Assembly (NCBI RefSeq): GCF_030540775.2
Contig: NZ_CP141266.1
Coordinates: 4,389,001 to 4,453,000, forward strand
Direction of reading: 5' to 3'
Origin: Flavivirga abyssicola
Lineage (GTDB): Bacteria > Bacteroidota > Bacteroidia > Flavobacteriales > Flavobacteriaceae
DNA length: 64,000 nucleotides
Shown: one piece after another, positions 1 to 64,000 of the stretch
Numbering within the stretch: the stretch's first letter is position 1
How the letters are laid out: each line of letters begins with the position of its first letter
Translations under genes and position numbers: made by a program
Notes under the pieces: generated by a model
Database searches by the model: none
What the model was told of the DNA's origin: nothing
What the model saw: only the letters and a program-made list of their open reading frames with translations

Positions 1-564
1 AAACCTTATGAAATAGACTTTAAGGACCATCAACTGATGCTAATTAATACTAATGTAAAGCATAGTTTATCTGATAGTGCCTATAACGACAGACGTTCTG
101 CTTGTGAAAGTATTGCCGAATTACTCGGAATTAAAGCATTAAGAGATGCTACTGAAACCGATTTAGAAACTATTAAAGACAAAGTGTTACCAGAAAATTA
201 TCAAAAAGCACTTTATGTTATTCAAGAAAACAATAGAGCTATAAAAGCCTCAAAAGCTATTGAAACTAATGACTTAGAAACACTAGGTGCTTTAATATTT
301 CAATCACATAATGGTTTACAACATCAATATAAAGTAAGCTGTGATGAATTAGATTTCTTAGTAGACCAGGCAAAAGCCAACGAACATGTTTTAGGAGCTA
401 GAATGATGGGTGGTGGTTTTGGTGGTTGTACCATTAATTTAGTTTCAAAAAGTGAAGCTAAAGCTTTTGGAGAAGCCGCATCTATAGCTTACAAAAATGA
501 ATTTGACAAAGCGTGTTCTGTTTACTTTATAAAATTATCTGAAGGCACACACTTAGTAAAATAA
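1..564 (+). CDS. galK: Galactokinase, C-terminal part (cut by window edge)
   Basis: The frame is open from base 1, so only the last ~187 codons of a usual ~380-390 are present. Galactokinase phosphorylates galactose to galactose-1-phosphate in the cytoplasmic Leloir pathway. The visible family mark is the glycine-rich loop MMGGGFGGCTI (bases ~403-435), the third motif of GHMP kinases, followed by a normal short C-terminal tail. galT starts 20 bp after the stop on the same strand, so the two are probably co-transcribed. The ATP-binding and sugar-binding N-terminal motifs lie outside the window. Another GHMP kinase is unlikely given the galT neighbour. Confidence 0.93.
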   Translation, partial: KPYEIDFKDHQLMLINTNVKHSLSDSAYNDRRSACESIAELLGIKALRDATETDLETIKDKVLPENYQKALYVIQENNRAIKASKAIETNDLETLGALIFQSHNGLQHQYKVSCDELDFLVDQAKANEHVLGARMMGGGFGGCTINLVSKSEAKAFGEAASIAYKNEFDKACSVYFIKLSEGTHLVK

Positions 565-584
565 CCAATTACAATTTATTTAAA

Positions 585-1607
585 ATGAAGAATACAGATT
601 TACAAGACTATTCGCATAAGCGGTTAAATATACTTACAGGCGAATGGGTTTTAGTATCACCACATCGGGCAAAACGACCATGGCAAGGACAAAATGAAGC
701 CGTATCAAATGACGCTAGACCTGCGTACGATGAAACCTGTTATCTATGTGCAGGGAATACCAGAATTAACGGAGAAATCAATCCAAAATATCAAGACGTA
801 TTTGTGTTTACTAACGATTTTGCTGCCTTACAAAAAGATTCTAAATCTTTTTCTGTAGAAGATGGTTTGCTAGTCGCCGAAAGCGAAACAGGTATATGCA
901 AAGTGATTTGTTTTAGTCCAGATCACTCAAAAAGTTTAGCAGACATGGATGTTAAAGACATTCAAAAAGTGGTTTTCGCATGGCAAAAAGAATTCAAAGA
1001 ACTGTCTGAAAACCCAAACATTAATTACGTCCAAATATTTGAAAACAAAGGAGCCGTAATGGGGTGTAGCAATCCACATCCGCATGGACAAATCTGGAGT
1101 CAATCTACACTTCCTAATGAAGTTGACAAAAAAAATACGCAGCAACTAGCCTATTATACCAAAAATAACTCCAGCCTTTTAGGTGATTATCTAGCACAAG
1201 AATTAGAAAAGCAAGAACGTATTATTTTTGAAAATGATAGTTTTGTAGTTTTAATACCCTTTTGGGCTGTATGGCCATTTGAAACCATGATTGTGCCTAA
1301 AAAACAACAAGCTACTATTTTAGAATTAAATGAGGCTGAAGCATTACAATATGCCGAAGCTATTTCTGTGTTAACAAAAGCATACGATAAATTATTTAAT
1401 ACATCGTTCCCCTACTCTAGTGGTATACATCAAGCTCCAACGGATGGAGAGGAAAATAAGCACTGGCATTGGCACATGAGTTTTTATCCGCCATTATTAA
1501 GAAGTGCTACGGTTAAGAAATTTATGGTAGGCTATGAAATGTTTGGTTCTCCGCAACGTGATATCACTGCTGAAATTGCAGCAAGAATGATACGTGAACT
1601 GATTTAA
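585..1607 (+). CDS. galT: Galactose-1-phosphate uridylyltransferase (UDP-glucose--hexose-1-phosphate)
   Basis: 340 residues, the normal length. It exchanges UMP between UDP-glucose and galactose-1-phosphate, the second Leloir step. The active-site motif NPHPHGQIW holds His165-Pro-His167, and His167 corresponds to the uridylylated nucleophile. Cys52, Cys55 and His114 match the zinc site of the family, and HWHWHMSFYPP near residue 300 matches the second metal/substrate segment. It follows galK by 20 bp and is closed by a strong hairpin terminator (1636-1665), so galKT ends here. No regulator of galactose use is visible in the window. Confidence 0.96.
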   Translation: MKNTDLQDYSHKRLNILTGEWVLVSPHRAKRPWQGQNEAVSNDARPAYDETCYLCAGNTRINGEINPKYQDVFVFTNDFAALQKDSKSFSVEDGLLVAESETGICKVICFSPDHSKSLADMDVKDIQKVVFAWQKEFKELSENPNINYVQIFENKGAVMGCSNPHPHGQIWSQSTLPNEVDKKNTQQLAYYTKNNSSLLGDYLAQELEKQERIIFENDSFVVLIPFWAVWPFETMIVPKKQQATILELNEAEALQYAEAISVLTKAYDKLFNTSFPYSSGIHQAPTDGEENKHWHWHMSFYPPLLRSATVKKFMVGYEMFGSPQRDITAEIAARMIRELI

Positions 1608-1635
1608 CGATTATTTTTAATAGCAAATAATATTT

Positions 1636-1665
1636 AAAAACCTGATGCTACGCATCAGGTTTTTA
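1636..1665 (+). terminator. Intrinsic terminator after galT
   Basis: An 11-bp-class stem built from AACCTGATGC and GCATCAGGTT around a 3-base loop, followed by a T-rich tract, starting 29 bases after the galT stop. This is a textbook rho-independent terminator closing the galKT unit. Confidence 0.9.
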
Positions 1666-1757
1666 TTTTAATAATTTATTGGGTTACATACTAATTTCTG
1701 TTTTCAAAAGTTATATTTTAGCCAATAATTGGTATTCTAAATCATCTTTATTTAACA

Positions 1758-3323
1758 ATGAAACGCTACTTATATTTTAGCCTTACTGTATTTTTTTTAA
1801 TATTCTGGAGTTCTTGCCGTAAAGATTTTGAATTTTCCCCTAGTACTGGTAATCTTGAATTTTCAAAAGACACGGTGTATCTAGATACCATTTTTACTAA
1901 TATTGGCTCTAGCACCTATAACTTAAAAGTATACAATAGAAGTAACGAAGATATTTCTATACCCTCTCTAAGATTAGCATTAGGTGAAAACTCTAACTAC
2001 AGACTAAATGTAGATGGTCTTGCTGGTAAAATTTTTGAAGATGTACAAATATTAGCCAAAGACAGCCTATTTATCTTTGTAGAATCAACCATAGATATTA
2101 ATAATTTCCCAAATCCAAACGGAAACTTTCTATATACCGATCAAATTGAATTTGATGCCGATGCCAATCTTCAAAAAGTAGAACTTGTTACCTTAGTGCA
2201 AGATGCAGTCTTTATTTACCCTAATCGAGATAATACAACTAAAGTTATAGAAACATTAATACTTGATATAGGTGGCGAAACGGTTGAAACCGAATTGCAA
2301 GGACGCGAATTATTACCAACAGAACTTACTTTTACAAATGAAAAACCCTATGTTATTTATGGTTTTGCAACCGTACCAAATGGAGAAACTCTAACCATTA
2401 ATGCTGGAGCTAGACTACATTTTCATAATAACTCGGGAATCATCGTGTCTAATAATGCCTCATTACAAGTTAATGGTTTGCATAGTAACAATCAGGATTT
2501 ATTAGAAAATGAAGTTATCTTTGAAGGAGATCGCTTAGAGCCTAATTTATCAGATGTTCCTGGACAATGGGGGACCATTTGGTTATTAGATGGTAGCATT
2601 AATAATTCAATAAACTATGCCACCATTAAAAACGCATCCGTTGGTATTCTATGTGATGGTAGCCCTAATGCTATTTCAGAGGTGCTTACTATATCCAATT
2701 CGCAAATTTACAATTCTAGTAATTTTGGTATTCTAGGAAGAAATACCTCTATTTCTGGAGAAAACATCATTATTAATAATACGGGACAATCATCTTTTGC
2801 TGGTACATTAGGGGGCAGATATAATTTTACGCACAGTACAATTGCAAACTATTGGAATAACGGATCTAGGCAATTCCCTTCTGTTTTGCTTAATAATTTT
2901 GTTTTAGATGAAGACAACAATGCTACAATAGCCAATTTAGCAGAAGCCAACTTTAATAATTGTATCATTTACGGAAATAATAATCCGGAAATTCTACTTG
3001 ATGAAATCGAAGATAATGCTGTTGTATTTAATTTTAAATTCACCAATTGCTTAATTCGTTTTGAAGATAGGAATAATAACTTTACTGGGCCTAACTATGA
3101 TTTAAATGATACGAGTCATTATGAAGGAAATATTTTCAATGAAACCCCCGATTTTCTTGACCCATCACTAAACAAATTGATCATAGGTAACGAATCCGCA
3201 GGCAATAATCAAGGACTCCCTGTTTTTGCTACTCAAGTGCCTTTAGATATTTTAAATGTAAATAGAACAACATCTCCTGATTTAGGGGCCTATCAGCATA
3301 TAACTTTTCCTGAGGAAAACTAA
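1758..3323 (+). CDS. Lipoprotein with N-terminal beta-sandwich-like region and right-handed beta-helix
   Basis: 521 residues. A hydrophobic signal peptide ends in the lipobox WSSC, so Cys20 would be acylated. Residues ~25-130 are beta-rich and look like an Ig-like region. From ~200 onwards the text is Asn/Ile-rich with repeated short strands and turns (for example LTINAGARLHFHNNSGI), typical of a right-handed parallel beta-helix as in pectate-lyase-like and adhesin proteins. No catalytic motif was recognised. It stands alone between the galT terminator and the SEFIR gene. A surface or periplasm-facing anchoring role is inference; the family is common in Flavobacteriia but, to my knowledge, has no assigned function. 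Confidence 0.8.
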   Translation: MKRYLYFSLTVFFLIFWSSCRKDFEFSPSTGNLEFSKDTVYLDTIFTNIGSSTYNLKVYNRSNEDISIPSLRLALGENSNYRLNVDGLAGKIFEDVQILAKDSLFIFVESTIDINNFPNPNGNFLYTDQIEFDADANLQKVELVTLVQDAVFIYPNRDNTTKVIETLILDIGGETVETELQGRELLPTELTFTNEKPYVIYGFATVPNGETLTINAGARLHFHNNSGIIVSNNASLQVNGLHSNNQDLLENEVIFEGDRLEPNLSDVPGQWGTIWLLDGSINNSINYATIKNASVGILCDGSPNAISEVLTISNSQIYNSSNFGILGRNTSISGENIIINNTGQSSFAGTLGGRYNFTHSTIANYWNNGSRQFPSVLLNNFVLDEDNNATIANLAEANFNNCIIYGNNNPEILLDEIEDNAVVFNFKFTNCLIRFEDRNNNFTGPNYDLNDTSHYEGNIFNETPDFLDPSLNKLIIGNESAGNNQGLPVFATQVPLDILNVNRTTSPDLGAYQHITFPEEN

Positions 3324-3436
3324 TTTTAAATGCCTTATTAGTCTTTTTACCAGGCTAGTTATGAACAGACTTGATTTTGTAAAAAAATTCAACTAACTTC
3401 GTTTAACAGTCAATAAAGTTCATTGAAACGTAACTT

Positions 3437-3444
3437 TATCTTTG
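3437..3444 (+). promoter_or_regulatory. Candidate -7 box of the SEFIR gene
   Basis: TATCTTTG matches the Bacteroidota -7 consensus TAnnTTTG, 23 bases before the ATG. A good -33 TTG at the usual ~19-21 bp spacing is not evident. Confidence 0.4.
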
Positions 3445-3467
3445 CATTGTAGCCAATTTTTAAACCT

Positions 3468-4493
3468 ATGAATGAAAATAACAGGAAAAGAGTATTTGTC
3501 TCATACTCATGGGATAATCAAGAACATCAAGAATGGGTTTTAAATTTATCGAAAGAGTTAATGAAAAAATTTGGTGTAGATATAATACTAGATCAATTTG
3601 AATTAAGTGCTGGGAAAGATTTGACTTATTTTATGGAAAGTTCAATTGAAAAAGCAGATAAAGTTTTAGTAATACTAACACCAAACTACAAGTTAAAAGC
3701 TGAAAACAGAAGTAAGGGAGTTGGATATGAAACTTCAATGATCTCTCAAGAAATTTTTCAATCACCAATATCCACGGTTAAATTTATACCAATCCTTAGA
3801 GAAGGTAGTTTAGCTACCTCGACTCCTAAATTTCTAAAATCAAAAATTTATCATGAAATGGTTGATGACAGTAAGTACATAAATAAACTTTATGAATTGT
3901 CTCAAATAATTTATGACAAACCATTAATAGAGAAGCCAGAACTTGGAGAAATACCTGATTTTAAAGACAAAAAAATTGATCCAATAATTGACATTGCAAT
4001 TGCTGTATCAAATGAAGAAAAATTAAATAATGAGATTGATTCAATTATGGAATCATTCCAAGGTGCTTCTCTTTTTAAAGATGAGATTGAAAAATTAAAA
4101 TTAATGTTGAATGAGAAAATAAAACTATACAGAACAAGTACAGCATTACCTTTCAATCATCAATTAAATAATAGAGACTCCTATGTTATTAGTGTTTTAA
4201 AATATTCAGTCAGTTTTTATTGGAATTTGCCCTTTTCAAATACAGTTATGGATTCAGAATTAGTAGTTAGATACTGGAATGGTGTTATACATCTTGAAAG
4301 AGGTCATTATTTTCCTGGACGTGAACCAAAAGTCGTAAAAGAAACTATCTATTCATTAGATATGGATTACAGCAAAAACTTATTATGGCATAATCAAAAA
4401 CAAAAAATGACTACCTCTGAGATAGTACAACAAGCATTTCTTTATCTGATTGAGAATGTACAAAAAGAGAAAAGTAAGAAATTTAGGAGTTAA
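3468..4493 (+). CDS. SEFIR/TIR-domain protein with uncharacterised C-terminal region
   Basis: 341 residues. The first ~150 form a SEFIR-type member of the TIR superfamily: VFVSYSWD at residues 9-16, GVDIILDQFEL at ~36-46, VLVILTPNY at 66-74 and RSKGVGYE ending at Glu88, the position expected for the acidic residue of TIR-like NADase sites. The C-terminal ~190 residues carry no motif I recognise; they contain a predicted helical segment (~185-225) and a more structured end. There is no signal peptide or membrane segment. Stand-alone bacterial SEFIR/TIR proteins are often linked to anti-phage or inter-bacterial conflict by NAD cleavage; that role here is inference. The gene is a single unit followed at once by an unusual folded repeat (4497-4626), which suggests mobility. 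Confidence 0.8.
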   Translation: MNENNRKRVFVSYSWDNQEHQEWVLNLSKELMKKFGVDIILDQFELSAGKDLTYFMESSIEKADKVLVILTPNYKLKAENRSKGVGYETSMISQEIFQSPISTVKFIPILREGSLATSTPKFLKSKIYHEMVDDSKYINKLYELSQIIYDKPLIEKPELGEIPDFKDKKIDPIIDIAIAVSNEEKLNNEIDSIMESFQGASLFKDEIEKLKLMLNEKIKLYRTSTALPFNHQLNNRDSYVISVLKYSVSFYWNLPFSNTVMDSELVVRYWNGVIHLERGHYFPGREPKVVKETIYSLDMDYSKNLLWHNQKQKMTTSEIVQQAFLYLIENVQKEKSKKFRS

Positions 4494-4496
4494 ACT

Positions 4497-4626
4497 GGCC
4501 ACAACAACGTGTCAATTGCTGGTTCTGTTTGTACTCGGAAAATCCTACGGATTTTCTTCTGGTTTGTTTTCTTTTGCTAACTTAGTTCCAGCCAACGCAA
4601 CTAACCATACGCAAACGCGTTAAACA
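4497..4626. repeat. Folded intergenic repeat, attC-like
   Basis: About 130 bases directly after the SEFIR stop that can fold as one long imperfect cruciform. Outer partners are AACGTGT (~4507-4513) with ACGCGTT (~4615-4621); a middle pair is GCTGG (4518-4522) with CCAGC (4588-4592); a perfect inner hairpin is GAAAATCC (4538-4545) with GGATTTTC (4549-4556) around TAC. The right end reads GTTAAAC, which fits the integron R' consensus GTTRRRY. I recall similar sequences recurring after single genes in Bacteroidota genomes, but could not check this. No integrase gene is present in the window. Confidence 0.5.
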
Positions 4627-4672
4627 AACATCTAAAAATATTTGATAACACTTAATTTACATATCAAAAACA

Positions 4673-4699
4673 AAAAATCCTGCATAAAGCAGGATTTTT
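4673..4699. terminator. Bidirectional hairpin terminator between SEFIR gene and glyA
   Basis: AAAAATCCTGC and GCAGGATTTTT form an 11-bp perfect stem with a 5-base loop. The A and T ends give a T-run in both directions. It lies 21 bases beyond the stop of glyA (minus strand) and can also stop plus-strand transcription coming from the SEFIR gene. Confidence 0.85.
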
Positions 4700-4720
4700 A
4701 ATTAACACCATATAAAAAGT

Positions 4721-5992
4721 TTAAACAAACAAAGGTTTATCCTTCATCATTGTATTAACTTTATCTTTTATAGCCTCTAAAACTGATTCATCTTCAAAAT
4801 TAGTGATCACTTCATCTATTAATTCTACAATGGCCAACATGTCGGCTTCTTTTAAACCACGGGTTGTAACAGCTGAAACACCTAAACGAATTCCAGATGT
4901 AACAAACGGTGACTTATCATCAAAAGGCACCATATTTTTATTTACCGTAATATCTGCTTTAACCAGAGCCTGCTCAGCATCTTTACCAGAAAGGTTTTTG
5001 TTACGCAAATCAATCAACATACAGTGATTATCGGTTCCACCAGAAATAATATTATAGCCTTTAGCAACCAAAGCATCAGCCATAGCTGCAGCATTACTTT
5101 TTACTTGCAATTGGTAGTTTAAAAAATCATCCGTTAACGCTTCTCCAAAAGCAATAGCTTTGGCAGCAATAACATGTTCTAAAGGACCGCCTTGATTTCC
5201 AGGAAAAACAGCAGAATCCAATAATGATGACATTTTACGTAAGTTTCCATTTTTTAAAGTAATTCCAAATGGATTATCAAAATCTTGCCCCATCATTATA
5301 ATACCTCCTCTAGGACCTCTTAAAGTCTTATGGGTGGTGGTTGTAACAATATGACAATGTGGTAACGGATCATTTAAAATCCCCTTAGCTATCAATCCTG
5401 CAGGATGTGATATATCTGCCATTAAAATAGCGCCAACACTATCAGCTATAGTTCTAAAACGTTTAAAATCAATATCGCGAGAGTATGCAGATGCACCAGC
5501 AATAATTAATTTTGGCTGCTCTTTAGTAGCTACCTCCTGAATTTTATCATAATTTAATATACCTGTCTCCTGCTCTACACCATAAAATACAGGATTATAA
5601 AGTTTACCAGAAAAATTTACTGGAGATCCATGAGTTAAATGTCCTCCGTGTGATAAATCGAAACCTAAAATTTTATCACCAGGTTTTAAACATGCATGAT
5701 ACACTGCTGTATTAGCCTGACTTCCAGAATGTGGTTGCACGTTTACATATGCAGCCCCAAATAATGCCTTCGCTCTATCAATAGCAATCTGTTCAACTTC
5801 ATCAACAACTTCACAACCGCCATAATACCTTTTCCCAGGGTACCCTTCAGCATATTTATTAGTTAATACAGAGCCCGCAGCTTCCATGACCTGGTCGCTT
5901 ACAAAGTTCTCTGACGCAATAAGCTCAATACCGTGTAATTGGCGTTCTTTTTCTGCTTGAATAAGTTCAAAAATTTGTTCGTCGCGTTGCAT
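4721..5992 (-). CDS. glyA: Serine hydroxymethyltransferase
   Basis: 423 residues, normal for the family. This cytoplasmic PLP enzyme converts serine and tetrahydrofolate to glycine and methylene-tetrahydrofolate, the main source of one-carbon units. The PLP lysine is Lys222 in [19 protein letters not shown] (~26-30), [13 protein letters not shown] (~48-59) and the DISHPAGL segment (~193-200) are all intact. It is a single gene bounded by a terminator at 4673-4699, with a candidate TATTTTTG -7 box at 6021-6028. It is divergent from fahA. Confidence 0.98.
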
Positions 5993-6020
5993 AAAATTAA
6001 ATTATTGTTAAATATTTCGA

Positions 6021-6028
6021 CAAAAATA
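6021..6028 (-). promoter_or_regulatory. Candidate -7 box of glyA
   Basis: On the minus strand TATTTTTG matches TAnnTTTG about 30 bases before the glyA start. A TTG lies ~23 bp further upstream (6052-6054), slightly longer than usual spacing. Confidence 0.4.
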
Positions 6029-6152
6029 GGAAATAGAATAGTTAATAACATCAAAAAAGGTTTATTTACTGAGAAGTTTTTAACCATTTTATTAACGGTT
6101 ATGCTAAATCTATATTTTCATTCATTTTTTCATTTAAAATAAAAAAAATGTG

Positions 6153-6160
6153 TAGGTTTG
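6153..6160 (+). promoter_or_regulatory. Candidate -7 box of fahA
   Basis: TAGGTTTG matches TAnnTTTG 36 bases before the fahA ATG, in the divergent glyA-fahA spacer. No clear -33 TTG. Confidence 0.4.
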
Positions 6161-6196
6161 ATACGAATTTAATAAACTATAAATATATTTTAAGTT

Positions 6197-7489
6197 ATGC
6201 CATTATCAGCTAACAATCCAGATAGAAAGTCGTGGTTACACGTAGATAAAAATTCAGATTTTCCAATTCAGAATATTCCTTTCGGGGTTTTCTTAACTCG
6301 AGACGATATTATTACTATAGGAACTCGTATTGGTGATACCGCTATAGATCTGGGTGCCTTACATCAATTAGGGTATTTTAAAGGGATTCCTTTAACAGAA
6401 GATATTTTTCTTCAAGATACTTTAAATGATTTTATTGCAGATGGTAGAAAAACATGGCGTTCGGTACGCAACAGAATTGCAGATATTTTCGATTCAGAAA
6501 ACACGACGCTTAAAAACAACAAGAAACATAAAGAGATTGTATTATTTCGTTTAGATGAAATTGAAATGCAATTACCTGTACATATAGGAGATTATACAGA
6601 TTTCTATTCAAGTAAAGAGCATGCTACAAATGTAGGCACCATGTTTAGAGATCCTGATAATGCCTTATTACCAAACTGGCTACATATTCCTGTTGGGTAT
6701 CATGGTAGAAGTTCTTCCATTATTCCTTCTGGAATTCCAGTTCACAGACCTCAAGGACAAACATTGCCCGCAGATGCAAAAGCACCTGTTTTTGGCCCAA
6801 GTAAATTAGTCGATTTTGAATTAGAAATGGCGTTTATAACAACTGACGCTAATGATTTGGGAGAACCTATTCCTATAGAGGAAGCTGAAGAATATATTTT
6901 TGGACTCGTATTATTTAACGATTGGAGTGCTAGAGACATTCAAAAATGGGAATATGTTCCATTAGGACCATTTTTAGCGAAAAACTTTGCTTCTTCAATC
7001 TCTCCATGGATTGTAACACTTGATGCCTTAGAGCCTTACAGAGTTGAAGGGCCTAAAGCTATAAAACCACAATTAGACTACCTTAAATATAAAGGAAAGA
7101 AAAGCTTCGATATTAATTTAGAGGTATCCATTCAGCCTCAAGGTGCTAAAGAGACCGTAGTAAGTAAATCAAACTTTAAACATATGTACTGGAATATGGC
7201 ACAACAATTAACACATCATACTGTTAATGGTTGCCCTGTAAATTCTGGAGATATGATGGGAAGTGGTACTATTTCTGGTCCTACCCCAGGTTCTTATGGC
7301 TCCATGCTGGAACTTTCATGGCGAGGTGAAAAACCACTTAAAATGAATGATGGTTCGGAACGTAAGTTTATTAATGACCATGATACTGTTATTATGAGAG
7401 GATTTTGTGAAAAAGATGGAACACGCATTGGTTTTGGTGAAGTTTCTACGAAATTACTTCCAGTTTTTAATCCTAAAAAAATTAAATAA
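6197..7489 (+). CDS. fahA: Fumarylacetoacetase
   Basis: 430 residues, as usual for the eukaryote-like family. It hydrolyses fumarylacetoacetate to fumarate and acetoacetate, the last step of tyrosine/phenylalanine catabolism, in the cytoplasm. Metal and active-site segments are present: DYTDFYSS (metal Asp), DFELEMAF (two acidic ligands), NDWSARDIQKWEY and GSGTISGP. HVPVGYHGRSSSI-like sequence is also conserved. The other tyrosine-degradation genes (hppD, hmgA) are not in the window, so it is a detached single gene here. Start chosen at the first ATG, in line with the family N-terminus. Confidence 0.97.
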   Translation: MPLSANNPDRKSWLHVDKNSDFPIQNIPFGVFLTRDDIITIGTRIGDTAIDLGALHQLGYFKGIPLTEDIFLQDTLNDFIADGRKTWRSVRNRIADIFDSENTTLKNNKKHKEIVLFRLDEIEMQLPVHIGDYTDFYSSKEHATNVGTMFRDPDNALLPNWLHIPVGYHGRSSSIIPSGIPVHRPQGQTLPADAKAPVFGPSKLVDFELEMAFITTDANDLGEPIPIEEAEEYIFGLVLFNDWSARDIQKWEYVPLGPFLAKNFASSISPWIVTLDALEPYRVEGPKAIKPQLDYLKYKGKKSFDINLEVSIQPQGAKETVVSKSNFKHMYWNMAQQLTHHTVNGCPVNSGDMMGSGTISGPTPGSYGSMLELSWRGEKPLKMNDGSERKFINDHDTVIMRGFCEKDGTRIGFGEVSTKLLPVFNPKKIK

Positions 7490-7959
7490 GTAATCACAAT
7501 TATTACTTACAACCGACTAATATTCAGGAAAATGTCTCCTCGAGCGCAGTCCGAGAGGTTCTTAAATGACTACAAATTTCAATAGGTCTCGACTTTAGTT
7601 TATACTGAGTACTTCGACTGCGCTCAGTATAAACTATAGCCGAAGTACTCGACCAGACAACACATTAAACAACTAAAAATCAAAATGTTACAAAAAATAT
7701 TACATCGAACTCACGTTATTTAACGTAAATCTTGTGCAAGAGCTCAAGATGTCACTTCGAGTTAAATTCTGGAAGAATTTAGTATCGAGAAGCTTTTTTG
7801 TATAAATTTTATTTTTTTTAATACAATTCATAATAAAAAAACTTACAATATAAATAATTCAAATTCATTTAAACGTATTTATTGGTATTTTATCTGATTT
7901 TTTAGTATTTTGGCACAACTATTGGGTTAGTGCCCTAAGTAACCAATAAGATCCAATCT
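7490..7959. other. Intergenic stretch with repeat remnants, no gene
   Basis: 470 bases between fahA and the next lipoprotein gene. It holds a partial copy of the MITE-like repeat (7533-7717) and a second short motif (7750-7795) of the kind seen in flavobacterial spacers. The last ~100 bases are plain AT-rich promoter sequence: a TTG at 7882-7884 and an imperfect TAGTATTTTG at ~7903-7912. Confidence 0.6.
7533..7717. repeat. Partial copy of the MITE-like spacer repeat (copy C)
   Basis: It shares with copies A and B the core GAGCGCAGTC, the palindromic TAGTTTATACTGAG / CTCAGTATAAACTA stem and the right terminus GAACTCACGTT (7707-7717). The left terminus AACGTGAGTTC is missing, so this copy is truncated or diverged. 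Confidence 0.7.
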
Positions 7960-9141
7960 ATGAAAAAACTACTACTTTTTACAATAAGTCTTTTTGTACT
8001 TATGTCTTGTGGCGGAAAAAAACAAGTAGAAGCTGCAGTAAATTCAGGCAACTATGATCAAGCCATTACGACTGCCTTAAATAAGCTTAGAACAAATAAA
8101 AACAAAAAACGTAAATTCGATTACGTTTTAATGTTACAAGACGCTTATCACAAAGCCGCAGAACGTGACTTAAACAGTATAGAGCATTTAAAAAAGGATA
8201 AGAACCCTGAACTTTATAGAGAAATTTATGAGCTTTATATGGACTTAAATGCGCGTCAGGAAGCTATCAAACCTATTTTGCCATTAAATATAAATGGCAG
8301 AAATGTTTCTTTTAATTTCAGCGATTATAGTAATGACATCGTACAATCTCGCGAAACTGTTTCCAATTATTTATATGAAAAGGGATTGGATTTATTAGAA
8401 TTAGAAGATAAAGCACAAATTAGAGAAGCTTATAACGTTTTAAATTATGTTGAATCTATTAATCCTAATTATGAACTGACAAGGGATTTAATGAAAGAGG
8501 CTCATGAACGTGGAACGGCGTATGTAAGTGTAACAATTGAAAATAGTACCAATCAAATTATTCCGCAACGTTTAGAAGAGGATTTATTAAACTTTGACAC
8601 TTATGGATTAAATCAATTCTGGACTGTATATCATGCACAACCCAATAAGGAAATTGCATATGATTACGCCATGCAGTTACATTTAAAACAAATTAATATT
8701 TCACCAGAGCATATTAAAGAACGTGAGTATATAAGAGAAAAAGAAATCGTAGACGGCTGGAAATATGAATTGGATAGCAAAGGTAACGTTGTAAAAGATA
8801 GTTTGGGTAACGATATTAAGATTGATAAAATAGTTAAGGTAAAAGCGCGCTATAATGAATTTACTCAAATAAAATCAACACAAGTTATTGCTGATGTCCT
8901 CTATTTGGATATAAAAACTAAGCAACTGTTAGATACTTTCACTATTGACAGTGAGTTTATTTTCGAAAACCTCTTTGCCAGAATACGAGGCGATAAGAGA
9001 GCCTTAAACTCAGAAGACAGAAGAATATTAAATAATAGAAGAGTCCCCTTCCCAAGTAATGAACAAATGGTCTATGATACTGGAGAAGACCTAAAGCTAA
9101 AACTAAAAAACATTATTAGCTCTTATAGAGTTAAAGTTTAA
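7960..9141 (+). CDS. Conserved flavobacterial lipoprotein of unknown function
   Basis: 393 residues. The signal peptide ends in the lipobox LMSC, giving acylated Cys17. The mature part begins with a helical, charged region (~20-110) that reads like tetratricopeptide-type helices (NYDQAITTALNKLRTNKNKK), then becomes mixed alpha/beta with many Lys/Glu. No enzyme motif was seen. It is a single-gene unit between repeat-rich spacers. I recognise the style as a widespread Flavobacteriaceae lipoprotein but know no function for it. Confidence 0.8.
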   Translation: MKKLLLFTISLFVLMSCGGKKQVEAAVNSGNYDQAITTALNKLRTNKNKKRKFDYVLMLQDAYHKAAERDLNSIEHLKKDKNPELYREIYELYMDLNARQEAIKPILPLNINGRNVSFNFSDYSNDIVQSRETVSNYLYEKGLDLLELEDKAQIREAYNVLNYVESINPNYELTRDLMKEAHERGTAYVSVTIENSTNQIIPQRLEEDLLNFDTYGLNQFWTVYHAQPNKEIAYDYAMQLHLKQINISPEHIKEREYIREKEIVDGWKYELDSKGNVVKDSLGNDIKIDKIVKVKARYNEFTQIKSTQVIADVLYLDIKTKQLLDTFTIDSEFIFENLFARIRGDKRALNSEDRRILNNRRVPFPSNEQMVYDTGEDLKLKLKNIISSYRVKV

Positions 9142-9159
9142 CTAAAAGGTCTAAAAAGT

Positions 9160-9291
9160 GTCATTCTGAATATTACCGAGAAACAAAATATATTTTGTTT
9201 AGAAGGTATCAGGGAAGCTGTGAAAAATCTCTTTAAAATACATGTATCTGATTGTGAATAAAATAAGATTCTTCGCGTTGCTCTGAATGAC
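9160..9291. repeat. Spacer repeat with GTCATTC / GAATGAC ends
   Basis: A 132-base element starting GTCATTCTGA and ending TCTGAATGAC, so its ends are short inverted repeats. It contains an inner ACAAAATATATTTTGT palindrome also present in the element at 49940-50078. This is the common non-coding repeat type of flavobacterial spacers. Confidence 0.6.
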
Positions 9292-9341
9292 AAAAAATAT
9301 TACTTTTTAGGCTCTTAGTTTTCTATTTAAAGCGTCTACAA

Positions 9342-9779
9342 TTATTGAATTTTACCATCATGGAATCCTGCCCGTTTCCAGATTCCATCATCTTTTATCC
9401 AAATATTTGTCACTCTATATTCGTTGTTTTGAATTTCGCCTTGCTTCTTTGAAGAGACCACTATTTTTGCTGTTAGTATCGCCGTATGATTATTATATAG
9501 CTCAACTTCGGTGTCCTTCATTTCATAGGTATTAACAACAAGTTCACCTTTTTCAATCTGCGCTTTTCTAGTTCTCAAATAATTTACCCAGGCCCTTTTA
9601 TCTATTGGTTTTGAAATACCATTAGTATGTCTGTAATTTTCAGTAAGCATCGATTCTAATTTCGCAATGTTACATACTTTAAAGGCTGTATTAAAAGCTT
9701 CAACTCTATTTAATAAAGCTATTTTTTCATTCTCTATATCCTTATTCCCTATTTCATTTTTTTTTACAACCAATTGCAA
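9342..9779 (-). CDS. DUF4440/SnoaL-like (NTF2-fold) protein, body of a frameshifted lipoprotein
   Basis: 145 residues from the in-frame ATG. Residues ~20-145 match the NTF2-like DUF4440 fold: FNTAFKVCNIAKLESMLTENYRH, then alternating strands ending WKRAGFHDGKIQ. DUF4440 proteins are small cone-shaped domains that bind or isomerise small ligands; no specific substrate is known here. The start shown is probably not the original one: a complete lipoprotein signal peptide lies just upstream in another frame (9754-9831), joined through a run of nine A. If one A is removed, the signal peptide and this domain form one normal periplasmic lipoprotein. So it may be phase-variable, freshly inactivated or affected by a sequencing error. 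Confidence 0.75.
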   Translation of the reverse strand: MQLVVKKNEIGNKDIENEKIALLNRVEAFNTAFKVCNIAKLESMLTENYRHTNGISKPIDKRAWVNYLRTRKAQIEKGELVVNTYEMKDTEVELYNNHTAILTAKIVVSSKKQGEIQNNEYRVTNIWIKDDGIWKRAGFHDGKIQ

Positions 9780-9831
9780 CTGTTATAAAAATAATACAAA
9801 TCCATATTTTTATAAACAACACATTTTTCAT
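9754..9831 (-). pseudogene. Out-of-frame lipoprotein signal peptide of the DUF4440 gene
   Basis: From the ATG at 9831 the frame reads a basic start, a hydrophobic stretch and the lipobox AIGC (Cys22), then Lys codons and a stop inside the A9 run. Deleting a single A in that run continues directly into the DUF4440 frame (KKNEIGNKD). Treat it as the 5' end of one broken or slippery gene spanning 9342-9831. Confidence 0.75.
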
Positions 9832-9865
9832 TTTTTGCCATTCTAAATTTGATTCTTAGCTATTT

Positions 9866-11647
9866 TTATTCTTCAATTTGTGATTCTATCCAAGCATCAA
9901 TCTTATCCTCTAGTAACTGTAATGGAATACATCCTGTTTCTAATATTTCATTATGAAATTCACGAATATCAAATTTATCTCCTAGTTTTTCCTTAGACTT
10001 AGAGCGTAATTCTCTAATTTTCAGCTGACCTATCTTATAGGATAACGCTTGGCCAGGGTTTGCCATATAACGCTCTATCTCGCTAATAATATTTTCTTCT
10101 GGTTCGGCTTCATTCTCTAAAGAATATGCAATAGCCTGTTCTCTTGTCCATCCTTTTGAATGAATCCCAGTATCAACAACCAACCTAATTGCTCTGTGAA
10201 TCTCTGCGCTTAACATTCCAAAATACTGATAAGGATCTTTATATAAACCTAATTCTTTTCCCATAGATTCTGTGTATAACGCCCATCCTTCGCCATAAGC
10301 ACTGTACCATAATGTTTTTCTAAAATCTGGCAATTCAGTATTTTCCTGTGCTAAAGATATCTGAAAATGATGACCAGGAATGGCTTCATGCAAAAACAGG
10401 TCTTCTTTATCGAAAACATTATATTTCTCTACATCAGGAATTGGTGTATAAAAAATACCTGGTCTCGTTCCATCAAGAGAACCCGCATTATAATTTGCAG
10501 CAGCAGATTTTTCTCTAAAAGGCTCCGTTCTTCTAACTTCAAATCCTGTTTTTGGTTGATTTCCAAATAACTTATCAATTTGAGGTTGCATAACTTTGTG
10601 AATGCTATCATAAAAAGCAATTACTTGAGAACGCTCAGTAAACGGCATTAACTCTTTACTCGTTCTTACATGATTAAAGAAAGCTTTTAAATCTCCTTCA
10701 AATCCAACGTCCTCTTTAACAGCTTCCATTTCTGAACGAATTCTGGCAACTTCACGTAAACCTAACTCATGGATTTCATTAGCTGTCATATTCGTTGTTG
10801 TATGCTTCTTTACTTGATGGGCATAATAAGCGTCGCCCAGAGGCGTGTCATTAATACCGCTTGAAGTTCTTCCATTTTTCAAATAATCGCCAGTTAAAAA
10901 TTCTACCATTTGCTTGTGAACCGGTATAATTTTATTAGCAATCACATCGGTATAAATTTTAGTAAGCTCTTTTCGTTCTTCATCAGTAAAAACTTCCGGT
11001 ATATTCTTAATAGGAGAAAAATATAAATGATCTTCAACACGACCTTCAGATAAAGACTCAAACTGTGGAATTACTTTTATTATCAAAGACTTTGGCAAAA
11101 CATAACCTGTTTTTATCCCTTCTTTCATTTTTAATTTCGCCGAATTTAACCATACCAAATAAGCTTCTACGCGAATTAACCAATCTTTATAATCTTTAAC
11201 AGTTTTAAACGGTTGCGCATTTGTTCCTCCCGCCAATTGGTTAAAATCTAAATTTTTAGACCACATTTGATCTATTGGCATCAAATCCTTCTTAAATGCT
11301 ATAGCTTCCAGATTAATATAACAATCCCATTCTAAAACAGCTTTACTCATTTTCTCTGTTTCAGTTAAAAGAGATTCATCAATTTCTGCTAGTGCTATTT
11401 TATATTTCATGTAATAAGCCTTCTTTTTAGACTTATATTCATCAGATAAAAAATCCGGAAATTTAGTATTAAACCTATTATCTCCTGCATTTGTAGCTTT
11501 CATAGGATCTAATTCATACCCTTCTTCATTGTAACCATCTAGAAGTTTAGAAAAATTTAATACAGTAGCGGCTTGATTTTTTTTAGTGTTTTCATCTTTA
11601 CATGACACTAATAAAACTATTATGAAAAATAAAACGAATCTGTTCAT
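9866..11647 (-). CDS. DUF885 family lipoprotein, metallopeptidase-like
   Basis: Start placed at 11647 rather than the upstream ATG at 11710, because from here the protein opens with a clean signal peptide and lipobox LVSC (Cys16); the upstream 21 residues are not signal-like. The mature ~575 residues match DUF885, a family related to M3-like/carboxypeptidase folds. The central HEAIPGHHFQ motif has the HExxxGH arrangement typical of the family, and the GEGWALYTE segment further on supplies the downstream acidic region. It probably acts on peptides in the periplasm or at the outer membrane; the substrate is unknown. It stands alone, without obvious partners. Confidence 0.88.
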   Translation of the reverse strand: MNRFVLFFIIVLLVSCKDENTKKNQAATVLNFSKLLDGYNEEGYELDPMKATNAGDNRFNTKFPDFLSDEYKSKKKAYYMKYKIALAEIDESLLTETEKMSKAVLEWDCYINLEAIAFKKDLMPIDQMWSKNLDFNQLAGGTNAQPFKTVKDYKDWLIRVEAYLVWLNSAKLKMKEGIKTGYVLPKSLIIKVIPQFESLSEGRVEDHLYFSPIKNIPEVFTDEERKELTKIYTDVIANKIIPVHKQMVEFLTGDYLKNGRTSSGINDTPLGDAYYAHQVKKHTTTNMTANEIHELGLREVARIRSEMEAVKEDVGFEGDLKAFFNHVRTSKELMPFTERSQVIAFYDSIHKVMQPQIDKLFGNQPKTGFEVRRTEPFREKSAAANYNAGSLDGTRPGIFYTPIPDVEKYNVFDKEDLFLHEAIPGHHFQISLAQENTELPDFRKTLWYSAYGEGWALYTESMGKELGLYKDPYQYFGMLSAEIHRAIRLVVDTGIHSKGWTREQAIAYSLENEAEPEENIISEIERYMANPGQALSYKIGQLKIRELRSKSKEKLGDKFDIREFHNEILETGCIPLQLLEDKIDAWIESQIEE

Positions 11648-11732
11648 TATATAAGTAGTATGGTTTTTGTAAAAATAGCATTTAATTTTTACTAACGTAT
11701 TACAAGACAACGATTTTACAACCTAGTTATAA

Positions 11733-11834
11733 CTAACCATACATAAACTCTAATCCCCAAATAGCAGAAGTAACAAATTGAATAATTAAAAACCCAAAAA
11801 GCAATTTATTTTGGAAAGCAACCAATACATGCAT
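11733..11834 (-). pseudogene. Short hydrophobic reading frame, probable gene remnant
   Basis: A 33-residue frame with one membrane-type segment (LLFGFLIIQFVTSAIWGLEF) ending in a stop. The frame stays open for nine codons upstream of the ATG before a stop. It reads like the C-terminal tail of a lost membrane protein or a very small membrane protein; nothing in the spacer distinguishes these. Confidence 0.3.
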
Positions 11835-11973
11835 GCTTTCTAAAGGAGATATACATAATTACACAAAGCTTGATATAAAATCGCTTCAATGTTTTATACC
11901 TAACAATAAATGAAGTTGAAATTTTCCTATTGGAAGATCAATAGAAAAACCATGAACTAATTCTGTAAATTAT

Positions 11974-12363
11974 TTATACAAATCTACTTAAATCAATTTC
12001 GTTTATGGCACCATGAGAGGCATGCGCAAGGACGACACCGTTTTTAATAACTATTATTTGAGGCGATTCATGCATAACCTGGAATTTATAACCAACTTCA
12101 TTAGAAAGATCACGATAATTTAGTAAATCTAAATAATACAGGTCTAAGTCTTTTTCGGTTAAATCATATCCGCTAACAAATTGTCTCATAACCATACTGC
12201 TAATACCGCAACGTGTAGAGTGTTTAAAAATAACCTGTGTTTTAATAGCAGATTTTTTTTCTATAAAATCCAATTGAGGTATTTGATTTAAAGGAATCCA
12301 AGGGATCACCTTCTCTTCTTTTGCTTCACTTTTACCTCCTAATATTTTATTTAATAACCCCAT
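11974..12363 (-). CDS. ytxJ: Bacillithiol system redox-active protein YtxJ
   Basis: 129 residues with a thioredoxin-like fold of the YtxJ (DUF2847) family. The single active cysteine lies in FKHSTRCGISSMV, and the cis-proline region is MHESPQIIVIKNG. The family acts as a monothiol bacilliredoxin-type protein reducing mixed disulfides with bacillithiol in the cytoplasm, which agrees with bacillithiol use in Flavobacteriia. It is a single gene facing left, with about 300 bp of plain spacer between it and clpB. Confidence 0.9.
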   Translation of the reverse strand: MGLLNKILGGKSEAKEEKVIPWIPLNQIPQLDFIEKKSAIKTQVIFKHSTRCGISSMVMRQFVSGYDLTEKDLDLYYLDLLNYRDLSNEVGYKFQVMHESPQIIVIKNGVVLAHASHGAINEIDLSRFV

Positions 12364-12668
12364 GTATTTATATTTTAAAAGTTATGTTACTTTAAGTGAT
12401 TTAGTATTTATGAATTGTATCATAATATCTTTTAAAAATCTAGAAACATTTTTACAGAAACACTTAAACTAACTTTATTATGCACTAAGTCGAAACCAAT
12501 ATCGGAATCTTACAAACTGACTAAAAGTCACTTCAACAGTGGTTTTACACGACATTTTGTCTTTTAAAATGTGTTGGTAAGGTTATTGACTTAAAGATGT
12601 TGTAAAAGTAATTAAATAAAATTGATGAACAGATTTCCGTTTTCACGGGAATGACAAAATACATACAA
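12364..12668. other. Divergent spacer between ytxJ and clpB
   Basis: 305 bases without a gene. The end (about 12630-12660) carries a short remnant, CACGGGAATGACAAAA, of the flavobacterial spacer repeats. That remnant also creates a spurious in-frame ATG for clpB at 12651. No clear heat-shock operator was recognised. Confidence 0.5.
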
Positions 12669-15272
12669 ATGAACTTAAATAATTATACAATAAAATCTCA
12701 GGAAGCCATTCAGCAAGCCCAACAAATTGCACAAGGCTTCTCACATCAACAAATTGAAAATGAACATCTTTTTAAAGGTGTTTTTGAAGTTGACGAAAAC
12801 GTATTACCATTCATTTTAAAGAAGCTGAATGTAAATATCTCAATACTTCAACAAGCTTTAGACAAACAAATAGAAAGTTTTTCCAAAGTTACTGGTAGTG
12901 AATTAATGCTGTCTAGAGAAGCAGGCAAAAGCCTTAACGAAGCATCAATTATTGCAAAAAAGATGAAAGATGACTTTGTTTCTATTGAACATCTTATTCT
13001 AGCTATTTTTAAATCGAATAGCAAGATAGCTCAAATGTTAAAAGACCAAGGCGTTAATGAAAAAGGGCTTAAAGCTGCTATTGAAGAATTACGTAAAGGA
13101 GAACATGTAACCTCGCAAAGTCAAGAAGATACATACAACTCATTAAATAAGTATGCAAAAAACCTAAACCAATTAGCAAAAGACGGAAAGTTAGACCCTG
13201 TTATTGGTCGTGATGAGGAAATACGACGTATTCTTCAAATTTTATCACGTAGAACCAAAAACAATCCAATCCTCGTTGGAGAGCCTGGAACAGGTAAAAC
13301 AGCTATAGCAGAAGGTCTGGCCCATAGAATTATTGATGGTGATATTCCTGAAAACCTAAAAGACAAGCAGATTTTTGCTTTAGATATGGGCGCCCTCATT
13401 GCAGGCGCAAAATATAAAGGAGAGTTTGAAGAACGTTTAAAAGCTGTTATTAAAGAAGTTACTACCAGTGATGGTGATATTGTGTTGTTTATAGATGAGA
13501 TTCACACCTTGGTAGGTGCTGGTGGCGGACAAGGAGCCATGGATGCAGCAAATATTCTAAAACCTGCTTTAGCCAGAGGTGAACTTCGTGCTATTGGTGC
13601 AACAACATTAGACGAGTATCAGAAATATTTTGAAAAAGACAAAGCTTTAGAGCGTCGTTTTCAAAAAGTAATAGTAGATGAACCAGATACAGAAAGCGCC
13701 ATTTCAATATTACGTGGAATTAAAGAAAAATACGAAACACACCATAAAGTTCGTATAAAAGACGAAGCCATTATTGGTGCTGTTGAATTATCAGAACGAT
13801 ATATAACCAATCGTTTTCTGCCGGATAAAGCCATAGATTTAATGGATGAAGCCGCTTCTAAATTACGTATGGAAATTAATTCCAAGCCTGAAGAACTTGA
13901 TGTTTTAGATAGAAAGATCATGCAGTTAGAAATTGAAATTGAAGCTATTAAACGCGAGAAAGACGAATCTAAGTTAAAATCGCTTCGATCGGATCTGGCT
14001 AATTTAAAAGAATCCAGAAACGAAATCTATGCCAAATGGAAAAGCGAGAAGGAAGTTGTTGATAATATCCAAAATACAAAACAGGATATTGAAAATTATA
14101 AGTTAGAAGCAGAACGCGCAGAACGTGATGGAGACTACGGAAAAGTAGCTGAATTACGTTACGGGAAAATTAAAGACGCCCAAGAACAACTTGAAGTGTT
14201 TCAAAAACAATTACAGGCACAATCTGAAAATTCATTAATAAAAGAAGAAGTAACTTATGATGATATAGCAGAAGTTGTTGCCAAATGGACTGGAATTCCG
14301 GTAACAAAAATGATTCAAAGCGAACGTGAAAAATTGCTTAAGCTTGAAACCGAACTACATAAACGTGTCGTAGGACAAGAAGAAGCCATAATTGCAGTTA
14401 GTGATGCCGTTAGAAGAAGTCGAGCAGGTTTACAAAATTCGAAAAAACCAATTGGTACGTTCCTTTTTCTTGGAACAACCGGTGTTGGTAAAACTGAATT
14501 AGCGAAAACCTTGGCTGATTATCTTTTTGATGATGAAAATGCGATGACCCGTATCGATATGAGCGAATATCAAGAACGACATGCTGTAAGCAGATTAGTC
14601 GGTGCGCCTCCAGGATATGTTGGATATGATGAAGGCGGACAATTAACCGAAGCTGTAAGACGCAAACCTTACTCTGTAGTTCTTTTAGATGAAATTGAAA
14701 AAGCACATCCTGATACTTTTAATATTTTACTACAAGTATTAGATGAGGGACATTTAACTGATAACAAAGGGCGCATAGCAGATTTTAAAAACACAATTAT
14801 TATAATGACCTCAAACATAGGAAGTCATTTAATACAAGAACGTTTTGAAGCAACTAAAGATATTAATTCTGCAATGGAATCGGCAAAAATAGATGTCTTA
14901 GGTTTATTAAAACAAAGTGTACGTCCTGAGTTTTTAAATAGAATTGATGACATCATCATGTTTGCTCCTCTTAGTAAAGAAGACATAACAGCCATTGTTG
15001 AATTGCAATTAAAAGCACTTACAAAAATGATAGGGCAGCAAGATATTACTTTTGATGCAACACCAGAAGCGGTAACTTACTTAGCTGAAAAAGGATATAA
15101 TCCGGAATATGGTGCAAGACCTGTAAAACGGGTTATTCAAAAAGAAGTTTTAAATGCTTTGAGTAAAGAAATATTATCGGGAAGAGTGACTACAGATAGC
15201 ATTATTTTATTAGATGCTTTCGATGATGAACTGGTTTTTAGAAATCAAAAACTACAAGCTGAATATGAATAG
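12669..15272 (+). CDS. clpB: ATP-dependent disaggregase ClpB
   Basis: 867 residues from the ATG at 12669. This start gives MNLNNYTIKSQEAIQQA, the typical N-terminus; the ATG at 12651 lies in a repeat remnant. ClpB is a hexameric Hsp100 that threads aggregated proteins through its pore together with DnaK. Domains in order are the Clp N-domain (~1-145), NBD1 with Walker A GEPGTGKT (~204-211) and Walker B VLFIDEIH, a long coiled-coil M-domain (~405-525, KLRMEIN onward), and NBD2 with GTTGVGKT (~602-609), pore loop GYVGYDEGG and sensor region GARPVKRVI. The M-domain separates it from ClpA/ClpC. The gene is monocistronic, closed by the hairpin at 15327-15412. Confidence 0.97.
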   Translation: MNLNNYTIKSQEAIQQAQQIAQGFSHQQIENEHLFKGVFEVDENVLPFILKKLNVNISILQQALDKQIESFSKVTGSELMLSREAGKSLNEASIIAKKMKDDFVSIEHLILAIFKSNSKIAQMLKDQGVNEKGLKAAIEELRKGEHVTSQSQEDTYNSLNKYAKNLNQLAKDGKLDPVIGRDEEIRRILQILSRRTKNNPILVGEPGTGKTAIAEGLAHRIIDGDIPENLKDKQIFALDMGALIAGAKYKGEFEERLKAVIKEVTTSDGDIVLFIDEIHTLVGAGGGQGAMDAANILKPALARGELRAIGATTLDEYQKYFEKDKALERRFQKVIVDEPDTESAISILRGIKEKYETHHKVRIKDEAIIGAVELSERYITNRFLPDKAIDLMDEAASKLRMEINSKPEELDVLDRKIMQLEIEIEAIKREKDESKLKSLRSDLANLKESRNEIYAKWKSEKEVVDNIQNTKQDIENYKLEAERAERDGDYGKVAELRYGKIKDAQEQLEVFQKQLQAQSENSLIKEEVTYDDIAEVVAKWTGIPVTKMIQSEREKLLKLETELHKRVVGQEEAIIAVSDAVRRSRAGLQNSKKPIGTFLFLGTTGVGKTELAKTLADYLFDDENAMTRIDMSEYQERHAVSRLVGAPPGYVGYDEGGQLTEAVRRKPYSVVLLDEIEKAHPDTFNILLQVLDEGHLTDNKGRIADFKNTIIIMTSNIGSHLIQERFEATKDINSAMESAKIDVLGLLKQSVRPEFLNRIDDIIMFAPLSKEDITAIVELQLKALTKMIGQQDITFDATPEAVTYLAEKGYNPEYGARPVKRVIQKEVLNALSKEILSGRVTTDSIILLDAFDDELVFRNQKLQAEYE

Positions 15273-15326
15273 TTAACCCTATATAATTAGTAGTAAAAAC
15301 ATTTTATTGTTTTTTCGTTTAACGGT

Positions 15327-15412
15327 AAGCAACCTTTTTAATTTAGCAACATCTAGGATATATAATATTCATAATAATAGCTAAATTAAAAATGGTTGCT
15401 TGTCTTTTTTTC
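15327..15412 (+). terminator. Long hairpin plus T-tract after clpB
   Basis: Left arm 15327-15347 (AAGCAACC then TTTTTAATTTAGC) pairs with right arm 15380-15401 with only one bulged base, around an unusually large 32-base loop. A run of T follows. It starts 54 bases after the clpB stop and probably ends that transcript. The size of the loop is atypical and could reflect a small inserted palindromic element. Confidence 0.65.
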
Positions 15413-15481
15413 ATGGTATCTAGGAATCTTATTATAACAAAGATGATTACATAACCTCACAGATAACAAAAAATACCATAT

Positions 15482-15507
15482 AAAAATATACCAAATGGTA
15501 TATTTTT
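15482..15507. promoter_or_regulatory. Operator 1 of the TetR regulator (autoregulatory)
   Basis: A perfect palindrome with 12-bp arms and a 2-base spacer, core TATACCAAATGGTATA (15487-15502). It overlaps the -33 region of the tetR promoter, whose -7 box is TATATTTG at 15510-15517, so binding would block transcription. The same 16-base core recurs at 16140-16155. Confidence 0.75.
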
Positions 15508-15509
15508 AT

Positions 15510-15517
15510 TATATTTG
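15510..15517 (+). promoter_or_regulatory. -7 box of the tetR gene
   Basis: TATATTTG matches TAnnTTTG only 7 bases before the ATG at 15525, so the transcript would be leaderless or nearly so. The palindromic operator lies just upstream. Confidence 0.55.
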
Positions 15518-15524
15518 ACAAATC

Positions 15525-16121
15525 ATGACAACAAAAGCAGAACTCACATCACAATATATATTGGAAATAGTTGCTCCTATTTTTAATAAAAATGGTTATG
15601 CTGCAACTAGTTTAAGTGATGTCACCAAAGCCACAGGTCTAACTAAAGGTGCTATTTACGGCAATTTTAAAAACAAGGAAGATTTAGCCATTGCCTCTTT
15701 TGTGTTTACCGTAAAAAATATGCTTAAACGAATTGGTGAACATTTGTCCAACAGTGATTCTCCTATTAAAAAGTTATATCTTATAACTGATTTTTATAGA
15801 AATTACTATGACTATAGTAAAAAACTTGGTGGTTGTCCTGTTATAAATATTGGTGTTGACGCTAATAATCAGAACAGTCTTTTACTTCAAAAAGTTAGAC
15901 AAGTTATAGAACGCATTCAAGATCAAGTAACAACAATAATTGAGGAAGGTATAGAAGCTGGAGAAATTTCATCAGAAATAAATGCCCTATATTTTGCTAG
16001 ACGACTAGACACCATGATACAAGGAGCTATATTTATGACTTATACCATGGATGATGATTTTTATATTCAAGACACTATGGACTTAATAGACAGAATGATA
16101 GATAAAGAGCTTAAAATATAA
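15525..16121 (+). CDS. TetR/AcrR family transcriptional regulator
   Basis: 198 residues. The N-terminal ~60 hold a TetR helix-turn-helix: ILEIVAPIFNKNGYAATSLSDVTKATGLTKGAIYGNFKNKEDL, shown here in parts (NGYAATSLSDV, LTKGAIYGNFKNKEDL). The C-terminal part is a helical ligand-binding and dimer domain with a TetR_C-like end. It is flanked by two copies of the palindrome TATACCrAwTGGTATA, one at its own promoter and one before the next gene, a thioesterase. It therefore most likely represses itself and the thioesterase and is released by an acyl or lipophilic ligand; the ligand is inference. Confidence 0.9.
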   Translation: MTTKAELTSQYILEIVAPIFNKNGYAATSLSDVTKATGLTKGAIYGNFKNKEDLAIASFVFTVKNMLKRIGEHLSNSDSPIKKLYLITDFYRNYYDYSKKLGGCPVINIGVDANNQNSLLLQKVRQVIERIQDQVTTIIEEGIEAGEISSEINALYFARRLDTMIQGAIFMTYTMDDDFYIQDTMDLIDRMIDKELKI

Positions 16122-16139
16122 TATTTTTTTAACTTAAAA

Positions 16140-16155
16140 TATACCGATTGGTATA
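16140..16155. promoter_or_regulatory. Operator 2, before the thioesterase gene
   Basis: TATACCGATTGGTATA differs from operator 1 only in the central bases and lies 17 bases before the thioesterase ATG. Repetition of the same core on both sides of tetR is strong evidence for a true binding site. Confidence 0.75.
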
Positions 16156-16171
16156 ATAAATAATAGTAATT

Positions 16172-16666
16172 ATGAGCGAACTTTTAAACGTTTTAGAGAG
16201 CAAAACAAAAATTAGATTTCAAGACTGCGACCCATTTAATCATTTAAATAACGGAAGTTACACAAATTATTTCATGAATCACCGAGAAGATGTACTTATG
16301 AAACATTATGACATCGACATTTATAAGATGGCAAAACAACATGGAAAAAGCTGGGTTTCAAGCAGCAATCAAATTGCTTATTTAAAACCAGCATTTTTAA
16401 TGGAAACCGTTACTTTTGAATCACAATTAATACACTTTACAGACAGTGAATTACATGTAGAAATGCGTATGTATGATGGAGACAAAAGTCATTTAAAAGC
16501 TATCATTTGGTCTGGTTTTGTGCATTTTAACTTGTTAAAACAAAAACGAGAAATACATACTGAGGATTTAATGCAACTTTTTGAAAATGTTAACAACCCC
16601 GTGAACGCTTTTACTTTTGAAGAACGTCTTATTCAAATGAAATCCAATCTTGTTAAAGAAACTTAA
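16172..16666 (+). CDS. Acyl-CoA thioesterase (hot-dog fold, 4HBT type)
   Basis: 164 residues. The N-terminal motif IRFQDCDPFNHLNNGSYTNYF is the signature of 4-hydroxybenzoyl-CoA-thioesterase-like proteins; Asp in QDCDPFNH is the usual catalytic acid. The rest follows the hot-dog pattern with a long central helix and strands. It probably hydrolyses acyl-CoA thioesters in the cytoplasm. It lies 50 bp after tetR and carries a copy of the TetR operator just upstream, so it is the likely target of that regulator. The chain-length preference cannot be read from sequence. Confidence 0.87.
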   Translation: MSELLNVLESKTKIRFQDCDPFNHLNNGSYTNYFMNHREDVLMKHYDIDIYKMAKQHGKSWVSSSNQIAYLKPAFLMETVTFESQLIHFTDSELHVEMRMYDGDKSHLKAIIWSGFVHFNLLKQKREIHTEDLMQLFENVNNPVNAFTFEERLIQMKSNLVKET

Positions 16667-16772
16667 AATTAAGCTTGAGTACAGTAATAAATAAACAAAT
16701 ATGTTAGCTTATGGTATGGTTATTGTTAATAAAAATATGCTTTTATGTAAATTTTATATCATTATAAATACG

Positions 16773-16780
16773 TAAATTTG
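16773..16780 (+). promoter_or_regulatory. Candidate -7 box of the first deoC-like gene
   Basis: TAAATTTG matches TAnnTTTG, 88 bases before the ATG at 16869. No strong -33 element. Confidence 0.35.
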
Positions 16781-16868
16781 TTTTTGCGTGAGCCCTAAAT
16801 TTCACATAAAAACAAAAAAATAATTCAAGTTTATCCCCTTAATAAACTTCTAAAACCTACTTATAGAG

Positions 16869-17513
16869 ATGGATATTTACAAGTATATTGATTATACACT
16901 TTTAAACCCTACTTCAACAGAACGAAACATTATAGATTTATGCCATGTAGCAAAAAGATATGGTTTTTATTCTGTATGTGTTAGTAGTTCCTACGTTTCT
17001 TTAGCAAAACAATTACTAGAAAAAACAAATGTTAAAATTTGTTCAGTTATCGGGTTTCCTCTTGGGTCTATGGCTACTGCATCCAAAGTTTATGAAGCAA
17101 AACAAGCTATTCATGATGGAGCTGATGAAATTGACATGGTTATTAATCTTGGATTTCTTAAAAGTAAAAATTATGTGTCCGTTTTTAAAGATATCAGCGA
17201 TGTTAAACTTGCTATAGGGAAAAAGCCTTTAAAAGTTATTGTTGAAGTTTCTGAATTAAATAAAAATGAAATTATAAAAGCTTGTGAAATTTCTCTGGAT
17301 GCCAATGTAGATTATATCAAAACATCCAGTGGGTTTTCAAAAGGTGGTGCTACATTAACTGTAGTTAAGATTATAAAAAAGACCGTTAAGGATCGTATTA
17401 AAATATGTGCATCAGGAGACATTAAGGATGTTGAAACCGCTAAAAAATATATTGATATAGGTGTTAGTAGAATTAATGTTTCATCAGATTTTAAGATAAA
17501 ACAGACTGCGTAA
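16869..17513 (+). CDS. DeoC-like protein with altered active site (paralogue 1)
   Basis: 214 residues, clearly related to deoxyribose-phosphate aldolase and to the next gene. The Schiff-base lysine is kept (Lys151 in DYIKTSSGF), as is Asp89 in DEIDMVIN. The proton-relay lysine, which precedes ASGG in the family, is Cys180 here (KICASGDIK). The phosphate loop GTSSG is replaced by NVSSD (203-207), and the C-terminal tail is short. Normal aldolase turnover of deoxyribose-5-phosphate is therefore doubtful; it may have another substrate, a regulatory role, or be decaying while still open. It ends in its own terminator (17539-17580), separate from the intact copy. Confidence 0.85.
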   Translation: MDIYKYIDYTLLNPTSTERNIIDLCHVAKRYGFYSVCVSSSYVSLAKQLLEKTNVKICSVIGFPLGSMATASKVYEAKQAIHDGADEIDMVINLGFLKSKNYVSVFKDISDVKLAIGKKPLKVIVEVSELNKNEIIKACEISLDANVDYIKTSSGFSKGGATLTVVKIIKKTVKDRIKICASGDIKDVETAKKYIDIGVSRINVSSDFKIKQTA

Positions 17514-17538
17514 ATGTAATTTGTAGTATAGTGAATAA

Positions 17539-17580
17539 AAAAGGCTTTTAAAAATAATACGTTTTTAAAAGCCTTTTTTT
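17539..17580 (+). terminator. Intrinsic terminator between the two deoC paralogues
   Basis: A 16-bp stem (AAAAGGCTTTTAAAAA with its complement) around a 7-base loop, ending in a run of T. It separates the altered paralogue from the functional deoC-deoD pair. Confidence 0.88.
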
Positions 17581-17715
17581 ATTAAACAAATCGTAAAAAA
17601 TAAAACGCTAATAAATCTTAAAAACTAATTAGGACTACGACTCGTAAATACATAAAACACCTATCTTAATTTTATTTAATTTTTATTAAAAAAGCACTAA
17701 CTTTAACCTACTTAT

Positions 17716-18381
17716 ATGAAACCTATAAATAAATACATAGATCACACACTTCTAAAAGCAACAGCGACAGTAAAAGACATCATTAAATTATGTGAAGAGG
17801 CGATTCAGCACCAATTTTTTTCTGTTTGCGTAAATAGTTGTTATGTTTCCTTAGCTAAAGAAGAATTACTAAACAGCAATGTTAAAATTTGTAGCGTTGT
17901 TGGTTTTCCTTTGGGTGCTATGAGTACTAAAGCCAAAGTTACTGAAGCCACCTTGGCCTTAAAAGATGGGGCAGATGAAATTGATATGGTTATTAATATT
18001 GGTTTATTAAAAAGTAAAAACTTTGATGGTGTTTTAAAAGATATTGTAGCTGTAAAAAAATGTATGCCTAACCACACCTTAAAAGTTATTTTAGAAACAT
18101 GTTACCTTCAAGAATTAGAAATAATTAAAGCTAGTGAGCTTGCCATAAAAGCAGGTGCTGATTTTATAAAAACGTCTACAGGGTTTGGACCTAGCGGAGC
18201 TACATTAAATGATGTAAAACTTATGAAAAATGCTTGTGTAAACTATACTAAAGTAAAGGCCTCTGGTGGCATAAAAGATTATAAAACAGCTATAGAATAT
18301 ATCAATTTAGGAGTTGATCGTCTAGGGACTTCATCTGGAATTAGTATCCTAAAAGGTACTTCCTCTAATTCAAACTATTAA
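17716..18381 (+). CDS. deoC: Deoxyribose-phosphate aldolase
   Basis: 221 residues, the usual bacterial size. It cleaves 2-deoxyribose-5-phosphate to glyceraldehyde-3-phosphate and acetaldehyde, the last step of deoxynucleoside breakdown in the cytoplasm. Active-site residues are in place: Asp90 (EIDMVIN), Schiff-base Lys152 (DFIKTSTGF), relay Lys181 (KVKASGGIK) and the phosphate loop GTSSG (204-208). deoD follows after a single base, so deoC-deoD is an operon for nucleoside salvage. It is probably the working enzyme, in contrast to the altered copy upstream. Confidence 0.95.
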
Positions 18382-18382
18382 A

Positions 18383-19081
18383 ATGAGTTTACACATAGAA
18401 GCAAAAAAAGGAGACATTGCAGAAACCATTTTACTTCCAGGGGATCCTTTAAGAGCTAAGTGGATTGCTGAAACTTTTTTTGAAAACCCTGTGTGTTTCA
18501 ACAAAATAAGAAATATGTATGGCTATACCGGAACTTATAACGGTAAACGTATTTCCGTAATGGGAACAGGTATGGGCGTACCTTCTACTACTATTTATGC
18601 GCATGAACTTATTACAGAATATGGCGTTAAAAATTTAATCCGTGTTGGCAGTGCCGGATCATACCAAAAACATGTGAAAATTAGAGATATTGTTTTGGCT
18701 ATGGCGGCTTCTTCTAGCTCTGGTATTAATAAATTGCGATTTGGTGGTGCAGACTATGCCCCAACTGCGAGCTTTGATTTGTTTCAGAAGGCAGTAGAAA
18801 CCGCTAGGAAAAAAAGTATTCCATTAAAAGCCGGAAATGTTTTCACTTCTGATGAATTTTATGAAGATGATTTCGATTCTTATAAAAAATGGTCTGAATT
18901 TGGAGTATTATGTGTAGAAATGGAAACTGCTGGTTTATATACTGTTGCTGCAAAACATCATGTTAACGCCTTAACTATTCTAACCATTTCTGACTCTTTA
19001 GTGACTAAAGAAAGGACTACCAGTAAAGAACGCGAAACCACGTTTAAAGAAATGATAGAAATCGCATTGGAACTAGCATAA
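18383..19081 (+). CDS. deoD: Purine-nucleoside phosphorylase, DeoD (hexameric) type
   Basis: 232 residues. It cleaves purine (deoxy)nucleosides with phosphate to give the base and (deoxy)ribose-1-phosphate. Family motifs are [15 protein letters not shown] (phosphate/GD loop, ~19-33), the RVGSAGSY ribose/phosphate segment, VEMETAGLY (nucleoside site) and TISDSLVT with the catalytic Asp. It starts one base after the deoC stop. The pair turns deoxynucleosides into central carbon intermediates. A pentose phosphomutase linking the two steps is not encoded nearby. Confidence 0.95.
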
Positions 19082-19152
19082 CCTCATGTGAGCATCTATG
19101 GAAAAAATGAAGATTGTAGCTGGTTTAGATGAATCTCATGGTATAAATAACT

Positions 19153-19397
19153 AACGTGAGTTCGTCATAAAATTTATAAAAAAATAGACAAAAGCTCAAT
19201 AAAATAAAGCTTGTCTCCTTGAGCGCAGTCGAAAGGTTTTAAAAATTCAGTTGTTTTAATTAGGTTTCGACTTTAGTTTATACTGAGCGCAGTCGAAGTA
19301 CTCAGTATAAACTATAGCCGAAGTACTCAACCTGACATTTGAATATAATTAACTGATTTTCATTTAAATAAAGCTAAAGATGTATCGAACTCACGTT
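19153..19397. repeat. MITE-like repeat, copy A
   Basis: 245 bases bounded by the inverted ends AACGTGAGTTC (19153-19163) and GAACTCACGTT (19387-19397). The inside carries GAGCGCAGTCGAAAGG and the palindromic TTTATACTGAG / CTCAGTATAAA segment. It matches copy B (22990-23204) almost base for base, in the same orientation, except for an extra ~30 bases around the palindrome. It fills most of the 347-base spacer between deoD and pxpC, which holds no gene. Confidence 0.8.
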
Positions 19398-19428
19398 AAT
19401 TAAGATCTTTAATCTTAATATTTAATGA

Positions 19429-20271
19429 CTACATAAGATTAAAATATATCGTATTTCCTGTAAATTTTTGTGCTAAAATATTAATAGAAGCTTCCTTTAA
19501 TTGCAAAACTCTTGGGTACCCTCCAGTAGTTTGACAATCTCTCATTAGAATAATAAGCTTTCCTGAAGGTGTTAATTGCACAGTTCCTGGCAGTACCGAT
19601 GATGTAATTATAGACTCTAAATTATTCGCTAACGGCTCGTTTAATTGGTATGCCATTCTATTGTTTTCCTTAGAGATTGTAAATCCTTGTGTTACTAATA
19701 TATCTTGCTGAGCTTTTGTGAGTTTATAAAATTCCGGTCCTTTAAAAACTTCAATCTGATTAGTAGTATGCCCCTTTATAACTTTAATTGCAGCATGCTT
19801 CATACCTAGACCTTTTAATGATGTATCAATTAGCAGCTCATCGTTTTTAAATAACGTAGATTGCTTTGTTATGCCTTGGTACATACTGTAACTATTCATA
19901 ACATTTTCAGTCTTAAAACCACCCAAAACAGCTAAATAAGACCTGAACCCAGAAACAAGCTTACCAAAAGACACAACATCACCACTTTTTACTAAAATTG
20001 GCTTATTTAATTTTATTGAGGTTCCATTTATTTTTGGAGATATGTCTGCTCCAGAGATACAAATACTTGTTTCGCAATTGAACTCTAATATAGGGCCTGT
20101 CATTGTTATTTCAATGACTGCTGCATGCACATCGTTTCCTAATAGTATATTTGCTATAGATGCCGAATAAACATCCATAACTCCAGAATATGGTACCCCA
20201 TAATCCTGATAGCCATGACGACCTAAATCTTGAATAGAGGAATATAAGCCTGTTTTTAAAACCCTAATCAT
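19429..20271 (-). CDS. pxpC: 5-oxoprolinase subunit C (PxpC, biotin-dependent carboxyltransferase-like fold)
   Basis: 280 residues from the ATG at 20271, which gives MIRVLKTGLYSSIQDLGR, the family start; the ATG at 20283 would add four residues. PxpC (YbgK/KipA type) pairs with PxpB and PxpA to hydrolyse 5-oxoproline to glutamate with ATP. Motifs seen are QDLGRHGYQDYGVPYSGVMD and NRMAYQLN. It overlaps the pxpB stop by 8 bases, the usual translational coupling. It is last in the operon mntH-like/pxpA/pxpB/pxpC. Confidence 0.93.
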   Translation of the reverse strand: MIRVLKTGLYSSIQDLGRHGYQDYGVPYSGVMDVYSASIANILLGNDVHAAVIEITMTGPILEFNCETSICISGADISPKINGTSIKLNKPILVKSGDVVSFGKLVSGFRSYLAVLGGFKTENVMNSYSMYQGITKQSTLFKNDELLIDTSLKGLGMKHAAIKVIKGHTTNQIEVFKGPEFYKLTKAQQDILVTQGFTISKENNRMAYQLNEPLANNLESIITSSVLPGTVQLTPSGKLIILMRDCQTTGGYPRVLQLKEASINILAQKFTGNTIYFNLM

Positions 20272-20995
20272 CAATGACCTCACTTTCTAATTGATAAACA
20301 CCAGCATCTACTAGTGTTTTAATATCCTTATATTCTTTAAGTGATATTGGCTTAAAAACAATTTTATCTCCCGCATTTGCAAAACATGGTAATTCCTTCT
20401 GAGGATTAAAAAATTCTACAGGTGAATTACCAATAATATTCCAACCACCAGGACTTTCGCTAGGATATATTCCAGTTTGCCCACCTCCTATTGCTACAGT
20501 TCCTTTTAATACCTTTAATCTGGGTGTAGATTTTCTTGGCGTGTACAATTTTTCATTTAACCCTCCCAGGTACATAAACCCTGGCAAAAAACCAATAAAA
20601 TAAACCGTGTACACTCTGCTGGAATGCATCTTGATAATGGACTCTTGAGAGATACCTTTTTCGGTAGCCATTTCTTTTAAATCAATAGCAAAAGTGTCTT
20701 CATAACACACAGGTATTTTCCATTGTTTTGGAGAAAAATTAATATCTTGTTTTTTTCGAAGATATAACTGATTAAGGATGAAAACAACATCTTCAAATGT
20801 ATCAATAACAAAATCATATATTACTAATAATGAATTGTATGATGATCTTAATTCAACTATACCTTTAATATTTTTAGTTTTAATTTTTTCTTTAAAAACA
20901 ATAATGTCAGATAGGATATTTTCATCAATACCTAGTGGCCATTCAATTAAAACAGACCGTTCTCCAAAAGGTTTATATGTCAGTTCATAACTCAC
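20264..20995 (-). CDS. pxpB: 5-oxoprolinase subunit B (PxpB)
   Basis: 243 residues, YbgJ/KipI type. With PxpC it forms the part of the ATP-dependent 5-oxoprolinase that activates pyroglutamate. Typical segments are FLPGFMYLGGL and the glycine-rich GGGQTGIYPSESPGGW. It overlaps pxpA by 4 bases at its start and pxpC at its end, so the three are one translationally coupled unit. Isolated KipI homologues in Bacillus are kinase inhibitors, but the full pxpABC context points to oxoproline breakdown. Confidence 0.93.
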   Translation of the reverse strand: MSYELTYKPFGERSVLIEWPLGIDENILSDIIVFKEKIKTKNIKGIVELRSSYNSLLVIYDFVIDTFEDVVFILNQLYLRKKQDINFSPKQWKIPVCYEDTFAIDLKEMATEKGISQESIIKMHSSRVYTVYFIGFLPGFMYLGGLNEKLYTPRKSTPRLKVLKGTVAIGGGQTGIYPSESPGGWNIIGNSPVEFFNPQKELPCFANAGDKIVFKPISLKEYKDIKTLVDAGVYQLESEVIDD

Positions 20996-21732
20996 CTTAT
21001 TTGAATACCATGGGTTTTTAAACGACCTTCTAAATTCTTAATCAAATTAACCGCATTTGGGTTGTCACCATGAACACAAAATGTCTGTGCTTTTATTTCA
21101 ACGGTTTTACCTGTGATAGTCTTTACCTTTTGTTTTGAAATCATATGAAAAATATGCTCAAACAAATAATCTTCATTATGTATGGATGCAGTTATTTCCT
21201 TTCTTGAAACCAATGTTAAATCATCATTATAATTTCTATCTGCAAAGGCTTCATAAGTAATTGGGATATTTTGTGCTATAGCTATTTTTTCAATAACCGA
21301 CTTATAGGGTACGTAAAGTTTAATTGGTAACATGATGGTTTTCATGACTTCTATAATCACATTCGCCACTTTTTCATCAACCATAGCCATATTATACAAG
21401 GCTCCATGTGGCTTTATATGATGCAAAGTTCCATGTTCTTCTCTAAGAATAGACATTAAATCATCAACCTGTCCTTTAACACTTTTAAATAAAGCTGCAC
21501 AGGACATTTCCATATGGATGCGACCAAAGTTTACTTTATCAGGAAAGGATGGATGTGCGCCAATCTTTACACGATGTTTTTTAGCTAAGTTAATAACATT
21601 GCGCATGGTATCTGCATCACCTGCATGTCCTCCACATGCTATATTGCACGAAGAAATAAACGGCATGAGTTCTGCCTCATTACCAATTCCCTCGCCCATA
21701 TCTACATTAATATCAATAACACCAGGTATCAC
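20992..21732 (-). CDS. pxpA: 5-oxoprolinase subunit A (PxpA, LamB/YcsF family)
   Basis: 246 residues. The conserved N-terminus DINVDMGEGIGNEAELMPF, then SCNIACGGHAGD and IGAHPSFPD, are hallmarks of the YcsF family, whose metal-binding TIM-like barrel hydrolyses the phosphorylated oxoproline intermediate. It overlaps the transporter stop by one base and pxpB by four. The operon disposes of 5-oxoproline formed from glutamine and N-terminal peptides. Confidence 0.94.
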   Translation of the reverse strand: MIPGVIDINVDMGEGIGNEAELMPFISSCNIACGGHAGDADTMRNVINLAKKHRVKIGAHPSFPDKVNFGRIHMEMSCAALFKSVKGQVDDLMSILREEHGTLHHIKPHGALYNMAMVDEKVANVIIEVMKTIMLPIKLYVPYKSVIEKIAIAQNIPITYEAFADRNYNDDLTLVSRKEITASIHNEDYLFEHIFHMISKQKVKTITGKTVEIKAQTFCVHGDNPNAVNLIKNLEGRLKTHGIQIR

Positions 21733-22970
21733 TAAAAAATATTTAAATGAAAAACTTTGCTAAGTGTTGCTACAGATAACAAGATACTAATTCCTAGAAT
21801 TATAAACCCAAAGATATTCTGTTTAATATTATTTTTATAGACTCCTAAAATGGCCGATTTATTCATAATCCAAATCAAAAAACCTGCAATAACAGGTAGT
21901 AAAATACCATTAGCCACTTGTGCAAATTTAATAATATCAATAGGCTTTATTGCTAACGATGACAACAAAACACCTAATAATAAAATAAACATCCATACTC
22001 CCCTAAATTTTTTAGATTTCAAATTAGAACTCCAGCCTAAACATCCACTCGCAACATAGGCTGCCGCTAAAGGAGCAGTAATAGCACTTGTAATCCCAGC
22101 AGCAAATAACCCCATAGCCAAAAAGTATTTTGAAAAACTTCCAAACAAAGGTTCCAGTCCTTTTGCCAAATCAGAAGCACTACTAATGTCCTGAGACTGA
22201 ATAGCAGCTGCAGATATAATAATGCACATAGACACCAAACCTCCTAAAACAATTGCTACAACAGTATCCCTTCGTACATACTTTAAATCGCTAGTTTTAT
22301 GCCACTTTTCTTTAACTAAAGCTGCATGCAAAAACAAATTATAAGGAACTACGGTCGTTCCAATTAATCCAATTACTGTTAATATACTATCGTTTGAAAA
22401 TTTTGGAATGAAAAGCCCCTTGAAAATATCTAATATGTTGGGTTTCGTTATAACGGCAGTTATTAAAAAAGCTAAACTCATTATTATTACTAGCCCAACC
22501 AATACTTTTTCCAGAAGCTTATAACTACCTAGATACAACAAAATAAATGCAATTAACCCAATAACCACACTTAAAACATTCATAGAAAAACCACCAATTT
22601 CGATATTCGGATTCCCTACAATAGTTTGTAGCCCTAAAACACCGCCACTGATATTACCTGCTTCATAAGCAGCATTACCTATTACTATAGCCGATAGAAT
22701 TAATATTATAGCTAGTCCTTTTAAAATAGGATTCTTAACCTCAGTTCGAATAATCTGTGATAAACCTTTCTGGGAAATAATGCCCAAGCGTGCAGACATT
22801 TCTTGAAGAATCACGGTTGCTATTACAGACAATAACATAGCCCATAATAATGAATACCCAAAATTAACGCCTGCAAGTGTGCAAACTGTTACAGTGCCCG
22901 GCCCTATAAATGCAGCTGCTACCAATGGACCTGGCCCTATATTTTTAAAAATATTTTTCAAATTATTCAA
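21732..22970 (-). CDS. NRAMP-family transporter linked to pxpABC
   Basis: 412 residues with about 11 membrane segments. The first segment contains GPGPLVAAAFIGPGTV, close to the metal-site DPGN motif of NRAMP proteins but with GPGT instead. The later GTTVVPYNLFLHAALV segment matches the conserved TM6 region, where the usual MPH motif reads VPY. So two metal-ligand positions differ from true manganese/iron NRAMPs, as in the NRAMP-related group often found beside pxpABC. Its substrate may not be a metal; oxoproline or an amino acid is an inference from the operon. It is the first gene of the operon. Confidence 0.85.
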   Translation of the reverse strand: MNNLKNIFKNIGPGPLVAAAFIGPGTVTVCTLAGVNFGYSLLWAMLLSVIATVILQEMSARLGIISQKGLSQIIRTEVKNPILKGLAIILILSAIVIGNAAYEAGNISGGVLGLQTIVGNPNIEIGGFSMNVLSVVIGLIAFILLYLGSYKLLEKVLVGLVIIMSLAFLITAVITKPNILDIFKGLFIPKFSNDSILTVIGLIGTTVVPYNLFLHAALVKEKWHKTSDLKYVRRDTVVAIVLGGLVSMCIIISAAAIQSQDISSASDLAKGLEPLFGSFSKYFLAMGLFAAGITSAITAPLAAAYVASGCLGWSSNLKSKKFRGVWMFILLLGVLLSSLAIKPIDIIKFAQVANGILLPVIAGFLIWIMNKSAILGVYKNNIKQNIFGFIILGISILLSVATLSKVFHLNIF

Positions 22971-22989
22971 AAATAAGAAATCTTATTTT

Positions 22990-23204
22990 AACGTGAGTTC
23001 ACATAAAATTTATAAAAAATAGACAAAAGTTTCAATAAAATAAAACTTGTCACCTTGAGCGCAGTCGAAAGGTTTTAAAAATTCAGTTGTTTTAATTAGG
23101 TTTCGACTTTAGTTTATACTGAGCGTAGCCGAAGTACTCAACCTGACATTTGAATATAATTAATTTTCATTTAAATAAAACTAAAGTTATATCGAACTCA
23201 CGTT
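22990..23204. repeat. MITE-like repeat, copy B
   Basis: 215 bases bounded by AACGTGAGTTC (22990-23000) and GAACTCACGTT (23194-23204). It is nearly identical to copy A and in the same orientation. The flanks ATTTT on the left and ATTTT on the right suggest a 5-bp target duplication. The right end touches the stop region of the S41 protease gene, whose last codons lie at 23203 onwards. No transposase is encoded inside. Confidence 0.8.
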
Positions 23205-26200
23205 ATTTTATTTGGTTCAGTAAAACTTCTACAGCTTTTTTAAGTTGTGTATCTACTTTTTTAGACTTATCATCTGGATTATTAAACACTAAAACATCCG
23301 GTACTGCTGGTCCCAATTCCATATTAGACTGTGATTCTTTTACATACCAACCTCTATAAGGCATTCTAACTCTAGAACCATCAATTAGAGAGGTACTTCC
23401 AGTTGAGATAACGGCTCCAAACGTTGGCTCTCCAACCAAAGTTCCTATGTTTAGTGACTTATAAGCATGGGAAAATATTTCGGCATTAGAATAACTCGAT
23501 TGATTACAGAGTGCTATGGATGGTTTTGTCCAAGATGCTAGTGGTAAACGCTCACTAAAAGGGTAATGATTTTTGAATTTTTTATGTTCTTTTTCTAAAT
23601 CTTTTGCTGCACCTCTAGGCACAGTATACGCATGTTGTTTTACATTAAGTACTGCCATTAAATAATCGGTTGTCCAACCACCACCATTAAAACGCACGTC
23701 AATTACAACACCTTCTTTTCCTAGTCCAGCAGCAGTCAATTCTCTCTCAAAACGTTCAAAACTTTGCCAATTCATACCTTGTATATGAATGTATCCTAAT
23801 TTCCCATTGGAATATTGATCTGTTAACTGCTTACGCTCTTTTACCCAAGCGTTATAATTCTCAGTACGATTATTATCTTTTGGTCTAATAACAACCTCTT
23901 TAACTGTAGCTCCTCTTTTAATTTCCAGATAAATTTTCTCGTTTGAAGTCCCTTCTAACAAACTATAAATATTCAAGTTTTTATTAAGTTTAGTGCCATT
24001 AATAGCTGTAATAATATCACCACTATAAAGTTTACTTATACTTCTATCTCCTGGCATATTGTTTACCACAGATACAACCTTTGTGTTTCCATTTGTATCT
24101 GGTAACAATTCCAAACCTAACAAACCTGTCTTTTCTCTTTGCAAATTCTCTCTTTGTTCTCCACTTATAAAGCCCATATGACTAGCATTCACCTGACCTA
24201 GCATCCAATTAAACATATTTTGGAAATCGTTTCGAGTAGACGCTTTCATTGCTAAAGGTTTATACGTTTTCTTAAGGCTTACCCAGTTTTGTCCATGAAA
24301 ATTAGGGTCATAAAATCCATCATTGATAGCATTCCAAGCTTCCTCAAAAATTTGATTGGACTCTACATTATAATCAATATCTAACTTAGCAGATATAGGA
24401 AGACTCTCAGTTTTAGAATTAGATAAGTTTATACTACTAAGACTTCCAGATCCTTTTGTCATAAACAACTTAGAAAACTTTTTATTCATTGTAATATGAG
24501 ACGGTCTGCTGTTTTTTGTTGTAATCGCTTTTTTGTCTTTGCCTTCCCATGAAATCTTGAATAAATCAGATTCGACCCTGGCATCTCCTCTATTTCCATT
24601 TCCTGTTGTATAATAAATCGTTTTACCGTCTTCTGAAAAAGCCCTTCCAAACTCTCCTCCTACAAATGAGGTTACTTGAACCTGACGCTCATGAATGTCT
24701 TGAAAATCTATAATAACATCTTCTACAACATCATTTTCTTTACCTTTTTTATTTTTTTTGCCTTTTTTATTTGAAGTATCGTCTGAGTCTTCCTCCCAAT
24801 CCCGTGTTGTTTTTTCCCAATCTTTCTTATTCAACCAAGTAAACCAAACATCATAATCGCTATTATTTCTATTTGATGAAAACATTAGTTTTTTTCCGTC
24901 TGAACTCCAAATAGGTCCTCTATCTTGTTTAGGATGCATCGAAATATTTACTGGTTTTTTGCTATTGTCTGCTTTATGAATGTATATATCTGCATTAAAA
25001 TCTAAGTCATTTAAACTATATGCTAACCATTTTGAGTCTGGAGACCAACTCACATTTCTGGCATTATTCCAACCATCTAGCAAAATGGTTTCTTTTGATA
25101 ACTTTCCATTGGTATCAATATCTGAAACTACTAATTTCCCTCTACCTCTATTAAAAACAAGCAATGCTCCGTTAGGTGAAAGTACCGGGTTATACTCATG
25201 CTCACTCGTTTTAGACAATCGCACTACTTTATGCTTTAAGGTTTTGAATAGATTAGATTCTTTTTGATCGTCAGATTTCACTAAATATAGATCATTTTGA
25301 CCATCTCTATCGGATACAAAAACGAGTGTACTATCATTTAGCCATACAGGCATTCTATCTCTATAAGATGACTTTGAAACATTAACTGTTCTAGATTTTT
25401 CCTTTTTATTTTCTCTTATAAAAATTTCCCCTCGAATTACTAAAGCACTATAATCTCCATTAGGAGACAAAGCTATATCCTTAATATTCCTACTATATGT
25501 TTTATGTTCTATAGGATCTAATCTATAGTCTGACGAAATATTTATCTTTATTTCCTTTTGTTTTTTTGAAACAGTATTTACTAAATATACATTATCACCT
25601 TTATTCACAACCAAATCCTTTCCATTTCTACTTATGTGAAATGAAAAAATCCCCATATCTTTAAATGATGTTACTGAAATAATATTTCCTTGTTTTTCTC
25701 CTGCACTATTAAGATCTAGTTTATGTACATTATACTTTCCACTCCTAGCAGATTGAAAATAAATAGTCGTATCATTACCCCATTGTGGATAAAAATCTTG
25801 TCCTTCAAAAGTAGTTAGCTGTTTATAGGTGTCTTTTTCTATATCATATAACCAAATATTATTATTTGCAGGACCTTTGTAAGCCTCTCGTTGTATTCTG
25901 CAACTACCTTTTACAAAAGCAATAAACTTTCCATTAGGCGATAATGTTGCTTGACTCCCTAAAGCACTCATATACCTATATGGTGTACCTCCTTTTTCAT
26001 TAACAATATGCGTTTCGTTTTCTCTTTCAACTTGAGCAAAATTTCTGCGCGTAGAAAAAAGAATATCACCATTTTTAGTATAGTCTGTGATATTATCATT
26101 TGCAGAATGGTAGGTTATTCGCTTCGGAATCCCTCCTACTGATGCTATAATATAAACATCGTTATTGCCATACCTATTGCTTGTAAATGCTATTGATTTT

Positions 26201-26424
26201 CCATCAAAACTCCAAATAGGATTCGTGTCATTTGCTTCATGAATGGTGAGTCGTTTTGCGTTTTGTCCATTTATGTTGCAAGTCCAAATATCACCCTGAT
26301 AATTAAAGGCAATTGTCTGTCCATTTGGACTTATTGAAGGTAAATTAACTAAAGGGTTTTGAGAAAAGATACAATTAGTAAAAAGAAAACCAAATGCTAA
26401 TACTGAATTGAAAAATTGCTTCAT
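23203..26424 (-). CDS. Tricorn-like S41 family protease
   Basis: 1073 residues with an N-terminal signal peptide (cut near FTNCIFSQ). Residues ~25-680 form WD40/TolB-type beta-propeller repeats (SFDGKSIAFTSNRYGNNDVY-like units, shown in part), then a PDZ domain (~790-850, GDIITAINGTKLN). A C-terminal S41 protease domain carries GVVIDVRFNGGGWTTD and the nucleophile region NQSSYSNAEIF. The order propeller, PDZ, S41 is that of archaeal tricorn protease and its bacterial homologues, large peptidases that trim oligopeptides. A Lys/Asp-rich linker (~555-580) is unusually charged. Export points to a periplasmic role. It stands next to repeat copy B, with no operon partners. Confidence 0.92.
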   Translation of the reverse strand: MKQFFNSVLAFGFLFTNCIFSQNPLVNLPSISPNGQTIAFNYQGDIWTCNINGQNAKRLTIHEANDTNPIWSFDGKSIAFTSNRYGNNDVYIIASVGGIPKRITYHSANDNITDYTKNGDILFSTRRNFAQVERENETHIVNEKGGTPYRYMSALGSQATLSPNGKFIAFVKGSCRIQREAYKGPANNNIWLYDIEKDTYKQLTTFEGQDFYPQWGNDTTIYFQSARSGKYNVHKLDLNSAGEKQGNIISVTSFKDMGIFSFHISRNGKDLVVNKGDNVYLVNTVSKKQKEIKINISSDYRLDPIEHKTYSRNIKDIALSPNGDYSALVIRGEIFIRENKKEKSRTVNVSKSSYRDRMPVWLNDSTLVFVSDRDGQNDLYLVKSDDQKESNLFKTLKHKVVRLSKTSEHEYNPVLSPNGALLVFNRGRGKLVVSDIDTNGKLSKETILLDGWNNARNVSWSPDSKWLAYSLNDLDFNADIYIHKADNSKKPVNISMHPKQDRGPIWSSDGKKLMFSSNRNNSDYDVWFTWLNKKDWEKTTRDWEEDSDDTSNKKGKKNKKGKENDVVEDVIIDFQDIHERQVQVTSFVGGEFGRAFSEDGKTIYYTTGNGNRGDARVESDLFKISWEGKDKKAITTKNSRPSHITMNKKFSKLFMTKGSGSLSSINLSNSKTESLPISAKLDIDYNVESNQIFEEAWNAINDGFYDPNFHGQNWVSLKKTYKPLAMKASTRNDFQNMFNWMLGQVNASHMGFISGEQRENLQREKTGLLGLELLPDTNGNTKVVSVVNNMPGDRSISKLYSGDIITAINGTKLNKNLNIYSLLEGTSNEKIYLEIKRGATVKEVVIRPKDNNRTENYNAWVKERKQLTDQYSNGKLGYIHIQGMNWQSFERFERELTAAGLGKEGVVIDVRFNGGGWTTDYLMAVLNVKQHAYTVPRGAAKDLEKEHKKFKNHYPFSERLPLASWTKPSIALCNQSSYSNAEIFSHAYKSLNIGTLVGEPTFGAVISTGSTSLIDGSRVRMPYRGWYVKESQSNMELGPAVPDVLVFNNPDDKSKKVDTQLKKAVEVLLNQIK

Positions 26425-26557
26425 TTTTTGGTGATTGTTTTGTTATCCGCCAAAGCTAAATGATTTTTTAGCTTATATACTTATAATTAAACAATCTTTA
26501 ACAAAAATAGAATTTTAAAAGGTTAAGCCTCAAAGAATTCCTTAGATAATAATTGAA

Positions 26558-27697
26558 TTAGTTCTGAACTGAAGTCAGCGCATATATAGCAAAACTACCT
26601 AACCAATGACCACCTTCATAACTATCTCCTACTATGTTAGGCAAGGAATGATTTATATGGTTATTTGCAATTGTCTTAAGATGCGCATATTCTGGTAAAC
26701 CCTCAGCGATTTTATTTAAGTTCCATGCCCGCGAAAAATTAACTCCATCTAAATGTACCAGTTTACCATCTTTTCTATCGGACACTTCTCCTATTTCTAA
26801 ATCAAAATACTTATCTCTTAATTGAGGTAAAAACAGATTAAGCCATACTTTAAATTCAGCCGTAGTTAATACCCGTTTCATCAAAGCAGCTTCTTCTAAA
26901 CAGGGAGATAAAAAGTCATAACCACCAGGTTCCCATGTTATCGGACAACCTGCATCTTTTAAATAAAAATCTTTAGCACGTTGTTCTATGACCTCTTTTA
27001 ATTCATTATTATTAACGGTATTTGCATAGTCCCATGCAAAACTAAGTCCGAAAGCCGTGTTTGGATGTTCTCCAACCCGGATTGGATAATTTAGTTTAGG
27101 GAGAAACTCTATATATTTTCCAACTATTAAATCAGTTAACGGGCGTAAATTATTTTCTAATTCTCTTGCTTCAGGCTCCTTCCATGTGTGTAACTCTTCT
27201 GCTAGTTTTAGCAACCAAGCCCAACCATAAGTACGTTCATAAGATTTATTATGCTTGCCTAAAAAATAAGCGACCTCCATTACTATATTCTCTTTGGATA
27301 TATTTTTTAGTAATTTCTGCTTGATAGCTCCCGTTGTATCTATTTCTGGAAAAGATTTCAGTAAACTTACTAAGCTCCAATGTCCATGAACTGCTGAATG
27401 CCAATCAAAACAGCCATAAAAAGCAGGATGCAATACACTTGGCGTTTTTAAATCTTCATCCCCTCCTAAAGTTTGTGATAACTTATTAGGATATTCTGTA
27501 TTCATGCAATGCAAAGGTAATTCTGCTAAGGTTTTAGCAGCTTTTAAATTAAGCTTGGGAATACCATTTATTGCTGCATTATTCGGTGTTGAATTAAGTG
27601 CTAAAATAAGATGATCTTTTTCCTTTTCTCTTTCTTCTTTTGAAGTATTACAATTAAATATTAGAATTATAAAAAGCAGGTAAGTATATTTTTTCAT
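26558..27697 (-). CDS. DUF2891 family lipoprotein
   Basis: 379 residues with a signal peptide ending in a lipobox-like FNC (Cys16). The motif HPAFYGCFDWHSAVHGHW (~95-112) is the signature of DUF2891, an all-helical (alpha/alpha toroid-like) family. WEPGGYDFLSPCLEEA and GDSYEGGHWLGSFAIY are further conserved stretches. The His, Asp and Glu pattern suggests a glycan-active or isomerase-like site, but no activity is established to my knowledge. It is a single gene, left of the variable island that starts after it. Confidence 0.85.
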   Translation of the reverse strand: MKKYTYLLFIILIFNCNTSKEEREKEKDHLILALNSTPNNAAINGIPKLNLKAAKTLAELPLHCMNTEYPNKLSQTLGGDEDLKTPSVLHPAFYGCFDWHSAVHGHWSLVSLLKSFPEIDTTGAIKQKLLKNISKENIVMEVAYFLGKHNKSYERTYGWAWLLKLAEELHTWKEPEARELENNLRPLTDLIVGKYIEFLPKLNYPIRVGEHPNTAFGLSFAWDYANTVNNNELKEVIEQRAKDFYLKDAGCPITWEPGGYDFLSPCLEEAALMKRVLTTAEFKVWLNLFLPQLRDKYFDLEIGEVSDRKDGKLVHLDGVNFSRAWNLNKIAEGLPEYAHLKTIANNHINHSLPNIVGDSYEGGHWLGSFAIYALTSVQN

Positions 27698-27783
27698 GCT
27701 GTAAATTTAAGCATTGAATTCTTTAGATTAAGAACTGTTAATATCTTTTAATTAGATAATATTATCCTTTTTAAATAACTCGA

Positions 27784-27878
27784 ATACAGAATAGAAACTG
27801 CTTTTAGCGATTATATTAAGCAGAAAGCCCCTTCTGAAATATTTTCAACCTTGTAGCAAAGCAGTTTCTATTCTGTAT
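27784..27878. repeat. 95-bp element with perfect 21-bp inverted ends
   Basis: The left end ATACAGAATAGAAACTGCTT (plus one T) at 27784-27804 is the exact reverse complement of 27858-27878. The 53-base middle contains a smaller CAGAAAGCCCCTTCTG-type fold. It may be a small MITE or the template of a stable hairpin RNA; no target duplication is clear. Confidence 0.65.
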
Positions 27879-28064
27879 CTTAGTCTATCCCCATTATTTT
27901 TTAACTTGTTGATAAGTTTTTTTTCTCTGCTTGTAAAGCTTATAATTTAAATACGAATGAATTACCAATTTAGATTTTTTGTTTTGTAAGGTTTATCTCA
28001 ATTATGAGTTAACACAACAAAAAATGAAAGTGGGTGGCTGTTTTTCTTACTTTTTTTAATAAAT

Positions 28065-28106
28065 TTTTATATAGGAGCTTATTCTCTAAATAGCTCCTAT
28101 ATAAAA
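28065..28106. terminator. Strong hairpin, possibly a terminator
   Basis: TTTTATATAGGAGCT (28065-28079) pairs perfectly with 28092-28106 over 15 bp, with a 12-base loop. T-rich sequence lies on its left side. It may end transcription from the island genes on the minus strand, but the T-tract position is not ideal. Confidence 0.45.
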
Positions 28107-28117
28107 TGTATATATTA

Positions 28118-28405
28118 CCACAACTACCCCTCTCGACCCAAACTCCGGATACTGAATAACCTCCAGGACTTAGGTTCAACTTACTACCAACTAAAACTAC
28201 TTGGATAGGTAACGGTAAATTTTGTACGCGAAATAGTCACCTCTCTGTCTTCCAAAGGTAGTCGTAACACCTCTTAAGACACCTCGTTTAAATTCTGGCA
28301 ATTCGTCTAAAAACAACACCCCATTATGAGACAATGAGATTTCTCCTGGCTGTGGAAATGCGCCACCTCCTACAAGGTCTACATCTGTAATACTATATTA
28401 TTGAT
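28118..28405 (-). pseudogene. Broken partial duplicate of yifB/comM
   Basis: The first ~35 bases resemble the 3' end of the intact gene (30114-30150). The text then jumps to match its internal segment 30585-30830, for example the shared stretch AAAACAACACCCCATTATG. About 430 bases between these two parts are missing, and single-base indels break the frame (around 28270). It is a diverged remnant, not expressed as a protein, and it marks one side of the inserted island 28.4-30.1 kb. Confidence 0.8.
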
Positions 28406-28465
28406 GAGGGTAAAAAATAATCCAATGACTAAGTTGATTAAAACATTAGTTATTTAAAATCTATA

Positions 28466-28870
28466 TTATGCAACAACTGAAAAATAGGTAGGCTCTGAGA
28501 TCCCCATTCTAGGACTAGTAAGGTACTTTGAAACTGATTCCATAGAAAAGGCACTAGCAATAACTACAGACCCTTTAACCATATACACATTTCCCAATTT
28601 AAAAAAACCTAGTCTTGATTGTTCTATGCTACTTTTGGCCACTAAGTTAAACCTCCCAGTAAACCTTTTTAACTGTTCCCCAGTTCTTACAACTAGCACT
28701 TCGTTTGTTTCTAATTCTGTAATATACCAAGCAAAACCTAACACTATGCCACCACCAGTTTCATCTTTTATTTGATTAGAAAATCTGATATGCAATTCTA
28801 AACTTGGACTACGACCTAAATTAATTTCACTAAATTTTTTTGAATTTCCGTTTACACTTAAAATAGACAT
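28466..28870 (-). CDS. Unknown protein, island gene
   Basis: 134 residues, not recognised. There is no signal peptide or membrane segment. It is rich in beta-type alternation (GGGIVLGFAWYITELETNEVLVV), suggesting a small soluble beta-rich domain. It starts 4 bases after the stop of the preceding 108-residue gene, so the two form a tight pair, as seen for toxin/immunity or effector/chaperone pairs; that reading is only a suggestion from layout. It lies inside the island between the broken and intact yifB copies. Confidence 0.6.
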   Translation of the reverse strand: MSILSVNGNSKKFSEINLGRSPSLELHIRFSNQIKDETGGGIVLGFAWYITELETNEVLVVRTGEQLKRFTGRFNLVAKSSIEQSRLGFFKLGNVYMVKGSVVIASAFSMESVSKYLTSPRMGISEPTYFSVVA

Positions 28871-28874
28871 GGTA

Positions 28875-29201
28875 TTATAATTGATTTTTATTATATGATA
28901 TAAAAATGGGGGTTACACCTATTACTTGTTCATCTTTGAATTGTGACAAATAAGCGTTCACTTCTTTACAGGATTTTGAAGGCTTAAACACCTCTATAGA
29001 TGAAAGAAAATCTAAGTCATTTTCAGAAATAGAAATTTCTGATAGAGAAACAAATTTTTTATTTTTAAGACAATTTCTTTGATTGAGAATTTGTTTTGCT
29101 CTTTCATTTGAAATATAATATTCTATTTCATCTAGATTCTCAACACCATTTAAAAAAGTAAGAATCATATTTTCAAAGTATTTTGGTATTATCTTTTTCA
29201 T
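28875..29201 (-). CDS. Unknown small protein, first gene of an island pair
   Basis: 108 residues, not recognised. It is predicted mostly helical, with a basic N-terminus (MKKIIPKYFENMIL) and no cleavable signal. The gene after it begins 4 bases past the stop. Base composition (very AT-rich, many AAA/ATT codons) is like the rest of the island. No function can be assigned. Confidence 0.55.
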   Translation of the reverse strand: MKKIIPKYFENMILTFLNGVENLDEIEYYISNERAKQILNQRNCLKNKKFVSLSEISISENDLDFLSSIEVFKPSKSCKEVNAYLSQFKDEQVIGVTPIFISYNKNQL

Positions 29202-29301
29202 AAATTATATTGTTGTTTAAACTTTCGTTTTATAATCCTTGATTAAATTATTACATACAATAATTTTTATATTTATGTTTAATTTTATTGTGTTATGAAA
29301 C

Positions 29302-29337
29302 AAAAAACCCATATCTGAAAATTAATTTCAATATGGG
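29302..29337 (-). terminator. Terminator after the zinc-ribbon-like lipoprotein gene
   Basis: On the minus strand, CCCATATTGAAA pairs with TTTTCAGATATGGG (one bulge) and is followed by TTTTTTG. It lies about 45 bases beyond the stop at 29383. Confidence 0.8.
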
Positions 29338-29382
29338 CTATTAAAAGATTGTTAGGAAGATTATAAATATAGTGTTTTTATT

Positions 29383-29877
29383 TTAAAAACCAATACGTTT
29401 TATTTGTCTTTCCGTATGTACTGCTCCACACCCTCTACTACATATAAAAGATTGAAGAGGTTCTTTAGTTAGTTGCCATAAGCCAGTACTCACCTCTGTA
29501 TAACCTCTACCAACAAATCTTTTACCACATATATTACAAGTATGTCTTGTTGAAGTTTCTTTATAAATAGATTTACCATTATTTACATATTTAGTAATTT
29601 TTTCATCTATAAAAGCTAGAGCATCAGAATTAAATTGGCCTCCATAACCTTTAGACTCTAACATTTCTTTATATCTTAAAGTATTTTTTCTTAACATATC
29701 TAAGTCAACCTGAATTCTAGTGGATTTTCTATAATCTTCAGATTTCTCTTCTTTACGTATAAACTCTTCCATTCCTATATTAACCCATTCACGCTCATGT
29801 TGAAGTTCAGGTGGCAAAGATTTTTTGCAGCTAACAGATAAATTTATAAGTAATAGTATTAATAATGCTTTTTTCAT
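29383..29877 (-). CDS. Small lipoprotein with C-terminal CxxC/CxxxC zinc-ribbon-like end
   Basis: 164 residues. The signal peptide ends in the lipobox SVSC (Cys17). The middle (~25-105) is charged and helical. The C-terminus holds HTCNICGKRF and FICSRGCGAVH, two cysteine pairs spaced like a zinc ribbon or knuckle, which is rare in an exported lipoprotein of this size. Function unknown. It is followed by a good terminator and preceded by the tail of a lost gene (29888-29974), so it may be the survivor of a longer operon. Confidence 0.7.
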   Translation of the reverse strand: MKKALLILLLINLSVSCKKSLPPELQHEREWVNIGMEEFIRKEEKSEDYRKSTRIQVDLDMLRKNTLRYKEMLESKGYGGQFNSDALAFIDEKITKYVNNGKSIYKETSTRHTCNICGKRFVGRGYTEVSTGLWQLTKEPLQSFICSRGCGAVHTERQIKRIGF

Positions 29878-29887
29878 TTTAAATATT

Positions 29888-29974
29888 TTAGTTTTCTTTA
29901 ACTTCTATTATATAAGGATCACTTTCCGTTTCACCATCTTCTGGAAAATACACTCCGCTGTCCCCTAGTACAGG
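29888..29974 (-). pseudogene. Tail remnant of a lost gene
   Basis: A 28-codon frame without a start, reading VLGDSGVYFPEDGETESDPY in its middle and ending in a stop 10 bases before the lipoprotein gene. The composition is that of real coding sequence, with the 5' part replaced by unrelated bases. It supports the view that this stretch is a mosaic of deletions. Confidence 0.35.
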
Positions 29975-30111
29975 CTACCGCTAGTTTTAAAAACTAGTGA
30001 CGTTTATGAGTAAGCTCCCTATTTCACCCTAAAAAATTTCACATTAATCATAAAATAAATAACAGACTCCTGCCTTACTGAAACAAGTTCAGCACATGTC
30101 GCAGGAATTCA

Positions 30112-31647
30112 TTATCCCAACCATCCCTCACGATCCAAACTTCTATACTGAATGGCTTCACTAATATGTGAACCATTTACTACCTCAACACCTTCCAAAT
30201 CAGCAATAGTCCTGCTTACTTTTAAAATTCTATCATAGGCACGAGCAGAGAGGTTTAAACGCTCCATGGCCGTTTTCAAAAGTTGTTTGGAAGCTTCATC
30301 CAGCAAACAATATTTCCTGATTTGTTTCGTATTCATTTGTGCATTGTAATGTACAACATCAGATTCCTTAAAACGAATCGTTTGAATTTCTCTGGCTTTT
30401 GTGACGCGTTTTCTAATGTCTATTGAGGTTTCTCCTTTCCTGTCATCAGACAGCTTTTCAAAAGGTACAGGAGTCACTTCTATATGAATATCGATTCTAT
30501 CCAATAACGGCCCAGAAATTTTGCTCAAATACCGTTGCATTTCTGCTGGACTAGACGTTACGGGTGCATTGGGATCATTAAAATAGCCTCCCGGACTTGG
30601 ATTCATACTCGCTACCAACATAAAACTACTTGGATAGGTAACGGTAAATTTTGCGCGCGAAATAGTTACTTCCCTATCTTCCAAAGGTTGTCGTAACACT
30701 TCTAAGACGCCTCGTTTAAATTCTGGTAATTCGTCTAAAAACAACACCCCATTATGAGACAATGAGATTTCTCCTGGTTGTGGAAATGCGCCACCTCCGA
30801 CTAAAGCAACATCGCTAATGGTGTGATGTGGGCTCCTAAATGGTCGTTGTGCCATCAATCCAGAATCTTTTATCCTACCAACAACAGAGTGAATTTTAGT
30901 CGTTTCTAAAGCTTCATACAAAGTCATAGGTGGCAAAATACTTGGCAAACGCTTTGCTAACATTGTTTTCCCTGCTCCTGGCGGACCAATTAAAATAATA
31001 TTATGACCTCCTGCTGCTGCAATTTCCATACACCTTTTAATACCTTCTTGACCTTTGACATCGGAAAAATCGAATTCCGGAAACTCTAAACTTTTGTAGA
31101 ATTCTTCACGGGTATTGATAATGGTTTGCTCAAGCGAATCGCCTTTATCAAAATAATTAATGACTTGTTTAATATTGTCAATACCATAAACTTCTAGTCC
31201 ATCAACTATAGCCGCTTCTCTGGAATTTTGTTTTGGTAGAATAAACCCTTTGTAACCTTCTTCTCTTGCTTTTACGGCAATAGGTAAAGCTCCCTTTATA
31301 GGCTGTAAACTTCCATCAAGGGAAAGCTCCCCCATGATCAGATAATTTTCTAAATCTTCAGCTTGAATTTGCTTGGATGCTGCCAGAATACCGATGGCTA
31401 AAGTGAGATCGTATGCACTTCCCTCCTTTCTTAAATCGGCAGGTGCCATATTAATGGTTATCTTTTTTCCAGGTATTTTATATCCATTATTTTGAAGTGC
31501 TGCTGCAATTCGATAATTGCTTTCCTTAATAGCATTGTCTGGCAATCCAACTAAATGATATCCAATACCAGAATCTACATTAACTTCAACTGTAATTGTT
31601 GTGGCTTCTACTCCAAAAACAGCGCTTCCAAAAACTTTCTTTAGCAT
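30112..31647 (-). CDS. comM: YifB/ComM family Mg-chelatase-like AAA+ ATPase
   Basis: 511 residues from the ATG at 31647, giving [22 protein letters not shown], the family start; the longer frame from 31743 adds 32 unlikely residues. Domains are an N-terminal ChlI/Lon-S16-like domain (~1-190), AAA+ with Walker [17 protein letters not shown] and Walker [10 protein letters not shown], and a C-terminal Mg-chelatase end ([18 protein letters not shown]). ComM is a hexameric helicase that promotes branch migration during natural transformation. A broken copy of part of this gene lies 1.7 kb downstream (28118-28405), with orphan genes between, so the 3' side of comM has been a site of rearrangement. 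Confidence 0.94.
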
Positions 31648-32051
31648 ATTGATTATTTTTTTCAAATGTAAGAAAATAAAACACACTCGAAATGCTCTTA
31701 TTTTATATTCTAAAAAGGAACGTATAAAACACCACCACATCAAGTGTGATGGTATAAACTATTTGCTTACTATCTGTTCTTTAAATACTTTTTTTCGCAG
31801 ACTTTAAATTGGAAGTAATGACTAACTGAGGTTCGGTTAAACTATTTTCTTTTAAAGCAGATGCATAGCTTAGATGATTCTTTTTGAATCATAAACAAAA
31901 ACCCTGAAAATATTTCAGGGTTTTATTAAATACTTGACATAATAGATCTACAACCATTCCTTAATAGAATATATACCAAGTATTTTGTTTCTTTCGTAAA
32001 CCTTACCTTTAGTACCAGAGAGGCAACTTTGATTTTCACCGCATTAGTGAA
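31648..32051. other. Spacer upstream of comM, with a terminator
   Basis: 404 bases without a gene I can support. It holds a clean hairpin (31897-31924) that ends the 241-residue gene on the right, and a small GATTC-TTTTT-GAATC palindrome (31876-31890). A 35-codon frame around 31790-31890 on the minus strand has no start and was not called. Confidence 0.5.
31897..31924 (-). terminator. Hairpin terminator of the 241-residue gene
   Basis: AAAACCCTGAAA pairs with TTTCAGGGTTTT around a short AT loop. The minus-strand side runs into T, about 130 bases beyond the stop at 32052. Confidence 0.8.
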
Positions 32052-32777
32052 TCAGGTAATCATATCGGTTAGCGATATTAATCTACGCATAGAAACCGTG
32101 TTACGTATTCTATTTAAAAAATTCTTAAAAAATATTGATACGTTTAATCCCCTTTTAAATAAACCATAGCTTTTATCTTTATCAAATTGCAAATTATTGT
32201 TAGTAGGTAAGTAGTAAAAAAATCCTGATCTGAGGTCTTTAATAGTGGATATCTCCATTTTTGTATTCGCATTTTCATATGGGTTTTCAATATCATCATC
32301 TGTATATAAATCGTCGCAAAGCAAAATAGGTGCATTATCAAGTATTTGTATAGCTGTATCATTAGCTTCGATAGCTAACGACATTTTAGTTTCTAAAGGC
32401 ATTGGTATAACGATTGGTTCTATAATAGATGGATTAAGTTTTGTGAAATTTTCAACAAACCTTTTTGTTTCAGATGTAGATTTATAATCCTGCTCATATC
32501 TTATTTCCATGTCATTATTATCAATAGTAAAAATAAATGTAGATTTCACAATACTACTATTAAAAATAGTCCAATACATATTTGCAGTATAACATTCTGG
32601 AATCAGAACATGAGTTCCTTTATCGTAATATTTTCGATTGTATTTATCAAATATCTGAACATGTTTTCCATTGTTAGATATAATAACTTTAGTTGCATTT
32701 TTTGTGTCTTTGTTATTATTAACCCATATACCATCAATAGTACTTTTAATAGTTAACATACAATCAACATCTTCCAT
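32052..32777 (-). CDS. Unknown 241-residue protein
   Basis: Not recognised. There is no signal peptide. Residues ~10-100 alternate like a small beta-barrel (TIDGIWVNNN, GKHVQIFDKYNRKYY, FIFTIDNNDMEIRYE), similar in style to lipocalin-like domains. The C-terminus is basic (FLNRIRNTVSMRRL). It has its own good promoter (32857-32887) and terminator, so it is an independent transcription unit facing away from the signalling operon on the right. No function can be assigned. Confidence 0.6.
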   Translation of the reverse strand: MEDVDCMLTIKSTIDGIWVNNNKDTKNATKVIISNNGKHVQIFDKYNRKYYDKGTHVLIPECYTANMYWTIFNSSIVKSTFIFTIDNNDMEIRYEQDYKSTSETKRFVENFTKLNPSIIEPIVIPMPLETKMSLAIEANDTAIQILDNAPILLCDDLYTDDDIENPYENANTKMEISTIKDLRSGFFYYLPTNNNLQFDKDKSYGLFKRGLNVSIFFKNFLNRIRNTVSMRRLISLTDMIT

Positions 32778-32856
32778 CTTAAATAGTTTTTTAACGTGGT
32801 TTGACTTAGATTTCTCAATATTATTTTAACTAGGTTTTAGTTTTGAATATTTGATT

Positions 32857-32887
32857 CAAAGATATTTTTATAGTCATTCTAATTCAA
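32857..32887 (-). promoter_or_regulatory. Bacteroidota-type promoter of the 241-residue gene
   Basis: On the minus strand TTG (32885-32887), a 20-base spacer, then TATCTTTG (32857-32864). Both the -33 and -7 elements and their spacing fit the flavobacterial sigma-A consensus. It lies 80 bases before the ATG. Confidence 0.65.
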
Positions 32888-33097
32888 GAGTGAAAGTCCT
32901 GAAAAACAATAAGGGGATCATTCCAAAATATATTAAGTGTTTTATTTAATTTAATGGGTGTTTTTCCCCTTTTTTGACACATGAAACCCCTTAAAACAGC
33001 CTTTTGAACATACACAAAATACTGTTTTTCAAATAGTTAACTAATTTATTTTTAAGTATAGAATTCTACAGAACATAAAAATTCAAATATTAATATG

Positions 33098-33105
33098 TAT
33101 TTTTG
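33098..33105 (+). promoter_or_regulatory. -7 box of the signalling operon
   Basis: TATTTTTG matches TAnnTTTG, 26 bases before the ATG at 33132. Confidence 0.45.
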
Positions 33106-33131
33106 GAATAAACCATTTAATAAAAACTAAA

Positions 33132-33638
33132 ATGAATACAAAATCAATTCAAAAATTAGCTCTTTTTTTAACAATCATGGTATTATCTTTTCAATCATGT
33201 GAAGAAAAATCTAAGCCGCAAAAAATTAAACCTCCAAAACAAATTATAGATTACGAGTATGCTCAAGAACTAGAGGAAGAATATGAAAATACTCGAGGTG
33301 CTATTATTAATAAGTACCTTGGAATAGAAGATACTCGCGAATTCTGGTTTGATCTGGAAGAATTAAAAAAATACATTGCATATGTAGAACAAGAAGCAGA
33401 CTCATTGGGTTACACAAGATTAGGTATCCGTATTTATAATGGAGCCTACCCAAAAGAAAAGAGATTTCATGACCCAGGTTACTCAACTGTCTTTTTAGTT
33501 CCTACAGGTAATAAAATTAAATCTAATAAAGCTAGTTTTTCTCCTATAAGTTCAACTTTTGTTATAAATGATAATATTCATGAAATTCCAGCATATAATT
33601 ATGGACATGCAGGAAAACCTCCAAAACATGTAAACTAA
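33132..33638 (+). CDS. Small lipoprotein, first gene of a signalling operon
   Basis: 168 residues. The signal peptide ends FQSC, giving acylated Cys23, followed by a Lys/Pro-rich linker. The globular part (~45-168) has a helix with many Glu/Tyr and a C-terminal stretch with His and Tyr (IPAYNYGHAGKPPKH). No family was recognised. It is followed after 13 bases by a multi-TM protein and then by an overlapping kinase and regulator, so it may be the periplasm-facing sensor or cargo of that pathway (inference from layout). Confidence 0.7.
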   Translation: MNTKSIQKLALFLTIMVLSFQSCEEKSKPQKIKPPKQIIDYEYAQELEEEYENTRGAIINKYLGIEDTREFWFDLEELKKYIAYVEQEADSLGYTRLGIRIYNGAYPKEKRFHDPGYSTVFLVPTGNKIKSNKASFSPISSTFVINDNIHEIPAYNYGHAGKPPKHVN

Positions 33639-33651
33639 AGTAGGCATGTAA

Positions 33652-34299
33652 ATGAGTGATTTATACCCATATATTTTGTCGTATTCTGTTAGCGCACTTG
33701 AATTTGCTGCTGCCATTATTGCTTCAATTCATTATAAGAAATATGTAAATTCATCTGAAGCTTATTTTTTACACTTTTTATGGGTAACTTTTTTTGTAGA
33801 TACCATATTAGGGCCTTTAGCAGGTTTATTAAAACTTGATAACACATGGCTCTATTATGGATATACAGGAATAAGTTTTTTATTTTACTACTGGTGGTAC
33901 TATTCTATTTTAACAGAAAAATTATATAAGAAAATCATAATAGTAATAAGCACTATATTCCTAATTTTGTACGTTTTAAATGGTATAAATGTAGAACTTC
34001 ATAAATATAGTTTTATAATTGGTGCCACTTTTGTATTGATCTTTGCAGGGTTTCACTTGCATCAATTATTTAACTCAGATTACACCTTAATAATAAAACA
34101 TAAATTAAGCTTCTGGATAACTATAGCGTTAGTATTGTTTAACATAGGTATCATACCATTTATATTATTGTCCAAATATTTTAATGTTTGGGCTTTTAAT
34201 TCTGTATTTGGCATTATTTTACTTTTTCTAAACATGGTATTATACGGTTGTTACATAATAGGTTTTATATGGACGAAAAAGAAATACAATCATTTTTAA
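33652..34299 (+). CDS. Multi-pass membrane protein, possible sensor of the kinase
   Basis: 215 residues with about seven membrane segments and almost no soluble loops, resembling 7TM sensor modules. A WWYYS aromatic cluster sits in the third or fourth segment (~80-85). It overlaps the histidine kinase gene by 31 bases. Because that kinase has only one membrane helix and no sensor domain of its own, this protein may supply ligand sensing in trans; that is inference. It could also be an unrelated small transporter. Confidence 0.7.
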   Translation: MSDLYPYILSYSVSALEFAAAIIASIHYKKYVNSSEAYFLHFLWVTFFVDTILGPLAGLLKLDNTWLYYGYTGISFLFYYWWYYSILTEKLYKKIIIVISTIFLILYVLNGINVELHKYSFIIGATFVLIFAGFHLHQLFNSDYTLIIKHKLSFWITIALVLFNIGIIPFILLSKYFNVWAFNSVFGIILLFLNMVLYGCYIIGFIWTKKKYNHF

Positions 34300-35045
34300 T
34301 TATCTCATCTGTTATATTATTTCTTTTAATAATTACAATGATTTCCCTCTTTGTTCTTTTTCAAAAAAGAAAAAATGCATTACTCTTAAAAAATGAGTTT
34401 GCCAAAAAACATTTTGAACAGGAAATATCTAAGGCTCAAATTGAAATTAGGGAAGAAACATTTAGAAATATTAGTTGGGAATTACATGACAACATTGGTC
34501 AGTTATTAACTTTAGCTAAAATACAGTTGCAAAACGATTCCTCTATTAATGAGGTAAAAGGGACGCTAGATAAATGTATTAAAGAGTTAAGAGTTTTATC
34601 CAAAATAATTAACCCAGAAGCTCTAAAAAACATGTCTTTAGAACAAGCGATATCTGATGAAATTGACAGGTTTAATAGACTTAATTTTATAAAATCTCAA
34701 CTCACTATAAAAGGAGAACAAATAAAAATAGATAGTAAAATTGAAATTGTATTCTTTAGAATTTTACAAGAATTTTTTTCAAATACTATAAAGCACGCCA
34801 AAGCTACTCATTTAGATATTTTATTAGACTATCAAACAGACATGCTAACTATTACGGCAAAAGATAATGGTTTAGGGTTTGATTTAAACAAACAAAAACA
34901 TTCTGGAATAGGACTAACTAACATAAAAAATAGAGCTAAATTAGTAAATGCAAATGCCACATTTATATCGGAACCCAATAAAGGAACAGAATTAACGATT
35001 ACATACCACCTTAATAATGAAAACTCATACCATAGTAATAGTTGA
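34269..35045 (+). CDS. Sensor histidine kinase, HisKA_3 (NarX/LiaS/DesK-like)
   Basis: 258 residues from the ATG at 34269 (MDEKEIQSFL); the ATG at 34248 is also in frame. One membrane helix (~8-31) leads to a short coiled coil, then the HisKA_3 dimerisation box with phosphoacceptor His73 in ISWELHDNIGQLL. The HATPase_c domain follows: N-box FFSNTIKHAKATH, G1 DNGLGFD, G2 GIGLTNIKNRAKL. No sensor domain is present. Its partner is the NarL-type regulator whose gene overlaps its end by 29 bases. Translational coupling throughout suggests fixed stoichiometry. Confidence 0.92.
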   Translation: MDEKEIQSFLIISSVILFLLIITMISLFVLFQKRKNALLLKNEFAKKHFEQEISKAQIEIREETFRNISWELHDNIGQLLTLAKIQLQNDSSINEVKGTLDKCIKELRVLSKIINPEALKNMSLEQAISDEIDRFNRLNFIKSQLTIKGEQIKIDSKIEIVFFRILQEFFSNTIKHAKATHLDILLDYQTDMLTITAKDNGLGFDLNKQKHSGIGLTNIKNRAKLVNANATFISEPNKGTELTITYHLNNENSYHSNS

Positions 35046-35658
35046 AGATCATATTCTATTGTCTCAGGCCATAGCGAGTCTGGTAGATTCTTTTAAAGAC
35101 TTTAGCGTGCTATACACCTGTAAAAATGGCAAAGAACTCCTTACAAAACTTAAAACACCTAAAAACATTCCAGATATTATACTTATGGATGTTAATATGC
35201 CCATATTAAATGGTATAGAGACTACAGAGATTATAAAAAATGAATATCCAGAAATTAAAGTTATAGCACTTTCTGTTGAAGAAAACGATGTCACTATAAT
35301 AAAAATGTTAAAAGCTGGTGCAAAGGGGTATTTATTAAAAGATGTTGAAAAAGATGTTTTAGAATTAGCTCTAATAGAAACCATAAAAAATGGGTATTAC
35401 CATACAAAAGATGTATCTAACATTTTAATAAACTCTTTAAATGATGACGATTCGGGTAAAGTTCAATTAAAAGATAGAGAAATAGAATTTATAATACACA
35501 CCTGCTCTGAAATGACTTATAAAGAAATAGCCGAAAAAATGTTTTTAAGCCCAAAGACAATAGATGGTTATAGAGATAATCTGTTTCAAAAATTGAATGT
35601 TAAAAATAGAATAGGTCTAGTTTTATATGCTATTAAAAATGGGATTTATAAATTGTAA
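35017..35658 (+). CDS. NarL/FixJ-family response regulator
   Basis: 213 residues. Receiver domain ~1-120: acidic pair Glu10-Asp11, phosphoacceptor Asp58 in ILMDVNMP, Ser/Thr switch in IALSVEE and Lys in GYLLKD. C-terminal LuxR-type helix-turn-helix ~145-205: LKDREIEFI, MTYKEIAEKMFLSPKTIDGYRDNLFQKL (written here in two parts: MTYKEIAEKMFL and SPKTIDGYRDNLFQKL). It is paired with the overlapping kinase. Target genes are unknown; it is not next to the nitrate genes, so similarity to NarL should not be read as nitrate control. Confidence 0.94.
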   Translation: MKTHTIVIVEDHILLSQAIASLVDSFKDFSVLYTCKNGKELLTKLKTPKNIPDIILMDVNMPILNGIETTEIIKNEYPEIKVIALSVEENDVTIIKMLKAGAKGYLLKDVEKDVLELALIETIKNGYYHTKDVSNILINSLNDDDSGKVQLKDREIEFIIHTCSEMTYKEIAEKMFLSPKTIDGYRDNLFQKLNVKNRIGLVLYAIKNGIYKL

Positions 35659-35740
35659 TATCTTATAAAACATTAAATTTATCACATTCTGTAACTTTTA
35701 AAGTTGGTGATATTTATTATTACTATTAAGACACAGACAG

Positions 35741-38700
35741 TTATTTAAAAAACGGTTTCTCATTAGCAAATAAACCTGCTTCACTAATATGTTTCCACTT
35801 TACGGGAATGTTACCGTCTAAAATAATATTAGCCATAACGTATACTTGTGCTTTCCACTTGAAACCTAAACTTTGAATGTGTTTATCTACAGCATTATAA
35901 TTTTTAGTTTTTATAAGATTGATTAACTTCTCTACAAAACCATCTTTTAGATTTAAGGCTGTAAATGTTGTCATGTACTTTTTATAATCCTTATGTTCTT
36001 TTACAGCCAACCCTAAAGCCGACCATACAGAGTTTAAATTAAGCCCTATTTGCTCTGTGTTATTATTAATTGCCTCTTTCATTTCTTTGGTTGCTCCATT
36101 TGAACTAGCTATGAAGTATTGTACATAATTTTTTATATTTTCAAACTTCTGAGATAATTCATAGGCTTCTTCCAACTGGCCTTCATTTATCAAATAATAC
36201 ACATAATTTGGATTCATTTTTTCACCCTCTATATCCCCATTTTCAATACTATTATAAAAAGCGATATCTGTATTATTTACAATAGTTTTGTAGTTTTTAC
36301 CTTCTTCAAGATTGATTATTCTTCTAATCCGTTCAGCATCATCAGCTATTATTTCCGACAATGTTAAATTATTTTTCGTTACAGTTTCAAAAGCGTTATA
36401 GGCCTTCTCAAAGTCATTTCTCTCCATAAAAACATATCCTGCAGCAAAAGCAAGCCAACTATGGTTTTTCCATTTTTTATGCCCTAAAACAAACCTTTCA
36501 TCTTTAAGTGCCTCTTGCTCGATACATCTGGTCGCTAAATAATAATAATCAGCATTATCAGGGCTTTCTAACAATAAATTTGTGTGTTTTTCACAAATAC
36601 TTTTACGTGATAAAGAATCTGAAAAGTCTTGAATACCTCTTAAACTTAACAGTTCGTTTGGATTTCTATCTAAACGAGATTCAATTACTTTAATACCATC
36701 ATTGATTTCATGTAAATAATACATCCAACTTAAAATATGTCGACTATCCGAATTATCCCATTTAATGTGAGACTCTACCATTTTTTCTAAATCATCTTTA
36801 CTCTCAATAATAGACACTAAATCATCTGGAGATTCGCTACTATAAGCCATAACTGCCTCCTTACGCTCTCCTCTACTCCCAGATGGTAATGAAATTTCGT
36901 TAGGTGGTTCCTCCAGAATATAATCTGCATTTACAGGAAATAATTTATTTCCTCCTAAAATCACTCTATCATTAACACCACTAGGAGTTCTATTTTCATA
37001 ACCATAAAAAATAGGATATTCAATAAAGACTGCTGCATTAGCAATATTATACGCAAATGCAGAATGTTCCGTAAACTCAAAACTTACTTTTTCTATTGGT
37101 AGCCCCTTATAAGTTGTTGTATTAATTTGGTATGCCACACCATAATTCAACTTAATTTCTTCGCTTGTATTAGGTTTCAAACTAATATTGGTATTATCTA
37201 CATTTATGGTAACATCTGTTTGTAAACCATTATAGATGTATAAAGGTAATTTTTGAGAATAACTACCAAAAAACATAGCCGCTAGTAAAATACCCCCAGC
37301 TATTCCAAATTTTGCTACCGAAGCAACTAAACCATCTCCAGTTATAAAACGGTCCCAAAACTCAAGCTTTCTTTGAATTTTGCGCTCACTACCAGGTACC
37401 AAAGTAGCGTAAGTCTCAGGCAAATCAATTCTTTTGGGTACATCTGTAAAGTACTTATTACTTAAATAAGCGTCTTTAATTTTTTCTTCTGTAACTAAAA
37501 GTAATTCCAAAGATTCATTCCGTAACTTATGTAGAGCTTTTAATGCTACAGATGCCCAACCACTCACTACATTTACCCAATCGTTTATATTTGCTTTGTC
37601 AGGAAATGGTAGTTTAAATTCCTCAAAAGTAGAACGGTAACTTTCTACTTTCATATTTTCAAGTAGTATGGAATTTAAAATCAAAGTTTCAGAATCTTTA
37701 TAAATGCTCTTTAAAACTTTATAATAATCATTAGAAACATTTAGAATATCTACTAATTCAGATGAAGACACCTTACCGTCAGCCAAAGCAATACTTAGCA
37801 CATTATTAAATTTTTTAGCCACATCATTTATATTAGAGATACTGTGCTCGCTATAGTGCACCAAACCAGTGAGGCTTTTCAAATAGGCTCCTTGGTTTTT
37901 ATCTATTTTCTCAGAAGCTTTAAAGTGAAGTGTTCTACACAATGCATCATGCTCTTTAAGTTTGCTTTTTATGATTCTAACTTCCTCCTCAAGAGATTTT
38001 ACTATTTCTGGTATATCTTTACGCTTAACCTGGTTTCCACGATGCCAAACGCGACGTTTTTCGAGAGTCAAGGATTCATTTTCGCTTATCAAAAGTGCTT
38101 CTATTTCTTCTTCAACTTCCCGTAAATTCTTAATTTCTTCATTTATACTTTTTGGATAAATTTGGTTTAATCCTTTCTCTATTAAATTACTGTCTACAGT
38201 TGCTTCAAATAATTCTTCTACTGATTTAAAATTTAAAAATGCAAATCTTCCAAAAAATGTAGAATGGTATTTTGAATCTAAAAATGTCCAATTAAAATGC
38301 GCTTTATTTTGCGCTTCTAAAGCTTCATCATTATCTATAAGAGTTGTTTCTACTTTAGCTGTTTTAATTAACCTTTGGGTCATTTCTTCCTTATATGTTT
38401 GTGGATTAGAAAATAGATCCCAAGATGATTTAGCATCTATTGGTTCGTATATATATACCTTTTTTGCATTGTTTTCACGATCTATATCTGCTGGGTGCGT
38501 AGACCACATTTTTGGAGGGTTGTACTTTTTTGAAGTAAATATTCGATGCGTTTCTCGAGATTCCTCAGGAAGTATTGGAGATTTTCCATAATTAGAATCA
38601 TCTAAAACTTTAGACATCTGCTGGATGTAGTTATTTTGTAATACATACATATCTTTTATTGCCCGTTTATCAGCTAATTCTTCATTTAAACAATCCAAAG

Positions 38701-39577
38701 TATTGGCATAAGCTTCATCAGCAATTTGTAATTTATATAATGCATGAATTAGTGCGTCACTTCCTGTTAATGATACGGCTACTAAATCAGCTTGAAACTC
38801 CATTTCACGAGACAAAGCTCGTTCTGCAACAACAACAATGATGAAACAAGCGTCAATTAATGCCCTAATAGCCCACACAAGTATAGAGAGTATCCAACCT
38901 ACCCAGGCGATTCTTAAATCAGATCGAGATAAACCAGCTAGAAAAGAATCAAACATATCACGTTTACCAATTATTCTAGCCGCTATTTGCTGTGCGATAT
39001 AAACATAACGTCCTAATAACATGGACCGTTGTGCAAAATGCCCAAACTCATGCGCCAAAACCGCTTTAAACTCTCCTAAACTAAGTACATTTACTAATCC
39101 TAAACCTATCTCTAGATTTTTTTTAGACGGTAATAATAAGTTTATTAGTGAAATATCATACGAAACACTTGCATTTACCCTATCGGTTAAAAATACTTTA
39201 TGTGGTCTTGGTGCTCCAGCTTCATCCGCAAGTTTATATAAATAATCGAATAAAATAGGCTCTTCTTTTTCTGTGATATATATATGTATAGGGTTTTCTT
39301 CTCTTTTATTTAAAAAGAAAAGTGATTTCAACATAAAAAATGATAGAAAGCCAAACCCTGTAGCTAATAAATAATTCAAGAAATGACCATCAAAATTAAG
39401 GGCATCTAGAAACAAATCGTATGAAAGTTTGCCAAACCAAATCATCAATGTTAAATACAACCCTATAAAGAATAATAATCCAAAAACGGATAGCCAAACG
39501 TGTTTTTTAAATGATGAAGTAGGGTTTGTATAGTTTGATGGTACTTTTGCAGAAATTCGAGTATAAAAGCTATTCAT
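35741..39577 (-). CDS. Large M48-family membrane metallopeptidase with extended C-terminal region
   Basis: 1278 residues, far longer than HtpX/Ste24 (~290-430). Two membrane helices (~27-49, 66-89) precede a peptidase domain with zinc motif HEFGH (176-180) in VLAHEFGHFAQ and the third-ligand region LSREMEFQADLVAVSL (~255-270), with another hydrophobic pair between. Residues ~330-750 include long coiled-coil-like helices. A further membrane segment (~760-780, GIAGGILLAAMFFGSY) is followed by a beta-rich domain and then TPR-like helical repeats (~950-1250). It probably performs membrane protein quality control or processing with TPR-based partner binding. It is a single gene, convergent with the regulator on the left. 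Confidence 0.88.
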   Translation of the reverse strand: MNSFYTRISAKVPSNYTNPTSSFKKHVWLSVFGLLFFIGLYLTLMIWFGKLSYDLFLDALNFDGHFLNYLLATGFGFLSFFMLKSLFFLNKREENPIHIYITEKEEPILFDYLYKLADEAGAPRPHKVFLTDRVNASVSYDISLINLLLPSKKNLEIGLGLVNVLSLGEFKAVLAHEFGHFAQRSMLLGRYVYIAQQIAARIIGKRDMFDSFLAGLSRSDLRIAWVGWILSILVWAIRALIDACFIIVVVAERALSREMEFQADLVAVSLTGSDALIHALYKLQIADEAYANTLDCLNEELADKRAIKDMYVLQNNYIQQMSKVLDDSNYGKSPILPEESRETHRIFTSKKYNPPKMWSTHPADIDRENNAKKVYIYEPIDAKSSWDLFSNPQTYKEEMTQRLIKTAKVETTLIDNDEALEAQNKAHFNWTFLDSKYHSTFFGRFAFLNFKSVEELFEATVDSNLIEKGLNQIYPKSINEEIKNLREVEEEIEALLISENESLTLEKRRVWHRGNQVKRKDIPEIVKSLEEEVRIIKSKLKEHDALCRTLHFKASEKIDKNQGAYLKSLTGLVHYSEHSISNINDVAKKFNNVLSIALADGKVSSSELVDILNVSNDYYKVLKSIYKDSETLILNSILLENMKVESYRSTFEEFKLPFPDKANINDWVNVVSGWASVALKALHKLRNESLELLLVTEEKIKDAYLSNKYFTDVPKRIDLPETYATLVPGSERKIQRKLEFWDRFITGDGLVASVAKFGIAGGILLAAMFFGSYSQKLPLYIYNGLQTDVTINVDNTNISLKPNTSEEIKLNYGVAYQINTTTYKGLPIEKVSFEFTEHSAFAYNIANAAVFIEYPIFYGYENRTPSGVNDRVILGGNKLFPVNADYILEEPPNEISLPSGSRGERKEAVMAYSSESPDDLVSIIESKDDLEKMVESHIKWDNSDSRHILSWMYYLHEINDGIKVIESRLDRNPNELLSLRGIQDFSDSLSRKSICEKHTNLLLESPDNADYYYLATRCIEQEALKDERFVLGHKKWKNHSWLAFAAGYVFMERNDFEKAYNAFETVTKNNLTLSEIIADDAERIRRIINLEEGKNYKTIVNNTDIAFYNSIENGDIEGEKMNPNYVYYLINEGQLEEAYELSQKFENIKNYVQYFIASSNGATKEMKEAINNNTEQIGLNLNSVWSALGLAVKEHKDYKKYMTTFTALNLKDGFVEKLINLIKTKNYNAVDKHIQSLGFKWKAQVYVMANIILDGNIPVKWKHISEAGLFANEKPFFK

Positions 39578-39620
39578 ATTTATATATTAATGAATGTTAA
39601 ATATAATAATTATCTTATAC

Positions 39621-39647
39621 AAAAAGAGCCCTCTTTTAAGAGGGCTC
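39621..39647 (-). terminator. Terminator after the porin gene
   Basis: GAGCCCTCTT pairs with AAGAGGGCTC around a 2-base loop. On the minus strand the stem is followed by TTTTTG. It lies 28 bases past the porin stop and insulates it from the M48 gene. Confidence 0.9.
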
Positions 39648-39674
39648 ATAAATATTAATTAGTCACTTAAATTA

Positions 39675-40955
39675 TTATTTTGTACCATTTAAAAATTTAG
39701 GCTTTAATACCAACATAGCCCAAGCCCAATTTTGGGTATCGGATGCAGCATCTTCTGTAATTCCTTTTAGTTCATACATTCCATCTGAAGGAAACATATG
39801 TGAATATCCAGCCACTAGCGCATAACCTTTAAATTTCTTTTTGAAAACCAAATCAATTTCTGTTCCTAATGATTTCTCTCCGCTAGGTAATTCTTGCTCT
39901 CCACTAAAGTTTAAAGCTTTAACCATAAGGCTTGATGTGTCACTTAATGTAAAGTTTGCACTTGCGTGAATATCGAATAAACCAACTGAATTTCCATGAT
40001 TCCCTACGTAGAAATAATCCATGAACCCATTAAATTTATGATTGGTTCCATATAATGGGAAAAATGCACCTGTCTCTCCTGGATCTGCATCATTTCCGCT
40101 AATAATTTCTAAACCTGCTCCTAATTTAACTTTATCAGACGCTTTGTATGTTAAATCTAAGCCTAAAAGATACGCGCCTTTTACGTCTATTTCATTTTGT
40201 CTTTTACCGGTTTGTAAAAATGCATTAGCTGCTAAACCAAAGCTACCCACATTATAGTTTAAATGAGTACCTAACGTTTGTAAGTTACTCACACCATCTG
40301 GATTATCATTCGTATCAAATTCCTGGAAACCATTATTCATTAATAACAAGCTCCCTGAAAAGTTTTCCCAAGCTTGCTTTAAATAAGCATACTGCATGGT
40401 TTTGTATGAAAAGAAACCTGTAGTATTATATGCGGTTCCAACAGACTGAAAACCTGTTGGGTTAGAGTAATCCTGGTTAAACGCAAATGCAACATCTATT
40501 AAGAATTTGTCCTTTTTATATTTTATCAACGCCGCATCATGGTTACGCCCTTGTTGTGCCCAGTCTAATCCCCCAAGAATTCTCTGATCATCATAAGACA
40601 ATACTTGACGTCCTAATTTAGTTGACCATCCAGATCCAAAATTAATTTCTGCCCAAGCTTGAAAAACAGCAAATGAATTATTCTGGTCGTAAGGTAAAAT
40701 CTGTCTGTTTTCTCCCCAAACCAAAATATCTTGAAAGCTCACATAAAACTTATAAGCATCTACAGCATATCCTGCATTTAAACGTATACGGGTTGAAATA
40801 CCATAACCAGCATCGGCATCGTCGGCTATAAGGCTTCCAAAGCCGTTACGATATTCTGTACGTGGACGAAATTCGCCATCTAAAGTAAATTGTGCTTGTA
40901 CAAAATTTAAGCACCCTGCTAGTAATAGCCCCAATATTACATATTGTTTTTTCAT
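39675..40955 (-). CDS. Alginate_exp-family outer-membrane porin of the nitrate locus
   Basis: 426 residues with a cleaved Sec signal (cut near FVQA-QF). The mature text is a continuous series of amphipathic strands with aromatic girdles, starting LDGEFRPRTEYRNG and including LGRQVLSYDDQRILG, typical of Alginate_exp/OprE-like 18-strand barrels. Members of this family often sit beside nitrate/nitrite genes in Bacteroidota, so an anion channel for nitrate or nitrite is plausible (inference). Its promoter has a -7 box TACATTTG (41018-41025) with an imperfect Fnr-type site 30 bp upstream. It is the last gene of the locus on the left and is closed by a strong terminator. Confidence 0.85.
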   Translation of the reverse strand: MKKQYVILGLLLAGCLNFVQAQFTLDGEFRPRTEYRNGFGSLIADDADAGYGISTRIRLNAGYAVDAYKFYVSFQDILVWGENRQILPYDQNNSFAVFQAWAEINFGSGWSTKLGRQVLSYDDQRILGGLDWAQQGRNHDAALIKYKKDKFLIDVAFAFNQDYSNPTGFQSVGTAYNTTGFFSYKTMQYAYLKQAWENFSGSLLLMNNGFQEFDTNDNPDGVSNLQTLGTHLNYNVGSFGLAANAFLQTGKRQNEIDVKGAYLLGLDLTYKASDKVKLGAGLEIISGNDADPGETGAFFPLYGTNHKFNGFMDYFYVGNHGNSVGLFDIHASANFTLSDTSSLMVKALNFSGEQELPSGEKSLGTEIDLVFKKKFKGYALVAGYSHMFPSDGMYELKGITEDAASDTQNWAWAMLVLKPKFLNGTK

Positions 40956-41017
40956 TTTTTTTAATTTTAAGTTGTTTGTATTCTTTGAGTTAATTTTATT
41001 GTTTAATTATAGCTTGT

Positions 41018-41060
41018 CAAATGTAAAAAGACAAAAACATCTTATTTATGACAAATCTCA
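41018..41060 (-). promoter_or_regulatory. Porin promoter with imperfect Fnr-type site
   Basis: Minus strand: TGAGATTTGTCA (41049-41060) followed 29.5 bases (centre to box) later by TACATTTG (41018-41025). The right half GTCA is perfect; the left half TGAG has one mismatch to TGAY. Spacing equals that at napD, nrfH and moeA. Confidence 0.55.
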
Positions 41061-41106
41061 TATAACCAAATTTTTATAATGTTATAGTTTTTAGTTACAG
41101 CATTCA

Positions 41107-41937
41107 TTAATGCTCTAAAAAATCTATTAAGTGTTTTCTATATTTATAATAATCATCGTGTTCTAAAACGGCTTTACGGGTTCTTGGTCTTTCAAAATCA
41201 ATATTTAAAATATCACCTATTTTGGCTTTAGGTCCGCTCGTCATCATCACAACGCGATCTGCTAAAAAAATAGCTTCATCAACATCATGGGTAATCATAA
41301 CCGCCGTAATCTTTTCTTTATTCCAGATTTCAATTAGAATATCCTGAAGTTCCCCTCTCGTTAAAGAATCCAACATTCCAAAAGGTTCATCTAGCAATAA
41401 CACTTTAGGTTTTATGGCAAAAGCTCTGGCAATCCCCACACGCTGTTGCATCCCTTGGGATAGTTCTGAAGCCTTTTTATTAAAAGCATCCTCCAATCCT
41501 ACTTTTTGCAGATAGTATTTAGCAATATCATTTCGCTGGGATTTAGTAGCATGCGGAAAAACTTGATTTACTCCCAATAATACATTTTGAAGTGAAGTCA
41601 TCCAAGGCATTAGACTAGGCGATTGAAAAATCACACCTCTATCTGGCCCTGGTCCTTTTATATGTTTTCCCAATACCGAAATATGACCTCCGGAAATCTC
41701 ATTAAGTCCGGCAATCATAGAAAGCATAGTCGTTTTTCCACAACCCGAATGCCCTATAATAGTAACAAATTCCTCTTTTTTTATTTGAAGATTCAAGTTT
41801 TCAAGAACCACATAATCACCTTTAGGGGTTGGATATACCTTTTTTAGTTTTTGTAAATCCAACATAACTTGAGATGAAGGAAAAAGTCCATTATCAGTAA
41901 TATCCCCTGTCTTTTTATTTTCTATTGTAGCGTTCAT
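41107..41937 (-). CDS. Nitrate/nitrite-type ABC transporter, ATP-binding protein 2
   Basis: 276 residues, NrtC/NrtD/SsuB-type ATPase without the solute-binding-like extension of cyanobacterial NrtC. Walker A GHSGCGKTTM, signature LSQGMQQR, Walker B VLLLDEPFGMLD and a normal H-loop ITHDVDEA are all present. It works at the inner face of the membrane with the permease 42953-44059 and the sister ATPase. The start lies 9 bases past the stop of the sister gene. In contrast to the sister, its catalytic His is intact, so it probably forms the active site of an asymmetric dimer. Confidence 0.9.
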   Translation of the reverse strand: MNATIENKKTGDITDNGLFPSSQVMLDLQKLKKVYPTPKGDYVVLENLNLQIKKEEFVTIIGHSGCGKTTMLSMIAGLNEISGGHISVLGKHIKGPGPDRGVIFQSPSLMPWMTSLQNVLLGVNQVFPHATKSQRNDIAKYYLQKVGLEDAFNKKASELSQGMQQRVGIARAFAIKPKVLLLDEPFGMLDSLTRGELQDILIEIWNKEKITAVMITHDVDEAIFLADRVVMMTSGPKAKIGDILNIDFERPRTRKAVLEHDDYYKYRKHLIDFLEH

Positions 41938-41946
41938 CTGATTCTT

Positions 41947-42795
41947 TTATTTAAATTGATTAACAAAATCTTTCGGGACTAAATCCGGAAGTACAAATTC
42001 TTCTTTAGCCTGCGATTTTCTTTCGTCTCCAATATCCATTAAGTATTCTATAATAGCATTTCTGGTTTCCTTAAAATTGGCATTATCGTTCATCTCCGTT
42101 TTATCACGAGGACGCTCAATATCGATTTTAAATTCAGGTCCCAAAGTGGCATTAGGCCCTGGTTTTAAAGGAATAATACGATCTGCCATATAGATACCTT
42201 CATCTACATCATTAGTAATCAATAAAGCGGTACGTTTATCTTTTCCCCAAATATGTAATATCTCATCCTGAAGGTTACCTCTGGTTAAAGCATCTAACGC
42301 CCCAAGAGGCTCATCCATAATGATCATTTCCGGTTTCATTGCTAAAGCTCTAGCAACGGCAACACGCTGGCGCATTCCTCCAGATAACTCTTTCGGACGT
42401 TTGTTAATTGCAGGTGTTAAACTCACCATTTCAACATATTCTGCAACCAGTTTGTTTAACTCTAGTTTGCTTGTTTTTGGAAATGCCTCTTTAACCGCCA
42501 TATAAATATTCTGACCTACTGTTAACCACGGTAATAATGAGTAGTTTTGAAAAATAACCCCGCGCTCATGGCTAGTGCCAGAAACGGGTTCTCCTTTAAA
42601 CAACACCTCGCCTTTTGTTGGTTCCAGCAACCCGTTTATAAGGTTTACCAAAGTGGTTTTACCGCTTCCAGTAAAACCAACTATGGCTACAAATTCCCCT
42701 TCTTCAATCGATAAATTAATATTTGAAAGCACCTCGGTAGCATCGTCTGCTTGCCCGTAAGTCTTATATACATTGTTTAATTCTAAATATGCCAT
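41947..42795 (-). CDS. Nitrate/nitrite-type ABC transporter, ATP-binding protein 1
   Basis: 282 residues. Walker [11 protein letters not shown], signature LSGGMRQR and Walker [13 protein letters not shown] are intact. The H-loop reads ITNDVDEG, with Asn where nearly all family members have His, so this ATP site may be slow or inactive. Homologous segments follow the NrtD/SsuB pattern up to residue ~225, then a short charged C-terminal tail. It is separated from the permease by 157 bases that contain a folded repeat, and directly followed by the second ATPase. Confidence 0.9.
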
Positions 42796-42813
42796 TTTTC
42801 TTTGTGTGTTTTT

Positions 42814-42937
42814 GGCGTTACCACAAGGGTCGGGCTTTCCGTTATATCTTTTTTATTTATTCTCGATACATTTTGTTCATACTTCACAAAACACTCGAAT
42901 TGACATAAAAAAGGATGCCACTTCAATCCCTAACGCA
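42814..42937. repeat. Folded intergenic repeat between permease and ATPase genes
   Basis: Outer pairing GCGTTA (42815-42820) with TAACGC (42931-42936); an inner stem CTTTTTTAT with ATAAAAAAG; conserved-looking blocks AGGGTCGGGCTTTCCG and GGATGCCACTTCAATCCC. I recall such GGGATTGAAGTGGCATCC ... GAAAGCCCGACCC elements in many Bacteroidota spacers but cannot verify. It lies inside an operon, so it would be transcribed. Confidence 0.5.
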
Positions 42938-42952
42938 CGGTCCCTTTATCGA

Positions 42953-44059
42953 TTAAATTGCCTCATTTTTATTAAATGATACCGCATTTTGAATAGTAAG
43001 CATAATTCGGTCTAATAAAAAACCTATGATTCCTATAACAAACATAGCTACTATAATTTTAGAATTTGAGTCATTGGCACCATTTTGAAATTCTTCCCAA
43101 ACAAAGAGTCCTAAACCTGGGCTTTGTGCCAACAATTCAATCGCAATTAAAACCATCCAGGCTACAGATAATGTAATTTTTAAACCTGTAAATATTAAAG
43201 GTAATGATGATGGTAAAATCACTTTAAATACCTTTTGAAAAGGCCCTAACTTCAATACTTTGGCGACATTTATATAATCTTTATCTACTGATGATACACC
43301 CATAGCTGTATTTACCAAAGTGGCCCACATAGAACATAATCCTACACTTATAAATGAAATGATGAATGAGCTATCTCCATTGGAATCTATTAAAATAGTT
43401 TTAACGATCATAAATACCAATAGATACCATACAACCGGAGATACAGGTTTAAAAATTTGAATAAACCAGTTAAAAGCGCTTTTCAAAGTTGGGCTTAATC
43501 CTATAAGAATCCCTATTGGAATAGCTATTATTAACGCTAATAGAAATCCCGCAAATACCGTTTTTAAACTCATAATAATTTGGTCTATAAAAGACGGTCT
43601 ACCTGTATAGGTTATCGGAGCTTTTCCTTCTGCAATTCGCTTAGCATTTAAAGTGGCTGTCTTTTCTATAAATGCTGCTTTATCTGCACTAATTATATTA
43701 TGATCTCTCAATAATGATTTATAAGAGTCCCAAACCTGACCAGGTGATGGTAAGGTATTAGGTTGACAACTTATATCACCAGAAGCAATACACTCTCGCA
43801 TTGCCTCTGCAGCTGCAAGCCCTTGATCTGTAAGTGCTTTTTCAATTTTAAAATTTGCTTCTCTATTGTATAGCGACTTAGCGCCTACATGCCATAGTCC
43901 AATAAATAAAAGTATGGAAGCAAGTGGTACGGCTACTTTACGTAAGAAGTTCATATAACCTTCCTTTTCCAGCTTCCCAGTAAACAGGTCTTTTAAAGTG
44001 CTTAAAAAACCTAACCCCATAAATTTGGTTACTTTTCCTAATGTTATGCTTTGCTTCAT
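42953..44059 (-). CDS. Nitrate/nitrite-type ABC transporter permease (NrtB-like)
   Basis: 368 residues, longer than usual (~260-280). A first membrane helix (~40-60) is followed by a ~90-residue extracytoplasmic insert with CIASGDISC, then the normal SsuC/NrtB core of five to six helices with the EAA-type loop GPFQKVFKVILPSSLPLIFTG (EAA region VFKVILPSSLP). The insert is also seen in other Bacteroidota versions. It forms the channel for the anion, working with the lipoprotein at 44221-45615 and the two ATPases. It precedes them in the same direction. Confidence 0.9.
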   Translation of the reverse strand: MKQSITLGKVTKFMGLGFLSTLKDLFTGKLEKEGYMNFLRKVAVPLASILLFIGLWHVGAKSLYNREANFKIEKALTDQGLAAAEAMRECIASGDISCQPNTLPSPGQVWDSYKSLLRDHNIISADKAAFIEKTATLNAKRIAEGKAPITYTGRPSFIDQIIMSLKTVFAGFLLALIIAIPIGILIGLSPTLKSAFNWFIQIFKPVSPVVWYLLVFMIVKTILIDSNGDSSFIISFISVGLCSMWATLVNTAMGVSSVDKDYINVAKVLKLGPFQKVFKVILPSSLPLIFTGLKITLSVAWMVLIAIELLAQSPGLGLFVWEEFQNGANDSNSKIIVAMFVIGIIGFLLDRIMLTIQNAVSFNKNEAI

Positions 44060-44091
44060 AATTGCTTCTTGTTTAGTGTTTTGATTACCTT

Positions 44092-44215
44092 AACGTGAGT
44101 TTCTATGACTTTCTTTGTCATTCCGAATGCAAAGAGGAATCTCATAATTTTTGTGATTTCTCGAAAGTTTATCTTGAACGCAGTCGAAACGACAAAGACT
44201 TGTAATTTTTAAATT
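44092..44215. repeat. Degenerate spacer repeat
   Basis: Begins AACGTGAGTT like the MITE-like copies A/B, then has GTCATTCCGAATGC and GAACGCAGTCGAAACGAC. This mixture of the two spacer-repeat families lacks a right terminus and is therefore a remnant. Confidence 0.45.
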
Positions 44216-44220
44216 TCCTC

Positions 44221-45615
44221 TTACTGTACTGCTTTATCCTTGTTTCCTATAGCGAAACTATTGATATATGAAATCGGATCTTTAGCATCATACGTTGTTC
44301 CGTCTATAAAATCTGTTGTAGCAGGTTTATAACCATCTGTATTTGGGATATCCGCAGCTGGAATATGTCCTTCTTCAACTAATAGTTCGGCAGCTTGTTT
44401 CCAAATATCCGGTCTGTACACATCTTTAATAGTTTCTGCATACCACTCGGCTGGTTTAGCTTCAGGTATTTGCCCCCATCTTCTCATTTGAGTTAAAAAC
44501 CAGATACCATCAGAATAAAACGGATAGGTTGCATTGTACTTGTAGAATACATTGAAATCCGGCATCTCACGTTTATCTCCTTTTTCAAACTCAAACGTTC
44601 CTGTCATAGAGTTTGCTAATACAGCTTCATCTGCACCAACATATTGAGACATAGATAATATTTTAACAGCCTCTGCTCTATTTCCTGGCTCATCTAACCA
44701 TTTTCCTGCTCTTATTAGTGCTTTTGTTACAGCAATAGCCGTATTTGGATTTTCATCAATAAATTTCTTAGTCATTACAAATACTTTCTCTGGGTTGTTT
44801 TTCCAAATGTCATAATTTGTAGTTACTGGTACTCCAATACCCTTAAATACAGCTTGTTGATTCCATGGTTCTCCAACACAGTATCCATAAATAGTACCTG
44901 CTTCTAGTGTTGCTGGCATTTGTGGTGGTGGTGTTACAGACAATAAAACTTCTGCATCTATTTGTCCTTGTACGTTTTCAGCAGTATACATACCTGGATG
45001 AATGCCTGCTGCTGCCAGCCAATATCTAATTTCGTAGTTATGTGTAGAAACCGGAAATACCATCCCCATTTTAAAGGCTTTTCCTGAGTTTTTATAATCT
45101 TGAATTACTGGTTTTAAAGCATCTGCTTTAATAGGATGTATTGGTTTTCCATCTGTATCTTTTGGTACGTTTGGCTTCATTTTAGACCACACATCGTTTG
45201 AAACGGTAATACCATTACCATTAAGATCCATTGAGAAAGGTGTTACTAATTTTGCTTGTCTACCAAAACCTGCAGCAGCTGCAATAGGTTGTCCAGCTAA
45301 CATATGAGAACCGTCTAACTGCCCATCAATAACACGGTCTAATACATTTTTCCAGTTAGATTGTGCTTCCACAGAAACAAATAGCCCTTCATCTTCAAAG
45401 AATCCTTTTTCTTTAGCAATGGCCAAAGGCGCCATATCTGTTAATTTTATAAAACCAAATGTTAATTGTGGCTTTTCAATTTCAAGGGTTTTTGTTTTTG
45501 AAGCTTCAGCTGTTACGTTTTCAGCTAAAGTTTGCTTTTTTTCCTTACTACCGCAAGAGCATAGCAAAACTACTACTGGTAGAATCCAAGATGACTTTTT
45601 AATTATAGATTTCAT
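44221..45615 (-). CDS. Nitrate/nitrite-type ABC transporter substrate-binding lipoprotein (NrtA-like)
   Basis: 464 residues. The signal peptide ends LCSC (lipobox, Cys21). The mature part follows NrtA/Cmp[29 protein letters not shown]-type start ([16 protein letters not shown]), [32 protein letters not shown] and [11 protein letters not shown], which line the nitrate pocket in the family. It delivers the anion from periplasm to the permease. It is first gene of the transporter group. Its promoter (45637-45683) carries two TAAGTA-type palindromes, shared in exact spacing with the globin promoter. Confidence 0.92.
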
Positions 45616-46033
45616 AATTTTTAGTTTTAAATTAACTAAGTATTTATACTTATTTAAGACAAATATATAAGTACTAACACTTATAGCTTATGCAAATACA
45701 CATATGCAATCATCTTTTTTCACATAGTCAAACCTGCAAAAAAACATAAAACCATTATAAAAGTCTGATTTTAAAATAATTAAATATTAAAAAGAGATAC
45801 TAAACGTTCTACGTAATTGGTATAAAAAAGTAACGGTATTTGTATTTTTAATAAAAATAAAGGCTAAACATTAGCACTATTTATTTGTCTCTAACAGGAA
45901 AACATACAGAAAATAATAAACGAACGAAGTTTAGCTTAATAATGAAACTATTCTATTAAAAATCAATAAATGATATTCTTTGTGTCAGGTTGAGCCTTTC
46001 GACTCACGCGTTAAAAGGAGAATATTTATGACT
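45616..46033. other. Spacer with the nrtA-like promoter
   Basis: 418 bases between the binding-protein gene and the pentaheme gene. It contains the promoter and palindromes at 45637-45683, and a remnant of the spacer repeat (about 45982-46010, GTCAGGTTGAGCCTTTCGAC). The rest is AT-rich without a gene. Confidence 0.6.
45637..45683 (-). promoter_or_regulatory. nrtA-like promoter with two TAAGTA palindromes
   Basis: The -7 box TATATTTG is on the minus strand at 45660-45667. Palindrome 1, TAAGTATTTATACTTA (45637-45652), begins 7 bases after the box. Palindrome 2, TAAGTACTAACACTTA (45668-45683, one mismatch), directly abuts the box upstream. The box-to-palindrome-1 spacing is identical at the globin promoter (49665-49695). 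Confidence 0.6.
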
Positions 46034-46741
46034 TTATTTATCTAAAGTCTTTAACCAAGCCTCTTGGGATAAAGCCGTGTATTTTTTATTTGTTCCATAA
46101 GGGTCTGCCCCACCTTCAAAATAGTTTTGAATAGATTTCATAGGAATGGTATCTGATAGTTTTTCAGGAACATCATATTTGTGGTTACCATGAAAATCAT
46201 GACATTGTATACAGGTAAACCATTCTTCTTTTGCAATTAGGTTTTTATGAGATATGTCTAATGGGTCGTTTTCTACCTCTAAATCCTGGTGGCAATTAAT
46301 GCAGTAATTAATTGAAGCTACAGATACGCGTTCCTCTTGATGCTCTGTATGGCAAGTAATGCAAGTGGTCGCATCAATATGTTTTACCGCTTTTTTAAAT
46401 CTTGGTTCGGAAAATCGATGGGTTGGATGTCTATCATTGGCCCTGTCATGACATTGCAGGCAGTTATCTACAGTAACATCTTTAGTTCCAAAATCTACAC
46501 TTTTATCTCTTGCCCCAAAAGTATGCGATATATTAGACTGTACTTGTTGCAGTAAATTTCCTTTAGCATCTGCGTGGCATGAAAAACAGGAAAGTTCTTG
46601 ATGTCCTGTATTCATCGGGCCAATTGATATGTATGCTTCAGTGCTATTTAAAGTTAAGATATAAAATATGGAAGTTCCCATAATAACACCTATAACCCCT
46701 CCTAAAAATTGTCTTTTTCGTAATGGACTTACCTTAAACAT
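46034..46741 (-). CDS. Pentaheme c-type cytochrome
   Basis: 235 residues. One N-terminal membrane anchor (~12-32) faces the periplasm. Five heme sites: CFSCH, CLQCH, CITCH, CINCH and CIQCH, with further His for bis-His ligation. It is not NrfH (which has four sites and a different layout) nor NrfA (no CxxCK). It is the last gene of the globin cluster, 21 bases after the flavin/2Fe-2S gene. It probably passes electrons across the periplasm; donor and acceptor are unknown. Confidence 0.85.
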   Translation of the reverse strand: MFKVSPLRKRQFLGGVIGVIMGTSIFYILTLNSTEAYISIGPMNTGHQELSCFSCHADAKGNLLQQVQSNISHTFGARDKSVDFGTKDVTVDNCLQCHDRANDRHPTHRFSEPRFKKAVKHIDATTCITCHTEHQEERVSVASINYCINCHQDLEVENDPLDISHKNLIAKEEWFTCIQCHDFHGNHKYDVPEKLSDTIPMKSIQNYFEGGADPYGTNKKYTALSQEAWLKTLDK

Positions 46742-46762
46742 GCACTAACTGGTATTTTTAAA

Positions 46763-47791
46763 TTATATTTCAATTACAACTTTCTCACTTACAGGATAAC
46801 TAATACAAGTGAGAATGTCTCCGTTTTCCACATCGCTATCTGGCAGCAAATGTCCTTCAGTCATCATAACTTCTCCCGAAATACATTTTGCTCTACAAGA
46901 AGAGCACATGCCTGCTCTACATGAATATGGAATAACAATACTTTCTGACATAGCTTGCTCTAATATGGATTTGTCCCCCCTTACTTGTATCTGATGGGCT
47001 TCTCCTTCAACTTTTAAAGTCACATCACTCAAAAGATCTTTACCAGAAACTTTTACTACTGGAGCTTTAAAAACTTCGATCATAATTTTTTCTCTGGTAA
47101 CACCATTATCTTTTAAGAGCTCTTTTATTTTCTCCATATAACCAAAAGGACCACAAATCATATAGGTATGATCATCATAAGCCAATAAATGTTTAGAAAA
47201 TATTTTATTTAATAATTTATGTGTTACTAAACCTGCATAGTAGTTGTTATTATCTTCCTTATTTGAAGAAATAATATGCTCTATAGAAAAATTATTAGGG
47301 TACTTGTTTTCTAATGCTTTTATTTCATCATGAAAAATAATAGACTCCATGCTTTGATTTGCGTAAATCAATAATATATTGGAATCCTTTTCTTCTGTTA
47401 AAACTGATTTTATAATAGAAAACATGGGGGTAATTCCACTACCTCCTGCAAATAATATATATTGCTTTTTTTGTTTACTGGCTGGTTCTACATAAAAAGA
47501 ACCTGCAGGGTTATCAACAACTAACTTATCTCCTACATGAAGATTATCATGAACAAAGTTTGAAACCAGTCCTTTCTCGACACGTTTTATAGTAATTTTT
47601 AAATCTTTATCGGTGTACGGATTACTACTAAATGAATAAGCTCGTTTATGCACAACCGTATCAATAGGAACATGAATGGTTAAAAATTGTCCTGGCTTAT
47701 ACTTTAATTTTTTGAAAAAGTTTCCATTCTTGAAACACAAACTGATAGCATCATCGGTTTCTCTAATTATATCTTTTATTAGTAGTTTCAT
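46763..47791 (-). CDS. Flavin and [2Fe-2S] oxidoreductase (PaaE/Hmp-reductase-like)
   Basis: 342 residues from the ATG at 47791 (MKLLIKDIIRE); the longer frame from 47818 begins with TTG. FAD-binding RAYSFSSNP (~50-58), NAD-binding region with GGSGITPMFSII and CGPFGYMEKI, then a plant-type ferredoxin domain with CRAGMCSSCRAKC and a last Cys in ILTCISYP. The order reductase then ferredoxin is that of PaaE and related NAD(P)H reductases. Beside a single-domain globin it may serve as the missing reductase half of a split flavohaemoglobin (inference). It starts 7 bases after the stop of the 4-TM gene. Confidence 0.88.
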   Translation of the reverse strand: MKLLIKDIIRETDDAISLCFKNGNFFKKLKYKPGQFLTIHVPIDTVVHKRAYSFSSNPYTDKDLKITIKRVEKGLVSNFVHDNLHVGDKLVVDNPAGSFYVEPASKQKKQYILFAGGSGITPMFSIIKSVLTEEKDSNILLIYANQSMESIIFHDEIKALENKYPNNFSIEHIISSNKEDNNNYYAGLVTHKLLNKIFSKHLLAYDDHTYMICGPFGYMEKIKELLKDNGVTREKIMIEVFKAPVVKVSGKDLLSDVTLKVEGEAHQIQVRGDKSILEQAMSESIVIPYSCRAGMCSSCRAKCISGEVMMTEGHLLPDSDVENGDILTCISYPVSEKVVIEI

Positions 47792-47798
47792 ACGGTAT

Positions 47799-48278
47799 CT
47801 ATTTATAATAAAATACAATGGCTATATGAAATACCATCATAATCGTGACTATTATGGATAACGCTACATGAGCAATCATCCAGCCTTTAAATAACAGATC
47901 GTTATTATTTTTTATAACATCGAGATTAAAATATCCCAATAATGTGTTCGAAAAGAATATATAAGACAGCAATAACAGATACCCGTACCCTAAAGACATA
48001 CTATGTATATAAAAGACTAAGGGACTAATGGCTCCTAACCACTTATGTATTGTCTGCATAGACATAGCATATTTTCTAAGCTTTTTAATAATCCGAGTTA
48101 ATGTAAGTACCCATTGAAAGATTATAAACAAAGCCAAAACCAGACCAGACCAGCGCTTATACATTTCTTGTTGCTGGAGTTCAAGCAACCCATTCCATTC
48201 TAATTTCAAAAAAAACTGTAAAAAGAAAGCACTTAAGAAAATTAATCCGATTAAAGAGGATTTGTTATTAATTAACAT
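47799..48278 (-). CDS. Four-helix membrane protein, probable b-type cytochrome
   Basis: 159 residues with four membrane helices. Histidines sit in or at the ends of helices (MQTIHKWLG, FYIHSMS, IAHVALS, MVFHIAIV), a pattern seen in diheme b-type cytochromes and ferric-reductase-like domains. No exact family was recognised. It lies between a monoheme lipoprotein and a flavin reductase gene, so a transmembrane electron-transfer role between the cytoplasmic flavoprotein and periplasmic cytochromes is a reasonable inference. Confidence 0.75.
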   Translation of the reverse strand: MLINNKSSLIGLIFLSAFFLQFFLKLEWNGLLELQQQEMYKRWSGLVLALFIIFQWVLTLTRIIKKLRKYAMSMQTIHKWLGAISPLVFYIHSMSLGYGYLLLLSYIFFSNTLLGYFNLDVIKNNNDLLFKGWMIAHVALSIIVTIMMVFHIAIVFYYK

Positions 48279-48385
48279 AAATTTTATCTATGATTTCAGG
48301 GTAAACAATAGCAACTTGCTCATCACAATTATGAAGCATAAGGAATGAGCAGAGTTGCAATTGAATAATCAAAACTAAACTTCAC

Positions 48386-49195
48386 TTATTTCGCTGCTAC
48401 AAGATGTTTCATAGTCTCATAAGATGCTAACTTTTTAACACTATCAAGAAAAACTTCGGCTGTTGGCAAATAATTTCCTTCTGCTGGCCATTTTTTGCCT
48501 ATTTCCGGCTTTTCACTTTCCTTAAAGGCTTTAATTTCATCCAAATATTCCATGTATATATCTACAGTCCCCTTAGCATAAGAGTTTAAAACCGCTATAG
48601 TTTCTTTGTATGTTAATGAATCTTTTGGGTATTGCCATGTCGTAGCTCCCATAACATCTCCTAATTTCCAATCTGATTTTGTTGTCTGAGGATGTTCATT
48701 ATGACAACTTACACAAGCTCCTGCACTGGCTAAATCTGCAAACATTGCAGTATGCAGTTTTTGCTCTTCGTCATAGAAAAATTGTGGTTTTTGATCCTTT
48801 TTAATTTGTTTAAATAAATCCGCCTGCTTTCCTTCAAATTTATTGGCTGCATTTACCGGAAAATCAGATCCCAAATACAAGCCTAAAGGCACGGGGTTCT
48901 TTCTAATACTCGTGGCTACACCTCTTAAAAATAATGCTGGTAATGGTCCTGCTTCTACATCGTCCTTTCTCCAGTCTTCGTCAAACTTCATTCCTTGTTT
49001 TTTACCTTTACCTACTATGGCTTTTGTATAGAGTGTTCTTGTAACATCATTCTCTTTAGCTACCATTTCTAATACGTCTTCTACAGAAAAGGCATTTTCT
49101 ATACTTGTTGTTTCTGATTTTTCTTCTGGAACTCCACCACATGAAACTAAAATGATACATGTTAATGGTAATATGGTTTTGTAAATAATCTTCAT
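48386..49195 (-). CDS. DUF3365 (Tll0287-like) monoheme c-type lipoprotein
   Basis: 269 residues. The lipobox LVSC places the acylated Cys at 19. The DUF3365 domain (~35-190) ends with the single heme site CVSCHNEHP. Domain relatives include sensor and cytochrome proteins with a PAS-like fold that bind heme c. A helical tail (~200-269) follows. The globin gene lies 21 bases upstream and the b-type protein follows, so it belongs to the same operon. It may act as a redox or NO-responsive carrier; function unproven. Confidence 0.85.
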   Translation of the reverse strand: MKIIYKTILPLTCIILVSCGGVPEEKSETTSIENAFSVEDVLEMVAKENDVTRTLYTKAIVGKGKKQGMKFDEDWRKDDVEAGPLPALFLRGVATSIRKNPVPLGLYLGSDFPVNAANKFEGKQADLFKQIKKDQKPQFFYDEEQKLHTAMFADLASAGACVSCHNEHPQTTKSDWKLGDVMGATTWQYPKDSLTYKETIAVLNSYAKGTVDIYMEYLDEIKAFKESEKPEIGKKWPAEGNYLPTAEVFLDSVKKLASYETMKHLVAAK

Positions 49196-49216
49196 ATTTC
49201 TGATTTTTTTTAGTTA

Positions 49217-49630
49217 TTAATAAGCAGCTTCAATCATGACTTTAGACATTGTACCATATACACTTGCCCATGCATCTTTTACTTCAGGAGTAAAATCGTC
49301 TCCCAAACCAACTTCAAGAGTTCCTAATAATGCTTCACCTACGGTAGTGTAATGAAAAGCTTCTACTTTATATTCTGTATGTCTTTTTCCTAAATCTTTT
49401 AAAATAGGAATTAATGCATCCAAGTTACTCAAGCCAGCTACAGCTGCACCAAGCATGCTCATCAATTTGTTTCCTTGTGTTTTCATAGCATCTTCATCAC
49501 TCGGAAATAATGGTTTTAGTTGTGGATCTAAATCAAAAAGTTTTTCGTAAAATATTTTTGCAGCAGTTGGGGCTATGGGTCTTACTTTTTCAAATGATTC
49601 TTGAACTAGAGTGATGGTTGTTGATTCCAT
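49217..49630 (-). CDS. Single-domain globin (flavohaemoglobin/Vitreoscilla type)
   Basis: 137 residues, a complete 3/3 globin fold similar to the globin domain of Hmp but without its reductase domain. The proximal heme His lies in LGKRHTEYKV, followed by HYTTVGEALLG; the distal pocket is in the LFPSDEDAMKTQGNKLM region. Such globins bind O2 and NO and, with a reductase, convert NO to nitrate. It is first in a cluster that also encodes a flavin/2Fe-2S reductase and cytochromes, and its promoter shares the TAAGTA palindrome with the nitrate transporter gene. Confidence 0.93.
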   Translation of the reverse strand: MESTTITLVQESFEKVRPIAPTAAKIFYEKLFDLDPQLKPLFPSDEDAMKTQGNKLMSMLGAAVAGLSNLDALIPILKDLGKRHTEYKVEAFHYTTVGEALLGTLEVGLGDDFTPEVKDAWASVYGTMSKVMIEAAY

Positions 49631-49664
49631 AAATCTTATGTATTTGGTTTGTGTTTATAAAAAT

Positions 49665-49695
49665 TAAGTATTAGTACTTATTTAAGGCAAAAATA
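49665..49695 (-). promoter_or_regulatory. Globin promoter with TAAGTA palindrome
   Basis: Minus strand: TATTTTTG (-7 box, 49688-49695), a 7-base gap, then the perfect palindrome TAAGTACTAATACTTA (49665-49680) just downstream of the expected start site. Box, gap (nCTTAAA-like) and palindrome match the nrtA-like promoter, suggesting control by the same factor, most simply a repressor. Confidence 0.6.
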
Positions 49696-49939
49696 AATAG
49701 TAGTTTCTTAATTAATTATGAAATAATACAGTTGTAAATGGTCTTTTACCGCATGTGAAAAGCTGTCAAAACGCAGTTAATTATTTAAGAATGGAGAAAG
49801 GGAGCGGTTTTAGAGCTACTGTGTATATCTAAATATCAATACGTATTAGGAAGTTGGACACGAATTTCACTGATTAACGTCTGTTTGACTTGAATAGCAC
49901 TCAAAAAAATCAGATCAATTACCTGAAATATAAGTGTTT

Positions 49940-50078
49940 GTCATGTCGACAGAGCGAAGCATGAGCGACGAGACATCTCATCATGATGAAATTCACTGCC
50001 GACCGGCAGGCTCCTCGAAACCTCCACTTCATATCTTCAAACAAAATATATTTTGTCTTCGATAGTCTTCAGAATGAC
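49940..50078. repeat. Spacer repeat with GTCAT / GAATGAC ends
   Basis: 139 bases starting GTCATGTCGACAGAGCG and ending AGAATGAC. It contains GACCGGCAGGCTCCTCG and the ACAAAATATATTTTGT palindrome also found at 9160-9291. Non-coding. Confidence 0.5.
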
Positions 50079-50210
50079 TAGTTTTAAAAAAACACACTTT
50101 AAAATACTGACTATCAATTCACTAAAAGTATACAAAGCTATAAATTAGTGTAATTCGCGTCTATTAAAAAGCTATACCCAAACGACAAGAAGTAAAAAAT
50201 ATTTAGAAAA

Positions 50211-50969
50211 CTAGCTGTCCAAGAAGTAATTATGCTCGCTAATCTCTTTTTTAAGTAGTGGAATATTGCTTATACCAATCTTCTTTCCTTTTGCTATAAT
50301 AAGCTTTTCCTTTTTAAGTGCAGAAAATGCACGAATAACCTGTTCTTCTGTAGTTCCAGCATAGTCGGCATACTCTCTCCGGCTTAAAGGTAAGTTTAAA
50401 AAGCCTTTTAAATGGCCAAATTTTCGGTGGATATATAACAAGGTATCAATAACACGTTCTCGAACAGTCATTTGCGAAATGGATTTTACTTTATTTTCAC
50501 TTCTATTAAGCTCATCTGCATAAAATAGCATCATATCGTAAGTGAACTTAGGGTTTTCGAGTAACGCTTCTTGTAAATCGTTCTTTGAAAAATAACACAA
50601 AACTGTGTCTTGCAATGCAATAGCACCTATAGAATAGTATTCTTCAGTTCCAAAACCACGATGACCGATAATTTCTCCTTCTTTGGCAAACCTTACGATT
50701 TGTTCTCTTCCATTAATACCTGTTCGAAAGACTTTTACAGTACCTTTTAAAATAAAAAATAAGCCATTTACGGGAGCGCCTTCAATGATGAACTGCTGCC
50801 CTTTTTTACACTTGATATTGTTCTTTTTATTCGTGAAATTAGAGCTTTCTAAAGTAGACAGGTTCTTTTTGATTAAACAGTTCGTATTATCACATAAATT
50901 GCACGCTAAACCAGACAACGGATTTGCTCTCTGTTTTACCTCTTTTATGCTTTTAAACGTTGACTGCAT
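50211..50969 (-). CDS. Crp/Fnr-family regulator with N-terminal cysteine cluster
   Basis: 252 residues. The N-terminus has Cys23-x2-Cys26-x4-Cys31 with a further Cys54, close to the CX2CX5C cluster that binds the O2-sensing iron-sulfur centre in E. coli FNR. A cNMP-type beta-roll (~55-150) leads to a helix-turn-helix at ~195-230 (SRREYADYAGTTEEQVIRAF). Its recognition helix keeps Glu and Arg at the positions that read the TTGAT half-site in FNR. It is thus the best candidate to bind the TGAY-N4-RTCA sites of this locus. It lies between the globin and nrf groups. It may sense oxygen or NO. Confidence 0.92.
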   Translation of the reverse strand: MQSTFKSIKEVKQRANPLSGLACNLCDNTNCLIKKNLSTLESSNFTNKKNNIKCKKGQQFIIEGAPVNGLFFILKGTVKVFRTGINGREQIVRFAKEGEIIGHRGFGTEEYYSIGAIALQDTVLCYFSKNDLQEALLENPKFTYDMMLFYADELNRSENKVKSISQMTVRERVIDTLLYIHRKFGHLKGFLNLPLSRREYADYAGTTEEQVIRAFSALKKEKLIIAKGKKIGISNIPLLKKEISEHNYFLDS

Positions 50970-51464
50970 TCTCTTTAAGTACTCATTTAAGTATTATGTG
51001 ATATCACGAATATAAGTATTAATACGTATAATTATAAATACCGCATTCACTTTTAAGAGAAAACTAAAAATCAATATTCAAATTCACAACATGGTAATTT
51101 TGAATATTGATTTATGGCAAATTCGTAAAATAAAAAGCTTGATTTTTATTCAACTTTTAATGTAACCACTCCTAATTATTTGATAGTTATAAGTTTGTCA
51201 TTACTATAGGTGTAGGAATCCACTTAAATATTGAAAATATTAAATTATTACTTTATTCTATTAAATAAATGATATCTTATTTTAACCACTAGCCATACAA
51301 ATCTTAAGTATTATGATAGTTTATTTGTTAAAGTAAAATAATGTTAGTGTATGGTTCATACATGAATCATTTTATAAATTTGTGGATTCCTGCCTCCGCA
51401 GGAATGACAAAAACTGCATATTGACGAAAAAGTAAAAAGAAAACTGTTGTTAGTTACTAATTCA
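50970..51464. other. Upstream region of the Crp/Fnr gene
   Basis: 495 bases. Near the gene are two TAAGTA half-sites in direct order (50976-50993) and a palindrome TAAGTATTAATACGTA (51013-51028, one mismatch), related to those at nrtA and the globin gene. The short palindrome GTGATATCAC (50998-51007) lies between them. A remnant of a spacer repeat is at about 51384-51413. No gene. Confidence 0.5.
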
Positions 51465-54400
51465 TTATTTTTCAGAAACTTCCTGCTTAGCTTTATTCCT
51501 AAAAGCAGCTACAACAGCAACAACTATCATAAAAACAGCCAGTACATAAACAAACACTGGAATAGGCAGAGGATCACCCGCTGCATAACTATGCAAACCA
51601 GATAAATAATAATTAACTCCAAAAGATGTCATTATAATAGACCAAAAAGCAAACATACTGGCGACGTTAAGCACATACATATTATTTAATTTCGGAATAA
51701 AACGTAAATGTAAAACAATAGCATATACAATAATACTTATTAACGCCCAGGTTTCTTTAGGATCCCACGCCCAATAACGTCCCCAGGATTCATTCGCCCA
51801 GATACCTCCTAAAAAAGTACCTACAGCCAATACGAATAAACCAATTGTCATGGCTATTTCATTTATATAAGTAAGCTCTTTAATTTTAATGTCTATGATG
51901 GTTTTTGTCTTCGGTGTTTTAAAAATCAATAATAATAAAGCCATAAGACCAAGAATGGCCGATAGCGCTAAAGGTGCATAACTACTTACTATGGTAGCCA
52001 CATGAATTTTTAGCCAATACGACTTTAATACAGGCATTAAATTGGTGATTTCCGGACTTAACCAATCTAGATAGCTTACAAATAATAAAGCCCCAGAAAA
52101 CAAAGTGGATAGAGGTAGTGAAAAATCAGATTTCCTAAATGTAAATAATCCGCATAATACTAATACCCATGCTACAAAAATTAACATTTCATAACCGTTA
52201 CTCCAGGGTGCATGCTGCGCAACATACCAACGTAAAAGAATATTTCCCGTAAAACATAAAAAGGAAATTAATGTTAAAACAATAAATGTATTATTTAAAA
52301 CTTCTACCCATTTTTTCTGGGAAAACATTCTAACTATGGCCAAAATTAGCAAGATAAAGCCTAGCGTAAAAAACACTTGAAACAACCAAAAATTGATATT
52401 AGCCTTATTATACCATAACTCTGCTTCAATGCGCTCTGGTGTTGGTATAACCTCAGCTCCTAAAACGTCTTGGTATTTTTTAATATACATGAGTTTTTCA
52501 TGGGCACCTTCATAGTTTCTAGTCGTAATATCTTTAAAATACGACGGCACAATTGTTTGGGCAAATTGAGCATCTTCCTCAGGAAAATCTTTAAAATGGT
52601 GTGTATAGCTAAACCAGGTATTATTAGAATCGTTTTTATTTGGGAAAATTTTCAGGTAATTGCCTATAAAAACATTGTAAAGAATATTAAAACGCTCATC
52701 TATTTTTAAAACTTCCTTATCAAATTCATTACGTTCTGATGGTTTCTTTTTATTAGCGTCTTCAACTTGATTCGTTAAAAGATAATCTCCTTTTTCATCT
52801 AATAAATTGGTGAATGCTATTAAGTTATTTTTTCCTTTAGGGGTACTATCAAATAAGGTTCCTGTTTTCTTAAAATCTGCCTTTATAATGGGTACGCGTT
52901 GCCATATTTGTGGCAACATGTGCATGGCTAAAAAGGTCTGATTGGCATCAAGTACTATTTTTTTACCGGCCAGCGGATATGTAAATTTAGACTTTCTGGA
53001 AATTTTTCTTAGAAACTCGGATGCTAAGGTATTTATTGGTTTTATACGTCCATCTAAATCCTGAACCAAGAGTCTTCCAAAAAAATTGGCATGACCTTTA
53101 TCTATTTCCTGACTTTCAATAGCTTTTTCAACAACAGTCATTAGTGAGTCTGTTGGTATTTGCGCAAATATACTGGTCAAACCAAAAAGAAGCAGACATG
53201 CTGTAGTAACAGACTTTTTCTTTAACTGTTTTAGTTTTTTATTGATGAATTTAAAACGTGATGTTTTTCCAAAAAGCGTAAAAAACATACCAATCATCAT
53301 TAACAAATACCCTAAATACGTAACAAAAGTTCCTATTCTATCATGGTTTACAGAAAGTACTGTTCCTTTTTCATCGGTATCATAACTTGCCTGAAAAAAG
53401 CGATAACCTTGATAATCCAACACATTATTCATAAAAATTCTAAAGGGTGTCTTTGTATCGTTATCTAAAATAGTGACTTCACTGGCGTAAGCAGAAGGAC
53501 TTGAAGATCCTGGATACCTTTCTAACTGAAAATCATCTAATTGAATTGAAAAAGGGGTTTGAATAGCGGCCGCTCCATAGGAAAGAATAACTCTTATATC
53601 ATTAATTTCTAAATCATGATGTGTTGGTAAAAAACCCTCTCTGTATAAGATATTTACAGGTTGTTCTTTACCATCAACAGACACATTTACAATTAAAGCA
53701 TCATCTTTCGTTTTATCATTATCCTTAGGCTTCTCTGAAACGCTTTTTAATTGAAATTTCCCCTTTTCATAGTAGACTAATGGTACAAAAGAAATATCGC
53801 CATCTCTATACAACGTTCTTAAAGTAATAGCTTGTAAGTTATCTTTAGAAACCTTTCCTGCCTGTTGTGATGACATGATAAAAAAGTCTAAATCGTGTGG
53901 TGTTTTAATACTAAATGCTCCATCCTTTTCTACAATATTAATAATACCTTCTTTATTGGAATTAAACCCTATTTCATGTTGATGTTTTCCAATTTTTTCA
54001 ATTTCTCCTTTCTTAAGATATATTGTATTTCTCCCGTTGCCAACCGTTACAACCATTTCTAAAAGTGGTTCACCTAAAGTTTCATCATGGACGACTTCGG
54101 GAATAGCATCGGCAATAAAATTGTTGTATGAAATGCTTATCGGCTTATCATTAAAACTTGTTTTTAAAGTAAAGTCATTATCGTTTATAGGCGAAAATGA
54201 TAGTTTTTCTTTTATCGCTTTAGTATTCGTACCATCGGTTATGGTAGCTGTTAAAAAATTAGTATCTGAAATAACAATATTAGAGGACGCTCCTTCTCTA
54301 ATCCTCATGATGCCTCCATAAGAGGCGTATCTTGTAATGGCTGCTCCTAATATTATGACAATAAATGCGACATGAAACAATAAAGTAGCCCATTTTTCTT

Positions 54401-54617
54401 TTTGGAATAACTTATATTTAAAAATATTAGCAAAAAAAGAAATGGCTAATCCTAACAAAACGACTTCAAACCACCAAGCATCATAAATAGCAACCCATGC
54501 GGTCGCCGTACCAAAATCGTTTTCTACAAAAGTAGCAGCAGCCATAGCAATTGCAAAAACTAAAAGTAGTAATAATGCTAAACTAGAAGATGAAAAAAAT
54601 TTATATAATTTTTGCAT
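51465..54617 (-). CDS. ccsA: Cytochrome c biogenesis protein, ResB-CcsA fusion (CcsBA)
   Basis: 1050 residues. The N-terminal ~460 are ResB/Ccs1-like, with membrane helices near 10-30, 45-65 and 75-95 and a large periplasmic domain. A second membrane stretch (~435-490) leads to a long periplasmic loop, then the CcsA half (~700-1050) with about eight helices and the heme-handling motif WGRYWAWDPKETWAL. CcsBA exports heme and attaches it to CxxCH motifs (System II). It follows nrfA after 99 bases, with a hairpin between, so supply of NrfA/NrfH hemes is its likely main job. Fused versions are normal in Bacteroidota. Confidence 0.95.
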   Translation of the reverse strand: MQKLYKFFSSSSLALLLLLVFAIAMAAATFVENDFGTATAWVAIYDAWWFEVVLLGLAISFFANIFKYKLFQKEKWATLLFHVAFIVIILGAAITRYASYGGIMRIREGASSNIVISDTNFLTATITDGTNTKAIKEKLSFSPINDNDFTLKTSFNDKPISISYNNFIADAIPEVVHDETLGEPLLEMVVTVGNGRNTIYLKKGEIEKIGKHQHEIGFNSNKEGIINIVEKDGAFSIKTPHDLDFFIMSSQQAGKVSKDNLQAITLRTLYRDGDISFVPLVYYEKGKFQLKSVSEKPKDNDKTKDDALIVNVSVDGKEQPVNILYREGFLPTHHDLEINDIRVILSYGAAAIQTPFSIQLDDFQLERYPGSSSPSAYASEVTILDNDTKTPFRIFMNNVLDYQGYRFFQASYDTDEKGTVLSVNHDRIGTFVTYLGYLLMMIGMFFTLFGKTSRFKFINKKLKQLKKKSVTTACLLLFGLTSIFAQIPTDSLMTVVEKAIESQEIDKGHANFFGRLLVQDLDGRIKPINTLASEFLRKISRKSKFTYPLAGKKIVLDANQTFLAMHMLPQIWQRVPIIKADFKKTGTLFDSTPKGKNNLIAFTNLLDEKGDYLLTNQVEDANKKKPSERNEFDKEVLKIDERFNILYNVFIGNYLKIFPNKNDSNNTWFSYTHHFKDFPEEDAQFAQTIVPSYFKDITTRNYEGAHEKLMYIKKYQDVLGAEVIPTPERIEAELWYNKANINFWLFQVFFTLGFILLILAIVRMFSQKKWVEVLNNTFIVLTLISFLCFTGNILLRWYVAQHAPWSNGYEMLIFVAWVLVLCGLFTFRKSDFSLPLSTLFSGALLFVSYLDWLSPEITNLMPVLKSYWLKIHVATIVSSYAPLALSAILGLMALLLLIFKTPKTKTIIDIKIKELTYINEIAMTIGLFVLAVGTFLGGIWANESWGRYWAWDPKETWALISIIVYAIVLHLRFIPKLNNMYVLNVASMFAFWSIIMTSFGVNYYLSGLHSYAAGDPLPIPVFVYVLAVFMIVVAVVAAFRNKAKQEVSEK

Positions 54618-54640
54618 GAGGGTTTCTCTCTTAAAAGAAG

Positions 54641-54681
54641 AAAGATAACATTTGTGGTTTTACCCCTCAAATGTTATCTTT
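54641..54681. terminator. Hairpin between nrfA and ccsBA
   Basis: A perfect 14-bp stem AAAGATAACATTTG / CAAATGTTATCTTT with a 13-base loop. On the minus strand it is followed by a TTC/TTT-rich stretch, a weak terminator or processing signal that may lower ccsBA relative to nrfHA. Confidence 0.65.
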
Positions 54682-54715
54682 TTTAATTAATTATAACAAC
54701 AAGGTTTGTGTACCT

Positions 54716-56212
54716 CTATTTATTCATTGATACTTTTTTAGTATCGTAACCTGCTTCACGGGCTTTTGCTTCTTCTAACCATTTCGGAACCAGATTTTGT
54801 TTAAATGCTTCTTTATCTTGTTTCATTTTTTCAACATCTAAACCTATATATTCTTGTGCTTTTTCTTTAGTAGAAATATCCGGCATCTCAACAGGTTCAT
54901 TATGTCCTAATTCAGATAACAAACGAGCTAATTTTAAACGCCCTTCTTGAATAACGGTAAACGCACTTCCCATAACTCTTGCTGTTTCAACTGGCGAGTG
55001 AAATGATGCGCCATGTGCTGCTGCAGAATAATCCCAGCGCCATTGTGCATGACGAATATCCATTAAGATGTCCTTCATTTGTTCTTCTGTGGCTCCTAAG
55101 TCCCAGGCTTTTTTAGCTTCTATATGTGCCTTAACGATGAAATCTTCTAATTTTAATCTGTTTTCTGCTGCTTTACGCTGACGTTCGTAAACATTTTCCT
55201 TTAGCTTATCGGCATCTTCTCTATGACACACTTGACATGCATTAGCAACATTGTTTAAAGGTGATTGGATATGATGATCCGTGAATTTCTGTCCCCCTTC
55301 ACTCTTGTAAGGCATATGACAATCTGCACAAGATACGCCTCTATCGGCATGAACACCCGTTAAATATGTTTCGTAACCAGGATGTTGCGCTTTAAGCATA
55401 GGTGCACGGCTTAACTTATGTGTCCAATCTTTAAAATTAATATCGTCATAATATTTTTCCATAGCTTCAACAGACATCCCATTTTTCCATGGGAATTTTA
55501 AATAAGGGACACCTTCGTTACCTGGATTTTTCTTATCAAAATAGTATTCAACATGACATTGCGCACAAACTAAAGAACGCATTTCCTGATGGGTTGCCTG
55601 GTTGATATCCTTACCCATTTCTTCAAAAGCTTCTACTAAGGCTGGTCTGGAAATGGTTAGCTTCATCGTTTTTGAATCGTGACAATCTGCACAACCAATA
55701 GGGTTAACAACTTCAGCGCCTTTATCTGCCCATTTTCCTGAGTAAAACTCAGCGATACCATTTTCGTTCATTAAACGTGGTACATCTGGACTTTTACAAG
55801 TCCAACATGTCGCAGGCATAGGACCGTCACCTTTTCCTTTAGGGCCTCCTGTTCTTAAAGAATTACGTAAATCTTCAATAGCATACTGGTGTCCTCTTCC
55901 CTGATTATAATCTTTTGCAAACCCATATCCAGCCCAAAGTACAACTAAGCGTGAATCTTCATGTAGCACATCTCTCATGGCTGAACCACCTTGCTGTGAT
56001 GCGAAATCAGTTTCTGCTGTTTGTAAAAACGATTGATATTCGGCTGGGTAATTTTTTCCCCATTCTTCATTTCGTGGTTCGTTTTCACTTATTTCAACTT
56101 GCGGAACGTATTTATATTTAGCCTCATTCTTTCTGTTAACAATACTAGATGCTAACAAGCCTAGTAGAAATACTACTATTGCTGTAACGATAAATAATAC
56201 TTTGTTTTTCAT
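54716..56212 (-). CDS. nrfA: Ammonia-forming cytochrome c nitrite reductase, catalytic subunit
   Basis: 498 residues from the ATG at 56212 (MKNKVLFIV), which gives a clean N-terminal signal anchor; the upstream ATG at 56254 lies inside nrfH. Five heme sites: the catalytic CWTCK with lysine as heme ligand, then CADCH, CAQCH, CADCH and CQVCH. Conserved HQCHVEYYF-like substrate/Ca region (CAQCHVEYYF) and RHAQWRWDY are present. NrfA reduces nitrite to ammonium with six electrons in the periplasm, receiving them from NrfH, encoded just upstream. The start is 11 bases downstream of the nrfH stop, in a different frame. Confidence 0.97.
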   Translation of the reverse strand: MKNKVLFIVTAIVVFLLGLLASSIVNRKNEAKYKYVPQVEISENEPRNEEWGKNYPAEYQSFLQTAETDFASQQGGSAMRDVLHEDSRLVVLWAGYGFAKDYNQGRGHQYAIEDLRNSLRTGGPKGKGDGPMPATCWTCKSPDVPRLMNENGIAEFYSGKWADKGAEVVNPIGCADCHDSKTMKLTISRPALVEAFEEMGKDINQATHQEMRSLVCAQCHVEYYFDKKNPGNEGVPYLKFPWKNGMSVEAMEKYYDDINFKDWTHKLSRAPMLKAQHPGYETYLTGVHADRGVSCADCHMPYKSEGGQKFTDHHIQSPLNNVANACQVCHREDADKLKENVYERQRKAAENRLKLEDFIVKAHIEAKKAWDLGATEEQMKDILMDIRHAQWRWDYSAAAHGASFHSPVETARVMGSAFTVIQEGRLKLARLLSELGHNEPVEMPDISTKEKAQEYIGLDVEKMKQDKEAFKQNLVPKWLEEAKAREAGYDTKKVSMNK

Positions 56213-56223
56213 TTTTGTTATAA

Positions 56224-56823
56224 TTATTTGTCTTCTATTTGTTTTTCTAACCAATCCGGGATAACAGTTTCCTCTGTATCTGTTGGAATAGGTGCAATGT
56301 TATTCTTTATAGTGGATATTCCGTGTACAGTGCCATGCGGTACTTCTTGATGACAACTCCAACATTTCCGCTCTGTTCTGTTTTTTGCATGATCGTCTAT
56401 CCAACCGTCATACTTAGTTTGTGTGACTTGCTGTACATGACAACGAATACAATTATTTTGTACAACTTCCTGAGATTCTTCCCGCATAAACATAACTTCT
56501 GGTTCTGCCCTTAAAGTAAATACGGAAGCGTGAAACAAGCCGTCTTTTGCTTTAAAATAATATTTATTAAATACATTGTTATGAGGTACGTGACAATCGT
56601 TACAGTTTGCCCATTCTCGATGTGAACTATGCATCCAACTATTATAAACGGGTGTCATAACATGGCAGTTAACACAGGCAAGTGGATTGTCTGACATATA
56701 AGAAACCACTTCTGCTTCTTTAGCCATAAAAAGCCCCAGCCCAGTAATAACAGCAATTAAAAAAACCGCGACAGTTCTCCATCTCGATTTTTTATCTGGT
56801 AATATGTTTTTTTTAAGATTCAC
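56224..56823 (-). CDS. nrfH: Cytochrome c nitrite reductase small subunit (quinol dehydrogenase)
   Basis: 199 residues, NapC/NirT family. An N-terminal membrane helix (~18-36) precedes four heme sites: CVNCH, CNDCH, CIRCH and CWSCH, with the short spacing of NrfH. It oxidises menaquinol in the inner membrane and passes electrons to NrfA. It is the first gene of nrfHA-ccsBA; its promoter has an Fnr-type site (56966-56977) about 30 bp upstream of a -7-like box. The C-terminus beyond the last heme is longer than average. Confidence 0.95.
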   Translation of the reverse strand: MNLKKNILPDKKSRWRTVAVFLIAVITGLGLFMAKEAEVVSYMSDNPLACVNCHVMTPVYNSWMHSSHREWANCNDCHVPHNNVFNKYYFKAKDGLFHASVFTLRAEPEVMFMREESQEVVQNNCIRCHVQQVTQTKYDGWIDDHAKNRTERKCWSCHQEVPHGTVHGISTIKNNIAPIPTDTEETVIPDWLEKQIEDK

Positions 56824-56934
56824 TTTATTTAATTTCTATCTTGGTTAGAGCATCTATAAGAGCCATTTCACTAGCCATTATAAAGATACCTTAAGTAATT
56901 TTTCAAGTATTACAAGTACATTTAAACTTAGGAA

Positions 56935-56977
56935 CAAATCTCTTATATTTTAAGAGTAAATAAACTGACATATATCA
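56935..56977 (-). promoter_or_regulatory. nrfH promoter with Fnr-type site
   Basis: TGACATATATCA (56966-56977) matches TGAY-N4-RTCA; on the minus strand it reads TGATATATGTCA. Its centre is 29.5 bases upstream of GAGATTTG (56935-56942), a -7 box with one mismatch to TAnnTTTG. Confidence 0.6.
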
Positions 56978-57041
56978 TATTTAAAGATATTTTCATCTTA
57001 AAACTACAGAAATATAACATACCCATTTACATTTTCTTCTT

Positions 57042-58262
57042 TTATTTCTTTTTATACTTTAATTTCCCTAATTCTATCCCTATTGCTGTTTTAGCAAGGA
57101 TTGTAAATACAAAAGCTCCTAGCGCCCAAATACCTAATGTGACTCCTATTTCAATACCTGTAGGCATATACTCAGCTATTTTTCCGTAAGGTCCAGGAAT
57201 AAATCCAGGAACAATAAGTCCGAATCCTTTTTCAATCCAAATAGCAACAAATAATATGAAGCAACAAAAGAAGAGCACTTTAAAATTGTTTCTAAGCTTA
57301 TGGAACGTTAATAAGACCGTGGCTAATACATTTAAAGGTATGGCCGTCCAAATCCATGGTAATAAAGCATCCTTACCATCTAATCCAAAGAAAAGATAAT
57401 AGGCACTTTCACTATGATGTGTTGGCGCATAAAACTCTTTAAATAATTCTGAGATAAGCATGATTAAATTTATTTGAGCAGCTACAGTAACAACCATTGC
57501 AATCTTTTTAATGGTCTTATCTTGAATTTTAAATTCCGTAAAGTTTCTAATAATAGCTAAAACCAAAATAATTAATGCAGGTCCTGCTGCAAATGCTGAT
57601 GCCAAAAACCGAGGGCCTAATAGGGCATTATTCCAAAACGGACGTGCTTGTAACCCTTGATATAAAAATGCAGTAACTAAGTGAATCGCAACAGCCCAAA
57701 AAACAGATAAAATAGCTCCTGGGATATATACACTGCGTTTAGCTTCTTTGCCTTGATAATGTCTAAATAAAATATAAAATGGAATGGTAATATTTAAAAA
57801 CAAATAGCCATTAAGTACCAATACATCCCATGTTAACATGGAGTTTGGAAAGTTAAACACGCCAATCCCTGGAATCATATGCCATAACACTGAAGGCCCT
57901 CCCATATCTGCTATTACAAAAGCTAAACACATAATAAGTGCCGCCACTGCTAAGCCCTCACCAATAAGCACTGCTTGTTTAAAATCGATATCTTTTAAAA
58001 CGTAGGTGGGCATAACAAGCATAACTGCTGCGGCCGCCACACCAACTAAAAAAGTAAAATTAGAAATATATAAGCCCCAACTCACTCTATCTGTCATACC
58101 GGTAACACTAAGCCCGTGCTCTAATTGAATGGAATAACAATACATCCCAGCCAACATGACAAAAGTTAAGAGTGCCATCCATAAATGATACTTTTTTGAA
58201 CCATGTGTTATCGTGTCTAAACTGTCCTTAACTAAACTTCCAAAAACTTTTAATCGTTTCAT
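57042..58262 (-). CDS. nrfD: NrfD/PsrC-type membrane quinol oxidoreductase subunit
   Basis: 406 residues with 8-10 membrane helices. The NrfD pattern WGLYISNFTFLVGVAAAAVML near the first helices and GGPSVLWHMIPGIG in the third loop are visible. It exchanges electrons between menaquinol and the ferredoxin-like subunit encoded directly upstream (58463-59593). It is the last gene of the nap operon, 200 bases after that gene, with a spacer repeat in between. It replaces the usual NapC/NapH quinol dehydrogenase; an alternative is service to the nrf system on its left. Confidence 0.9.
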   Translation of the reverse strand: MKRLKVFGSLVKDSLDTITHGSKKYHLWMALLTFVMLAGMYCYSIQLEHGLSVTGMTDRVSWGLYISNFTFLVGVAAAAVMLVMPTYVLKDIDFKQAVLIGEGLAVAALIMCLAFVIADMGGPSVLWHMIPGIGVFNFPNSMLTWDVLVLNGYLFLNITIPFYILFRHYQGKEAKRSVYIPGAILSVFWAVAIHLVTAFLYQGLQARPFWNNALLGPRFLASAFAAGPALIILVLAIIRNFTEFKIQDKTIKKIAMVVTVAAQINLIMLISELFKEFYAPTHHSESAYYLFFGLDGKDALLPWIWTAIPLNVLATVLLTFHKLRNNFKVLFFCCFILFVAIWIEKGFGLIVPGFIPGPYGKIAEYMPTGIEIGVTLGIWALGAFVFTILAKTAIGIELGKLKYKKK

Positions 58263-58329
58263 CTGTTTTATTTATTTTTTATGCAATTGGTTAATAACCT
58301 ATTGAACTTTTCATTATATTTTTTAATCT

Positions 58330-58413
58330 GTCATTACGAGGAGCCTGCGACGTGGTAATCTTTCTCTTATTTAAACAGATTGCCACAACATTTTCCAAAT
58401 GTTTCGCAATGAC
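58330..58413. repeat. 84-base spacer repeat inside the nap operon
   Basis: Ends are GTCATTACGA and TCGCAATGAC, inverted repeats differing in one base. It contains GAGCCTGCGACGTGG. This is the common flavobacterial non-coding repeat; here it lies between nrfC- and nrfD-like genes and would be transcribed. Confidence 0.65.
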
Positions 58414-58462
58414 GTACTATTTTGTAATTCCTGCTTATTAACAGGTCTAACACTAAACGGTG

Positions 58463-59593
58463 TTAGTCCATAAAATACCAGAACTTAGGTTCTGTACCTA
58501 AATCTTCCTTTAATCTAAATACTTTTTTATTCTCCAAAACCCATCTAATTGTACTATCTGGATCTAACAGATTTCCAAAAATTCTAGCTCCTGTAGGACA
58601 GGCTTCAACACATGCAGGGTTTTTACCGGCTCTGGATCGTTGTACACAGAATGTACATTTTTCCATAACGCCTTTTTTACGCATACGATTTCCTAAATAA
58701 TGCTGATTATGATTAATTTCTGATTCTGGTACTTCGGGCTTACTCCAGTTAAATCGTCTACCGTCATAAGGGCAAGCAGCCATACAATATCTACAACCAA
58801 CACACCAATCATAATCGACAACCACCAATCCATCATCTTCTCGCCAGGTGGCTTGCACGGGGCATACTTCTACACATGGTGGATTATCACAATGAAAACA
58901 CTGTGTTCCCATGTAAAAATGTCCTTGCGCAGGCACTTCGTGATAGTAATTATCGTCAGCCTCATTAAAATTGAAACCCTTACCATCTTTCATTTCATGG
59001 ATTCTTATATATTGCATTTGGGAGTTTCGGTCTTGATTATTCTCCTCTACACATGCATTTACACAATCCATGTACCCCTGACATTTAGAAATATTAAAGG
59101 CATAACCAAACAACACATCTTCTTCTGCATTTTTAGATGACATGCTTATATTTTTTCCTGTTCTTAATTGATACGAACGTACCAACCTATCCACAGTCGC
59201 TTCTTTTTCTTTGTCGGTCATCAATTTATAGTTTCCTTTAAATTGCTCTTCCCAATCTATTTGTGCTTTTTCTTTGCTTTCATCGCCGCTAATTACACTA
59301 CAAGATGTGCTCACTGCTCCCGCTCCAATTAACAAGCTGGCTGTTAGCTTTTTAAAAGCGCTTCGTCTGTCCATTTTCACATCAAAAACCTGCTCAAATC
59401 CATCTTTGGTTCTTTCTTCTCCTATAGACGCATTTATAGCAGCCTCAGTAAATGCTTCATTTGTCATGTGGTGTGCATTAGAACTACCACCACAACCTCC
59501 GGAAGACTTTCCACAACTACAGGAACCAGAAGACGTTTTTTCCTTCCTGCCAATATTTAATGAAAACCATTTTTTGTTATTATTACTACTCAT
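58463..59593 (-). CDS. nrfC: NrfC-like ferredoxin with four [4Fe-4S] sites
   Basis: 376 residues. Four clusters are encoded: CQGYMDCVNAC, CFHCDNPPCVEVC, CVGCRYCMAAC and CTFCVQRSRAGKNPAC with their complementary cysteines. A twin-Arg-like MDRRSAFKKLTASLLIG segment sits at about residues 73-90, so there is a long cytoplasmic-looking N-terminal extension with a Cys/Gly-rich stretch (SCSCGKSSGGCGG, ~19-31), an arrangement typical of the ActB-like branch. It probably carries electrons between NrfD and the cytochromes that feed NapA. It lies between the tetraheme lipoprotein and nrfD. Confidence 0.88.
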   Translation of the reverse strand: MSSNNNKKWFSLNIGRKEKTSSGSCSCGKSSGGCGGSSNAHHMTNEAFTEAAINASIGEERTKDGFEQVFDVKMDRRSAFKKLTASLLIGAGAVSTSCSVISGDESKEKAQIDWEEQFKGNYKLMTDKEKEATVDRLVRSYQLRTGKNISMSSKNAEEDVLFGYAFNISKCQGYMDCVNACVEENNQDRNSQMQYIRIHEMKDGKGFNFNEADDNYYHEVPAQGHFYMGTQCFHCDNPPCVEVCPVQATWREDDGLVVVDYDWCVGCRYCMAACPYDGRRFNWSKPEVPESEINHNQHYLGNRMRKKGVMEKCTFCVQRSRAGKNPACVEACPTGARIFGNLLDPDSTIRWVLENKKVFRLKEDLGTEPKFWYFMD

Positions 59594-59627
59594 ACCTAAA
59601 TATTATTAATTCCATAAATGGTGTTAG

Positions 59628-60236
59628 TTATTCTCTTTCTTTTACCTTTTGGGTATTAAATCGTGCTGGCCATCTTGACTCAAAATGAGGCTTGTGCGGA
59701 TCGTGACAATTCACACAAGTCATAGAGGCTCTCGGCGGTGCCCATCCTCCTATACGTTTACCATGTGCACCTCCTTTCCAATCTTCAAATTGTTTGGTAT
59801 GGCATTGATTACACAGGTTATAACTCGTATTAAAATCAATAGTATGTCCTGTAAGACTTCTTAAATCATCTATATTATCTGGATTATGACAAGTCACACA
59901 ATTCATTGTATTCTCATTAGCATGATCCATTTTAATATCCCAATGTGCCTTTTGAATGTCTTTACTCTTCATTTGTGACAAAGGTTTAGAATGGCACTCG
60001 GTACAGGCATAAGACTTAATTTGACTTTTTCTTTCGGGAATTAAAAACGTGTGATCGCCTTCTGTGATTTCTATGGTTTGTATCTCACCTATGTATGCTT
60101 CAGACGAGATTGAAGTTCCGTGATAATCTTTGCTTTCAGCTTCTATCTTATCAGTTATACTATGGTATTCATTTTCATGGTGTTTACAAGAAAAAAATGC
60201 CAATAAGAAAACAGAAAAACAAACTATTTTATTCAT
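59628..60236 (-). CDS. Tetraheme c-type lipoprotein
   Basis: 202 residues from the ATG at 60236, which leaves a clean signal peptide ending FFSC; two other in-frame starts (60239, 60257) overlap or abut the previous gene. Four heme sites: CTECH, CVTCH, CNQCH and CVNCH, with many extra His. It is not a NapC/NrfH type (no membrane anchor). As a lipoprotein between NapB-like and NrfC-like genes, it probably links the ferredoxin to NapAB on the outer leaf of the membrane (inference). Confidence 0.85.
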   Translation of the reverse strand: MNKIVCFSVFLLAFFSCKHHENEYHSITDKIEAESKDYHGTSISSEAYIGEIQTIEITEGDHTFLIPERKSQIKSYACTECHSKPLSQMKSKDIQKAHWDIKMDHANENTMNCVTCHNPDNIDDLRSLTGHTIDFNTSYNLCNQCHTKQFEDWKGGAHGKRIGGWAPPRASMTCVNCHDPHKPHFESRWPARFNTQKVKERE

Positions 60237-60246
60237 CATATTTATA

Positions 60247-60939
60247 TTATTCTTCATGACCAGCTCTTTTAAAAGTTCCTACCTCGGTCATCTCTTTAGT
60301 ACTAGGTACGTGACATTGTCTACAGTTAACACGCTCTGGATGTGAGACTCTAATTTCTTTAGGTGCACTTGGGCCTGCATGGCAGGATAAGCAATTCTCT
60401 CTTAATTGAATTTGATGTGGAATCATTGGAGGGCTTCCTAATAAAGCATTGTTAACGCCTACTTTTGGAGCCATAACATGTGCATAGTTTCCACTTTTAA
60501 ATAAGGTCTGTGTATTTTGCTCCACATGGCATTGCTTACAGTTTACCAATTCTGGATGTGGTGTTACAGGAGCATAAGCTTGAAATTTTTCAGTAAATCC
60601 ACCATTTTCATGGCATTTCAAACAACTTTGGCCTCCCATGTTTTGTTGTTCGTCCACTGCATGTGGAATACTAGGAGGTGCTCCATGATACGCTCTGTTT
60701 TTATAGTAAGTGATTAATGACCTTTGATGATTCTTATCTACAGGCATATTCTCATAATCCATGGCGTGCTCAGAACGTTTAAAAACACCTGATTCTGATG
60801 GAATTGCATAAACACTACTATTGTCTTCAATTGGAATATAAGCTTCTTCAAGCCCTATTTCATAGCTGTAATTCCAAATAGTAATAAATGTTATAAAGAG
60901 AATTACAAATAACGATATGATACCTAGTCTTTTTTTCAT
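60247..60939 (-). CDS. NapB-like tetraheme cytochrome, internally duplicated
   Basis: 230 residues with a signal anchor (~5-25). NapB normally has two hemes. Here two NapB-like units occur in tandem: unit 1 GAPPSIPHAV ... CLKCH ... TPHPELVNCKQCHV (~73-155), unit 2 GSPPMIPHQI ... CLSCH ... SHPERVNCRQCHV (~160-225). So there are four CxxCH sites. NapB passes electrons to NapA in the periplasm; the doubled form could extend the electron wire and remove the need for NapC. It starts 2 bases after the napA stop, so it is certainly co-transcribed with it. Confidence 0.88.
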   Translation of the reverse strand: MKKRLGIISLFVILFITFITIWNYSYEIGLEEAYIPIEDNSSVYAIPSESGVFKRSEHAMDYENMPVDKNHQRSLITYYKNRAYHGAPPSIPHAVDEQQNMGGQSCLKCHENGGFTEKFQAYAPVTPHPELVNCKQCHVEQNTQTLFKSGNYAHVMAPKVGVNNALLGSPPMIPHQIQLRENCLSCHAGPSAPKEIRVSHPERVNCRQCHVPSTKEMTEVGTFKRAGHEE

Positions 60940-60941
60940 TG

Positions 60942-63269
60942 CTATGCTTTTTCAACTTTAACAGCGCATTTTTTATAGTCTGGCTCTTTAGAAATAGGAC
61001 AAAAAGCATCTAGCGTAACATCATTAATCAACATGTTTTCATCAAAGAAAGGCACAAAAACCTGTCCTTTAGTAGGTAGGCCTCTTTCATTTATAGAAGC
61101 TGGTAATATACATGATCCTCTTCGCGAGCTTACTTTTACTTTTTCACCATTTCTGATCCCCAATATTTTAGCATCTTCTGGGTGAAACTCTATATAGGCC
61201 TCTGGCATTGCTTTATGTAATACTGGAATTCTGCGAGTCATAGAGCCTGTGTGCCAATGTTCTATAACACGTCCCGTATTTAACCAAAATGGATATTCTG
61301 TATCTGGGGATTCTGCTGCTGGCTCATAAGGTCGTTGCCAAATAACAGCTTTACCGTCTGGTTTTCCATAAAAATGAAAATCTTTATCATTGCTACAGGC
61401 TGGGTCATATTTTGCGTTAAAACGCCATTGCGTAGATTTTCCATCTACATAAGGCCAAATAGCTCCAGATTCTTTTTTGAGAACCTCTAAAGGTGCCATG
61501 CCGTGTTTGGCACCTTCATGAAACTGTTTGTATTCGTTATATATTTCTTCTACGTGGTTTTCTTCACTATATGGAAACAAATCACCATAGCCCATTCGTT
61601 TTGCTATTTCAATAGTCATCCAAGCATCTGGAGTCGTTTCTCCTGGTCCTTCTACCATTTTATCCCAATGTTGTGTTCTACGCTCTGAGTTGCCGTATAA
61701 TCCACTTTTTTCTATATGCCAGGACGCTGGTAAAATAACGTCTGCAACATCAGATGTCGGTGTTGGAAATACATCTGAAACGACGACAAAACAAGAGTCT
61801 TTTTCCATACCTGGACGGTAACGACTTGTCTTTGGTAACGACACTAAAGGGTTAGTAACTTGTGTCCAGATAAATTTAATATCACCTCGGTCTACAGCTC
61901 TAAACATTTCCGTAGCATGATAGGTAGGTTTTGCTGGAATTCTTTCATAAGGCACCTTCCATATTTTAGCTGCTAAACGTCTGTGTTTTTCATTCGTTAC
62001 TACACCTTTTGGTAATTTATGTGTAAACGTCCCCACTTCTCTGGCTGTACCGCAAGCTGATGGCTGACCTGTTAAAGAAAATGGTCCGTTTCCTGGTTGT
62101 GAAATTTTACCAGTTAATAAGTGAATGTTATACACTAAGTTATTCATCCAGGTTCCTCTGGTATGTTGGTTCATCCCCATACACCAATAAGACACTACCT
62201 TTTTATTAGGATCTCCATAAATAGCAGCCAAATATTTAATGTCTTTTACAGATACTTTTGAATATTTTGCTACTTTCTCAGGCTTATAATCTTCCAAGAA
62301 TTTTTTATAGGCTTCAAAATCAATTTTGGTAGGCTTGTCTTTAAAATTAAATTTATCTTCAACACCATATCCCATGTTTGTTAAGCCTTTACTAAAGTTC
62401 ACATGGTTTTCTACAAACGATTTATTCATCCAACCATTATTAATAATCTCGTAACAAATGGCATTTGCAACAGCTAAATCTGTTTGTGGTTCAAATAAAA
62501 TCGATTTATTGGATGCTGTACTTGAACGTGTCGTTCTTGTGGCAAAATCTATAATTTTAGCACCCCTCCTGTTTTTTTGTTCTAACATTCTTGAGAATAA
62601 TACAGGATGCATTTCTGCCATATTATTACCCCAGGTAATGAAATAATCTGCATGGTCTATATCTTCATAACAGCCCATAGGCTCATCAGCTCCAAAAGTG
62701 GTTAAAAATCCAGCTACAGCACTTGCCATACATAGTCGCGCATTACAGTCTAAATTATTAGTTCCAATAGCCCCCTTCATCAATTTTGAAGCGACATAAC
62801 CTTCAGGAATTGTTGATTGTCCCGACGTATACATTGCTACTGAATCTTTACCATGCTTTTCAATGGTTTCCTTCATTTTATTAGCAACAATGTCTAAAGC
62901 TTCATTAATAGGTGTTTGGATATACCTCCCATTCTTCTTAACCAAAGCATGCGTTAGCCTATCTTTAGCCTGCGTACACATAATTTGATGGTAGCCTTTT
63001 ACACAAAGTAATCCTTTGTTTACTTCACAATTAGGATCACCTTTTACCGCTACTGCTTTTCCTTGATCCACTCCTACCAGGATACCGCATCCTACACCGC
63101 AAAAACGACAAGGTCCTTTTTTCCAATCTAGATTACCTCCTTTAGGTAGATTAGCATTTTGTTCTGAAGCAAATATAATTCCAGGGAACATCGATGCTGC
63201 CGCAGTCATTGCTGCAGCCGCTGCCATCTTTTTTAAAAAATTTCTTCTGTTAGTTAAAGAGTTTTGCAT
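60942..63269 (-). CDS. napA: Periplasmic nitrate reductase, catalytic subunit
   Basis: 775 residues. A Tat signal RRNFLKKMAAAAA opens the protein. The [4Fe-4S] site is CRFCGVGC ... CEVNKGLLCVKG (~53-90). The Mo-bis-MGD ligand is the Cys of NARLCMASAVAGF, as in NapA, not Asp as in NarG. The C-terminal cofactor-binding domain (FWLNTGRVIEHWHTGSMTRR) is complete. It reduces nitrate to nitrite in the periplasm. Upstream napD and downstream NapB-like gene are spaced by 2 bases each. Its length is slightly below E. coli NapA, as in the monomeric NapA branch. Confidence 0.97.
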   Translation of the reverse strand: MQNSLTNRRNFLKKMAAAAAMTAAASMFPGIIFASEQNANLPKGGNLDWKKGPCRFCGVGCGILVGVDQGKAVAVKGDPNCEVNKGLLCVKGYHQIMCTQAKDRLTHALVKKNGRYIQTPINEALDIVANKMKETIEKHGKDSVAMYTSGQSTIPEGYVASKLMKGAIGTNNLDCNARLCMASAVAGFLTTFGADEPMGCYEDIDHADYFITWGNNMAEMHPVLFSRMLEQKNRRGAKIIDFATRTTRSSTASNKSILFEPQTDLAVANAICYEIINNGWMNKSFVENHVNFSKGLTNMGYGVEDKFNFKDKPTKIDFEAYKKFLEDYKPEKVAKYSKVSVKDIKYLAAIYGDPNKKVVSYWCMGMNQHTRGTWMNNLVYNIHLLTGKISQPGNGPFSLTGQPSACGTAREVGTFTHKLPKGVVTNEKHRRLAAKIWKVPYERIPAKPTYHATEMFRAVDRGDIKFIWTQVTNPLVSLPKTSRYRPGMEKDSCFVVVSDVFPTPTSDVADVILPASWHIEKSGLYGNSERRTQHWDKMVEGPGETTPDAWMTIEIAKRMGYGDLFPYSEENHVEEIYNEYKQFHEGAKHGMAPLEVLKKESGAIWPYVDGKSTQWRFNAKYDPACSNDKDFHFYGKPDGKAVIWQRPYEPAAESPDTEYPFWLNTGRVIEHWHTGSMTRRIPVLHKAMPEAYIEFHPEDAKILGIRNGEKVKVSSRRGSCILPASINERGLPTKGQVFVPFFDENMLINDVTLDAFCPISKEPDYKKCAVKVEKA

Positions 63270-63271
63270 AT

Positions 63272-63511
63272 TTAGTTGTTTTTGGGTGTATTAAAGCCAG
63301 AAACCATTGCCAGAAGTTTTAAACTCTCAATAGCTTCAATGGACTCTTTTACTTTTTCGTCGTCAGTTTTATTTTCTGTATCGGTCACTACAATTAGTAG
63401 ATCTTTGTTCTCTGATGGAATAACATCACAATGGTCAATTTTGGACAAAGCCGCTATGAGTGCTTCTTTTTGACCTTCTTCCGGGTGTGCTAAATAACTT
63501 TTTATAGGCAT
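63272..63511 (-). CDS. napD: NapD, chaperone of NapA maturation
   Basis: 79 residues, the normal small size. NapD folds as a ferredoxin-like domain that binds the Tat signal of NapA and times export after cofactor loading. The pattern IKSYLAHPEEGQKEALIAAL ... LLIVVTDTEN with a central acidic stretch fits the family. It is the first gene of the nap operon; napA starts 2 bases after its stop. The promoter (63541-63583) carries a perfect Fnr-type site. Confidence 0.9.
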   Translation of the reverse strand: MPIKSYLAHPEEGQKEALIAALSKIDHCDVIPSENKDLLIVVTDTENKTDDEKVKESIEAIESLKLLAMVSGFNTPKNN

Positions 63512-63540
63512 AAAAAATGCGTTTATTTTTAAAACAGGAT

Positions 63541-63583
63541 AAAATTATCTTAAATGAAAAAGATAAAAACTGATAAATATCAT
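63541..63583 (-). promoter_or_regulatory. nap operon promoter with Fnr-type site
   Basis: TGATAAATATCA (63572-63583), exact TGAY-N4-RTCA, 29.5 bases (centre to box start) upstream of TAATTTTA (63541-63548), a -7 box with one mismatch. The geometry is that of class II activation. Confidence 0.65.
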
Positions 63584-63695
63584 AGAAAGGAGACTACGAA
63601 GTAATTTAAACTAAATCTAAATAACCTGTTTTTTGGCAGTTTTTGAACTGCTAAATATCAGGTTGTGAGGTCACAATAAATATAACATAAATAAC

Positions 63696-63739
63696 TGACA
63701 ATTGTCATGTCATATTAAAAATCAAAATCGTTATATTTG
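63696..63739 (+). promoter_or_regulatory. moeA promoter with Fnr-type site
   Basis: TGACAATTGTCA (63696-63707) is a perfect 12-base palindrome. The -7 box TATATTTG (63732-63739) starts 30.5 bases after its centre; the ATG of moeA follows 25 bases later. Confidence 0.65.
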
Positions 63740-63763
63740 CTGAGACATAACGATATTTATGAC

Positions 63764-64000
63764 ATGATAACAATACATGAGGCTATAAACGCTGTTAAAA
63801 ACAATATTACCCCTCTTTTTAAAGAAGAAACTAAACCGCTAGAAAGATGCGGAGGTTATCACTTGTCTAAAGATATTGTTTCACCTGTAAACATGCCTCC
63901 TTTTAGGCAATCTGCCATGGATGGTTATGCTTTGTATTTACATAATGACTTGTCATATAATTTGGTAGATGAAGTAAAAGCTGGTGATCATCATCAGCCT
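63764..64000 (+). CDS. moeA: Molybdopterin molybdotransferase MoeA, N-terminal part (cut by window edge)
   Basis: 79 codons visible from the ATG at 63764 (MITIHEAINAVKNNI). The signature PPFRQSAMDGYAL and the preceding LSKDIVSPVNMP identify MoeA, which inserts molybdate into adenylylated molybdopterin. NapA needs this cofactor, so the divergent position next to napD makes sense. The gene shares the divergent spacer and the Fnr-type operator pattern. The remaining ~310 residues lie outside the window. Confidence 0.93.
   Translation, partial: MITIHEAINAVKNNITPLFKEETKPLERCGGYHLSKDIVSPVNMPPFRQSAMDGYALYLHNDLSYNLVDEVKAGDHHQP

Follow-up and report, generated by a model that had tools for sequence, protein, structure and literature searches.

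Four promoters in a 64,000-nucleotide stretch of the Flavivirga abyssicola genome (the window) carry putative TGAY-N4-RTCA sites, one of them imperfect, at a nearly constant distance from a TAnnTTTG-like -7 box. The sites look like part of a gene switch with which this marine bacterium responds to low oxygen genome-wide. We put at roughly 0.68 the probability that they serve as operators in an FNR-type low-oxygen regulon that spans the genome and whose likeliest main reader is P0002, a Crp/Fnr protein encoded outside the window, with P0001, the Crp/Fnr regulator encoded inside it, tied to nitrate genes. A Crp/Fnr dimer would bind TGAY-N4-RTCA centred at -41.5 or -42.5 and, once bound, would activate the Bacteroidota-type TAnnTTTG promoters as a class II activator. 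The sites, boxes and genes concerned are:

56966..56977, minus strand: putative TGAY-N4-RTCA site TGACATATATCA of the nrfHA promoter, centre -41.5, read directly
56935..56942, minus strand: nrfH -7 box GAGATTTG, one mismatch to TAnnTTTG, found again with one mismatch allowed
63571..63582, minus strand: putative TGAY-N4-RTCA site TGATAAATATCA of the napDA promoter, centre -41.5, read directly
63540..63547, minus strand: napD -7 box TAATTTTA, one mismatch to TAnnTTTG, found again with one mismatch allowed
63696..63707, plus strand: putative TGAY-N4-RTCA site TGACAATTGTCA of the moeA promoter, centre -42.5, a gap-24 match
63732..63739, plus strand: moeA -7 box TATATTTG, perfect TAnnTTTG
41049..41060, minus strand: imperfect site TGACAAATCTCA of the porin promoter (sense strand TGAG-N4-GTCA), centre -41.5
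41018..41025, minus strand: porin -7 box TACATTTG, perfect TAnnTTTG
60942..63269, minus strand: napA, periplasmic nitrate reductase (NCBIfam NapA, 950.8 bits)
63272..63511, minus strand: napD, preceding napA (Pfam NapD, E 6e-5, under the curated cut-off)
56224..56823, minus strand: nrfH (TIGR03153)
54716..56254, minus strand: nrfA (NF008339)
63737..64000, plus strand: 5′ part of moeA, which leaves the window at its end (Pfam MoeA_N)
39675..40955, minus strand: porin of the alginate-export family (Pfam PF13372)

A sequence-only reading of this DNA had placed the nrfH, moeA and imperfect porin sites at these coordinates, and direct reading agreed; its napD site is present, but its coordinates 63572-63583 were one base too high. 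The distances that it had given from site centre to first box base, 29.5 (nrfH), 29.5 (napD), 30.5 (moeA) and 29.5 (porin) bases, were reproduced from the box and site positions. The TGAY-N4-RTCA palindrome by itself is not enriched in the window, occurring 6 times against 4.05 expected, a number reached by 20 of 100 shuffles. Significance lies in the spacing, judged over the whole genome.

The whole Flavivirga genome was scanned for CAAANNTA-N{8..38}-TGAN6TCA. Among 85 matches, 15 had a gap of 23 and six a gap of 24; the remaining 29 gaps averaged 2.2, and the Poisson probability of the spike is about 1e-8. Nine perfect gap-23 matches to TGAYN4RTCA all lay 17-84 nt 5′ of a start codon, one of them by choosing an inner ATG, and the genes behind them include hemN, ccoN (ccoNO), pflB and pta. 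The genome scan that the sequence-only reading had proposed is thus positive, with both respiratory and fermentative genes among the matches. When up to one mismatch was allowed, gap 23 gave 33 matches and the reversed control 16, so about half of these matches are noise. An excess was also seen at gap 15 (6 perfect matches, 20 with one mismatch). Class I sites farther upstream were looked for and rejected: gaps 39-68 gave 56 matches against 60 in the reversed control, with a maximum of five at any gap.

Transcript starts mapped in Flavobacterium psychrophilum place TAnnTTTG at -12 to -5, according to an extract of PMC9723704, and a distance of 29.5 bases therefore puts the site centre at -41.5. 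The class II geometry proposed earlier is supported in this way, through the predicted distance to the -7 box.

The same architecture was found across the class. Site and box matched in 250 of 296 Bacteroidia genomes, with 1365 matches against 83 in the reversed control (16-fold). Genomes with an FNR-like protein (181) averaged 6.1 matches and the other 115 averaged 2.2. In relatives, TGAN6TCA was present 5′ of napD in 15/15 and 5′ of nrfH in 13/13, with gap 23 in 12 of the latter; the exceptional site, in relative L007, has a different position and gap 25. The porin upstream region has it at the same spacing in 24 of 59 relatives, many with TGAG. A divergent gap-24 TATATTTG box pointing away from nap was also seen in relatives. 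For moeA, one upstream region was obtained from relatives' loci, and the site was not found there. Control upstream regions gave TGAN6TCA in 0/27 (nrfD), 0/13 (ccsBA) and 2/19 (fnr) relatives. It is hardly credible that equal spacing arose by coincidence in AT-rich promoter DNA. The unenriched palindrome and the imperfect boxes at two of the four window promoters would suit chance, but the own-genome spike, the class-wide excess over the reversed control and the footprints in relatives rule it out.

P0002, an FNR of 225 residues, is encoded next to ccoNO, 1.35 Mb away. Its domains PF00027 and PF13545 (cNMP-binding-like and Crp-type HTH) both score over cut-off. Four cysteines, C4, C7, C53 and C106, are invariant in 23/23 sequences and could hold an oxygen-labile Fe-S cluster. 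Their layout differs from the three N-terminal and one central cysteine of FNR, the N-terminus having only a CxxC. The recognition helix, TATESAIR, has the same Glu-x3-Arg as P0001 when compared by eye. Of the 26 family genomes with nap, 23 encode a P0002-type protein. A TGA site lies at most 300 bp upstream in 21/23 P0002 cases, each with an outward-facing box at gap 22-23. In the own genome the gene divergent from P0002 encodes a heavy-metal P-type ATPase. The three nap-bearing genomes without P0002 all carry the nap site, and in them a receiver-Crp fusion has almost the same helix. Judged on sequence and distribution, P0002 appears the likelier main reader of the TGA sites than P0001. Several observations weigh against the regulon as we favour it: P0002 is missing from those three genomes and is without the usual third N-terminal cysteine, two of the four window boxes are imperfect, and gaps 33/34 likewise exceed the reversed control class-wide, with matches in 147 of 296 Bacteroidia genomes.

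The regulator inside the window is:

50211..50969, minus strand: P0001, Crp/Fnr-type regulator, 252 aa, with conserved C23, C26, C31, C54 and C125

Among 60 of 80 relatives, those whose extracted frame exceeds 215 aa, the cysteines are kept in 57 (C23), 58 (C26), 59 (C31), 60 (C54) and 58 (C125). P0001 thus has the three N-terminal and one central cysteine of FNR, the central one aligning with that of FNR. The Glu and Arg of its recognition helix, TEEQVIR, also align with those of FNR. The sequence-only reading had pointed to these two residues when it linked this nearby gene to the sites; that attribution has become doubtful.

The alternative, that P0001 is an FNR activating nap, nrf, moeA and porin through TGAY-N4-RTCA, alone or with P0002, draws on its place in the cluster, its FNR-like cysteines and its Glu/Arg helix. 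A P0001-type protein occurs in 9 of the 26 nap-bearing family genomes, and all nine have the nap site, against 9/17 of those without P0001 (P 0.02); P0001 may therefore act at nap. Survival of the nap site in those nine genomes without P0001 nevertheless tells against the alternative, and so does the class-wide extent of the TGA architecture, since relatives of P0001 with at least 57% identity occur in only 5 of 296 Bacteroidia genomes. Within the stretches of 80 P0001 loci, a TGA site with box was found in 0/22 assimilatory, 18/29 respiratory and 10/29 other loci, so that 22 loci have P0001 but not the site. The porin site likewise is absent in 16/16 assimilatory P0001 loci, with a porin more than 60% identical, and present in 14/18 respiratory-type loci. 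There was little sign of P0001 autoregulation through TGA sites (2/19 upstream regions). If the second palindrome described below were read by a NarL-type protein, TGA would be the natural remaining word for P0001. On balance we consider this alternative unlikely. P0001 is probably not the main reader of the window's TGA sites; from these genome comparisons it is apparently dispensable for them and belongs with the nitrate genes. Its candidate DNA words would be the TAAGTAT palindrome, the TGA site, or both.

The second palindrome, TAAGTAT-N2-ATACTTA, is present in 80/80 P0001 loci. Its positions in the window (no strand assigned) are:

45637..45652: TAAGTATTTATACTTA, 7 nt 3′ of the nrtA -7 box TATATTTG (45667 to 45660)
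45668..45683: second copy, two mismatches, immediately 5′ of the nrtA -7 box
49665..49680: TAAGTATTAGTACTTA, 7 nt 3′ of the globin -7 box TATTTTTG (49695 to 49688)
49830..49845: similar palindrome, two mismatches, farther 5′ of the globin gene
51013..51028: TAAGTATTAATACGTA, overlapping the -7 box TATATTCG (51014 to 51007) of P0001's own promoter

A window scan allowing up to three mismatches gave 17 palindromes against 14.3 expected, and the five with 0-2 mismatches are those in the list above; the window's nap, nrf and moeA promoters had none with two or fewer. The distance from box to palindrome was 7, 8 or 9 nt in 63, 19 and 23 cases respectively, with at most four cases at any other distance and no spike at activator-type spacing. 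In the 80 loci the palindrome overlaps the -7 box in 53/53 P0001 promoters having it within 200 bp. Such positions, at the P0001, nitrate uptake and globin promoters, suit a repressor, and the putative reader would be P0001 or a NarL-type response regulator.

A tentative proposal, at somewhat under even odds, is that the palindrome is read by P0001, which would repress its own gene along with nitrate uptake, globin and assimilatory nitrate reduction. The palindrome's presence in every P0001 locus and its overlap with P0001's own box favour this, as does the occurrence of TAAGTATNNRTACKTA in 21/21 family genomes with P0001 against 17/99 without (Fisher 2e-13). The half-site G is also equally far from the centre as in CRP and FNR sites. 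Against it, P0001 keeps the Glu that in other cases accompanies an A next to the G (PMC1274295), but the palindrome's half-site has T there. The reversed-pattern control for TAAGTATNNRTACKTA gave 23/120 genomes (counted by eye), to be set against the 17/99. Mere background in P0001-less genomes was nonetheless dropped as an explanation, as 3 of 8 opened (of the 17) have the palindrome at narK/nasC with an adjoining NarL-like gene. Another reader therefore exists in those three genomes, which counts against P0001.

Reading by a NarL-type response regulator, which would thereby also control P0001, has close to an even chance. Besides the three P0001-less genomes (3/3), a NarL-like gene lies in the same stretch in 20/22 assimilatory P0001 loci and near a fourth palindrome site of the own genome. 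TAAG-N-AT/AT-N-CTTA resembles the RcsB box, and TACTTAT a NarL heptamer. On the other side, a NarL-like gene was found in 0/29 respiratory-type P0001 stretches, though it could be elsewhere in those genomes; the halves are reversed relative to a NarL operator (GTA-N4-TAC); and an operator at about +4 to +19, the position predicted at nrtA and globin, is unexpected for a nitrate-responsive activator.

No FNR regulon in Bacteroidota is described in the open-licence PMC literature among the matches listed. For a phylum with its own -7 box, the favoured regulon would supply a candidate site at a set distance from that box, together with a list of targets and a candidate regulator, and its signal extends to most of the 296 Bacteroidia genomes. 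The TAAGTAT palindrome adds a second conserved putative operator at Flavobacteriaceae nitrate genes, with two candidate readers. Proximity of a regulator gene to a set of sites does not by itself make its product their main reader. A reciprocal oxygen switch made of two Fe-S Crp/Fnr proteins whose DNA words have diverged is a further idea, which we regard as speculative and quite improbable. From -41.5, P0002 would activate the respiratory reduction of nitrate and nitrite, and P0001, as an FNR-like sensor, would shut off assimilatory nitrate uptake and reduction through an operator over the transcription start. If true, the switch would flip one cluster from nitrogen assimilation to nitrate respiration.

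Escherichia coli FNR binds TTGAT-N4-ATCAA, in class II fashion at -41.5, at targets such as pfl, hemN, nap, nrf and moeA. The system here shares the Crp/Fnr fold, the Glu and Arg of the helix, the TGA-N6-TCA core at -41.5 and these targets, and P0001 shares the central cysteine. It differs in the base before TGA, A in 32/39 sites and T in 1/39 (an outer A at the opposite end in 0/39), in having Ile for the helix Ser, in its TAnnTTTG promoters, and in P0002 having only the N-terminal CxxC plus C53. Alphaproteobacterial FixK, FnrN and FnrL regulators adjoin cbb3 oxidase genes; P0002 likewise adjoins ccoN, and hemN is among the predicted targets, but phylum, promoter class and cysteine layout differ, and P0001 scores far under the FixK and FnrL cut-offs. 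NarL/NarP sites have a 7-2-7 arrangement, TACYYMT-N2-AKRRGTA. The TAAGTAT palindrome resembles these and the RcsB box in its TAC/GTA or TAAG/CTTA halves, its nitrate genes and the NarL-like gene often nearby, but its heptamers have the opposite orientation and it lies 3′ of or overlaps the -7 box. HcpR2 of Bacteroides and Porphyromonas, as described in part of PMC1274295, differs from the candidates here in its motif (mostly GTAAC-N4-GTTAC), its lack of the FNR cysteines and its hcp targets, but it too is a Crp/Fnr-type nitrogen-oxide regulator in Bacteroidota.

The sequence-only reading had placed TGAY-N4-RTCA palindromes (TGA sites) at nrfH, napD and moeA and an imperfect copy at the porin, at equal distances (29.5-30.5 bases) from the −7 box (TAnnTTTG), and proposed the nearby Crp/Fnr gene as their reader. 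Sites and boxes lie where it put them, except that the napD site is at 63571-63582. The nrfH and napD boxes each carry a mismatch and the TGA palindrome is not enriched within the 64-kb window, so the case from the window alone is modest. The equal spacing was borne out in the whole genome (4.68 Mb, one contig, the window being bases 4389001-4453000), where CAAANNTA-N{8..38}-TGAN6TCA gave 85 matches: 15 had a gap of 23 between box and palindrome and 6 a gap of 24, against a mean of 2.2 for the remaining 29 gaps. No excess was seen at gaps 39-68 (at most 5 at any single gap). When up to one mismatch was allowed, TGAYN4RTCA at gap 23 matched 33 times versus 16 in the reversed control.

All nine perfect gap-23 matches have a start codon 17-84 nt downstream; for one of them this holds only with an internal ATG as the start. 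The genes behind them encode HemN and CcoN (both reach the NCBIfam cut-off; a small frame judged by eye to be CcoS-like precedes CcoN), pyruvate formate-lyase and phosphate acetyltransferase (assigned from partial proteins with Pfam and NCBIfam), a thioredoxin-like protein and an MBL/rhodanese protein. The other three, judged by eye, are a c-type cytochrome, a lipoprotein and a protein that has no Pfam match. At genome position 2196414 a single TGAY-N4-RTCA palindrome has a box on either side, for two divergent promoters (2196383-2196457): the gap is 23 towards a c-type cytochrome gene and 24 towards that of an Rrf2-like regulator, both named by eye. A gap of 15 between TGAY-N4-RTCA and a TAnnTTTG-like box is also in excess across loci L006-L085, with 6 perfect cases and 20 at one mismatch.

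Among 296 Bacteroidia genomes, TGAYN4RTCA at gap 23/24 was matched 1365 times in 250 genomes, and the reversed pattern 83 times in 68. Part of this count is background, since 147 of the 296 have matches at gaps 33/34. The mean was 6.1 matches in the 181 genomes with a protein like P0001, the regulator encoded in the window (E 1e-20), and 2.2 in the 115 without. Around P0001 relatives, the site precedes napD in 15/15 loci, nrfH in 13/13 (gap 23 in 12), the porin in 24/59 and fnr in 2/19; it was absent 5′ of ccsBA (0/13) and of the nrfD-like gene between nrfH and napA (0/27). That interval (57042-60939 in the window) holds an electron-transfer module of DsrP-like membrane subunit, DsrO-like ferredoxin and two multihaem cytochromes. 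A strict site with box occurs in 18/29 P0001 loci with respiratory nitrate genes, 0/22 assimilatory loci and 10/29 others. The porin site (41049-41060), an imperfect TGAG half-site conserved between genera, is present in 14/18 respiratory-type versus 0/16 assimilatory-type loci (porin identity >60%). In 5 of 26 nap loci a single palindrome has a box towards nap at gap 22-23 (up to two mismatches) and a perfect gap-24 TATATTTG opposite, on the side of a gene that may be moeA.

Four proteins of the genome have a Crp-type HTH above cut-off, and by eye only two retain both Glu and Arg:
50211-50969 of the window, P0001, closest named relatives in Flavivirga amylovorans and F. rizhaonensis (98-99% identity)
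3088148-3088825 of the genome, P0002, a second FNR-type protein, adjoining ccoN and a heavy-metal P-type ATPase gene
Of 23 P0002 relatives, 21 have a TGA site in the 300 bp 5′ of the gene, its box pointing away at gap 22-23; all 23 share the same four cysteines. The 26 nap-bearing family genomes (napA identity at least 69%) contain P0002 in 23 cases and P0001 in 9. A strict nap site was found in 9/9 nap genomes with P0001 versus 9/17 without, a split from which a role for P0001 at nap sites is possible. In the three nap genomes lacking P0002 there is a receiver-domain-Crp fusion whose helix, ATESLIR, is similar to the ATESAIR of P0002. CheY-receiver/Crp fusions of about 350 aa, with a recognition helix almost identical to that of the cco-cluster FNR, occur in L220, L221 and L257, and could possibly be phosphorylation-driven readers of TGA sites.

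An unbiased palindrome count in intergenic DNA of 80 P0001 loci yielded TAAGTAT-N2-ATACTTA in every context, and all 80 loci have at least one copy at up to two mismatches. It starts 7-9 nt past a −7 box in 105 of 494 instance-by-strand cases (other distances, at most 4 each). With the box at −12 to −5, as in PMC9723704, the palindrome would occupy roughly +4 to +19. Of the 80 P0001 promoters, 53 carry it no more than 200 bp from the start, and its last TA opens a box in every one of these (an exact box in 40, one mismatch in 13). Strict copies in the own genome lie at nrtA, at the globin gene, which adjoins a gene for a Tll0287-like protein (48386-49195), at the P0001 promoter and 42 kb past the window, 5′ of the gene for a NarK-like transporter, which precedes those for a nitrate reductase of NasC type and a NirA-like protein, and close to NarX/NarL-like genes.

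P0001 is a candidate reader of this second palindrome: its own promoter bears it, and TAAGTATNNRTACKTA occurs in 21/21 family genomes with P0001 and 17/99 without. The co-occurrence may, however, reflect gene content, because a NarL-like gene is present at some palindrome loci lacking P0001 and in 20/22 assimilatory P0001 loci. A NarL-type regulator is thus also a candidate. Among 8 of the 17 P0001-less palindrome genomes, three (G399, G405, G316) have the palindrome adjoining narK/nasC with a NarL-like gene present, and the stretches of the other five are without narK, nasC or NarL-like genes. In L256 (9579-13665), a NarX-like kinase with a PilJ domain and a LuxR-type response regulator lie near assimilatory nitrate genes; this pair, too, is a candidate reader.

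In the literature as far as our search covered it (PMC1274295 included), neither a Bacteroidota FNR regulon nor a TAAGTAT operator was seen; PMC8510549 places the Flavobacteriales homologue that it reports near MalR. The sequence data themselves establish the sites with their spacings, enrichment and conservation, the co-occurrences, and the conserved cysteines and helices; from them we infer binding, the assignment of proteins to sites, Fe-S clusters, a response to oxygen, and both activation and repression. That FNR controls genes of this sort as a class II regulator is textbook knowledge for proteobacteria; the proposed Bacteroidota version would be a new form of that control.
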